A model generated the notes under the pieces. That model was given only the letters and a program-made list of their open reading frames with translations, was not told the origin of the DNA and did not search any database. A program made the position numbers and the translations under genes. Shown piece after piece: positions 1 through 37,258 of a DNA stretch of 37,258 nt (the stretch's first letter is position 1; the number at the start of each line of letters is the position of its first letter). Origin of the DNA: Candidatus Hydrogenedentota bacterium (GTDB lineage: Bacteria > Hydrogenedentota > Hydrogenedentia > Hydrogenedentales > JAGMZX01); assembly GCA_018005585.1 (NCBI GenBank), contig JAGMZX010000004.1:12132-49389 (forward strand), given 5' to 3'.

Positions 1-1002
1 GGTGAGCAGGTTATTGAAATCGTGGGCAATGCCGCCGGCGAGCACGCCGAGACTCTCCAGTTTCTGGGCGTGCTGCATCTGCTGTTCGAGGTGCCGGCGT
101 GAGGTATCCGCGTTCTTGATATCCGTGATGTCCTGAAGCACTACCTGCACGCCCATGACGGCGCCACTCTGGCCCGAAATAGGAAAGCAACTCGTCAACC
201 AGACACGCGGCGGCGCGGCGGTTTCCGGGCCATCCGCTGTTTCCGCCACGGAGAGTTCAAAATTGGGGCGCGCACGGCCGTTTAGCGTCACCTCGCGGCA
301 AATCTGAGCCAGCGTGCGGCCTGCCTCGCGGAGCACGCTTTCAACCGGTTGACCGATATGGGCCTCCGGAGGCAGACCGTCCATTTGGGCCATACGGTGG
401 TTGATTTTCTGAAAGCGCCCGTCGGGACTCACCAGACAGAGGCCCGCGGGCGCCGTGTCATAGAGGTTTTCGAGCTCGGCAAGTTGCTCCCAAGCCCGCG
501 CTTCGCTAAGGGCGAGCGCGCGCGCATATTGTTCCGCCGCCTTTAGGGCCTGTTGCCGCTTCTCGCTTTCCGCGGTGAGCCGCGCGCGCACCAGCAGCGC
601 GTCCAGAATAGCCAGATAGGTCGACGCCAACAGGATGCCCATGCCCACGAACAGCAGGATGTCATCCAGATACGGCAGGAAGACCGCGCCGTCGCGTCCG
701 AAGAAAGGAAACCGCCGTGTCAGCGGCAATCCATCGAGCGCGTTCATCAATTGAGAAAAAATGACAAGCGTTGCGCCGGCGAACACGGCCGACGTTACCC
801 CGGGGATATAGGGTGTGTTTAAGGCAACCACCATGGCGCTGCCGCCGATCAGGAGCGCCGCGGCAAAGAAAAGCACGCTCGCGGCCGGCTCCGCGACCAA
901 GTCCTGACGCCACGCCAACAACGTCAGGAACACAATGACGACGCCGGACGCGGCCATAACGAAGACGATTCGCATGCGGCGGCGAATTTCGGGCTCGACC
1001 AT
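1..1002 (-). CDS. PAS-domain sensor histidine kinase, 3' end beyond window
   Basis: The reverse strand is open from the ATG at 1002 to the window edge (334 codons, no stop), so the protein is truncated at its C-terminal side. The N-terminus has four hydrophobic stretches (about residues 14-31, 40-61, 70-90, 113-137), which suggests a membrane sensor module. A charged helical stretch follows (about 138-175), then a PAS-like domain (about 178-290, with [18 protein letters not shown] and ending in [10 protein letters not shown]), then a HisKA box [11 protein letters not shown] with the phospho-acceptor His at 327. The HATPase domain is outside the window. The HDFNNLL form of the H-box is typical of hybrid or orphan PAS kinases. 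The ligand is unknown. The gene is divergent from yicC across a 217-bp gap. Confidence 0.88.
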
Positions 1003-1073
1003 GGAGCTAACCCCCTGTTCCCCAATGACGCCTGCTCGCGCCATACTGCGGACATGTTGGGTTTCTGCCACAT

Positions 1074-1102
1074 ATGGTAGGCCTTTTCTCCGGGAATCGC
1101 AA
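1074..1102 (-). promoter_or_regulatory. Putative sigma-70 promoter for the PAS kinase
   Basis: On the reverse strand TTGCGA (1102-1097) is followed by a 17-nt spacer and TACCAT (1079-1074), about 70 nt upstream of the kinase ATG. Spacing is ideal and the hexamers match 4/6 and 4/6. A short inverted repeat ACGGG-ACTTAA-CCCGT (1123-1138) lies just upstream. It was found by eye only. Confidence 0.35.
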
Positions 1103-1152
1103 GAGACCGCGACGACCCTCCAACGGGACTTAACCCGTCGGAGTACAAAGCT

Positions 1153-1182
1153 TTGCGCATTTTGCGGCGGCTTTGTTATACT
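1153..1182 (+). promoter_or_regulatory. Putative promoter of the yicC-gmk-rpoZ-coaBC block
   Basis: TTGCGC (1153-1158), an 18-nt spacer and TATACT (1177-1182) sit 37 nt upstream of the yicC start. A perfect 10-bp palindrome CAAAGCTTTG (1146-1155) overlaps the -35 element and could be an operator, though a palindrome this short may be chance. Confidence 0.4.
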
Positions 1183-1219
1183 TGTTGTTTCCTTTACGAT
1201 AAACGCGTTGAGAACTGCT

Positions 1220-2098
1220 ATGTCGCGAAGCATGACGGGATTCGGCAAGGCGGACGCCGAGTTGGACGGCGACCTCATTTCGGTCGAGGTATGCGCCGTC
1301 AACCACCGCTTTCTGGATTGCACGTTTCGTCTTCCACCCTGTTGGACGCTGCTCGAACCGGTCCTCCGGGACACGGTCAAGCAGCAGGTCGAGCGCGGCA
1401 AGGTCAGCGTGTACATCGGGCGGCGGCGCGGCACGGCGGCGCGGCAGAGTGTGCGCTTCGACGCGGACGTCGCGCGGCAGTACATCGAGGCGTCGCGTCA
1501 ATTGGCCGACCTCATGAATACGACGCAGGCCATCTCGCTGGACGTGGTGGCGCAGCTGGAGGGGGTGTTCTATCAGGAGGAGAGGGAAGACGACCTGGAA
1601 GAGGTACGGACCGTGCTGGAGCAGACGCTGACCGCGGCCCTGGCGCAGTTCAACGCGATGCGCGAGGCGGAAGGCGCGGCGCTCGTGCAGGAATTGCGGG
1701 CCCGCGTGCACACCATGCGCGCGAGCACGTCCGAGATAGAGGCACGGCTGCCGGAATTGGCCCGGCTTTACGAGGACCGGTTGCGGGCGCGCTTGCGGGA
1801 ATTGAGCGGAGAATTGAATTTGCCCGAGGAACGCATCGCAATGGAGTTGGCCCTGCTCGCCGATAAGGCGGACGTGACCGAGGAATTGGTCCGGCTGCGC
1901 AGCCACCTCGACCAGACGTCGGAACTGCTGTCTTCGGACGAGCCCATCGGACGCGAACTGAACTTCCTTGCGCAGGAGATTCAACGGGAAGCCAACACGC
2001 TCGGCTCAAAACTGCGCGACGGCGACGTGGGCCGGCAGGTGCTTCGGATCAAGTCGGAACTCGAAAAACTGCGCGAACAGGCGCAGAACCTCGAGTAG
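1220..2098 (+). CDS. yicC: YicC family endoribonuclease
   Basis: This 292-residue protein has the length expected for the family. The start was placed at the ATG of MSRSMTGFGKAD because MTGFG is the family's conserved N-terminus; a longer in-frame extension exists upstream (from 935) but would run back over the promoter and into the divergent kinase gene. An N-terminal YicC_N region (about 1-155) is followed by the DUF1732 region (about 205-292, with LNFLAQEIQREANTLGSK near the end). YicC proteins are metal-dependent RNases, and E. coli YicC takes part in small-RNA turnover. It is the first gene of a block with gmk, rpoZ and coaBC, an order also found in Firmicutes and other phyla. The gmk start follows 11 nt after its stop, which suggests cotranscription. 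Confidence 0.92.
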   Translation: MSRSMTGFGKADAELDGDLISVEVCAVNHRFLDCTFRLPPCWTLLEPVLRDTVKQQVERGKVSVYIGRRRGTAARQSVRFDADVARQYIEASRQLADLMNTTQAISLDVVAQLEGVFYQEEREDDLEEVRTVLEQTLTAALAQFNAMREAEGAALVQELRARVHTMRASTSEIEARLPELARLYEDRLRARLRELSGELNLPEERIAMELALLADKADVTEELVRLRSHLDQTSELLSSDEPIGRELNFLAQEIQREANTLGSKLRDGDVGRQVLRIKSELEKLREQAQNLE

Positions 2099-2109
2099 GA
2101 AAGCGGCCG

Positions 2110-2712
2110 GTGAAGTCTCAAGGGCTCGTGCTGGTATTGTCCGCGCCGTCCGGCGCGGGGAAGCACGCCGTGGTCGCGCGCGTCCGCGAGTTGGGCGAAC
2201 CACTGGTGGAGACGGTTTCGGCGACCACGCGCGCCCCGAGACGCGGCGAAGTGGACGGCCGCGACTATCACTTCGTGGATGAGACGGCCTTCCGCCGGCT
2301 CTTGCGGGACGGCGCGTTCGTAGAGTGGGCCGAGGTGCACGAGCACTTGTATGGAACGCTGCACTCCGAACTCGACCGTTGCCTCGAATCGGGGCGGACC
2401 GTCGTGCTCGAACTCGATGTGCAGGGCATGCGCGCGCTGAAACAGCGGCGTAACGACGTGGTAAGCGTCTTCCTGATGCCGCCGTCGATGGCCGAGCTCG
2501 AGCGGCGCCTGCGCAAGCGCGGGCTAAACGACGAAGCGGACATTGCGGTGCGCTTGCGAAATGCCGAACAGGAAATGGCGGCGGGCCGCGAATGCGATTA
2601 CATCATTGTGAATGACGAACTGGACCAGGCGGCGCGGGAGTTCATCGCGGTGGTGCGCAAGGAAAGCGCGTCCCGCCAATTGCCGCGGCCGGCCGACAGC
2701 ACGAACAAATAA
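2110..2712 (+). CDS. gmk: Guanylate kinase
   Basis: Guanylate kinase phosphorylates GMP (or dGMP) to GDP with ATP in the cytoplasm. The 200-residue protein starts at a GTG, with AGGAA just upstream overlapping the yicC stop. Recognisable parts are the P-loop SAPSGAGK (about residues 11-18), the GMP-binding segment TTRAPRRGEVDGRDYHFV (about 39-56), the YGT motif, VLELDVQG, and the lid segment RLRNAEQEM. One residue is odd. The P-loop lysine is followed by His (codon CAC), where the family has Ser or Thr that helps coordinate magnesium. The rest of the protein is intact and the gene sits in its conserved block, so I call it functional but note this substitution. Confidence 0.93.
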   Translation: MKSQGLVLVLSAPSGAGKHAVVARVRELGEPLVETVSATTRAPRRGEVDGRDYHFVDETAFRRLLRDGAFVEWAEVHEHLYGTLHSELDRCLESGRTVVLELDVQGMRALKQRRNDVVSVFLMPPSMAELERRLRKRGLNDEADIAVRLRNAEQEMAAGRECDYIIVNDELDQAAREFIAVVRKESASRQLPRPADSTNK

Positions 2713-2735
2713 GGGACTACAAAGGAGACTTTCGG

Positions 2736-2969
2736 ATGCCTACCCCTTTCAGCGTCGATGATTTCGCGGACAAGATCGATAGCCTGTACCGGCTGGTAAT
2801 CGTGGCCTCGCGGCGCGCGAACCAGATCAAGACGGAAGCGCATGGTTTCTCAGGGGCGTCCCGCGCGAGGAAACCCACGATCCAGGCGCTGGAGGAAGTG
2901 CTCGAAGGCAAGGTGGGCTATGCCGCCAGCGTCGACGAAGACGAGGACTTTCTGGAACTCTCGGAGTAA
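2736..2969 (+). CDS. rpoZ: RNA polymerase omega subunit
   Basis: This 77-residue protein carries the omega signature YRLVIVASRRANQI at about residues 17-30. Omega binds the beta-prime subunit, aids polymerase assembly and, in many bacteria, forms part of a ppGpp site. A good Shine-Dalgarno sequence AAAGGAG ends about 10 nt before the ATG. The C-terminus is short and acidic (DEDEDFLELSE). It lies between gmk and coaBC, which is the usual place for rpoZ. Its stop is followed after 3 nt by the coaBC start, so the two are almost certainly on one transcript. Confidence 0.93.
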   Translation: MPTPFSVDDFADKIDSLYRLVIVASRRANQIKTEAHGFSGASRARKPTIQALEEVLEGKVGYAASVDEDEDFLELSE

Positions 2970-2972
2970 CGC

Positions 2973-4187
2973 ATGGCCGGCTGGTTCGAGAAGCGGGAAA
3001 TTGTGCTCGGCGTCACCGGCTCGATCGCCGCGTATAAGGCTTGCGAACTCGCGTCGCGCCTGATCGAAGCCAAGGCGTGCGTGACTCCGGCGCTCACCCG
3101 TCACGCCCTCGAATTCGTCGGCGCGGTCAGTTTCGAGGCCATCACGGGCCGGCGCGCCATCGTCGAGATGTTCGACCCGCTCCCGAATCCTGAAATCGAG
3201 CACATCGCCGTGGCGCAGGGCGCGGACTTGTTCCTCATTGCGCCGGCCACGGCGAATATCCTTGCGAAGGCCGCGCACGGCATCGCGGACGACTGGCTCA
3301 GCACCACGCTCCTCGCCACGCGCGCCCCCGTGCTCTTCGCGCCCGCCATGAACGCGAACATGTACCTGCACCCCGCGACACAAGCGAATATCGAGACGCT
3401 GCGCGCGCGGGGTTGCACCTTCGTCGGGCCGGAATCGGGGGTGCTGGCCTGCCGCATGGCCGGGCCGGGCCGTCTCGCGGAAACCAGCGCCATCCTGGAA
3501 ACGGCGGCGATCTTGTTGTGCGGTAAGAAGGATTTTGCGGGCCGGCGCGTCCTAATCACCAGCGGCGCGAATCACGAACCCATTGACCCCGTGCGGTTCA
3601 TCGGCAACCGTTCGAGCGGCAAGATGGGCCGCGCGCTCGCCCTCGAGGCGCTGCGTCGCGGGGCGCGCGTCACCGTAATCACGGGCCCAGCCGCCGTGCC
3701 GCCGCCGCAAGGCGCGGCCGTGGTGCGCGTCGAGACGGCGCTCGAGATGTTCGAGGCGGTCAAGGAACGCCTGCGCGACGCCGACGTCTTCATCAGCGCG
3801 GCCGCCGTGGCCGACTATCGCGTGGAAGAACCGGCGGCGGGCAAGCGCAAGCGCGGCGCCGGTCCGCTTGAATTGCTGCTCGTGCCGAATCCCGACATCG
3901 CGGCGCACGCCGGCGCGTCAAAACGGTCGGGGCAGACGGTGGTCGGGTTTGCGGCGGAAACGGAAGACCTGCTCGCGCGCGCCCGCGAGAAACTGCGCAG
4001 TAAGAACCTCGATTTCATCATCGCCAACGCCGTGGGCGGGGCTGCGTGCGCCATCGGTGCGGACTGCTCGAACGCGCACCTCCTGTCCGATTCGGGTGAA
4101 GTCCAGGGCCTGCCCGGCATCTCGAAGGAGGCGTTGGCCGAAGCGTTGTTCGACGCCATCAGCGCGCGGCAGGCGGGAAGCTCCTGA
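2973..4187 (+). CDS. coaBC: Bifunctional phosphopantothenoylcysteine decarboxylase / phosphopantothenate-cysteine ligase
   Basis: CoaBC carries out two consecutive steps of coenzyme A synthesis: ligation of cysteine to 4'-phosphopantothenate (CoaB) and FMN-dependent decarboxylation of the product (CoaC). The 404-residue length is normal. The N-terminal CoaC domain starts GVTGSIAAYKACELA, contains APAMNANMY, and has the catalytic-loop Cys160 in LACRMAGPGRL. The C-terminal CoaB domain starts about residue 188 with LITSGANHEPIDPVRFI, NRSSGKMG, the SAAAVADYR motif and KLRSKNLDFIIAN. The family usually reads SGGT where this protein reads SGAN. The Shine-Dalgarno GGAG lies inside the end of rpoZ. 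It is the last gene of the conserved block; priA, which follows in some phyla, is absent here. Confidence 0.95.
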   Translation: MAGWFEKREIVLGVTGSIAAYKACELASRLIEAKACVTPALTRHALEFVGAVSFEAITGRRAIVEMFDPLPNPEIEHIAVAQGADLFLIAPATANILAKAAHGIADDWLSTTLLATRAPVLFAPAMNANMYLHPATQANIETLRARGCTFVGPESGVLACRMAGPGRLAETSAILETAAILLCGKKDFAGRRVLITSGANHEPIDPVRFIGNRSSGKMGRALALEALRRGARVTVITGPAAVPPPQGAAVVRVETALEMFEAVKERLRDADVFISAAAVADYRVEEPAAGKRKRGAGPLELLLVPNPDIAAHAGASKRSGQTVVGFAAETEDLLARAREKLRSKNLDFIIANAVGGAACAIGADCSNAHLLSDSGEVQGLPGISKEALAEALFDAISARQAGSS

Positions 4188-4223
4188 GCCGCGGTGCGCG
4201 CGCAATGCCGGCATGGAAGAGGC

Positions 4224-4829
4224 ATGGACATCGAAATTCGCGAATACCGGCCGGAAGACGAGGGGGAATGGCTGCGCGTGCACGCAATCATCATGACCTT
4301 CTCGCACGCTTGGAACTATTGCATCCAGGAGCGGCCCGCCTATGAAGGCCACGCGTCGACGCGGCTCGTGGCCGTTGCTGATGGCCGGATCGCCGGCCTT
4401 ACGGACGCGCAATACGAAAACGAGACGGGCGAGTTCTGCATCCTGAAAGACAGCCTGGGCGGATACGTGCTCGAATTCGGCCGCTTGCCCGAGTTTGCCG
4501 GCCAGAACCTGGGCAAGCGGCTCATCGACGCCACGGTTGAAGACGCGAAGCGAAAGGGGTTTCACCGGCTCGAGTATTGGTCGCAAGACCGCGCGGCGCA
4601 ACGGTTCTATCGCCGCATCGGCATGAAGGAAATCGGGCGGCACTACCGCTTCCGCGCGCGCGCGCCGCAGCAAGTCGCGGATTGGTTCCTGCAGGACCGT
4701 GTCGGCCTCGAATATGTCTACGGCGCGTGCTTGCCGGAGGAATGGCCGCTTGTGAAACGCAAATACGAAGTGATCGAGAAACACCCGCTGGAACCGCACC
4801 TGTGCGTTGGCTATGAAATCCGTTTCTAA
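4224..4829 (+). CDS. GNAT family N-acetyltransferase
   Basis: This 201-residue protein contains a GNAT fold. The acetyl-CoA-binding stretch is seen as RLPEFAGQNLGKRLIDATVE (about residues 86-105). It is followed by the typical C-terminal helix-strand SQDRAAQRFYRRIGMKEIGRHY. The ATG at 4224 was chosen over a GTG at 4194 because MDIEIREYRPEDEGEW is the usual GNAT beginning and GGAAGAGG lies just upstream. The C-terminal 60 residues after the core are unassigned. The acyl acceptor cannot be told from sequence; it could be a small metabolite, antibiotic or peptide. It starts 36 nt after coaBC and ends 27 nt before the radical SAM gene, so it may share their transcript. Confidence 0.85.
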   Translation: MDIEIREYRPEDEGEWLRVHAIIMTFSHAWNYCIQERPAYEGHASTRLVAVADGRIAGLTDAQYENETGEFCILKDSLGGYVLEFGRLPEFAGQNLGKRLIDATVEDAKRKGFHRLEYWSQDRAAQRFYRRIGMKEIGRHYRFRARAPQQVADWFLQDRVGLEYVYGACLPEEWPLVKRKYEVIEKHPLEPHLCVGYEIRF

Positions 4830-4856
4830 ACGTGCGCGGACCAGACCGGAACACTC

Positions 4857-5789
4857 ATGGCCGCGGAAGTGACAGACTTGCGCGCGGTCTCCGGCATGAT
4901 CTTCGAAGTGCAGCGGTTTTCCGTGCACGACGGCCCGGGCATCCGCACCACCGTATTCATGAAGGGCTGCCCGTTGCGGTGCCCCTGGTGCCACAACCCG
5001 GAAGGGGTCTCGCCGAAACCGCTCCTATCCTTTACGCCGGACCGCTGCATCGGCTGCGGTTATTGCCTGCGCGCATGCCCCAGGAATGCGCACCGGTTCG
5101 TCGAAAACCGTCACGAAATCGACCGGAGCATCTGCGAAGTATGCGGCGCCTGCGCGGAGGCGTGTTACGCGCGGGCGCTGGAACTCGCCGGGCGCGAGGC
5201 GACCGCGGGCGAGGTCGTCGATATCGTGCTGCGCGACCGCACGTTCTACGAGACTTCCGGCGGCGGCATGACCCTGTCCGGCGGCGAGCCTGCTTTCCAG
5301 ATCGAGTTCGCGGAGGCCTTGTTGCGGCTCGCACGCGAGGCGGGGCTGCACACCTGCATCGAGACCTGCGGCCAGGCGGACTACGCGCGCTTCGAGCGAA
5401 TCGCGCCGCTCGTTGATCAGGTTCTGTTTGACATCAAGGAGACTGACCCGGCGCGTCACGCGGCATACACCGGCGTATCGAACGAGCGGATTCTCGCCAA
5501 TCTGCGGAAGCTTTACGCGCAAGGCGCGCGCATACTGCTGCGGTGCCCGATCATCCCCGGTTACAACGACCGGGCGGACCACCTTGACGCCGTCGCGGCG
5601 CTGGCGCGCGAAATGCCCGGAATCGCGGGTGTGGAGGTTATCCCTTACCATCCCCTCGGCGAAAGCAAGGCGCAACGGCTGGGGATTGATGTGTCGCAAC
5701 GCGCCGCCGCTGCCTCGCCCGATGCCGCGACCGTGGCACAATGGGTCGCGCGCCTTCGCGCACAGGGCGCGCACGTCGTGAACGAATAA
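4857..5789 (+). CDS. Glycyl-radical enzyme activating protein (radical SAM)
   Basis: The protein (310 residues) should install the glycyl radical on a partner enzyme by hydrogen abstraction using S-adenosylmethionine and a [4Fe-4S] cluster. The radical SAM motif is Cys38-x3-Cys42-x2-Cys45 in KGCPLRCPWCHNPEG. It is followed by an inserted pair of ferredoxin-type clusters (CIGCGYCLRACP from Cys64, then CEVCGACAEACY). The SAM-binding MTLSGGEP is present. The two extra clusters place it with activases of the glycerol dehydratase, choline TMA-lyase and hydroxyphenylacetate decarboxylase type rather than the short PflA type. No glycyl-radical enzyme lies in the window, so the partner is unknown. 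The gene converges with the aldehyde dehydrogenase. Confidence 0.9.
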   Translation: MAAEVTDLRAVSGMIFEVQRFSVHDGPGIRTTVFMKGCPLRCPWCHNPEGVSPKPLLSFTPDRCIGCGYCLRACPRNAHRFVENRHEIDRSICEVCGACAEACYARALELAGREATAGEVVDIVLRDRTFYETSGGGMTLSGGEPAFQIEFAEALLRLAREAGLHTCIETCGQADYARFERIAPLVDQVLFDIKETDPARHAAYTGVSNERILANLRKLYAQGARILLRCPIIPGYNDRADHLDAVAALAREMPGIAGVEVIPYHPLGESKAQRLGIDVSQRAAAASPDAATVAQWVARLRAQGAHVVNE

Positions 5790-5818
5790 CCGCTGGAATC
5801 CGCCGTTCTACGGGAAGC

Positions 5819-7216
5819 CTATTTGGGGATCTCCGCGCGCAGGTGCATGCTCTTCAATTGCGTGAGCTGCAAGAGACCGTAGCGGGAGAGACTCGCGCCT
5901 TTGCCGGTGTCCTTCACGCCGGTCCAGGGCAGCGCGGGGTCCAGGTAGTCGCACCGGTTCATGAAGAAGGTGCCGGTCTCGATGCGCGCGCCGATCCGCT
6001 TCGCCCGCTCGACATTGGCGGTCCAGACCGACGCGGTCAGGCCGTAGGGGCTGTCGTTCATCAGGCGCACGGCCTCTTCATCGTTCGCGACCGGCAGTAT
6101 GCCGACCACCGGGCCGAAACTCTCCTCCTGCATGAGCGAGCAGTCCTGCGGCGCTTCCGCCACGACGGCCGGCGCGCAGAACCAGCCGGCGCCGGGACGT
6201 TCAAATTCATCGAAGGAAACCACAAGCCGGCCGCCGCGCGCGACCGCGTCGCGAACCTGCTCCGCGAGGAACGCGGGCGCGGATTTCGTGGCCATGGGGC
6301 CAAGCGTGGTCTTCTCGCTCAGCGGGTCGCCGAGCACGGCATAGGCGCGCGTTTCCGCGACGTAGGCTTCGAGGAACTTGTCGTAGATCGCCTGTTCGAC
6401 GTAGATCCGTTCGACGGCGCAACACGACTGGCCCGCGTTGTAGAGCGCGCCGTCGGCGGTGTTCGCGACGGCGAACGCGAAGGGCGCGTCCGCGCATACG
6501 TAGGCGGGGTCCTTGCCGCCCAGTTCGAGACCGACGTTCAGGAATTTGTCTTTCGCGCTGCGGACGACCTCGTGCCCGCCGCGCACCGAGCCCGTGAACG
6601 ACACATAATTGACGCCCGGATGCTGGATGAACGCCTCCGTGACTGCGTGGTCCGCGCAGATGTCCTGGACCAGCCCCTCGGGCGCGCCGGCTTTCTGAAA
6701 CGCCTTGACGAATGCGTGGCCGCAGAGCGGGGTGCGGCTCGAGTGCTTGATGACCACGGCGTTGCCCGCGAGCACCGCGGGAACGACGACGTTGACGGCA
6801 ATCAGCAGGGGATAATTCCACGCGGCGATATCCAGCACGACGCCCAGCGGCTCATGGCGGATATAGCGCACGAACCCGGGCTTCTCCGGAAGGTATTCAT
6901 CCTGCAGCGCCGCCTCGGCAATTGAGACCATGTGCCGGGCGCGGTCGAGCGTGGTGTTCACCTCGTTATAGGCGTGCTTGATGGGCCGGCCCATCTGCAG
7001 CGAGAGGTTTCTTGCGATTTCGTCGCGGTCCGCGCCAAACGCTTCAACGAACCGTTCGCACAGGGCCCGCCGCTCGGCCGCCGTAGACCAGCGCCACGCC
7101 CCGAACGCCGTGCGCGCCCGGCGCACCACGCCGTCCACCTCGCCGGACGCGAGCATCGGAAGCGTGAACGCGACTTCCTCGGTATAAGGATTGATCACCT
7201 GCAATTCGCGGGTCAT
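5819..7216 (-). CDS. NAD(P)-dependent aldehyde dehydrogenase
   Basis: A 465-residue member of the ALDH superfamily, which oxidises aldehydes to acids with NAD(P). Motifs are AAWNYPLLIAVN (about residues 132-143), the SFTGSVRGG nucleotide loop, the general-base glutamate in LELGGKDP, and the catalytic Cys265 in NAGQSCCAVER, followed by EESFGPVVGI. The family usually has about 480-500 residues, and this one is slightly short at the N-terminus. The C-terminus (WTGVKDTGKGASLSRYG) resembles succinate-semialdehyde dehydrogenase-like proteins, but the substrate cannot be fixed. It has its own promoter and converges with the radical SAM activase, 29 bp apart. A role in oxidising the aldehyde product of a glycyl-radical lyase is possible but unsupported. 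Confidence 0.93.
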   Translation of the reverse strand: MTRELQVINPYTEEVAFTLPMLASGEVDGVVRRARTAFGAWRWSTAAERRALCERFVEAFGADRDEIARNLSLQMGRPIKHAYNEVNTTLDRARHMVSIAEAALQDEYLPEKPGFVRYIRHEPLGVVLDIAAWNYPLLIAVNVVVPAVLAGNAVVIKHSSRTPLCGHAFVKAFQKAGAPEGLVQDICADHAVTEAFIQHPGVNYVSFTGSVRGGHEVVRSAKDKFLNVGLELGGKDPAYVCADAPFAFAVANTADGALYNAGQSCCAVERIYVEQAIYDKFLEAYVAETRAYAVLGDPLSEKTTLGPMATKSAPAFLAEQVRDAVARGGRLVVSFDEFERPGAGWFCAPAVVAEAPQDCSLMQEESFGPVVGILPVANDEEAVRLMNDSPYGLTASVWTANVERAKRIGARIETGTFFMNRCDYLDPALPWTGVKDTGKGASLSRYGLLQLTQLKSMHLRAEIPK

Positions 7217-7238
7217 GTTTGTTCCCTCGGGGCCGGAA

Positions 7239-7251
7239 AGTGAATGTCACT
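7239..7251. promoter_or_regulatory. Palindrome at the predicted start of aldehyde dehydrogenase transcription
   Basis: AGTGA-ATG-TCACT is a perfect 5-bp inverted repeat with a 3-bp centre. It begins about 6 bp downstream of the predicted -10 box, that is, over the predicted transcription start. This placement fits a repressor operator, but no regulator gene is adjacent. Confidence 0.3.
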
Positions 7252-7256
7252 CGCTG

Positions 7257-7286
7257 ATTATACGTAGCCGTCTCAGGCGCGGACAA
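7257..7286 (-). promoter_or_regulatory. Strong sigma-70 type promoter of the aldehyde dehydrogenase gene
   Basis: The reverse strand reads TTGTCC (7286-7281), an 18-nt spacer, then a perfect TATAAT (7262-7257), about 41 nt upstream of the ATG at 7216. This is the closest match to consensus seen in the window. Confidence 0.5.
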
Positions 7287-7370
7287 CCCCGCAAGGACGT
7301 ACAGAACTGCCTGCTCAGTCTCGTCCGTTCTCCAGCACAAGAATATCCGTTGGCGGCGCCGTTTCTTGAA

Positions 7371-7399
7371 TTGATGCCCGGCGGCGGGTCTGGTAAGCT
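7371..7399 (+). promoter_or_regulatory. Promoter-like sequence before the broken gene at 7406
   Basis: TTGATG (7371-7376), a 17-nt spacer and TAAGCT (7394-7399) preceded by TG (extended -10). The next ATG is at 7406, so transcription would begin at or next to the start codon and give a leaderless message. It was seen by eye and the -10 box is weak. Confidence 0.25.
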
Positions 7400-7405
7400 G
7401 CGGTC

Positions 7406-7759
7406 ATGCGGGGCTTTGCTTCGCATGATTGGTCCGAGGAAACCATCGAGACCAAGACGTGGCGGTTCTGGTCGGTCACGGTTGCGGGGCGCATCGAGGC
7501 CTTTTGCGCCATTCTGGAGCCGGCCTCGAGCATCAACCCCGGTTTGATGGGCGAGAACCATGCTGAACCGGTATCAGGACGTATTCGAGTCCTTATACTG
7601 CCGGCAGACGGGGCGTGCTCAAGCCGGTGACCTGAAGAGGACTTGCGGCCGTCGGTCACAGGGACAGACGCCGGCTGGCACGGGCCGAACCCCTTCAAGG
7701 CGTTGGATGACGCGCGGTTCCCCTACAAACGCGTCCTGCTTGCGGATTGTATGCTGTAA
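7406..7759 (+). pseudogene. Frame-broken remnant of an unidentified protein gene
   Basis: Three consecutive stretches look coding but lie in two frames. The first (7406 to about 7555) begins MRGFASHDWSEETIETK and uses G/C-ending codons. The second, shifted by one base (about 7560-7630), reads MLNRYQDVFESLYCRQTG, while the original frame there has poor third-position GC. The third, back in the first frame (about 7631-7759), includes VTGTDAGWHGPNPFKALDD and ends ADCML before TAA. In the first frame a TGA at 7628 interrupts the product. I infer one gene of about 115 residues with two compensating frameshifts, real or from sequencing error. I do not recognise the family. The remaining part of the 7217-7859 gap holds only promoter-like sites. 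Confidence 0.35.
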
Positions 7760-7795
7760 CGGACGGCTTTTCAGGTGTATTCTTGCTCAGAATAG

Positions 7796-7824
7796 TTGGG
7801 ATTTTCGTGTTCGTAGGATATACT
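7796..7824 (+). promoter_or_regulatory. Putative promoter of the giant surface protein
   Basis: TTGGGA (7796-7801), a 17-nt spacer and TATACT (7819-7824), 35 nt upstream of the ATG at 7860. The predicted leader is about 29 nt and contains GGAG at 7846-7849. Confidence 0.45.
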
Positions 7825-7859
7825 ACGTTTAGTGGGAAAAGTTGCGGAGTGACTTCGGC

Positions 7860-10800
7860 ATGAAGCCCGAGTGGAGCCTATCTATGCTGGCGGCTGGTTT
7901 ATTGGCGGCGGCTTGCGCTTGTGCAACGTTTGACTCGGCGGCTGCGGAAGCGCCGGGTCCGGTTACGGCACTCTTCGACGGCATGCCCCTGCATTTCGAG
8001 CCGAATGTGGGGCAGATGGCCGCGGAGGCCGCGTTCCTGGCGCGCGGACCGGGCTATCAGTTGTGCCTGACGCGCGACGGGTTGACGCTGACCTGGGCCG
8101 GCCGGGGGGCTGGGCCGGCCGAGGCGCTGCGGGTGCGTTTCGCAGGGGGAAGAACCCCCTATGACCTTGTGGGCGAATCGCCGCTTTCCGCGCGCGCGCA
8201 TTATTTCCTGGGCAATGACCCCGCAACATGGCGGACCAATGCGCCGCTGTTTGGGCGTGTCCGGTGCCGCGAGGTGTTTCCCGGCATTGACCTTATTCAC
8301 TACGGCCGGCAAGGGTCGCTCGAATTCGACTTCGAGGTCGCGCCCGGCGCCGACCCCGCGGCGATTCGGATGGTCTTTGAAGGCACTCAATCGCTTGAGC
8401 TGCAAGCCGATAGCAGTCTGCGCATAGAGATGGGCGGCGCGTCATTTGTGCAGCACGCGCCCGTGATGTACCAGGTCGTATGCGGCGAGAGAAGGCAGGT
8501 CTCGGGGCGGTATGTCCGATACGGCGAATTCGAGGTGGGGTTCGCCCTGGACGCCTATGACAGAGGCCAGACGCTCGTCATAGACCCTGTCCTCACGTAC
8601 AGCACGTATCTCGGCGGCTCGCTGGACGACGGCGGCTGGGCGGTGGGCGGTTATGAGCCGGGCGCCGCCCCGGAGCAAATCTATGTTGCGGGCTCGACGC
8701 TTTCGACGGATTTCCCGGAAAACGCGGGCACGTCTTTGTCGGGCGGCAGCGACGTGTTCCTCGTACGGCTGGACCCGTCCGTGGAAGGCGGTTCAGGCCT
8801 GGTGTGGTGCGCGTATATCGGCGGCAGCGCGAATGAATCGCCACGCGACATGTGCCTGATCAATAAGGGCGCCGAACCGTTTGTTTATCTGGCCGGGGTG
8901 ACGGCCTCGCCTGATTTCCCCGTGCTCTTGCCTTTGACCGGCGGAGACCAGTTGAACCGTACGGGGGCGGGCGGCAAGACGGACGGTTTCCTGCTCGGCT
9001 TCGACGCCACGGATGATTCGTTCAAGTTCTCCACGTTTTTCGGCGGCTCCGAGAACGATGCCATTACGGCTATGGGCGTCAGTGAAGGCATGACCCATCC
9101 CTGTCTGGCCGGGATAACGTCGTCGGCGGACCTTCCTCTCGGCGGCACACCCTACATTCCGGCGTCCACATCGATGGTCTCGGATGCGTTCGCGGCGCGG
9201 GTTGTTTATGACCCGTATGCGCCAGCGAACCCGCAGTTGAACTTCTCTTCTTGGCTGGGCGCGGTGGAAGCCGGCGCGGAGGGCCTCGCGTTTCGTGATG
9301 CCGACCGCGTGATCCTGGGCGGATGGACGCGCGCAGACTTGCCGCAGAAGGGCAACACCCTGTTTCAGCCGGGGTTCGCGGGCGGCAACCGCGACGGTTT
9401 CATCGCGACGCTCAATATGACTGCCACGGCTCCGGTAGACGTGCTCCGGTTCTGTTCGTATTACGGCGGGACCGGCGACGATGTCATCCGCGATGTCGCG
9501 AATCCAGCGTTTACCATTCCGACGCGCGTGTTTGCGGCAGGGGAAACGGCTTCTCCGGCGTTGCCCGGGAATCAGTTGCTCGGTTCGCTGAACAACGGGC
9601 TGGGCGGCGGGTTTCGAGACGGATTCGCCGCGAGATTCGCCTTCGAAGGGGTTGATGAGTTCACGCCGGATTTTGCGTGTTTCCTGGGCGGTGAACACGA
9701 CGACGGGCTCCTCGAACTCGCCGGCGGCAATGGGCGCGAGTTTGCCTGCGGATACTCCAATTCCAAGCCGGCGGAATTCCCCGATGTGTTCATGGAGCAG
9801 CAATTCCAGAACGAACTCAATCCGGGCCAGGAAACGGGAGATGACCCCGAGGCCTATGACGGACTGTTCGTGGGCCTGGACCTGGCCTCGCCGGACATCC
9901 TGTTCCAGACCATTGTCCTGTACGGGTCCCTGCTGGGCGGGCGTCATGACGACCGGATGCAGAGCATTGCCGCGACTTCGAGTAATCGCGTCTTCATCGC
10001 GGGCGGCACGGAGTCGCCCAATTTCCCCGCGCAACAGGGGTATGCGCCATTCCATCAGGGCGGCGTGACGGACGCCTTCGCCGTGGAAATCAGCTCCGAG
10101 GACAGGCGCATCTACGTGAACATCAACGTAGTTGGCGGGGCACAGGACGGCACGAGCTGGGACAACGCCTATCGTTTCATCAAAGACGCGCTCCAGAGCG
10201 TGTCTCCCCCGACGAGCGGCGACGAACTCTGGATCGCGGGGGGCACTTACGCCGAAAACGACCTCGTCATTCCGACCGGTGTTGCGTTGTATGGCGGGTT
10301 CAATGGCACGGAAGCCTTCCGCGGCGAGCGAGACTGGATCGCGAACCCCACCATTGTGGACAGTCCGGCTCCGGGCGAGGTGGTTTTCGTGGGCGCGTCC
10401 GACGCGCGGTTGGACGGCCTGGTCATCCAGAATGGGCGCGATATTAATGAAGGGGCAGGGCTGTACTTCACGCCAACGTACACAACGATAGACATGACCG
10501 TGGCAAACTGCTTCTTCTACAACAACTCGGCGCTGGAATCCGGCGGAGCGATATACGTCAATGGCGGGGAATTGCGCGCGCAGAATTGCGTCTTTGTCAA
10601 TAACGCCTCAAACATATCCGGCGGCGCCATCTACTTACGGGAAAGCGCCGCGGTCATCACGAACTGCACCTTCGCGCTCAATACGGCAGGCCCGCTGGGG
10701 CTTGGCAACCACATTATGAATGATACGGTGACGTCGCCTTATGTCATGCGGCTGACGAACTGCATCTTCGCACAGGACGGCAATCCCCTCGCGGCTGCCG

Positions 10801-13800
10801 TCGTGGACGCCTTCGCGAACAGGTCGGCGGTCGAATCCTGCCTGATCGAGGGCACGTTTACACTGCTCGGGGCCCTCAACAACGTGTTTAACGGAAATCC
10901 CCTTTTCCTTCGCAATCCCGGTTTGGGCGATGTGGGCGACTTGCGCCTCGGGGACGGGTCCGGCGCAAGGGATGCCGGCGCGGCCTTCGCCGCCGAGGCG
11001 GACTACGGCAACGTCATCTACGATATCGAGGGCCGGCTTCGTCTCCCGCTGTCCTGTTCCGTTTACGACCTCGGCGCATACGAGGCTGCCGCACTCCCCA
11101 CGATCACGGTCCTCGGCGACAATCCGCTGTCGATGGAGTGCAGCGCGACCTATAGCGACCCCGGCGCCACGGCGGCGGATGCGTGCGGACTGGACCTCAG
11201 CGCCCTGATCGCGGCATCGAGCAACGTTGCGCCCGGCCAGGCAGGCAACTACGCGGTCACGTATTTCGTCATCGACAGCGGCGGCCAGCTCGCCACGGCG
11301 ACGCGGGACGTCCTGGTACTCGACACTCCGCCGCTGCTGACGCTGTCGCCTCCCCTGATACTGGATGTTCAATGCGGGTCCGCGTACACCGACCCGGGTT
11401 TCAGCGCGACCGACCTTTGCGACGGCGACCTCGCGAGCGCCGTGTCTGTCGGCGGAGACACGGTGAACACGTCTGTCCTGGGCGCTACTTATGTGCTTAC
11501 CTATGATGTGCAGGACAGCCTGGGCCAGCCGTCCCCGCAACAGACCCGAACGGTAAACATCGTCGATACGCTGCTGCCGCTGGCGCAGTGCAAGGACATC
11601 ACGGCGGCACTCGATGCGTCGGGCCAGGCAAGCATCCTCGGCAGCGACCTCGATAATGGCAGCAGCGACAATTGCGGGATCGCCTCCCTGCTGGCTGCGC
11701 CGAGCACGTTCACGTGCGTGAACCTCGGCTCCAACCCCGTGACACTCACCGTGACCGACGTGGCCGGCCTCACCGCGCAGTGCACGGCCACCGTCACCGT
11801 CGTGGACAATACGCCGCCTGCTGTGGCGTGCCGGAACGTCACCGCGCAACTGAACGCGAGCGGCTTGGCGACGGTCACGGCCGCCCAGGTGGACAATGGA
11901 AGCACGGACAACTGCGGCGTCGCCTCGCGAACCGTGACGCCCAATGCGTTCACGTGCGCGGACTTGGGCGCGAATGCCGTCACGCTGACCGTAACAGACG
12001 GAAGCGGCAACAGCGCGCAGTGCGGCGCGACGGTCACCGTGGTGGACAATACGAACCCGACTGCAATATGCCGGAATATCATCGTGGATCTCGACGCCGC
12101 CGGGCAGGCGTCCATTGCCCCCGCGGATATCGATAACGGGAGCACGGACAACTGCGGGATAGCCACGTCGGAGTTGAGCAAGACGGACTTCACGTGCGCC
12201 GACATCGGCGACAATGCGATAACGCTCACCGTTCGCGACGCGAGCGGCCGCGCCGGGCAATGCGACGCAACCGTCACTGTGCGCGACGCGACCGCGCCGG
12301 AGATCACGCTGAACGGCGCGAATCCGCTAACGCTGACGTGTGACATCCCGTATGCCGAGCCGGGAGCGACGGCCGCGGACACTTGCGACGGCGACTTGAG
12401 CACGGTTATCGCCGTGGACAATTCCGCCGTTGACACGAGCCGGAACGGAGACTACGAAGTCGTATACACCGTGTCGGATGCTTCCGGCAACGTTGCGGAA
12501 GAACGGCGGACCGTAACGGTGACGGGTTGTGTGGCGCAGCAGCCGCACAGTGCGGACACGAACGGCGATTTCAAGGTCACTTATACAGAAGCCGCGCGGG
12601 TACAGACGCTTTTTGAGGGCGATGCGTATCATTGTGACGCCGGCGCCGCCGATGGATACGCGCCGGGAACCGGCGACCAAAGTTGCGGCGCCCACGACAG
12701 CGATTACTCGCCGCAGAACTGGGTCATCAGTTTCTTAGAGCTGTTGCGCACCTTCCAACTGGCCACGGCGCCGTCCTATGTAATTGACGGGGGATCGGAG
12801 GACGGCTTCAACCCGCCCGGCACGCCGGGCGCGGCGCCGGTGGTCTCGCTGGCGCGTGTCGCGGGTGACAACGGTTTCTTCCACCCGGGTGAGACCGTGG
12901 ATGTGACCGTGACCATCGGGCAGACAGATGCCACTGCGTTGCGGACAATCGGACTGCGGGAGAACCTGCCGGCCGGCTGGACCTTCGTGGAGGTGGCGGG
13001 TGATTCCGGCGGCGAGTTCATGCAGCCGTCCACGGGCGACTCGGGCACACTGTATTTCGCGTGGTTGCGCCCCCTGCCCGCGCTGCCGTTCAATTTCACC
13101 TATCGCCTGCAGAGTACAGTGGCCAAGCCGGCGGTGGTTACGATCTCGGGACGCCTGTTCGCGCGGTCGAACGGCCCCGCGGGCCAGACCGACATTGTGA
13201 CGACGGAAATTACGGAATTCGAGGACGCGACGCCCCCGGTAATTACGGTCCTGGGCGCCAACCCGGTCCAGGTGGAATGCGGCTCCGTCTACACGGACGC
13301 GGGCGCCACGGCCACAGACGACGTGGACGGCGACCTCACCACCCAAATCCAGACCACGTCTCTCGTCGATACGGGCGCGGCGGGTTCCTATTCGGTTATC
13401 TACGAGGTCACGGATGCGGCAGGCAACACAGCAAGCGCAACGCGCACGGTGGATGTTGGGGATACAATCCCTCCCGAAATTCTGCTCGTGGGCGCGGATT
13501 TTGCCCTGCCCTGCGGCACGGCATACAACGACCCCGGCTATACGGCGTATGACGCCTGCAATGGCGACCTGACCGCCGCCGTAATCGTCGACACAACCGC
13601 ACTTGATATGGACAGGCCGGGACAGTACGAAGTCTATTATTGGGTCGAGGATTTCAGCGGAAACGCGGACACCAGAACGCGCGCGTTGCAGGTTACCGAC
13701 ACCGTGGCGCCCGTGGCGCGCTGCCGCAACGTGACGATGAACCTGGACGCTTCCGGACTGGCGACCGTCACCCCGGCGCACGTCGATGGCGGCAGCACGG

Positions 13801-15944
13801 ATAATTGCGGCGCGCCAACGTTGTCTGTTACGCCGAACACCTTCGATTGCGCGGACCTGGGCAACCAGACGGTTACGCTGACGGCGACGGACGCCGCGGG
13901 CAATACCGCGACCTGCGACGCCACGGTCACTATCCGGGATACGACCCGGCCCACGGTCATCTGCCGCGACATTACGGTCGTGCTCGGGCCCACGAACACG
14001 GCGACCATTACTCCCGCGCAAATCGACAACGGCAGCACGGATACTTGCGGCGAGGTGACGCTGGCCGTCGCGCCGGACACGTTCGATTGCGAGGACACCG
14101 GCGCGAACCCCGTGATGCTGACGGTCACCGACGCCAGCGGCAACACGCGCGCCTGCAACGCGGTCGTGACGATTCTCGGGCCGCATTGCGGCGGCGAGGG
14201 CGAGGGCGAAGGGGAAGGCGAGGGCGAGGGCGAAGGCGAGGGCGAAGGGGAAGGGGAAGAGCCGGGCGCGTTGTTGAATATTGACGTGCGCGATGCGGAC
14301 ACCCTCGCGGGAATCCCGTATGCCGTCGTCCGCGTGGAGCCCGGCCGCACCGTCGTTTCCCAGAACGAAGCCGGGTTGTATCGCGTACCCGTGAACGGAC
14401 CCGCGGCGTATCAGGTCTACGCGACGGCGGAAGGCTATCAGTCTTCGACGCAGGACGTGTATGTGCCGTCGCCGGCCGCCACCCTCTCGCTGGGCTTCCA
14501 GCTTTCACCGCGCCCTGAGGTGCGGGTGGACACGGACGGCGACGGATTGGTCGATTCGGACGAGACAAGCCTCTACGGCACGGACCCGAATCGCGCGGAC
14601 ACGGACGGCGACGGCATGTCCGACCTGTTTGAGCTTGAATTCCGGCTGGACCCCTTCGCGGCAGAGGATCCGATGCGCAGGACCGGCCCGTTTGACGACC
14701 TGGACAAGGACGGGCTCACGAACCTGGACGAATTTCACCTGCGGTCGAATCCCCGGGACCGGATGAGCCCGCGGATGAGTTACTATATCTCGCCGGAATC
14801 GGGGCCGCAGGGCGACGGCAGCCCGGAAGCGCCGTACCGGGACATTCAGACGGCCATCGACAGCATTCTGGCTTCCCCCACGGGCGTAAAACAGATGACC
14901 GGTCCGGATATGCCCGTCACCTGTATTCTGCTCCCGGGCATCTTCGATGAAGACGTCACCCTGGAAGAAGGGTTCCTGATGTACTCCTCCGTTCCCGATG
15001 CCACCGTTATCGTCGGCAGCGTGCATGGCGCACAAGGCTCGGGCTTGTTCAATCTGGAAGTGCGCGAAGGGCCGGGCAAGCAGGCGGGTGAACCGCTGAT
15101 TCTGGTCAGCGACGAGGACATGGAACTGCGCGGCGTCACGATTATCGGCGAGGACGGCGGTTCCGCGACGGGTGTCCGGTTCGAAGGCCTCTCGCCGGCT
15201 TCCGCCCGCATGACGGACTGCGTCCTCTTCAACCTGAACACGGGCGTGGAGGTGACCGGGGCGCTGCCGCGCATCCGCCGGACCCAGTTCTCGAACATCG
15301 CCGCCGATGCAATCGTCTTCCGTGACACGACCGGCGACCCCGGTGGAAACACCTTCGGCAACGCCACGGACGCGAACTCCGGGTGGAACCGGTTCGAGAA
15401 CGTGGGCGGCAGCGCGGTGGTCAACGAGCGTCCAGACCCCATCGTCATGGAAAATAACGACTGGGATACGGATAACCCGGCTGAGGTCGACGCGCTAATC
15501 ACCGGTCCGGCTGATTTCGAGCCGTTCCTGGCCAAGGGTTCCGGCTTGATCCCCGCATCCATCGTGGCAACCGTCTGGGACGCGACCACGCGGGCGCGCA
15601 TTACAAACGGGTCGGCCTCGATATCGCCGGGCGGCGTAGACCCGGTAACCGAAAACGTGGACGGCGTGTATACGTTCGGCGCCATACCGGCAGGCCAATA
15701 CACGGTGCGCGTGGATGCGCCGGGATACGCCGCCAAGTCCCAGACGGTGACTGTGAGCGGCGGAGAGCAGGCGTCGATCATTTTCGCCATGGGCCAAGGC
15801 GCGCCGACCGAGCCCTGTTGCAGCGGCTGCGACAAATCCCGCCTGGACCCCGCCAAAGGCCGGCGCGTCGCGGCGGGCAATACGGTTGTGGCAATCGCCA
15901 TGCTGGCGGCCCTGGCGCTAATGCGCCGGAAGAGCAGGAGGTAG
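7860..15944 (+). CDS. Giant mosaic exported protein (2694 aa): SBBP propeller, beta-helices, Ig/HYR repeats, dockerin-like module, Cys-rich C-terminal anchor
   Basis: The ATG at 7860 is preferred to a TTG at 7842 because GGAG lies 10 nt upstream and a signal peptide follows (about residues 1-32). Approximate order: DUF7948-like N-domain (37-247); seven SBBP repeats, enough for one seven-bladed propeller (246-734); beta-helix with GGAIY repeats ending in YDLGAYEA (749-1076); two DUF5011-like Ig repeats; three HYR-like repeats; another DUF5011-like repeat; dockerin-like module (1561-1647); a DUF11-like domain (1659-1789); two DUF5011-like and two HYR-like repeats; Gly-Glu linker (2112-2135); carboxypeptidase-regulatory-like domain; DTDGDG calcium repeats (2222-2304); a second beta-helix; another regulatory-like domain (2564-2644). 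It ends with PCCSGC, one hydrophobic helix and RRKSRR. The likely role is surface adhesion or binding; no catalytic residues were recognised. Confidence 0.9.
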   Translation: MKPEWSLSMLAAGLLAAACACATFDSAAAEAPGPVTALFDGMPLHFEPNVGQMAAEAAFLARGPGYQLCLTRDGLTLTWAGRGAGPAEALRVRFAGGRTPYDLVGESPLSARAHYFLGNDPATWRTNAPLFGRVRCREVFPGIDLIHYGRQGSLEFDFEVAPGADPAAIRMVFEGTQSLELQADSSLRIEMGGASFVQHAPVMYQVVCGERRQVSGRYVRYGEFEVGFALDAYDRGQTLVIDPVLTYSTYLGGSLDDGGWAVGGYEPGAAPEQIYVAGSTLSTDFPENAGTSLSGGSDVFLVRLDPSVEGGSGLVWCAYIGGSANESPRDMCLINKGAEPFVYLAGVTASPDFPVLLPLTGGDQLNRTGAGGKTDGFLLGFDATDDSFKFSTFFGGSENDAITAMGVSEGMTHPCLAGITSSADLPLGGTPYIPASTSMVSDAFAARVVYDPYAPANPQLNFSSWLGAVEAGAEGLAFRDADRVILGGWTRADLPQKGNTLFQPGFAGGNRDGFIATLNMTATAPVDVLRFCSYYGGTGDDVIRDVANPAFTIPTRVFAAGETASPALPGNQLLGSLNNGLGGGFRDGFAARFAFEGVDEFTPDFACFLGGEHDDGLLELAGGNGREFACGYSNSKPAEFPDVFMEQQFQNELNPGQETGDDPEAYDGLFVGLDLASPDILFQTIVLYGSLLGGRHDDRMQSIAATSSNRVFIAGGTESPNFPAQQGYAPFHQGGVTDAFAVEISSEDRRIYVNINVVGGAQDGTSWDNAYRFIKDALQSVSPPTSGDELWIAGGTYAENDLVIPTGVALYGGFNGTEAFRGERDWIANPTIVDSPAPGEVVFVGASDARLDGLVIQNGRDINEGAGLYFTPTYTTIDMTVANCFFYNNSALESGGAIYVNGGELRAQNCVFVNNASNISGGAIYLRESAAVITNCTFALNTAGPLGLGNHIMNDTVTSPYVMRLTNCIFAQDGNPLAAAVVDAFANRSAVESCLIEGTFTLLGALNNVFNGNPLFLRNPGLGDVGDLRLGDGSGARDAGAAFAAEADYGNVIYDIEGRLRLPLSCSVYDLGAYEAAALPTITVLGDNPLSMECSATYSDPGATAADACGLDLSALIAASSNVAPGQAGNYAVTYFVIDSGGQLATATRDVLVLDTPPLLTLSPPLILDVQCGSAYTDPGFSATDLCDGDLASAVSVGGDTVNTSVLGATYVLTYDVQDSLGQPSPQQTRTVNIVDTLLPLAQCKDITAALDASGQASILGSDLDNGSSDNCGIASLLAAPSTFTCVNLGSNPVTLTVTDVAGLTAQCTATVTVVDNTPPAVACRNVTAQLNASGLATVTAAQVDNGSTDNCGVASRTVTPNAFTCADLGANAVTLTVTDGSGNSAQCGATVTVVDNTNPTAICRNIIVDLDAAGQASIAPADIDNGSTDNCGIATSELSKTDFTCADIGDNAITLTVRDASGRAGQCDATVTVRDATAPEITLNGANPLTLTCDIPYAEPGATAADTCDGDLSTVIAVDNSAVDTSRNGDYEVVYTVSDASGNVAEERRTVTVTGCVAQQPHSADTNGDFKVTYTEAARVQTLFEGDAYHCDAGAADGYAPGTGDQSCGAHDSDYSPQNWVISFLELLRTFQLATAPSYVIDGGSEDGFNPPGTPGAAPVVSLARVAGDNGFFHPGETVDVTVTIGQTDATALRTIGLRENLPAGWTFVEVAGDSGGEFMQPSTGDSGTLYFAWLRPLPALPFNFTYRLQSTVAKPAVVTISGRLFARSNGPAGQTDIVTTEITEFEDATPPVITVLGANPVQVECGSVYTDAGATATDDVDGDLTTQIQTTSLVDTGAAGSYSVIYEVTDAAGNTASATRTVDVGDTIPPEILLVGADFALPCGTAYNDPGYTAYDACNGDLTAAVIVDTTALDMDRPGQYEVYYWVEDFSGNADTRTRALQVTDTVAPVARCRNVTMNLDASGLATVTPAHVDGGSTDNCGAPTLSVTPNTFDCADLGNQTVTLTATDAAGNTATCDATVTIRDTTRPTVICRDITVVLGPTNTATITPAQIDNGSTDTCGEVTLAVAPDTFDCEDTGANPVMLTVTDASGNTRACNAVVTILGPHCGGEGEGEGEGEGEGEGEGEGEGEEPGALLNIDVRDADTLAGIPYAVVRVEPGRTVVSQNEAGLYRVPVNGPAAYQVYATAEGYQSSTQDVYVPSPAATLSLGFQLSPRPEVRVDTDGDGLVDSDETSLYGTDPNRADTDGDGMSDLFELEFRLDPFAAEDPMRRTGPFDDLDKDGLTNLDEFHLRSNPRDRMSPRMSYYISPESGPQGDGSPEAPYRDIQTAIDSILASPTGVKQMTGPDMPVTCILLPGIFDEDVTLEEGFLMYSSVPDATVIVGSVHGAQGSGLFNLEVREGPGKQAGEPLILVSDEDMELRGVTIIGEDGGSATGVRFEGLSPASARMTDCVLFNLNTGVEVTGALPRIRRTQFSNIAADAIVFRDTTGDPGGNTFGNATDANSGWNRFENVGGSAVVNERPDPIVMENNDWDTDNPAEVDALITGPADFEPFLAKGSGLIPASIVATVWDATTRARITNGSASISPGGVDPVTENVDGVYTFGAIPAGQYTVRVDAPGYAAKSQTVTVSGGEQASIIFAMGQGAPTEPCCSGCDKSRLDPAKGRRVAAGNTVVAIAMLAALALMRRKSRR
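8595..10060 (+). repeat. Seven SBBP (beta-propeller) repeats in the giant protein
   Basis: Seven units each carry an aromatic-rich LGG-type strand and a later AG-T-S-DFP-type strand. The unit starts are near 8601 (TYLGG), 8811 (AYIGG), 9037 (TFFGG), 9250 (SWLGA), 9456 (SYYGG), 9677 (CFLGG) and 9928 (SLLGG). Seven is exactly one complete propeller. Confidence 0.75.
11575..12295 (+). repeat. Three tandem HYR-like Ig repeats (about 80 aa each)
   Basis: Each unit contains C-(K/R)-(D/N)-I/V-T, DNGS-(S/T)-DNCG, FTC, VTLTV-D and a C-ATVTV-D end. Two more copies lie at about 13705-14180. Conserved Cys pairs suggest disulfides in an exported protein. Confidence 0.75.
14193..14262 (+). repeat. Six-base tandem repeat encoding a Gly-Glu linker
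   Basis: About a dozen GGCGAG/GGCGAA/GGGGAA hexamers encode GEGEGE up to GEEPG. It separates the HYR repeats from the carboxypeptidase-regulatory-like domain. Such linkers are a hallmark I associate with Hydrogenedentota surface proteins. Hexamer slippage would change length without a frameshift. Confidence 0.9.
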
Positions 15945-15980
15945 GCCGGGTATCTCGCCGGCCGCGCGCGTTTGGGTTTT
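15944..15980 (+). terminator. Weak terminator-like hairpin after the giant gene
   Basis: GGCCGG (15944-15949) and CCGGCC (15958-15963) form a 6-bp GC stem around an 8-nt loop. A T-rich stretch TTTGGGTTTT (15971-15980) follows only after seven more bases, so the match to a rho-independent terminator is poor. Confidence 0.25.
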
Positions 15981-16002
15981 GCCGGGCGGATTCGGGTATG
16001 AT
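15972..16002 (+). promoter_or_regulatory. Possible argH promoter
   Basis: TATGAT at 15997-16002 is a fair -10 box 44 nt before the argH ATG. The best -35 candidate, TTGGGT (15972-15977), is 19 nt away, longer than ideal. Confidence 0.25.
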
Positions 16003-16046
16003 CATGCGCTGAACTCACGTAGTCACGGAGCAGGAAAGGCAGGTGC

Positions 16047-17417
16047 ATGGGTAAGCTCTGGGGAGGGCGTTTCCAAGGAGAAACGGACCGCCTGGTCGAG
16101 ACGCTGGGCGCGTCGGTCGCGTTCGACGCGCGCCTTGCGCCATGGGACATTCGGGCGAGCATCGCGCACGCCCGCATGCTGGGCGATACGGGCATCATTC
16201 CGGGCAAGGACGCGCGCCGGATCATCCAGGGGCTCAAGCGTATCGCGGCTGACGTGGCGAAAGGGGCGTTCACGTGGGACCCCGCGCTGGAGGACGTGCA
16301 CACGAACATCGAGGCCGCGCTCGTGGCGCGTATCGGCGAAGCAGGAAAGCGGCTCCACACCGCCCGCAGCCGCAACGACCAGATAGCGACCGACGTGCGC
16401 CTGTGGCTGCGCGATCAGGTCGACACGATTATCGGCCTGACGGACGCTCTGCGTGACGCGGTGCTGGATTGCGCGGAGCGGCATTGCGAGGCCATTCTCC
16501 CGGGATACACGCACCTGCAGCCGGCGCAGCCGGTGCTGTTTGGGCACCACATGCACGCCTACGCGGAAATGTTCGGCCGCGACCGCGACCGTTTCGCAGA
16601 GGCTCGCAAGCGGACTAATGTGCTGCCGCTGGGCTCGGCGGCCCTGGCCGGCGCGGCCTATCCCATTGACCGCGCGCAAGTCGCGCGGGAGCTGGGATTC
16701 GACGCCGTGTCCGCGAACAGCATGGACGCGGTTTCCGACCGCGATCATCTCATCGAATTCTGCGCCGCGGCCGCCGTGTGCATGATGCATCTTTCCCGGC
16801 TGAGCGAGGAACTGATTCTCTGGTCCACGCCGCGTTTCGGATTCATCGAGATAGGCGACGCCTTCACGACGGGTTCGAGCATCATGCCGCAGAAGAAGAA
16901 TCCCGACGTGGCGGAGCTGGTGCGCGGCAAGTCGGGCCGCGTGTACGGTGACCTCATGGCGCTGCTGACCTTGATGAAGGGGCTGCCGCTGACCTATAAC
17001 CGCGACCTCCAGGAGGACAAGGAACCCGTTTTCGACGCATCCGATACGCTGCAGCTCTGCCTGGCCGTCGTCGCGCGGATGTTCCCGGCCATTACCGTGA
17101 ACACGGCCGCGATGCGGCAGGCGGCCCAGGAAGGCTTCATGGAAGCAACGGACCTGGCGGATTACCTGACGCGCCGCGGCATGCCGTTCCGCGAAGCCCA
17201 CGAAGTGGCCGGAAAGATCGTGCTGCACTGCATCCGGGAGGGTAAGCGGTTACCTGAACTGGGCTTGCAGGAATTTCGCGGGTTTTCCGGTTTGTTTGAC
17301 GAGGACGTGTTCCAGGAATTGCGGCTCGAGGGCATAGTCCGCCGCCGCGACCAGCCTGGCGGCACTGCGCCGCGCCGTGTTCGCGCCGCCCTGCGGCAGT
17401 CGCGCAAGCGGCGTTGA
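16047..17417 (+). CDS. argH: Argininosuccinate lyase
   Basis: ArgH splits argininosuccinate into arginine and fumarate, the last step of arginine synthesis. The 456-residue length is normal. The protein begins KLWGGRF, contains DVHTNIE, the TARSRNDQ motif and HLQPAQPVLFGHH, and carries the fumarase/lyase superfamily signature GSSIMPQKKNPD at residues 276-287 with the catalytic serine. The C-terminus ends in a basic tail (RAALRQSRKRR) after the usual GIVRRRDQPGGTAP segment. AGGAAAGG upstream of the ATG is a good ribosome site. No other arg gene is nearby, so argH stands alone here; the response regulator follows 50 nt downstream. Confidence 0.96.
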   Translation: MGKLWGGRFQGETDRLVETLGASVAFDARLAPWDIRASIAHARMLGDTGIIPGKDARRIIQGLKRIAADVAKGAFTWDPALEDVHTNIEAALVARIGEAGKRLHTARSRNDQIATDVRLWLRDQVDTIIGLTDALRDAVLDCAERHCEAILPGYTHLQPAQPVLFGHHMHAYAEMFGRDRDRFAEARKRTNVLPLGSAALAGAAYPIDRAQVARELGFDAVSANSMDAVSDRDHLIEFCAAAAVCMMHLSRLSEELILWSTPRFGFIEIGDAFTTGSSIMPQKKNPDVAELVRGKSGRVYGDLMALLTLMKGLPLTYNRDLQEDKEPVFDASDTLQLCLAVVARMFPAITVNTAAMRQAAQEGFMEATDLADYLTRRGMPFREAHEVAGKIVLHCIREGKRLPELGLQEFRGFSGLFDEDVFQELRLEGIVRRRDQPGGTAPRRVRAALRQSRKRR

Positions 17418-17467
17418 CCGCGTAGGAGCGCAAGAGGAAACCCGCGGCCGTGTGTTAATATGGAGGC

Positions 17468-19039
17468 ATGATGCCGGGAAAACCGCCCGATTCCATGGAG
17501 CGCAAGCACAAGATACTTGTCGTGGACGACGAAGTCGTGATCCGCGAGTTGCTGGTCGATATCCTCAGCGACGAGGGGTTCGATGTGCAAGCCGCTTCGA
17601 ATGGGCGGGTCGCGCTCGAAAAACTGCGGACGACGGACGATTTCGTGGCGCTGTTCACGGACATCATGATGCCCGAGATGGATGGCATTTCGCTGATCCG
17701 CGAGGCGCGGAAGGCCGCGCCGTCGGTCGTCTGCATCGTGATGACCGGCTATGCCACCCTGGACACGGCGCGCGCCGCGGTAAAGGAGGGCGCCTACGAT
17801 TACGTTCTGAAGCCCTTCAATCTGAGCGAGATCAAGCTTGCCGTCAACAATGCGCTCGAGCGGCGGCGGCTTACCACCGAGAACGCGCGGCTCCTCGAGA
17901 TCACCGAATTGTTCCACATCAGCGAAACGATCGCGTCGATCCGGGACGAGCGGCGCCTGTTGGACTATCTGCTGCGCGCCGCGCTGGCCCGCGTGGGCGC
18001 CCGCCGCGGCTCGATCATGACCGTCTCGGAAGACGGCCGGACGCTGCGCGTGGCCTCCAGTATCGGATTGCCCTCGGACTGGCAGGATGCCACCGTCGAC
18101 ATGGCAAACAGCATTTCCGGGTGGGTCGCGGAGAATGTCCGGCCGCTTTTGGTCACGGACATCCAGGACAACCCGGATATCGTGCGGATGAGCAAGCAGT
18201 TGAAGGACCACTCCTTCATTTCAGTGCCGCTCGAACGTAAGTCGGCGCCCATCGGCGATCCCGGCGTGCGGGATGCGTCGCGCACGCAGGTGCTCGCCGT
18301 GCTCAACGTGACGGAGAAGGAACGGGGCGGCCAGTTCAGCGAGGGAGACCTCAAGACTCTGAGCATTGTCGCGAATCACGGGGCAGCGGCGCTCGAAAAC
18401 GTGCGGCTCCTGAAAGACATTGAAGACGCGCAGCGCGAAATCGTGTTCACGCTCGGCGAAATCGTGGAGACGCGCTCGCGCGAAACGGGCAATCACGTGA
18501 AGCGCGTCGCCGAGTACTCGAAGCTGCTCGCGCGCAAGTGCGGCCTCGGCATCGAGGAAGCCGAAATCATGCGGCTTGCTTCGCCGCTGCACGACGTGGG
18601 CAAGGTGGGGGTCCCCGACGCGATTCTGAACAAGCCGGGGAAACTCACCCCGGAGGAATTCGAGGTAATCAAGACCCACACGACCATCGGCTACGACATG
18701 CTCAAGGTGGCCAAGGGGCGCGTGCTGCAGTCGGCGGCGATTATCGCGCTGCATCATCACGAGCGTTTCGACGGAAACGGCTATCCCCACGGACGGCGCG
18801 GCAAGGATATTCACGTCTACGGCCGGGTCACGGGAATTGCGGACGTCTTCGACGCATTGGGCGTGGAACGGGTTTATAAACCGGCGTGGGAACTGGACCG
18901 TATTCTCGGCTACTTCCGCGAGGAGCGGGGCAAACAGTTCGACCCGGATATCACGGACGTGTTCTTCGGGAATCTCGACGAGATCTTGACCATTCGCGAC
19001 GCGTTTCCCGAATCCGAGGAGGCGGCGCGTTCCGCTTGA
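17468..19039 (+). CDS. Response regulator with GAF and HD-GYP domains (probable c-di-GMP phosphodiesterase)
   Basis: The 523-residue protein has a receiver domain (about residues 15-135, phospho-acceptor Asp65 in FTDIMMPEMDG, Lys in VLKPFN), a GAF domain (about 155-310) and an HD-GYP domain (about 320-500). The HD pair is His375-Asp376 in HDVGKVGVPD and the GYP motif is residues 438-440 in HHERFDGNGYP. HD-GYP proteins hydrolyse cyclic di-GMP (some cGAMP) and lower its level, often releasing cells from biofilm. The ATG at 17468 follows GGAGG very closely; ATG 17471 has better spacing and ATG 17495 is a third option. No cognate kinase is adjacent, and no GGDEF protein lies in the window. Position just before sugar genes may hint at surface control, but this is inference. 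Confidence 0.92.
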   Translation: MMPGKPPDSMERKHKILVVDDEVVIRELLVDILSDEGFDVQAASNGRVALEKLRTTDDFVALFTDIMMPEMDGISLIREARKAAPSVVCIVMTGYATLDTARAAVKEGAYDYVLKPFNLSEIKLAVNNALERRRLTTENARLLEITELFHISETIASIRDERRLLDYLLRAALARVGARRGSIMTVSEDGRTLRVASSIGLPSDWQDATVDMANSISGWVAENVRPLLVTDIQDNPDIVRMSKQLKDHSFISVPLERKSAPIGDPGVRDASRTQVLAVLNVTEKERGGQFSEGDLKTLSIVANHGAAALENVRLLKDIEDAQREIVFTLGEIVETRSRETGNHVKRVAEYSKLLARKCGLGIEEAEIMRLASPLHDVGKVGVPDAILNKPGKLTPEEFEVIKTHTTIGYDMLKVAKGRVLQSAAIIALHHHERFDGNGYPHGRRGKDIHVYGRVTGIADVFDALGVERVYKPAWELDRILGYFREERGKQFDPDITDVFFGNLDEILTIRDAFPESEEAARSA

Positions 19040-19084
19040 CTGCCGCTTTTCGCGCTTGCCGGAGCGTGCTTCCTGGGGCGCCCG

Positions 19085-19093
19085 TGGTATACT
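19085..19093 (+). promoter_or_regulatory. Extended -10 promoter before the cytidylyltransferase
   Basis: TGGTATACT (19085-19093) is an extended -10 element 54 nt before the ATG at 19148. No good -35 hexamer stands at 16-18 nt. The same TATACT box occurs before yicC, the giant gene and aspS. Confidence 0.35.
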
Positions 19094-19147
19094 GCCGCGC
19101 AATCCGGGACTTTGTAATGCGCCCGTTCGTCGGGCGAGGGATATTGC

Positions 19148-19936
19148 ATGAAAGTGGTAATCATGTGCGGCGGCGTTGGGTCTCGCATGAAGGAGGAGAC
19201 GGAGTTCCGGCCCAAGCCAATGGTCAAGATCGGAGAACAACCGATTCTCTGGCACATCATGAAGCACTATGCCCATTATGGCTTCAAGGAATTTGTGCTG
19301 GCGCTGGGCTACAAGGGCGAAATGATCCGCGACTATTTCGTCCACTATCAATTGCACACCCATGATTTCACGATCGACTTGGCCAACGGCAGCAAGATCG
19401 ATGTGCACGGCCACCGCGGCAAGCTGGACGATTGGAAGGTCACGCTCGTGGATACGGGACTGAACGCGTTGAAAGGGGCGCGTCTGAAACGCATCGAGCC
19501 GTACATCCCGCCGGAAGACGATCTTTTCATGATGACCTACGGCGACGGCGTGTGTGACCTTGACTTACGGGACCATATAGCGTTCCACCGGGAACACGGG
19601 AAGATGGTTACTGTCACCGGCGTCATCCCCAGTATGCGCTTCGGCGAAATCCGTTCGCGGGCCGACGGCTCGGTAGTCTTCCGCGAGAAAGAACGGGGCC
19701 AGGCCGCCATGGTCAACGGCGGGTACTACGTAGTCCATCGCGGGATATTTGCGCATTTGGAAGACCGCGACGACCAGGACTTCGAATACGGCCCGCTTGA
19801 GAGTCTGTCCGACAGGGACGAGGTGCGCATGCGCCGCCACGAGGGGTTCTGGCACTGCATGGATCATCTGCGCGACATGGAAGTGCTCAACAAGATGTGG
19901 AATGACGGCCAAGCGCCGTGGAAAGTCTGGGACTGA
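19148..19936 (+). CDS. rfbF: Glucose-1-phosphate cytidylyltransferase
   Basis: The enzyme makes CDP-glucose from CTP and glucose-1-phosphate, the first step of CDP-deoxysugar synthesis. The 262-residue length fits RfbF. The N-terminal nucleotidyltransferase motif is MCGGVGSRMKEETEFRPKPM (residues 5-24), followed by GEQPILWHIMKHYAHYG, GYKGEMI, MTYGDGVCD and NGGYYV. GAGGG lies about 8 nt before the ATG. The next gene begins 26 nt downstream, so the three sugar genes look like one operon. A CDP-glucose 4,6-dehydratase (rfbG), which normally acts next, is not in the window. Other NTP-sugar transferases are less likely because of the EETEFRPKPMVKIG segment. Confidence 0.92.
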   Translation: MKVVIMCGGVGSRMKEETEFRPKPMVKIGEQPILWHIMKHYAHYGFKEFVLALGYKGEMIRDYFVHYQLHTHDFTIDLANGSKIDVHGHRGKLDDWKVTLVDTGLNALKGARLKRIEPYIPPEDDLFMMTYGDGVCDLDLRDHIAFHREHGKMVTVTGVIPSMRFGEIRSRADGSVVFREKERGQAAMVNGGYYVVHRGIFAHLEDRDDQDFEYGPLESLSDRDEVRMRRHEGFWHCMDHLRDMEVLNKMWNDGQAPWKVWD

Positions 19937-19962
19937 TCCCGGCAAGGAAGAGGACCTGCTCC

Positions 19963-20991
19963 GTGAAAGTGCTGTTGACGGGGAGCGAGGGGTATATCGG
20001 CGCCGTGCTGCGCGACCATCTGCTCAGCCACGGGCACGAGGTCACCGGGCTCGACACGGGCTTTTTCCTGGATTGCGATTTCGGGGCGCCGCCTGCGCCG
20101 GTTCCGCTGATTCGGCGCGACCTGCGCGAAGTGCGGCGCGAGGACGTCGCGGGTCACGACGCGGTTGTGCATCTTGCGGCCTTGTCCAACGATCCTCTGG
20201 GCAATCTCAAGCCGGGCCTGACCGAGGCCGTCAATACCCAGGCGTCAATCGGGCTGGCCCAATTGGCGAAGGAGGCCGGTGTCGCCCGATTCCTGTTTGC
20301 GTCCTCGTGCAGTCTTTACGGCCAAGGCAGTTCGCTCGGGCTTACGGAAGAAGCGCCCGCGAACCCGCAGACGCCCTATGCCCGGTCGAAGATCGATTTT
20401 GAGCGCGCGCTGAGCGCAATGGCCAGCGACAGCTTCTCGCCCGTGTTTTTGCGGAATGCCACCGCTTATGGCGTCTCGCCGCGCCTGCGTTTCGACATCG
20501 TCGTCAATAACCTGTGCGGGTGGGCGTGGACCGCGGGCAAGATCGTGATGACTAGCGACGGCACGCCTTGGCGGCCGCTGGTCCATGTGAAGGACATCTC
20601 CCGCGCGTTCGCGTGCGCGCTTGAGGCGCCGCGCGAGGCCATACACAACCAGGCCTTCAACGTGGGGTCCTCTTCGAACAACCTCCAGATTCGCGATATC
20701 GCCTACAAGGTGCAGCGGCAAATGCCCGGCTGCGAGGTGACTTTCGGCAATAGCGACGGGGACACGCGTACGTATAACGTCGACTTCACGAAGATCGAGA
20801 CCAGGCTGCCGGGTTTCGGCCGGGCGCGCTATTCCGTCGATGACGCGATCACGGAATTTCTCGACGCGTTCCGTCGCCTCGCTCTGAAGGACGAACAGTT
20901 CCAGGGCCGCCTCTACACGCGCTTGCGCCAGATCAGATACCTTCAGGAAACAGGAAGGCTGGACGAAGACCTGCGGTGGAGAGAACGGTGA
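19963..20991 (+). CDS. NAD-dependent epimerase/dehydratase (SDR family)
   Basis: A 342-residue extended short-chain dehydrogenase acting on a nucleotide sugar. The Rossmann motif is LLTGSEGYIG (residues 4-13). The catalytic set is the Ser in FASSCSLYG and Tyr-x3-Lys in PYARSKIDFE. Later motifs are LRNATAYGVSPRLR and RPLVHVKDISRAF. The GTG at 19963 was chosen over an earlier GTG at 19918 because GGAAGAGGA stands at proper distance and the Rossmann fold starts at once. It is not the RfbG type, whose N-terminus differs. It overlaps the methyltransferase by 4 bp (GTGA). It probably epimerises or reduces the sugar made by the preceding enzyme; the exact substrate is unknown. Confidence 0.88.
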   Translation: MKVLLTGSEGYIGAVLRDHLLSHGHEVTGLDTGFFLDCDFGAPPAPVPLIRRDLREVRREDVAGHDAVVHLAALSNDPLGNLKPGLTEAVNTQASIGLAQLAKEAGVARFLFASSCSLYGQGSSLGLTEEAPANPQTPYARSKIDFERALSAMASDSFSPVFLRNATAYGVSPRLRFDIVVNNLCGWAWTAGKIVMTSDGTPWRPLVHVKDISRAFACALEAPREAIHNQAFNVGSSSNNLQIRDIAYKVQRQMPGCEVTFGNSDGDTRTYNVDFTKIETRLPGFGRARYSVDDAITEFLDAFRRLALKDEQFQGRLYTRLRQIRYLQETGRLDEDLRWRER

Positions 20992-22217
20992 AGCGCGACT
21001 GCATTTTCTGCGGTTCGCCGCGGCAGCGGCTGGTGGCGGCGCTGGGCGATCAGCCGTTGGCGAACGCGTATCTGCGCGCGGACCAGCTCGACAAGCCCGA
21101 GCCGCGCTATCCGCTTTATTTGTTCGTATGCGAGGACTGTCTCCTCGCCCATATCGGCGTGGTCGCGACGGGCGAAGATATTTTCACGGAATACGCGTAT
21201 TTTTCTTCATACTCGACGACGTGGCTGGCGCACGCGCGCGATTACGTGGAAATGATTACGAAACGGCTCGGTCTCGGCGCGGACAGCTTCGTGGTCGAGA
21301 TCGCTTCGAATGACGGGTACCTCCTGCACAACTTCGCGGAACGGGGCATTCCCTGCCTGGGCATCGAGCCCGCGCGCAACATCGCGGAGGCGGCGCGAGC
21401 CAAGGGCGTCGAGACGCTGGTCGCGTTCTGGGGCGCGCGCCTGGCCGATACGCTGCGCGGGCAGCGGCCCGCCGCGGACCTCATCATCGGCAATAACGTG
21501 CTGGCGCACACGCCCGACCCGGGCGACCTCGTGGAAGGGATTCGGCGCTTCTTGAAACCGGGCGGCACGGCGACCATGGAGTTCCCGCATCTGCGCCGGC
21601 TCGTGTCGGAGAACCAGTTCGACACCATCTACCACGAGCATTTCAGCTACTTCTCGTTCCATGTCGTGCGCAAGATATTCGCGGCTCACGGCCTGACCCT
21701 GTTCGACACCGAGGAATTGCCGACCCACGGCGGGTCCCTGCGCATCTATGCGAAACACGAGGACGACCCGCGCCCCATCTCCCAGCGGGTCCGCCATCTA
21801 CTCGCGGAAGAAGAAGCTGCGGGCATGACGAGGCTCGATTATTACGCCGATTTCGGGGCGAAGATCGAGCGGGTCAAGCAGCAGGTGCTCGAATTCTTCG
21901 CCAGCGCCGGGCATGACGGCAAGAGCGTCGCCGGGTATGGCGCGCCCGCCAAGGGAAACACGCTACTCAACTATTGCGGCGTCACGCCCCGCGATATCCG
22001 CTACACCGTGGACCGCAACCCGCACAAGCAGGGGATGTACCTGCCGGGAACGCACATCCCGATCCGCGCGCCCGAATTCGTGGCCGAAGACCGGCCCGAT
22101 TACCTCTTCATCCTGCCCTGGAACCTCAAGGACGAGATCATGGACCAGATGGCGCATATCCGGGGCTGGGGCGGGCGTTTCGTCGTTCCGATCCCGGAAC
22201 TGCGCGTGGTGTCATAG
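20988..22217 (+). CDS. Sugar C-methyltransferase (TylCIII/NovU type)
   Basis: This 409-residue S-adenosylmethionine-dependent enzyme has the three-part structure of NDP-hexose C-methyltransferases. First is an N-terminal zinc module (CIFCG near residue 5 and CEDC near residue 47). Next is a Rossmann methyltransferase core (VVEIASNDGYLLHNF, about 103-117; YHEHFSYFSF). Last is a C-terminal domain with GYGAPAKGNTLLNYCG. Members add a methyl branch to a keto-deoxysugar. The GTG at 20988 overlaps the upstream stop as GTGA and has GGAGAG 5 nt before it; an alternative GTG at 20976 adds four residues. The presence of this gene argues that the operon makes a branched deoxysugar. A small hairpin (TAGCG-GGGA-CGCTA, 22215-22228) lies at its end, without a T-tract. 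Confidence 0.9.
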   Translation: MKRDCIFCGSPRQRLVAALGDQPLANAYLRADQLDKPEPRYPLYLFVCEDCLLAHIGVVATGEDIFTEYAYFSSYSTTWLAHARDYVEMITKRLGLGADSFVVEIASNDGYLLHNFAERGIPCLGIEPARNIAEAARAKGVETLVAFWGARLADTLRGQRPAADLIIGNNVLAHTPDPGDLVEGIRRFLKPGGTATMEFPHLRRLVSENQFDTIYHEHFSYFSFHVVRKIFAAHGLTLFDTEELPTHGGSLRIYAKHEDDPRPISQRVRHLLAEEEAAGMTRLDYYADFGAKIERVKQQVLEFFASAGHDGKSVAGYGAPAKGNTLLNYCGVTPRDIRYTVDRNPHKQGMYLPGTHIPIRAPEFVAEDRPDYLFILPWNLKDEIMDQMAHIRGWGGRFVVPIPELRVVS

Positions 22218-22238
22218 CGGGGACGCTACGCGGCACCG

Positions 22239-24587
22239 TCATTCCTCGTATGGCGCGCTGGCCATTTCCTCCGTGATCAGTCCGTAGAACCGCCCGCGCC
22301 AATAGGCGTCGATGAATGCCGCGCCGCCGATCTCGCGGCGCGTGTTCTTGATGAATTGCAGCACGAGATGGGCCGGTTCCCAGCTTTTCGCGCCGTCTTT
22401 CGACACGTAGAGGCCCGCCGGGGTGCCCGCGAACAGCCAGGGGCTGTGGCGCGGGGCAAAAACGGTCTTCGCCCAAGGTATATCGAGACCCACGCCTAGC
22501 TTGTCCCACGTCTGGCCCGCGTTCGCCGACTTGAGCACGCCGCCTTGCGTACCCGCATAGACAAGGTTCGGGTTGTGCGGGTCGGCGACGGGCGCACTGA
22601 TATCGCCGCCGAGCAGCGACGCCAGCACGACGAGCAGACCGCTGGTATGGAACTTCTCGTAAAGCGACGCGATGTCGTTGGTCCACGTGAGACCGGCGTC
22701 GCGCGTCTCCTGGAGCAGCGATTTCGTGCCCATGCCGCCGAAATCGCTCTTCATGCCGGTGAAGGCGTGGTCCGGGTCCGCCGGGTCGAGCGCGAACCAG
22801 GGATAAGCACCGGCGTATTCGCCCGCGAACTGGCGCAGACCTATGACGCCGCCGCGCTGCCACGCGGTCTCGTCGAGGCGGCGCGAGAAACAAATGTCGT
22901 TCAGCAGCGCATAGACACGGCCCTGTTTCTCCGCTGTTGCGGCGGCAACGTAGTACTGGGCGTCTCCGGTCTGGGGCAACCCTTGGGTGAGCGATTCCCA
23001 ACTTTGGCCGAGGAATTCCTCGCCAAAGTCCGGGCTGCGGTACGCGCCGCGCGTCGTGGTCGCATAGAGGACGAACGGGGCATTGGGATCGATATGGATA
23101 TCGACGGGCCGACCGCCGTCCTGCGGCGCCGGCATGCGTTCCCAGGTATAACCGCCGGTCATGCTGCGGTAGAAGCCGTCTTCGCAGGCAACGTAGACCA
23201 TGCGCGCCTTCGGCCCCGCGGCAACGGCACGCGCGCGCGACGGGAGCCTGTCGTCGATAGGCCGCCAGCCCGCGGCCGTAGCCGCGCCGTCGCGCGACTG
23301 GTAGACGCTGCCATCCTCGTCGACCGCGTACAGGACCATCGGATCTTCCTCGGGCACATCGAGGTCGGTCACGGTGCGCGAGAGCCAGCCATCGCCGCGC
23401 AGGAGATTGTTTTTCCAGATGTACTCATTGTCCCACGCGGCGGCATAGACCGGGAACGGCGGGCCATGCTTCTTCGTCAGGCTGTTCATACGCGGCTGCA
23501 GCGTAGTGTCCGTGGGCCACGTTTGCAGCGCGCGCAGCGCCTGTTCGAGCGGCTTTTCCATGTCCGGCGCGTCGGGCGTCAAACCGGCGTAGATGTAGGT
23601 GAAGAGGCTCTGACCGTCGTCCCGGTGCTGCTGCCACAGCGCATCGAGCACGACATGGTAACCCGCGCGCAGTTCCGGGTCGTCTTCGATATTCAAGAGG
23701 TTCTCGAGATGGCAGAAAACATGCTCCGCGTCGTCGAAATCCTTCTCCACCGCGAACTGCCGCAGCCCGCGCACACCATATTCTGTGGTCAACTGGTCAT
23801 AGGCGGCCTGGAACTTCGCGTCGCCGGTGACGACATGGGCGTATTTCGCCGCCGCGATGGCCATCATCACGCGCGTGTCCAGCGTGCGCCCGTCCGTGAA
23901 CCCGAGGATCGGCGTGGGCAGCCGGGACCGGTCCAGCTTGTAGATCATGAGGTCGTTGTCGACCCAATAGCTCACCAGCGCGTCAATGGCGTCACGGGCG
24001 CGGCCCTTCTGCGCGCCTTCCGCGGCAAGACGCCAATACTGCATGAGCCCGTGGCTGGAATCGCTGTAGTTGTGGTGGCTCGGGTCGCCGCGCCAGCGCA
24101 GGTCCGCGTACTCGCCCACGCCCTGATGCCATTCATTGCGCGTCGGGTCGTTCCACCGCTCCTCATACGATTCGCCGTGGCCGATCGCGTAGCCGCGCGC
24201 CTGAAGTCCGCGCACGCCCGTCACCAACTGGCAGCGATACACCGCCTCGAACAGCTCGTCCGCCCGCGCCTTCGCCGCCGCGACCTCGTCCGCTGGCGCG
24301 CCACTCTTCTTCAGGAACGCGTAGCGGTACGAGGCGCCCGCGAGATAATTCGCGGTCCAGCACACCGAATGGGCGATGTTGCCGATGCCGAGCGTCGTGT
24401 TGTCCACGGGCCCGCCATCGAGCGGCACTTCCACCTGCGACGGGTACAGCCCGAGAATGTTGTGCCGCTCAGCGCAATTCCGTTCCAGCGCCGCTTCCTT
24501 CACGACAAGCGGTTGTTTCCACGAATCGTCCGCGGCAAACGCCGCAATACCACTGTACATGGCCACAAGGATGATGCATCTCCGCAT
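22239..24587 (-). CDS. Exported protein: helical N-domain plus BNR/Asp-box propeller
   Basis: The ATG at 24587 starts MRRCIILVAMYSGIAAFA, a signal peptide, with AAAGGGG upstream; a longer start would add 17 hydrophilic residues. The mature protein is about 765 residues. The N-terminal half (about 20-390) is helix-rich with many Trp/His/Tyr (GHGESYEERWND, HHNYSDSSHGLMQYW), like an alpha-toroid, but no catalytic family is recognised. The second half has five Asp-box-like turns (SRDGAATAAGW, SMTGGYTW, TRDAGLTW, SANAGQTW, SKDGAKSW), the pattern of sialidase-like or sortilin-like propellers. The sialidase Arg triad is not evident, so the propeller may bind rather than cut. It probably acts in the periplasm or outside the cell. 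It converges with the methyltransferase. Confidence 0.82.
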   Translation of the reverse strand: MRRCIILVAMYSGIAAFAADDSWKQPLVVKEAALERNCAERHNILGLYPSQVEVPLDGGPVDNTTLGIGNIAHSVCWTANYLAGASYRYAFLKKSGAPADEVAAAKARADELFEAVYRCQLVTGVRGLQARGYAIGHGESYEERWNDPTRNEWHQGVGEYADLRWRGDPSHHNYSDSSHGLMQYWRLAAEGAQKGRARDAIDALVSYWVDNDLMIYKLDRSRLPTPILGFTDGRTLDTRVMMAIAAAKYAHVVTGDAKFQAAYDQLTTEYGVRGLRQFAVEKDFDDAEHVFCHLENLLNIEDDPELRAGYHVVLDALWQQHRDDGQSLFTYIYAGLTPDAPDMEKPLEQALRALQTWPTDTTLQPRMNSLTKKHGPPFPVYAAAWDNEYIWKNNLLRGDGWLSRTVTDLDVPEEDPMVLYAVDEDGSVYQSRDGAATAAGWRPIDDRLPSRARAVAAGPKARMVYVACEDGFYRSMTGGYTWERMPAPQDGGRPVDIHIDPNAPFVLYATTTRGAYRSPDFGEEFLGQSWESLTQGLPQTGDAQYYVAAATAEKQGRVYALLNDICFSRRLDETAWQRGGVIGLRQFAGEYAGAYPWFALDPADPDHAFTGMKSDFGGMGTKSLLQETRDAGLTWTNDIASLYEKFHTSGLLVVLASLLGGDISAPVADPHNPNLVYAGTQGGVLKSANAGQTWDKLGVGLDIPWAKTVFAPRHSPWLFAGTPAGLYVSKDGAKSWEPAHLVLQFIKNTRREIGGAAFIDAYWRGRFYGLITEEMASAPYEE

Positions 24588-24615
24588 GGTCAGCCCCTTT
24601 CCAGTTTGAACAACC

Positions 24616-24646
24616 ATGATAAGGCACGGACACGACAAAAGTCGTG
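24616..24646 (-). promoter_or_regulatory. Hairpin and -10-like box before the propeller protein
   Basis: A perfect inverted repeat CACGAC-AAAA-GTCGTG (24631-24646) lies just upstream of TATCAT (reverse strand, 24621-24616), 28 nt from the ATG. It could be an operator over the -35 region or the end of the upstream transcript. No T-tract follows on either strand, so a terminator is less likely. Confidence 0.3.
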
Positions 24647-24746
24647 CGGGCCGAGTCGCGGCAATGGCGCGTGAGATCTGGGGCCCGGCACCGGTCCCTG
24701 GCGCAGGGTCGATGGGCGCGGAGGGTCGGCCCGCCTCGCGCAGGAT

Positions 24747-27700
24747 TCATCCCGCGCCAGGAGCGAAGCCATCCTCCGTGCCTGGGGCAGCGTGGTAGGC
24801 GCCGCCAGGCGTGTTGTAGAACTGGATAACCCGCAGCAGTTCCGTCAGCGTGATGCGCCAGTCCTGCGGCGCGTAGTCGGACGCGTGCGGGGAACAGTCC
24901 ACCGGGCCGGGCTCGGGCGCATAACCGTCCTCGGTTGAAGCCGAACAGGACAGTTCCTCGACATTGTAGAACTGGATAATGCGCAGCAGTTCGGGCAGGA
25001 GGATGCGCCAGTCCTGGTTGCTGTCCGCGCTGTGCTGTCCCTCCGGCGCGGGCGTGAATACTTCTATCAGCGCGGGCAGCGATACCTGCGTGCTGGCCCC
25101 GTCCGTTACCGCGCAGCGATACTCGCCCGCATCCTCGAACTGGACAGGCGAGAGCGCGTATTGCGCGCTCGAAGCGCCGTCCAGAAACGCATCGTCCTTC
25201 TGCCACGCATAGGCCAGCGGCCCTGTGCCGCCGCTCGCGCGCACGCGCAGCGTATAGTTCATGCCCGCGTACAACGCAGCGCCGCGCGGTTGTTCCGTGA
25301 TGACAATGGCGCAATCGTCGTCCACGATAACCTCGCGTTCCACCGTCGCCGTGTTCCCCGTCGAGTCGGAGACCGAATAGGAAACGCGATAGACGCCGGG
25401 GGCCCTCGTGTCGGGCGGGTCTGTCACCTGGATGCGGTTCGTGAGGTTGCCGTCGCAGGCGTCCTGGGCGGTCGCGCCGGCATCGATCCAGGGGGCGCCG
25501 CAGGCCACGGTCACCGGGTTGGGGCCGAGGAGGGTCAGCTCGGGCGCCGCGCTATCCGCTACGACGACTTCCCGCACGGCGGCGGCGCGGTTGCCCGCCC
25601 CATCGGCAACGGAGTACGTCAATGCGTATGTACCGGGAGAGGCGGCATTCACGCTCCCGGTTACGGTCACCTGCGCGGTGAAATCGCCGCCGCAAGCGTC
25701 CTGTGCGGCGAAACCCGGCTCCGTGAACGGGGCGGGGCATTCCAGCACGAGCGGATTCGCCCCCAGCAGCGTGATCTCGGGCGCGTCGCCGTCGGCAACA
25801 ATGACGCGGCGCGTCGCCTGCGCCGTGAGACCCGCGCCGTCGCGCACATCATAGGTCAGGATATATTCTCCGGGCATTGCCGTATCGACCTCTCCCGTCG
25901 TCTGGACCGACGCGCCGAGGTCGCCGTCGCAAGCGTCGAGCGCGCTGACGCCGGGCTCGGCGTAAGGCTCGCCGCATGGCACGAACAGCGGCGTGGCCCC
26001 GAGCGGCACGAGCCGCGGCGGCGTGGTGTCCGCGACGACGAAGGTCCGCTCCGCGCGTGCTTCATTGCCCGCAGCGTCGGTCACGACATAGGCGCGCGCG
26101 TACGTTCCGGCGCGATGCAGATCAATGTCGTCCTCGAGGACGATGCGCTCCGTCAGGTCGCCTTCGCAGACGTCGAATGCCGTCGCGCCAGGGTCATTCA
26201 ATGCGCCGCCGCACTCGACGCCGATGCTTTCCGCACCAAGCAGCGTCACCGCCGGCGCGGCCGTATCCTGCACGCGCACCGTGCGGCTGAGCTGGGCCGT
26301 CTTGCCGCCGCTGTCCGCGACGCGGTACGTGATCGTGTATTGCCCGGCCGTCGCCGGGTCGACTGTTCCGGTCGTCTGAATCGCCGCCGTGAGGTCGCCG
26401 TCGCACGCGTCGTCTGCCGTTGCGCCGGGGTCGGCGAATGTGCCGCCGCACTCCAGGCTGATCGACGCGGAGCCGATGAGCAGCAACTGCGGCGCCGTGG
26501 TATCCCGAACGATGACCGTGCGCGCGCGCGACGACTCGTTGCCAGCCGTATCGCTCACGGAATAGGCGATCTCATACGTGGCCGGGATTGTCGTGTCTAC
26601 CGTGCCCGTCACGTCGATGCTGGCGGTCAGGTCGCCCGCGCACGCGTCCGTGGCCACGGCGCCCGGTTCGACATAGAGAGCGCCGCACTCGACGTAAGAG
26701 GGATTCCCGCCGAGCAGCATAAGGGCCGGCGGCGTGTCGTCGACCACCTGAACTTCACGCGCGGCTTCTCCGGTATTCCCTGCGTCGTCCTGTACGGTGT
26801 AGGTGAGCAGATACAACGCGGGAGTCTGGGTATCGACCGCGCCGGAAACCTGCACCTGCGCCGAAAGGTCGCCCGCGCAGCCGTCGAGGGCCACGAAGCC
26901 GGGCTCGATATAGGGGGAGCCGCAGGAAATGGAAATCACGCCGCCGCCGTTGAGGGCAAGCGCGGGCGGAGTCGTATCCTGCACGTATACGCTGCGCAGC
27001 GCCTGCGCCGTGTTGCCGATCGAGTCCGTCACGGAATAGGTGAGCACGTACGCTCCAATCGCGTTGGCATTCACCGTGCCTGCGACCAGAATGGCGGTGG
27101 TAAGGTCTCCGTCGAGGTCGTCGGATGCCGTGGCGCCCGGGTCCGTGAACAGCGCGCCACACTCCAGGTAGAACTCGGCGGGGCCGACGAGCGCCACCGT
27201 CGGGGGCATGTCCACAACCAGCGCGGCGGCTTCGCTCGTCAAGGTTGTGGCGGGGCCCGATGCGCCGCCGCCCGTGACGGCGGCCCGGTAATTGCCGGAG
27301 TCCGCGGCATTGACGGCGGTCAACAGCAGTTCGGGCCCGTCAGCGCCGGGGATATCCTCGAAATTATCCGCACTGATTTCCTTCTGCCACGCATACGACG
27401 GGAGCACTTCTCCTCCCACGGCCTGGACGGAGAAAGCGACGTCGTTCCCGGGCCGCACGCGTTGATCGTCCGGCTGCAGGACGAGGCGGAAGGCCTGCGT
27501 GGTCACGTCGAAACGAAAATCCGGCGAACTGCGCACCCACGTGCCGTCGCAGACATAAAGGCGGTAATCACCGGAATCCGAGGAAAGGGGATACGCAAAC
27601 GCGAGGGCGGATTCCTGCGACACGGGTTCGGGCGTGGCCGTCCCCGCAACACGCCGCCAATCGTAGGCGCCGGGCGCGCCCGTGCCGCCTCGGACAAGCG

Positions 27701-28595
27701 CGGTTATCGCGGCGGGCTCTCCGGAAAGGGCGAACGCGTCTTGCGGCGGAGCGGCAATCTCCAGCGGGGGCAGGGTCACGCCGCGGTCGATGAGCCACAC
27801 ATAACGAACGCTGCCGAGGGCCTCGTGGGAAGTCTCGTTATCCGTGACCTGCGCGGCGGGACGGCCCGTGTCGCCGAGCCAATTCGGCTGCCGCGCGCCC
27901 GACACATCGCCGTAGCAGTCGTAACGGGACGCGACGAAATTTCCGCTGACCGTGCTGCGCAGCGTGCTCTTGACCAGGCCTTCGGCGATAGCGGGTATGT
28001 CGCCGCTCGCCACGCCGCGCTCAACGAAGATTTCGCCCAGCGTAATGAGCAGGCCGCGCACGAACTGCACGCACTCTGCGTCGCCCAGCGTCATGTAGCC
28101 CGCGACCAGATCCTTCAGCGTCTCGCCGAACGCCGGGTCGCCCGCGCTGACTTCATCGATGATGTTCACGGAGAAAAAGACGAAATCCAGTGTGAGATCG
28201 GGCCGCACCCGGCCGCGATTCGCCGCATAGCTCGCGCGAATGGCTTCCACCGTCGCGGGGGGAATCCCCGAGAGAACCGTGTCCGCCGGGCCGCCCGTGA
28301 GGATGGCCGCGAGCAGGTCCAGTTGGTCATCGTCTTTAATCCCGTTGGCGCTGTTGTCCTCGTTCGAGAATTGCGGCGTGGGGTCCGCCGTGTTCTCCTG
28401 GTTAAACCGCGTCTGCCACTCGGGGAACTCCTCCAGCAGCGGTCCGTCCATTCCCGCGAAGATGAGATCGAAATTCAAGGGCAGGCCGTTCGTGAGGTCG
28501 TCCGGCGTAACGCATTGCGCGGGCAACGGCGCGGATATCGCAAAGCTGTGCGCGCAGCACACCAGAAAGATCAGCGGAAAGGAGCGTTCGTTCAT
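24747..28595 (-). CDS. Exported protein with eight tandem DUF5011-like Ig repeats and a C-terminal dockerin-like tail
   Basis: The ATG at 28595 gives MNERSFPLIFLVCCAHSFA, a signal peptide; an ATG at 28703 would add 36 residues with no secretion signal in front. The 1282-residue product has an unassigned N-domain (about 28-270, with NGIKDDDQLDLLAAIL), two Ig-like regions (about 300-460), eight Ig-like repeats of about 79 residues (464-1094), one more Ig domain (about 1095-1180, WQKDDAFL and AGEYRCAV) and a dockerin-like pair. In the pair, HSADSNQDWRILLPELLR and YAPQDWRITLTELLR each precede IQFYN. Each dockerin half would bind calcium. No membrane anchor is present at the C-terminus. It is likely a surface or secreted adhesin; no enzyme motif was seen. 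Confidence 0.88.
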   Translation of the reverse strand: MNERSFPLIFLVCCAHSFAISAPLPAQCVTPDDLTNGLPLNFDLIFAGMDGPLLEEFPEWQTRFNQENTADPTPQFSNEDNSANGIKDDDQLDLLAAILTGGPADTVLSGIPPATVEAIRASYAANRGRVRPDLTLDFVFFSVNIIDEVSAGDPAFGETLKDLVAGYMTLGDAECVQFVRGLLITLGEIFVERGVASGDIPAIAEGLVKSTLRSTVSGNFVASRYDCYGDVSGARQPNWLGDTGRPAAQVTDNETSHEALGSVRYVWLIDRGVTLPPLEIAAPPQDAFALSGEPAAITALVRGGTGAPGAYDWRRVAGTATPEPVSQESALAFAYPLSSDSGDYRLYVCDGTWVRSSPDFRFDVTTQAFRLVLQPDDQRVRPGNDVAFSVQAVGGEVLPSYAWQKEISADNFEDIPGADGPELLLTAVNAADSGNYRAAVTGGGASGPATTLTSEAAALVVDMPPTVALVGPAEFYLECGALFTDPGATASDDLDGDLTTAILVAGTVNANAIGAYVLTYSVTDSIGNTAQALRSVYVQDTTPPALALNGGGVISISCGSPYIEPGFVALDGCAGDLSAQVQVSGAVDTQTPALYLLTYTVQDDAGNTGEAAREVQVVDDTPPALMLLGGNPSYVECGALYVEPGAVATDACAGDLTASIDVTGTVDTTIPATYEIAYSVSDTAGNESSRARTVIVRDTTAPQLLLIGSASISLECGGTFADPGATADDACDGDLTAAIQTTGTVDPATAGQYTITYRVADSGGKTAQLSRTVRVQDTAAPAVTLLGAESIGVECGGALNDPGATAFDVCEGDLTERIVLEDDIDLHRAGTYARAYVVTDAAGNEARAERTFVVADTTPPRLVPLGATPLFVPCGEPYAEPGVSALDACDGDLGASVQTTGEVDTAMPGEYILTYDVRDGAGLTAQATRRVIVADGDAPEITLLGANPLVLECPAPFTEPGFAAQDACGGDFTAQVTVTGSVNAASPGTYALTYSVADGAGNRAAAVREVVVADSAAPELTLLGPNPVTVACGAPWIDAGATAQDACDGNLTNRIQVTDPPDTRAPGVYRVSYSVSDSTGNTATVEREVIVDDDCAIVITEQPRGAALYAGMNYTLRVRASGGTGPLAYAWQKDDAFLDGASSAQYALSPVQFEDAGEYRCAVTDGASTQVSLPALIEVFTPAPEGQHSADSNQDWRILLPELLRIIQFYNVEELSCSASTEDGYAPEPGPVDCSPHASDYAPQDWRITLTELLRVIQFYNTPGGAYHAAPGTEDGFAPGAG
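25314..27206 (-). repeat. Eight tandem DUF5011-like Ig repeats
   Basis: Each repeat runs from (T/A/D)-P-x-(L/V) through (E/S/A/P)-C and (D/E)-PG, then D-(A/G/V)-C-x-GD/GN, ending at YSV-D--GN and a V-V-D- boundary. The length is about 79 residues. Seven of eight have a second Cys at the DAC position; the first (N-terminal) repeat has Asp-Leu there instead. Confidence 0.85.
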
Positions 28596-28738
28596 CTGCC
28601 ACCTGCGTGTTAGAGAGAGACTGCTCATTTGCGGCTTGCCCTGCCGGATTCCGGTTACAAATCCAGGCATTTGGACGCCATGCGTCGCATTCGGGGCATT
28701 CACGGATTCCCCAACAGAGCGGCGAGATCACCCGCAGG

Positions 28739-28767
28739 CCCTGCACCCCCATGCAGCAGGGATTGTA
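28739..28767 (-). promoter_or_regulatory. Extended -10 box beside an inverted repeat, upstream of the Ig-repeat gene
   Basis: On the reverse strand TGGTACAAT ends at 28762 and runs directly into CCCTGC (28761-28756), an 11-nt loop and GCAGGG (28744-28739). Transcription would start inside the repeat. The leader to the ATG at 28595 would be about 160 nt. No -35 box is recognisable. Confidence 0.25.
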
Positions 28768-28856
28768 CCACAGACGGTAGCGTACGCGCGTGGGCACCCT
28801 GCAACAGGATCTAAATGACGCCGGCATGTTGCGCCTTCGGGCTTCCAGAGCGAAAC

Positions 28857-29042
28857 ATGAGTTCCGGCATTGCCGCGTTGGGCCGGAGCACGTGTTCCGT
28901 GCTTCGGTGGACGCATGCGGACTACGACCTCGCATATTATTTGAGCAAGACGCCCGCGGAACGGTTCGCGACGGCCAGAATCAGCCGGTGCGGGGTGTAT
29001 GGCCATAATCGAGTGACAGCGCAACTTCAAAAGAGTTCGTGA
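28857..29042 (+). pseudogene. Short reading frame resembling the end of a small conserved protein
   Basis: The 61-codon frame includes DYDLAYYLSKTPAERFATA and GVYGHNRVTAQLQKSS. From memory this resembles small proteins of the type (EYWLSKTPEER...LRRQVYG...RLQRV) often encoded next to nucleotidyltransferase-like toxin partners. The segment before Asp-Tyr-Asp has no such character, and the end stops early, so I read it as a decayed copy. There is no clear ribosome site. The remainder of the 28596-29151 gap shows only promoter-like sites. Confidence 0.3.
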
Positions 29043-29054
29043 GGTTGCTAGACT
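29026..29054 (+). promoter_or_regulatory. Possible queC promoter
   Basis: TTCAAA (29026-29031), a 17-nt spacer and TAGACT (29049-29054), about 97 nt before the queC ATG. Each hexamer matches 4/6. Confidence 0.3.
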
Positions 29055-29151
29055 CGAACGGAGTTGAGTACCTTCTTCCCTGCGGCGACATGGTCGCACA
29101 TGATGGCTATCTGCGGGCTGCGGCGGCCAGAGAAGCCTGAGGAGCGGGAAA

Positions 29152-29841
29152 ATGGCCGAACCATCTCCCGCCGTCGTGTTGCTCAGCGGCGGCATCGATT
29201 CGAGCGTGCTCGCGCACTACACGGCGCGCAGGCTGGGCCGCGCACCGGTGCGCGCGCTCAGCTTTCAGTACGGGCAGCGGCACGCGCGCGAACTCGAATG
29301 CGCGCGGTTTCAGGCGCAGGCCGCCGGCATGGCGGCTCACGAGTTGATTGACCTCTCCTTTCTTGGCCCGATGCTCCAAGGCGGCTCTGCGTTGATCGAC
29401 GGCGGCGGCGGCGTGCCGGACTTGCGCGACCTGCCCAAGGCCGCGCTGGACCAGCCGCCGACGTACGTGCCGAACCGGAACATGATGTTCCTGTCCATCG
29501 CGGCGGCGTATGCGGAGGCATGCGGCATCCACGAGGTGTTCTACGGGGCGCAGGCGCAGGATGAGTACGGATACTGGGACTGCACGCGCGCGTTTCTCGA
29601 CCGCATGAATGACGTGCTCGCGTTGAACCGCCGCGAGCCGGTGCGCATTCACGCGCCGTTCATCGAGAAGCGCAAGGCCGAAACGGTGCGGCTCGGGATG
29701 GAACTCGGCGTCGATTTCGCGCGGACGTGGAGCTGCTATCGCGGCGCGGCGCGGCCCTGCGGGACGTGTCCGACCTGCGTGGAGCGGCGCAACGCGTTCC
29801 GCGAGGCAGGCGGGAAAGACCCCCTCGCATACCCAGGTTGA
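29152..29841 (+). CDS. queC: 7-cyano-7-deazaguanine synthase (preQ0 synthase)
   Basis: QueC converts 7-carboxy-7-deazaguanine, ammonia and ATP to preQ0, a precursor of queuosine in tRNA. The 229-residue length is normal. The PP-loop ATP site is LLSGGIDSS (residues 10-18), followed by FQYGQRHARE and VPNRNMMFLS. The zinc site is the Cys cluster in CYRGAARPCGTCPTC near the C-terminus, followed by VERRNAF. A ribosome site GAGGAGCGGG is near the ATG. No queD, queE or queF lies beside it. The stop is 6 bp from the convergent aspS stop, so little room exists for a terminator. Confidence 0.95.
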   Translation: MAEPSPAVVLLSGGIDSSVLAHYTARRLGRAPVRALSFQYGQRHARELECARFQAQAAGMAAHELIDLSFLGPMLQGGSALIDGGGGVPDLRDLPKAALDQPPTYVPNRNMMFLSIAAAYAEACGIHEVFYGAQAQDEYGYWDCTRAFLDRMNDVLALNRREPVRIHAPFIEKRKAETVRLGMELGVDFARTWSCYRGAARPCGTCPTCVERRNAFREAGGKDPLAYPG

Positions 29842-29847
29842 GGCGCG

Positions 29848-31629
29848 CTATTTCTTCGGTTCCGGCGGCGGCGCGATGCGCAGCGACAATTCGTCCAACT
29901 GCTTTTTCGTTACTTCGCCCGGCGCGCCCATGAGCAGGTCCTGCGCCTTCTGGTTGAGCGGGAACGCGATAACCTCGCGGATGTTCGGTTCGTCGGCGAG
30001 CAGCATGACAATACGGTCGAGGCCGGGCGCGATGCCTCCGTGCGGCGGGGCCCCATAATGGAACGCCTTCCACAGCGCGGGGAACTTCGACTTGACCGTG
30101 TGCTCGTCGTAGCCCGCGATCGCGAAAGCCTTCAGCATCACGTCGGGCCGGTGGTTGCGGATGGCACCCGAGGACAACTCGATGCCGTTGCAGACGATGT
30201 CGTACTGAAACGCAAGCACATCGAGCGGGTCTTGTGTTTCGAGTGCTTCGAGGCCGCCCTGCGGCATGCTGAACGGATTGTGTGAGAAGTCGATCTTCTT
30301 CTCCTCTTCGTTCCACTCAAACATGGGGAAGTCAACGATCCAGCAGAAGGCACACACGTCCGGGTCGATCAGGCCGAGCTGCCTGCCGAGGTAGCCGCGC
30401 ACCTTGCCCAGGAGCGCGTTTGTCTCGCAACGCTTGCCCGCGCCAAAGAAGATCGCGTCGCCCTCTTCCGCGCCCATGACGCGCAGCAACGCTTCCTTCT
30501 CATGCTTCTTGAGGAACTTGACGACGGGGCCGCGCATTTCCCCTTCGCGCAGCGCGATCCACGCCAGGCCCTGCGCGCCTTCCGACTTCGCCCACCGTTC
30601 GGCATCGTCGAAGAATTTGCGCGGCTGCGTCGCGGCGCCCTTCGCATTGATTGCCTTCACCGCGCCTCCGGATTTCGCCTGGCTGGCGAAGATTTTCAGG
30701 TCGCAATCCGCGAAGATTGCGGTGCAATCGGCCATTTCGAGGCCAAAACGCAGGTCGGGCTTGTCCGACCCGTATTTCTCTATTGCATCGCGGTAGGGGA
30801 TGCGCGGGAATGTCTCCGCCGGGATCTTCTTGTTCGAAAGCTCCCTGAACAGCCGGACCATGAGCAATTCGAGTTCGTGAAACAAGTCGTCCTGCGTGAT
30901 GAAGGACATCTCGATATCGATCTGGTAGAACTCGCCGGGACTCCGGTCCGCGCGGGAGTCTTCGTCGCGAAAGCACGGGGCAATCTGGAAGTACCGGTCG
31001 AAACCGGAGATCATCAGGAGCTGCTTGAACTGCTGGGGCGCCTGCGGCAGGGCGTAGAACTGCCCCGGGTAGAGCCGGCTCGGCACGAGGTAGTCGCGCG
31101 CGCCCTCGGGCGAAGAGCTGGTCAGGATCGGCGTGTGAAATTCGGTGAACCCGCGCCTGGTGAGTTGGTCGCGCGTCACCGCGCAGGCCTGAGACCGCAG
31201 CAGAATGTTCCGGTGCATCTTCTCGCGCCGCAGATCGAGGAACCGGTGCGCCAGCCGCATTTCTTCCGAGGTGTCCAGGTCCTGATTCACGGGAAACGGC
31301 AGCACGTCGCTCGCGGACTCGGTCAGGAACTCCCGGGCCACCACCTCGATCTCACCCGTGGCGAGGTTCGGGTTGACCGTCTCGGGCGTGCGTTCCGTCA
31401 CTTCGCCGGTCACGGTGACCACGCTTTCCTGCCGGACCTTCTCCGCCTCGGCGAAACAGGATTGGTCCGGATTGACCACGACTTGGGTCAAGCCGTAATG
31501 GTCGCGCAGGTCGATGAAAATGACGCCGCCATGGTCGCGTTTGCGGTGGACCCAGCCGGATAACCGGACCGTCTGGCCCGCGTCGTTCTTGCGTAGTTGC
31601 CCGCAGGTGTGCGTTCGGAACGGGTGCAT
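29848..31629 (-). CDS. aspS: Aspartyl-tRNA synthetase (possibly non-discriminating)
   Basis: The 593-residue protein is a bacterial-type class II AspRS with an N-terminal OB-fold anticodon-binding domain ([17 protein letters not shown]), motif-2 region [20 protein letters not shown], the inserted GAD domain, and motif 3 [18 protein letters not shown]. The start [14 protein letters not shown] is the usual one. Position 33 is His in RKRDHGG. In studied enzymes His at this OB-fold position goes with non-discriminating AspRS, which also charges tRNA-Asn and then needs GatCAB, whereas Leu marks discriminating ones. The SPGEFYQ wording resembles alphaproteobacterial enzymes. The call of AspRS itself is firm; the specificity is inferred. 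Confidence 0.96.
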
Positions 31630-31678
31630 GCTTTTCGCCCTTCTGAAGTCTGTGTGGACGGTCTCCAGGAAGAAGAAA

Positions 31679-31707
31679 AGTATACTACCCGCCAGAGGCG
31701 GAAAACT
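31679..31707 (-). promoter_or_regulatory. Putative aspS promoter
   Basis: The reverse strand has TATACT (31684-31679) about 50 nt before the aspS ATG. The best hexamer at 17-nt spacing, AGTTTT, is a poor -35. It lies in the 78-bp gap after the Nudix-CPBP gene. Confidence 0.35.
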
Positions 31708-33132
31708 TCAACCCATGCGCGTGTTTTGGGCCCCGATCCCGCGGAAACGGGCCAACAGCCAGCCGATGCTCATCGCGAGCAGCAGCGCGCCCGCAGCGGT
31801 CAGCCACAGAGGTTGCGTCGCACCACACAGCGGACCCGCGTTGTAACCGGAAATCTCCCACGGCAGCAGCCTGCCTCCCATAAGGCCGAGGCCGTTGAGC
31901 AGTGCGTGCCCGAATATGCAAAGACCAAGCGAGCCAGTCTGCAAGAGCCACCAACCGAACACCATGCCCGCGGCGAAGGCGGCCGGGGCCTGCCATATGT
32001 TCAGGTGCAGCAAGGCAAACAAGACGCTGACGGATACGACGGCGACAATGGCGTTGTAACGGGCACGCAAGCCATGGAGGATCAGGCCGCGAAACAGCAG
32101 TTCCTCACCGACGGGCGCGACGACGACCAGTGTAAGCGCCGTTGCCCAGAGCGGCGCGTTATCGCCTATCAACGCTTCCACGAATTCAAAGGCTTCTTCC
32201 GGCGGCTCGACCAAGCGCAGCATGTAGTTGTTGATCTCTGAACAGACCAGGTGCAGCCCGAGCACGAGCATGGCCGCCGGCAGCAGCAAGCCGGGGCTGA
32301 AACCGAGGCTTCCGAGGATGCCCCGCCGGGGCCGCGGCGACAACAAGAGCCCGAATCCCAGCGTCAGGAACATGCTGGACAGGTTCATCAATCCCAAGCC
32401 AAGCGGATGGGCCAGCAACTGCCTGTCGAGGACCAGGCCCGCCACATGCAACGCCGCTCCTGCGAATATCTGGATGGCCAGCGCGAGCAGCACAAGCCCG
32501 ATGGCGCCCCAAAGGCCCGGGAACGGACGGCGCGCCCGAACGGGCGCAGGCGCGGGCAGCGGCGCTATGGACGGCACCCCCGCCGGAGCCGGGGGCCATT
32601 GTGCGGCCTGCCGGTCCAGATGCGCCAGCAACGCATACAGGAGAATAATCGTCTTCCCGTCCTGGACCGCGTGCGTTTCCAGCATGGCGCGCACCTGATT
32701 CAGCGGGACCTCGACCAGCTCGATGCGTTCCTCCGGGTCCGGGCGGGGCTCCGTTTGTTCCAGGTCGAAGGCAAGATAGAGGTGAATCCGCTCGTTGCAG
32801 TACCCGATGGACGCGAAAGCGAAGCTCAGCGGAATGATGCGCCCCGCGCGATAGCCCGTTTCCTCCTCCAGTTCGAGCCGGGCGCGCTGTTCCGGGTCTT
32901 CTTCCCCTTCCAGTTTGCCGGCGGGCGCTTCGAGCACATATTCACCCACGGCGATGCGGAATTGGCGCACCAGGATCACGGAATGCCCGGTGAATGGCAG
33001 GACGCACACGCCGCCAGGATGCTCGACCACCTCGCGGTACGCCAGGCCGCCGTTGTCGAGCGTCACGTCGCCGACGCGCAGTCGTACCACGCGGCCGTCG
33101 TAGACGATGCGGCTGTCGGTCCAGATTTCCAT
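31708..33132 (-). CDS. Fusion of a Nudix hydrolase with a CPBP intramembrane metalloprotease-like domain
   Basis: The ATG at 33132 (MEIWTDSRIVYDGR) is the natural beginning of an ADP-ribose pyrophosphatase-like Nudix domain; an upstream start at 33210 adds 26 unrelated residues. The Nudix part (about 1-175) has EAPAGKLE and a Nudix box at 72-94 ending LELEEETGY, in which the Arg before the central Glu is replaced by Leu. A Pro/Ala-rich linker (about 180-205) leads to a multi-helix membrane domain (about 207-474). This domain carries the CPBP motifs EELLFR (343-348), ALLHLN and FGHALLN, which form the glutamic-type protease/CAAX-like site. The protein is 474 residues. The Nudix half would face the cytoplasm. 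CPBP proteins process prenylated or C-terminal signal proteins; the substrate here is unknown. Confidence 0.88.
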   Translation of the reverse strand: MEIWTDSRIVYDGRVVRLRVGDVTLDNGGLAYREVVEHPGGVCVLPFTGHSVILVRQFRIAVGEYVLEAPAGKLEGEEDPEQRARLELEEETGYRAGRIIPLSFAFASIGYCNERIHLYLAFDLEQTEPRPDPEERIELVEVPLNQVRAMLETHAVQDGKTIILLYALLAHLDRQAAQWPPAPAGVPSIAPLPAPAPVRARRPFPGLWGAIGLVLLALAIQIFAGAALHVAGLVLDRQLLAHPLGLGLMNLSSMFLTLGFGLLLSPRPRRGILGSLGFSPGLLLPAAMLVLGLHLVCSEINNYMLRLVEPPEEAFEFVEALIGDNAPLWATALTLVVVAPVGEELLFRGLILHGLRARYNAIVAVVSVSVLFALLHLNIWQAPAAFAAGMVFGWWLLQTGSLGLCIFGHALLNGLGLMGGRLLPWEISGYNAGPLCGATQPLWLTAAGALLLAMSIGWLLARFRGIGAQNTRMG

Positions 33133-33253
33133 GATGGTTGCCAGAATTACGCCGGAAAAGACTCCGCCGGGAGACGCCACAGGATAAGAAAAGCGTTGCG
33201 CAAGGCACACCTTGCGGGACGCGGCGCGCGCGTTTTCCGGACTCTGCTTTGCG

Positions 33254-33262
33254 TGCTATCAT
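33254..33262 (+). promoter_or_regulatory. Extended -10 promoter before the uracil-DNA glycosylase
   Basis: TGCTATCAT (33254-33262) lies 27 nt before the ATG at 33289 in the 156-bp divergent gap with the Nudix-CPBP gene. The candidate -35 (TTTCCG, 33234-33239) is weak. Confidence 0.3.
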
Positions 33263-33288
33263 ACCATCTCCCAACACGGAAACACCTC

Positions 33289-34104
33289 ATGAATAATGGC
33301 GACTGGCTGAAAGACATCATCAAGGAAACGCGGCAGTTGCTTGAGCAACACGCGCATGGCGCCCGGCGCACCATTGTGCTCTCTCCGGAGGTGGCGGCCA
33401 TGCTGGAACAATTCACGCCCGGGGAAAGCGTTCCCGAAACCGCCGGGGAGGTCGCTGAAGTGGAAACCGCCGCGCCGGAAGAGCCGGCATCTGAAACGGC
33501 CGGGGACCCATCCTGCGCGGATACGAGGAAGGAGGAGGCGCGGACGGCTCTTGCCGCTCTCGCGACGGAAGTGGCGCAGTGCGTCAAGTGCGGACTTTTC
33601 GAATGCCGGACGCAAACCGTTTTCGGCGATGGGGAGCCGGACGCGAAGCTGGTGTTTGTCGGGGAAGCGCCGGGTGCGGAAGAAGACCGCCAAGGCAAAC
33701 CGTTCGTGGGGCGCGCGGGCCAGTTGCTTACGGATATCATCGAGAAGGGGATGAGCCTGAAGCGCCGGGACGTGTACATCTGTAACGTGCTGAAGTGCCG
33801 CCCGCCGGGGAACCGCAACCCGAGCCCCGAAGAGGTCTACTATTGCGAGCCGTATCTCATCCGGCAACTGGAAATCATCCGGCCGAAGGTGATCTGCGCG
33901 CTGGGCAAGTACGCGGCGCAGACCCTGCTGAAGAGCACGGCGCCGGTCAATCGCCTGCGTGGCCAGTGGTGGAAGTATCACGACATCCCGCTGCGCGTCA
34001 CGTACCATCCCGCCTACCTGCTGCGCAATCCGTCCGACAAGAAGAACTGCTGGCTGGATATTCAGGAAGTCATGAAAGTGCTGCGGGGCGAAATCGCGCC
34101 CTGA
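33289..34104 (+). CDS. Family 4 (iron-sulfur) uracil-DNA glycosylase
   Basis: The enzyme removes uracil from DNA in base-excision repair. The 271-residue protein has an acidic, low-complexity N-terminal extension (about 1-90) not needed for the fold, then the glycosylase core. Motif A is [17 protein letters not shown]. The four cluster cysteines are Cys98 and Cys101 (CVKC), Cys170 ([11 protein letters not shown]) and Cys186 (YYCEPYL), as in family 4. The late motif [10 protein letters not shown] is also intact. The start [13 protein letters not shown] was chosen because the upstream frame only covers the antisense side of the Nudix-CPBP gene. The kinase gene follows 15 nt later, so cotranscription is possible. 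Confidence 0.92.
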
Positions 34105-34119
34105 GCGGTTGGTTATGTC

Positions 34120-35520
34120 ATGGAGCCTGCACACACACCCGAAACCCGCACGCTGCCTTTCAGGCCGCCCGTGCGTTGGCACAACTCGCTGTATTTCCGC
34201 GTCGTGCTCTTGTGCGGCGTGCTGCTCGTCTGTCTGCTCGGTTCGGTAGTGACCATATCGCGCTACTATTTCGAGGAGGCCGTCTCGGAGATGGAGGTGG
34301 AAGCCGCGCGGCTCGCCGACCGCATCAGCGTTGTCTTCGACGAGAACCCCGAAATCGACCTCGAATCCCTGGAACGGGAGTCCATGCGCCTCAGCGCGGG
34401 AAGCGATATCGAATTCGAGCCGTACACGGGCAACCGGTTCCAGGGTTCCATTACGCTCGAACGCGACCCGAACGGCCGTATCACGCGTGTGGCGCGCGTG
34501 CCGCTGCTCCTGGGCGACCGGCACGTATTGATGACACTGCAAGTGCCCGTGGAGCCGGGCGTCGAAGTGATGCGCGCGCTGCGCAACCGGAACATGCTCG
34601 CGTTGATCGCCGTGTTCCTGCTCACGCTCTCGCTCATGGTCTACTTCATTTACCGGGCGCTGCGGCCGCTGAAGGACCTGTCGGATTCGTGCGCCGCCAT
34701 TTCGAGCGGCGACCTGCGGCCCGTGGGCACGCGCCGCGCCGCGGGGGAAATCCGCGCGCTCGAAAACACGTTCAACGACATGGTCGCGGCGCTCAAGGAA
34801 AAAGAGATGGTCGAGGCGAAATTGCGCCAGGCGCAACGGCTTTCCGCGCTGGGCAACCTCGCGGCGGGCGTCGCGCATGACGTGCGCAATCCGCTCAACG
34901 CGATCAAGTTACTGTCGAGCCACGCCATCGACAACCTTGAAGGGGCCGAAGGGACCGCCGCCGCGCGCGGCCATCTTGAAACCATACGAAACGAGGTCGG
35001 GCGGCTCGAAGAGATCGTGTCAAGCTTCCTGTCCCTCGCGAAAGAGAGCGAGTTGAAGGCCGTCTCCTGCGGCGTGGACGCGCTGCTCGGGGAGTGCGTT
35101 CGCCTGATCCAGAAGGATGCCGAGGCGCGGCGGATACGGTTAAGCGCGGAGTTGCGCGCGAGCGGCGCCACGTTGCTGCTCGATCCGAAGCACTGGACGC
35201 GCGCGATCCTGAACGTGCTCCTGAACGCGCTGGAGGCGTGCCCGCCGGAGAGCCGCGTGCGCCTGTTCTCGCGCGTGAGCGGCGCCACGTGCGAGATCGA
35301 AATCCGGGACGACGGGCCCGGCATGACCGCGGAAGCCGCGGAGCGGGCGTTTGAACCCTATTTCACGACCAAGGCGGGCGGAACCGGCCTCGGCCTGTCG
35401 CTCACGCGCGGCATCATCGAGGAACACGGGGGGAGAATCGACCTGTACAGCGTTGCGGGGCACGGCTGTCAGGTGGTCATCAGCATGCCCATCGAGAATA
35501 CGAAAGCCCATGAAAGCTAA
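34120..35520 (+). CDS. Membrane sensor histidine kinase of an NtrC-type two-component system
   Basis: The 466-residue protein has two membrane helices (about 28-47 and 165-187) around a periplasmic sensor region of about 115 residues, a HAMP linker (RPLKDLSD...AISSGDL), and the kinase core. The H-box is GVAHDVRNPLNAI with His253. The N-box is ILNVLLNALEA, then DDGPGM, FEPYFTT and GGTGLGLSL. The layout matches kinases that pair with sigma-54 activators (ZraS/AtoS type). The sensor ligand is unknown. It overlaps the regulator by 11 bp, so the two are translationally coupled. Confidence 0.95.
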   Translation: MEPAHTPETRTLPFRPPVRWHNSLYFRVVLLCGVLLVCLLGSVVTISRYYFEEAVSEMEVEAARLADRISVVFDENPEIDLESLERESMRLSAGSDIEFEPYTGNRFQGSITLERDPNGRITRVARVPLLLGDRHVLMTLQVPVEPGVEVMRALRNRNMLALIAVFLLTLSLMVYFIYRALRPLKDLSDSCAAISSGDLRPVGTRRAAGEIRALENTFNDMVAALKEKEMVEAKLRQAQRLSALGNLAAGVAHDVRNPLNAIKLLSSHAIDNLEGAEGTAAARGHLETIRNEVGRLEEIVSSFLSLAKESELKAVSCGVDALLGECVRLIQKDAEARRIRLSAELRASGATLLLDPKHWTRAILNVLLNALEACPPESRVRLFSRVSGATCEIEIRDDGPGMTAEAAERAFEPYFTTKAGGTGLGLSLTRGIIEEHGGRIDLYSVAGHGCQVVISMPIENTKAHES

Positions 35521-36877
35521 GATCATTGTTGTTGAAGACGACGCGGTCCAGCGCGACATCATCGCGCAGATTCTGGAACAACGCGGCTACGCCGTGCGGC
35601 GCACCGCGTCCGCCGCGGAAGCCATCGACGCGATCAAGACCGAGCCCTGCGACCTGTTGCTGACCGACCTGAAAATGCCCGGCATGGACGGACTCGAACT
35701 GCTGCGCGCAACGAAGCGGGTCAATCAGGAAATCGAGGTGGTCGTGATGACCGCGCACGCCACGATTTCCACCGCCGTCACCGCGATGAAGGAGGGCGCG
35801 GTCGACTACCTGCAAAAGCCCTTCGACAAGGACGAACTGCTGCTGGTCGCGGCCAACGCCCTGGAACGCGGCGAACTGCGCCGCCAGAACCGCGAACTGC
35901 GGCAACTCGTGACCGACACCGTGTCGCTCGGCAATATCGTCGGCGATTGTGAGCCCATGCGGCAGGTGTTCGACCGCGTGCAGCGCGCGGTGCGTGTCAC
36001 CAGCACGGTGCTGATACTCGGCGAGTCCGGCACGGGAAAGGAACTCGTGGCGCGACACATCCATTTCGCCGGGCCGCGGCAGAAGAAGTCCTTTGTCGTC
36101 GTCAATTGCGCGGCGATCCCGGACAATCTGGTGGAATCGGAGCTGTTTGGGCATGAAAAGGGGGCGTTCACCGGCGCGGAGACCGCGCGGGCGGGCAAAT
36201 TCGAGACCGCCGATGGCGGGACGATCTTCCTGGACGAGATCGGCGACATGCAGTTGCCGAGTCAGGCCAAATTGTTGCGCGTGCTGCAGGACGGCTGCGC
36301 CGAGCGCGTGGGCGCGACCCAGCCGCGCAAGGTGGACGTGCGCGTGATCGTGGCGACCAATTGCGACCTCCGCAGACGGGTCGAGGAAGGCGCCTTCCGG
36401 GAGGATCTCTATTTCCGCCTCGACGTGCTGACCATCAAACTGCCGCCGCTGCGCGACCGCATCCAGGACCTGCCCCTGCTCGTGGCGCATTTCCGCGAGA
36501 AGCTGAAGCGGAAACTGGGTCTGGAGGCGGCCCCCGCCATCGACGCGGCGGTCATCGATGTATTCCGCCGCTACCGCTGGCCGGGCAACGTGCGCGAACT
36601 GGAACACACCCTCGAACAGTTGTTCATCCTGGCGGACCGGGGCCCCATTACCACCGCAATGCTTCCGGACAAGTTCCGCGAGCCCGCGCCGCTGCCGGCG
36701 GCGTGGGTTTTGCCGCCGGGCGGGATCGTGCTGGAAGACCTCGAACAGGACCTGATTCGCCAAGCGTTGCACGCTTCCGGCGGGCGCATCAAGGAAGCCG
36801 CCGAATTGCTCGGCATCAGCTACAAGACCCTGCAATACCGATTGAAGAAACACGAGATAGACCGTAACGTCGAGTGA
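35510..36877 (+). CDS. Sigma-54-dependent response regulator, NtrC family
   Basis: The 455-residue protein has a receiver domain (1-125, Asp53 in LTDLKMPGMDG), an AAA+ domain with Walker A GESGTGKE (171-178), the sigma-54-contacting loop GAFTGA (218-223) and Walker B IFLDEIGD, and a C-terminal Fis-type helix-turn-helix (about 418-450, IKEAAELLGISYKTLQYRLK). It should activate sigma-54 promoters when phosphorylated by the kinase before it. The ATG lies inside the end of the kinase gene. No -24/-12 promoter (TGGCAC-N5-TTGC) was seen in the window, so its targets probably lie elsewhere. Confidence 0.96.
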   Translation: MKAKIIVVEDDAVQRDIIAQILEQRGYAVRRTASAAEAIDAIKTEPCDLLLTDLKMPGMDGLELLRATKRVNQEIEVVVMTAHATISTAVTAMKEGAVDYLQKPFDKDELLLVAANALERGELRRQNRELRQLVTDTVSLGNIVGDCEPMRQVFDRVQRAVRVTSTVLILGESGTGKELVARHIHFAGPRQKKSFVVVNCAAIPDNLVESELFGHEKGAFTGAETARAGKFETADGGTIFLDEIGDMQLPSQAKLLRVLQDGCAERVGATQPRKVDVRVIVATNCDLRRRVEEGAFREDLYFRLDVLTIKLPPLRDRIQDLPLLVAHFREKLKRKLGLEAAPAIDAAVIDVFRRYRWPGNVRELEHTLEQLFILADRGPITTAMLPDKFREPAPLPAAWVLPPGGIVLEDLEQDLIRQALHASGGRIKEAAELLGISYKTLQYRLKKHEIDRNVE

Positions 36878-36889
36878 GGCTCGGAATTC

Positions 36890-37258
36890 ATGGCGGGCGG
36901 AGAAGAGGTCAAGCACATCTGCGTATACGCTTCTTCGAGCGATGCGTTGGACGCCTGCTATTTCGCGGCGGCGCGCGCGTTTGGGGCTCTGCTCGCGCGG
37001 CGCGGCGGCACGCTGATCTTTGGCGGCGGCTGCATCGGGCTGATGGGCGAAGCGGCGCGCGCGGTGCATGCGGGCGGCGGACGCGTCGTAGGCGTGATCC
37101 CCGACCGGCTTGTCCTTCCCGGGGTCGCGTATGAAAGCGCCGATGAGCTTATCGTGACACCCGACATGCGCACGCGCAAGGCCACGATGGAAGCGCGGGC
37201 GGAGGCGTTTGTCGCCCTTCCTGGCGGAATAGGCACGCTCGAGGAAGTGCTCGAGGTG
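36890..37258 (+). CDS. LOG family (TIGR00730-like) Rossmann protein, 3' end beyond window
   Basis: The frame is open from the ATG at 36890 to the window edge (123 codons, no stop). It begins MAGGEEVKHICVYASSSDALD, then GGTLIFGGGCIGLMGEAA, VVGVIPDRL, MRTRKATM and the hallmark PGGIGTLEEVLE. LOG proteins release the base from nucleoside 5'-monophosphates (cytokinin-activating or purine/pyrimidine 5'-nucleotide hydrolases). The family length is about 180-200 residues, so roughly a third is missing. GAGG overlaps the upstream stop, and the 12-nt gap fits an operon with the regulator. Confidence 0.92.
   Translation, partial: MAGGEEVKHICVYASSSDALDACYFAAARAFGALLARRGGTLIFGGGCIGLMGEAARAVHAGGGRVVGVIPDRLVLPGVAYESADELIVTPDMRTRKATMEARAEAFVALPGGIGTLEEVLEV

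Follow-up and report, generated by a model that had tools for sequence, protein, structure and literature searches.

A minus-strand gene at 31708..33132 encodes one protein in which a Nudix hydrolase domain is followed by a CPBP/Rce1-like intramembrane protease domain, and it probably represents a lineage-specific fusion of two ordinary enzymes into a bifunctional membrane protein. The window, by which we mean the whole 37,258-nucleotide stretch of DNA analysed, comes from a Candidatus Hydrogenedentota MAG of 6.1 Mb. The combination is real, conserved and rare, and both component families are already known. What the sequence itself shows is one frame with the two domains, catalytic residues that are intact, a second species that conserves the fusion, purifying selection and an N-in charge pattern. 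The features are as follows, with the support for each in parentheses.

31708..33132, minus strand: Nudix-CPBP fusion gene, 474 aa plus stop (open frame, Pfam, full-length orthologue in genome G040).
32608..33132, minus strand: Nudix domain, residues 1-175 (PF00293 at 41-160; AlphaFold; Foldseek).
32851..32919, minus strand: Nudix box, residues 72-94, GKLEGEEDPEQRARLELEEETGY, with Leu86 at the consensus Arg position (alignment of 50).
32515..32607, minus strand: Pro/Ala-rich linker, residues 176-206 (length about 10 codons different from G040, frame kept; Pro-rich start in the G060 CPBP protein).
31711..32514, minus strand: CPBP/Rce1-like intramembrane protease domain, residues 207-474, eight predicted TM helices (PF02517; AlphaFold; Foldseek).
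32089..32106, minus strand: CPBP motif 1, EELLFR, residues 343-348, TM4 (E343, E344 and R348 invariant in 28/28 CPBP domains aligned).
32005..32019, minus strand: CPBP motif 2, FALLH, residues 372-376 (F372 and H376 invariant in 28/28).
31894..31908, minus strand: CPBP motif 3, HALLN, residues 409-413, TM7 (H409 and N413 invariant in 28/28).
29848..31629, minus strand: aspartyl-tRNA synthetase gene (aspS), 78 bp downstream of the fusion gene (Pfam tRNA-synt_2, GAD, OB-fold).

The stop-free translation of the 31708-33132 frame begins at an ATG at 33132 and runs for 474 aa, from the N-terminal Nudix domain through the Pro/Ala linker to the eight-helix CPBP/Rce1-like domain. An earlier note on this DNA had described the Nudix domain, the linker and a CPBP domain with all three motifs in one frame, and translation, Pfam and the motifs themselves bear it out. 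Nearly all stand-alone Nudix orthologues of the phylum begin with ME[X]W at the same first residue, so M1 is taken as the correct start, and an upstream GTG at 33210 is unlikely to be the start of the fusion.

In the Nudix half, Pfam NUDIX (PF00293) covers residues 41-160 (E 8.5e-12, 45.7 bits, cut-off 21.1), and the AlphaFold model, a prediction that the note had proposed, shows a Nudix fold with a pLDDT of 96.7. Foldseek matches this model to the Bdellovibrio NDP-sugar hydrolase NudF, with and without ADP-ribose (5c7q/5c7t, TM 0.91-0.92), and also to the Bacillus methanolicus enzyme Act (8wv3/8zr8/9jax). The fusion resembles these ADP-ribose/NDP-sugar hydrolases in fold (TM up to 0.92), with 34-36% identity in structural alignment and the catalytic Glu set intact, whereas they are soluble, stand-alone proteins and the fusion joins its Nudix domain to a membrane protease, with Ile for the X-loop Pro and Leu for the Nudix-box Arg. 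The consensus Nudix box is GX5EX7REUXEEXGU, from which the fusion departs at Leu86, as the earlier note had read, while the other positions are kept, with Tyr94 at the last U. Residues Gly72, Glu75, Glu87, Glu90, Glu91 and Gly93 are invariant in 50/50 orthologues, and position 86 holds 11 residue types (K 11, A 9, R 8, I 5, C 5, L 4, V 4, and M, Q, D and T once each), with Leu found in stand-alone orthologues too. The note had asked whether the Arg-to-Leu change is fixed, and in this alignment it is not: a particular functional meaning is ruled out by the tally, with Arg in 8/50 and many residues tolerated, and as judged from these sequences Arg at this position does not define the local Nudix family.

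The reaction of ADP-ribose diphosphatases converts ADP-ribose to AMP and ribose 5-phosphate. An X-loop proline downstream of the Nudix box is reported for these enzymes (Dunn et al. as reviewed in PMC5389931). This proline is absent from the fusion, which has Ile109, and the 50 sequences have Val in 33, Pro in 14, Ala in 2 and Ile in 1. The note's description of an ADP-ribose pyrophosphatase-like Nudix domain is upheld as to its nearest structural relatives and its catalytic Glu residues. With the X-loop proline missing the substrate may differ, though an ADP-ribose-like molecule is the probable one. With its catalytic Glu residues invariant, this half is expected to be an active hydrolase and not a dead sensor. 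The source genome has seven further Nudix loci, none of which is a second copy of the fusion-type orthologue at E 0.001, so that the fused copy must supply that orthologue's function.

The CPBP half is recognized by Pfam as Rce1-like/CPBP (PF02517, residues 328-414, E 8.5e-20, 71.3 bits, cut-off 22.4), and AlphaFold gives eight helices at high confidence over residues 207-470, with the confident helical bundle at ~205-468; each half was modelled from an alignment of its own, and the models carry no placement of one relative to the other. Foldseek matches the CPBP model to SpdC (6u0o) and to MmRce1 (4cad). The domain shares with these and other CPBP/Rce1 glutamic intramembrane proteases, including the myxosortases, the EExxxR of TM4, the FxxxH, the HxxxN of TM7 and the eight helices, and differs from them in bearing a cytoplasmic Nudix domain. 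Certain CPBP proteins may act without proteolysis. In MmRce1 and MrtX the EExxxR lies in TM4 and the HxxxN in TM7 (PMC11980579), and the fusion agrees with this placement in its helices 4 and 7. The named NCBIfam CPBP equivalogs (MrtC/J/S/A/P, MroQ, LnsB, MmRce1) all score below cut-off, for example MrtJ with 40.5 versus 75, and the top NCBIfam model is NF041647 (ABC permease-CPBP) at 82.8 bits, also below its cut-off of 435. The alternating loops carry 8 K+R and 0 D+E on the side of the N-terminus and 1 K+R and 8 D+E on the opposite side, a distribution predicting cytoplasmic N- and C-termini and a Nudix domain on the cytoplasmic side, where it would meet its expected substrate pool.

A full-length orthologue with 71% identity is present in the independently assembled MAG G040, the family's one other genome, whose contig C71 and JAKQEQ010000045.1 are one record and were counted once. 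The fusion is therefore carried by 2/2 genomes of the family, with aspS and queC downstream of it in both species. The earlier note had named a stop or frameshift at the linker in an independent assembly as evidence of two adjacent genes; G040 keeps the frame, and the linker indel is of whole codons. The Nudix part is 80% identical between the two fusions (dN 0.12, dS 1.06, dN/dS ~0.11) and the CPBP part 65% identical (dN 0.26, dS 1.0, dN/dS ~0.26), by the Nei-Gojobori method and with dS near 1, so that the values are approximate. Over the 20 residues that could be aligned, the linkers are 45% identical. These comparisons indicate that both halves are under purifying selection and that the linker is free to vary.

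Among 68 genomes of the phylum, G040 holds the only full-length match. A stand-alone Nudix orthologue, 45-68% identical and ending at a stop after 171-185 residues, is present in 46 other phylum genomes and fused in 0/46. No homologous fusion was found beyond the genus in a 386-genome bacterial sample or in 85 genomes of one other phylum, searches that cover homologous fusions and that unrelated Nudix-CPBP fusions elsewhere would escape. Among long-frame CPBP genes there were no Nudix-CPBP fusions or adjacent pairs beyond those of G000, G040 and the G060 pair described below, and a plasmid search matched 102 records, none covering 80% of the query, with the matches listed falling in the Nudix part only. 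A full-text literature search for Nudix with CPBP/CAAX fusions returned nothing relevant. The fusion thus appears lineage-specific and, within the sampled genomes, limited to one genus, and the note's impression that it is uncommon holds on these counts.

The most likely origin would be a pair of adjacent, translationally coupled genes, one for a Nudix hydrolase of the ADP-ribose/NDP-sugar type that is widespread as a stand-alone protein and one for a CPBP (Rce1-like, glutamic) intramembrane protease, which merged in frame when the stop and start between them were lost. A CPBP-motif ORF just downstream of the Nudix orthologue occurs in only one of the 46 phylum genomes, G060, in a count where a few Nudix loci end too near a contig edge to judge. 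There (L053) the Nudix gene at 411-950 and the CPBP gene at 947-1861 overlap by 4 bp, ATGA, which is the usual sign of translational coupling, and the pair is what a pre-fusion state would look like. The G060 CPBP protein has a proline-rich N-terminus that begins MNDGFPVDEQPPPVPPPRPYPSFLSALG and closely resembles the linker and first helix of the fusion, QWPPAPAGVPSIAPLPAPAPVRARRPFPGLWGAIG, from which we read the linker as what was probably once the N-terminal tail of a free-standing CPBP protease and not a purpose-made hinge. In the CPBP tree, however, the two fused domains pair up and sit with stand-alone CPBPs of another phylum (88/96), and G060 and G050/G064-G066 fall outside this group. 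The tree does not support the G060 pair as the direct ancestor of the fusion, and this pair may instead have formed in parallel; either an old pair has had a tangled history or Nudix and CPBP genes were paired twice, and the latter would favour a functional link. This position of G060, together with Ile109 and the GTG codon in the linker, we count against the explanation as a whole, that of a merger into a bifunctional enzyme acting on an ADP-ribose-like nucleotide.

After such a merger, the Nudix domain would hydrolyse an ADP-ribose-like nucleotide at the cytoplasmic face with its metal site intact, and the eight-helix domain would cleave a membrane or membrane-near peptide. The main present effect would then be to tether a housekeeping Nudix enzyme to the membrane beside a protease, and not to gate proteolysis. 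Catalysis is a simpler role than sensing, given the intact catalytic Glu residues and the lack of any other copy in this genome of an enzyme that is widespread in stand-alone form.

Chance read-through of neighbouring genes might instead have left two halves that work alone with no functional link. This is possible though doubtful: the restriction to one genus, the abundance of CPBP genes (1-7 per genome in the phylum) and the poor conservation of the linker all fit it, but both species have retained the fusion beyond the point of synonymous saturation, with constraint on each half, and the separate overlapping pair in G060 has a chance expectation of only a few percent, by rough arithmetic from ~46 loci and a few CPBP genes among ~4000. 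If tethering is all there is, this is no more than a small oddity of a single uncultured genus.

In a different reading, the protease is ligand-gated: ADP-ribose or a related nucleotide, bound and perhaps also hydrolysed by the Nudix domain, would turn the CPBP domain on or off, by analogy with NUDT9H in the TRPM2 channel. The domain order and the cytoplasmic placement of the Nudix domain permit gating, the pairing of Nudix with CPBP in two separate lineages suits it, and human TRPM2 is an ADP-ribose-responsive membrane protein with a Nudix domain (PMC5671594). The likeness lies in an ADP-ribose-type Nudix domain carried covalently on the cytoplasmic side of a membrane protein, whereas NUDT9H is C-terminal, on an ion channel and, in its human form, degenerate in catalysis (PMC5671594), and the membrane parts of TRPM2 and the fusion have no homology. 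In human TRPM2 catalysis is described as detrimental to gating, but the fusion keeps every catalytic Glu; its linker, variable in length and 45% identical at the 20 positions that align, does not resemble a conserved transmission element, and most relatives lack the fusion. We regard such gating as unlikely. The earlier note's suggestion that nucleotide sensing is coupled to membrane proteolysis is thus possible and unsupported, with the intact Glu residues and the sole orthologue copy favouring plain catalysis. The more specific proposal, that a cytoplasmic ADP-ribose or NAD-derived molecule on the Nudix domain sets CPBP activity, making this a nucleotide-responsive intramembrane protease, is rather improbable; if true, it would link NAD/ADP-ribose status to the processing of membrane or surface proteins, and real coupling would provide a bacterial counterpart of the ADP-ribose-sensing membrane proteins. 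CPBP proteases are common in bacteria but, to our knowledge, substrates or regulators have been identified for few of them. The existence of a natural fusion to a Nudix hydrolase, and of an overlapping pair in a distant relative, hints that some of them work with nucleotide metabolism.

The single frame could also yield two proteins, by proteolytic cleavage or through a second translation start within the linker, such as the GTG of residue 185, which follows a G-rich stretch. That codon and the encoding of the G060 pair by overlapping genes speak for this, and we give it a low probability. Finally, an assembly or frameshift artefact joining two genes, conceivable in that both genomes are MAGs, is ruled out to near certainty by the separately assembled, 71% identical fused protein of G040 with its whole-codon linker indel and by purifying selection on both domains.

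Some further observations concern the CPBP relatives. ABC-permease-CPBP-like proteins of ~690-780 aa occur in most phylum genomes including the source (e.g. L098, L109, L117). The fusion resembles such proteins (NF041647) in that both are fused membrane proteins with CPBP at the C-terminal end; their N-terminal partner is instead an ABC permease, and derivation of the CPBP part from them is ruled out by separate clades (100/100). In G065, G066 and G064 (L061, L062, L063), a stand-alone CPBP relative is followed by a same-strand PmbA/TldD metallopeptidase gene (3/3), possibly a peptide-processing pair; the stand-alone relatives have no common neighbour, with helicase or beta-lactamase-like genes following in others. 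G251 has three CPBP genes of the fusion's subfamily within 5.5 kb (L140, 3661-9079), two of them adjoining, and G368 has a 43% identical CPBP piece beside a transposase-like gene on a 3.8 kb fragment with no further context.

Elsewhere in the window, 7842-15944 on the plus strand encodes a secreted-looking protein of 2700 aa in which immunoglobulin-like/HYR-type blocks recur and a GEGEGE run is present. It ends in CCSGCDKSRLDPAKGRRVAAGNTVVAIAMLAALALMRRKSRR, where a Cys-rich stretch, a hydrophobic helix and an Arg-rich tail together resemble a C-terminal sorting signal. On this C-terminus no NCBIfam tag model scores above cut-off, and a search of the genome for the last 46 residues gave no other good copy. 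The minus-strand gene at 24747-28703 encodes a protein of 1318 aa in which DPGATA(x)D-type blocks are repeated many times and two dockerin-like segments (HSADSNQDWRI) lie at the C-terminal end; its repeat style is related to that of the 7842-15944 protein.
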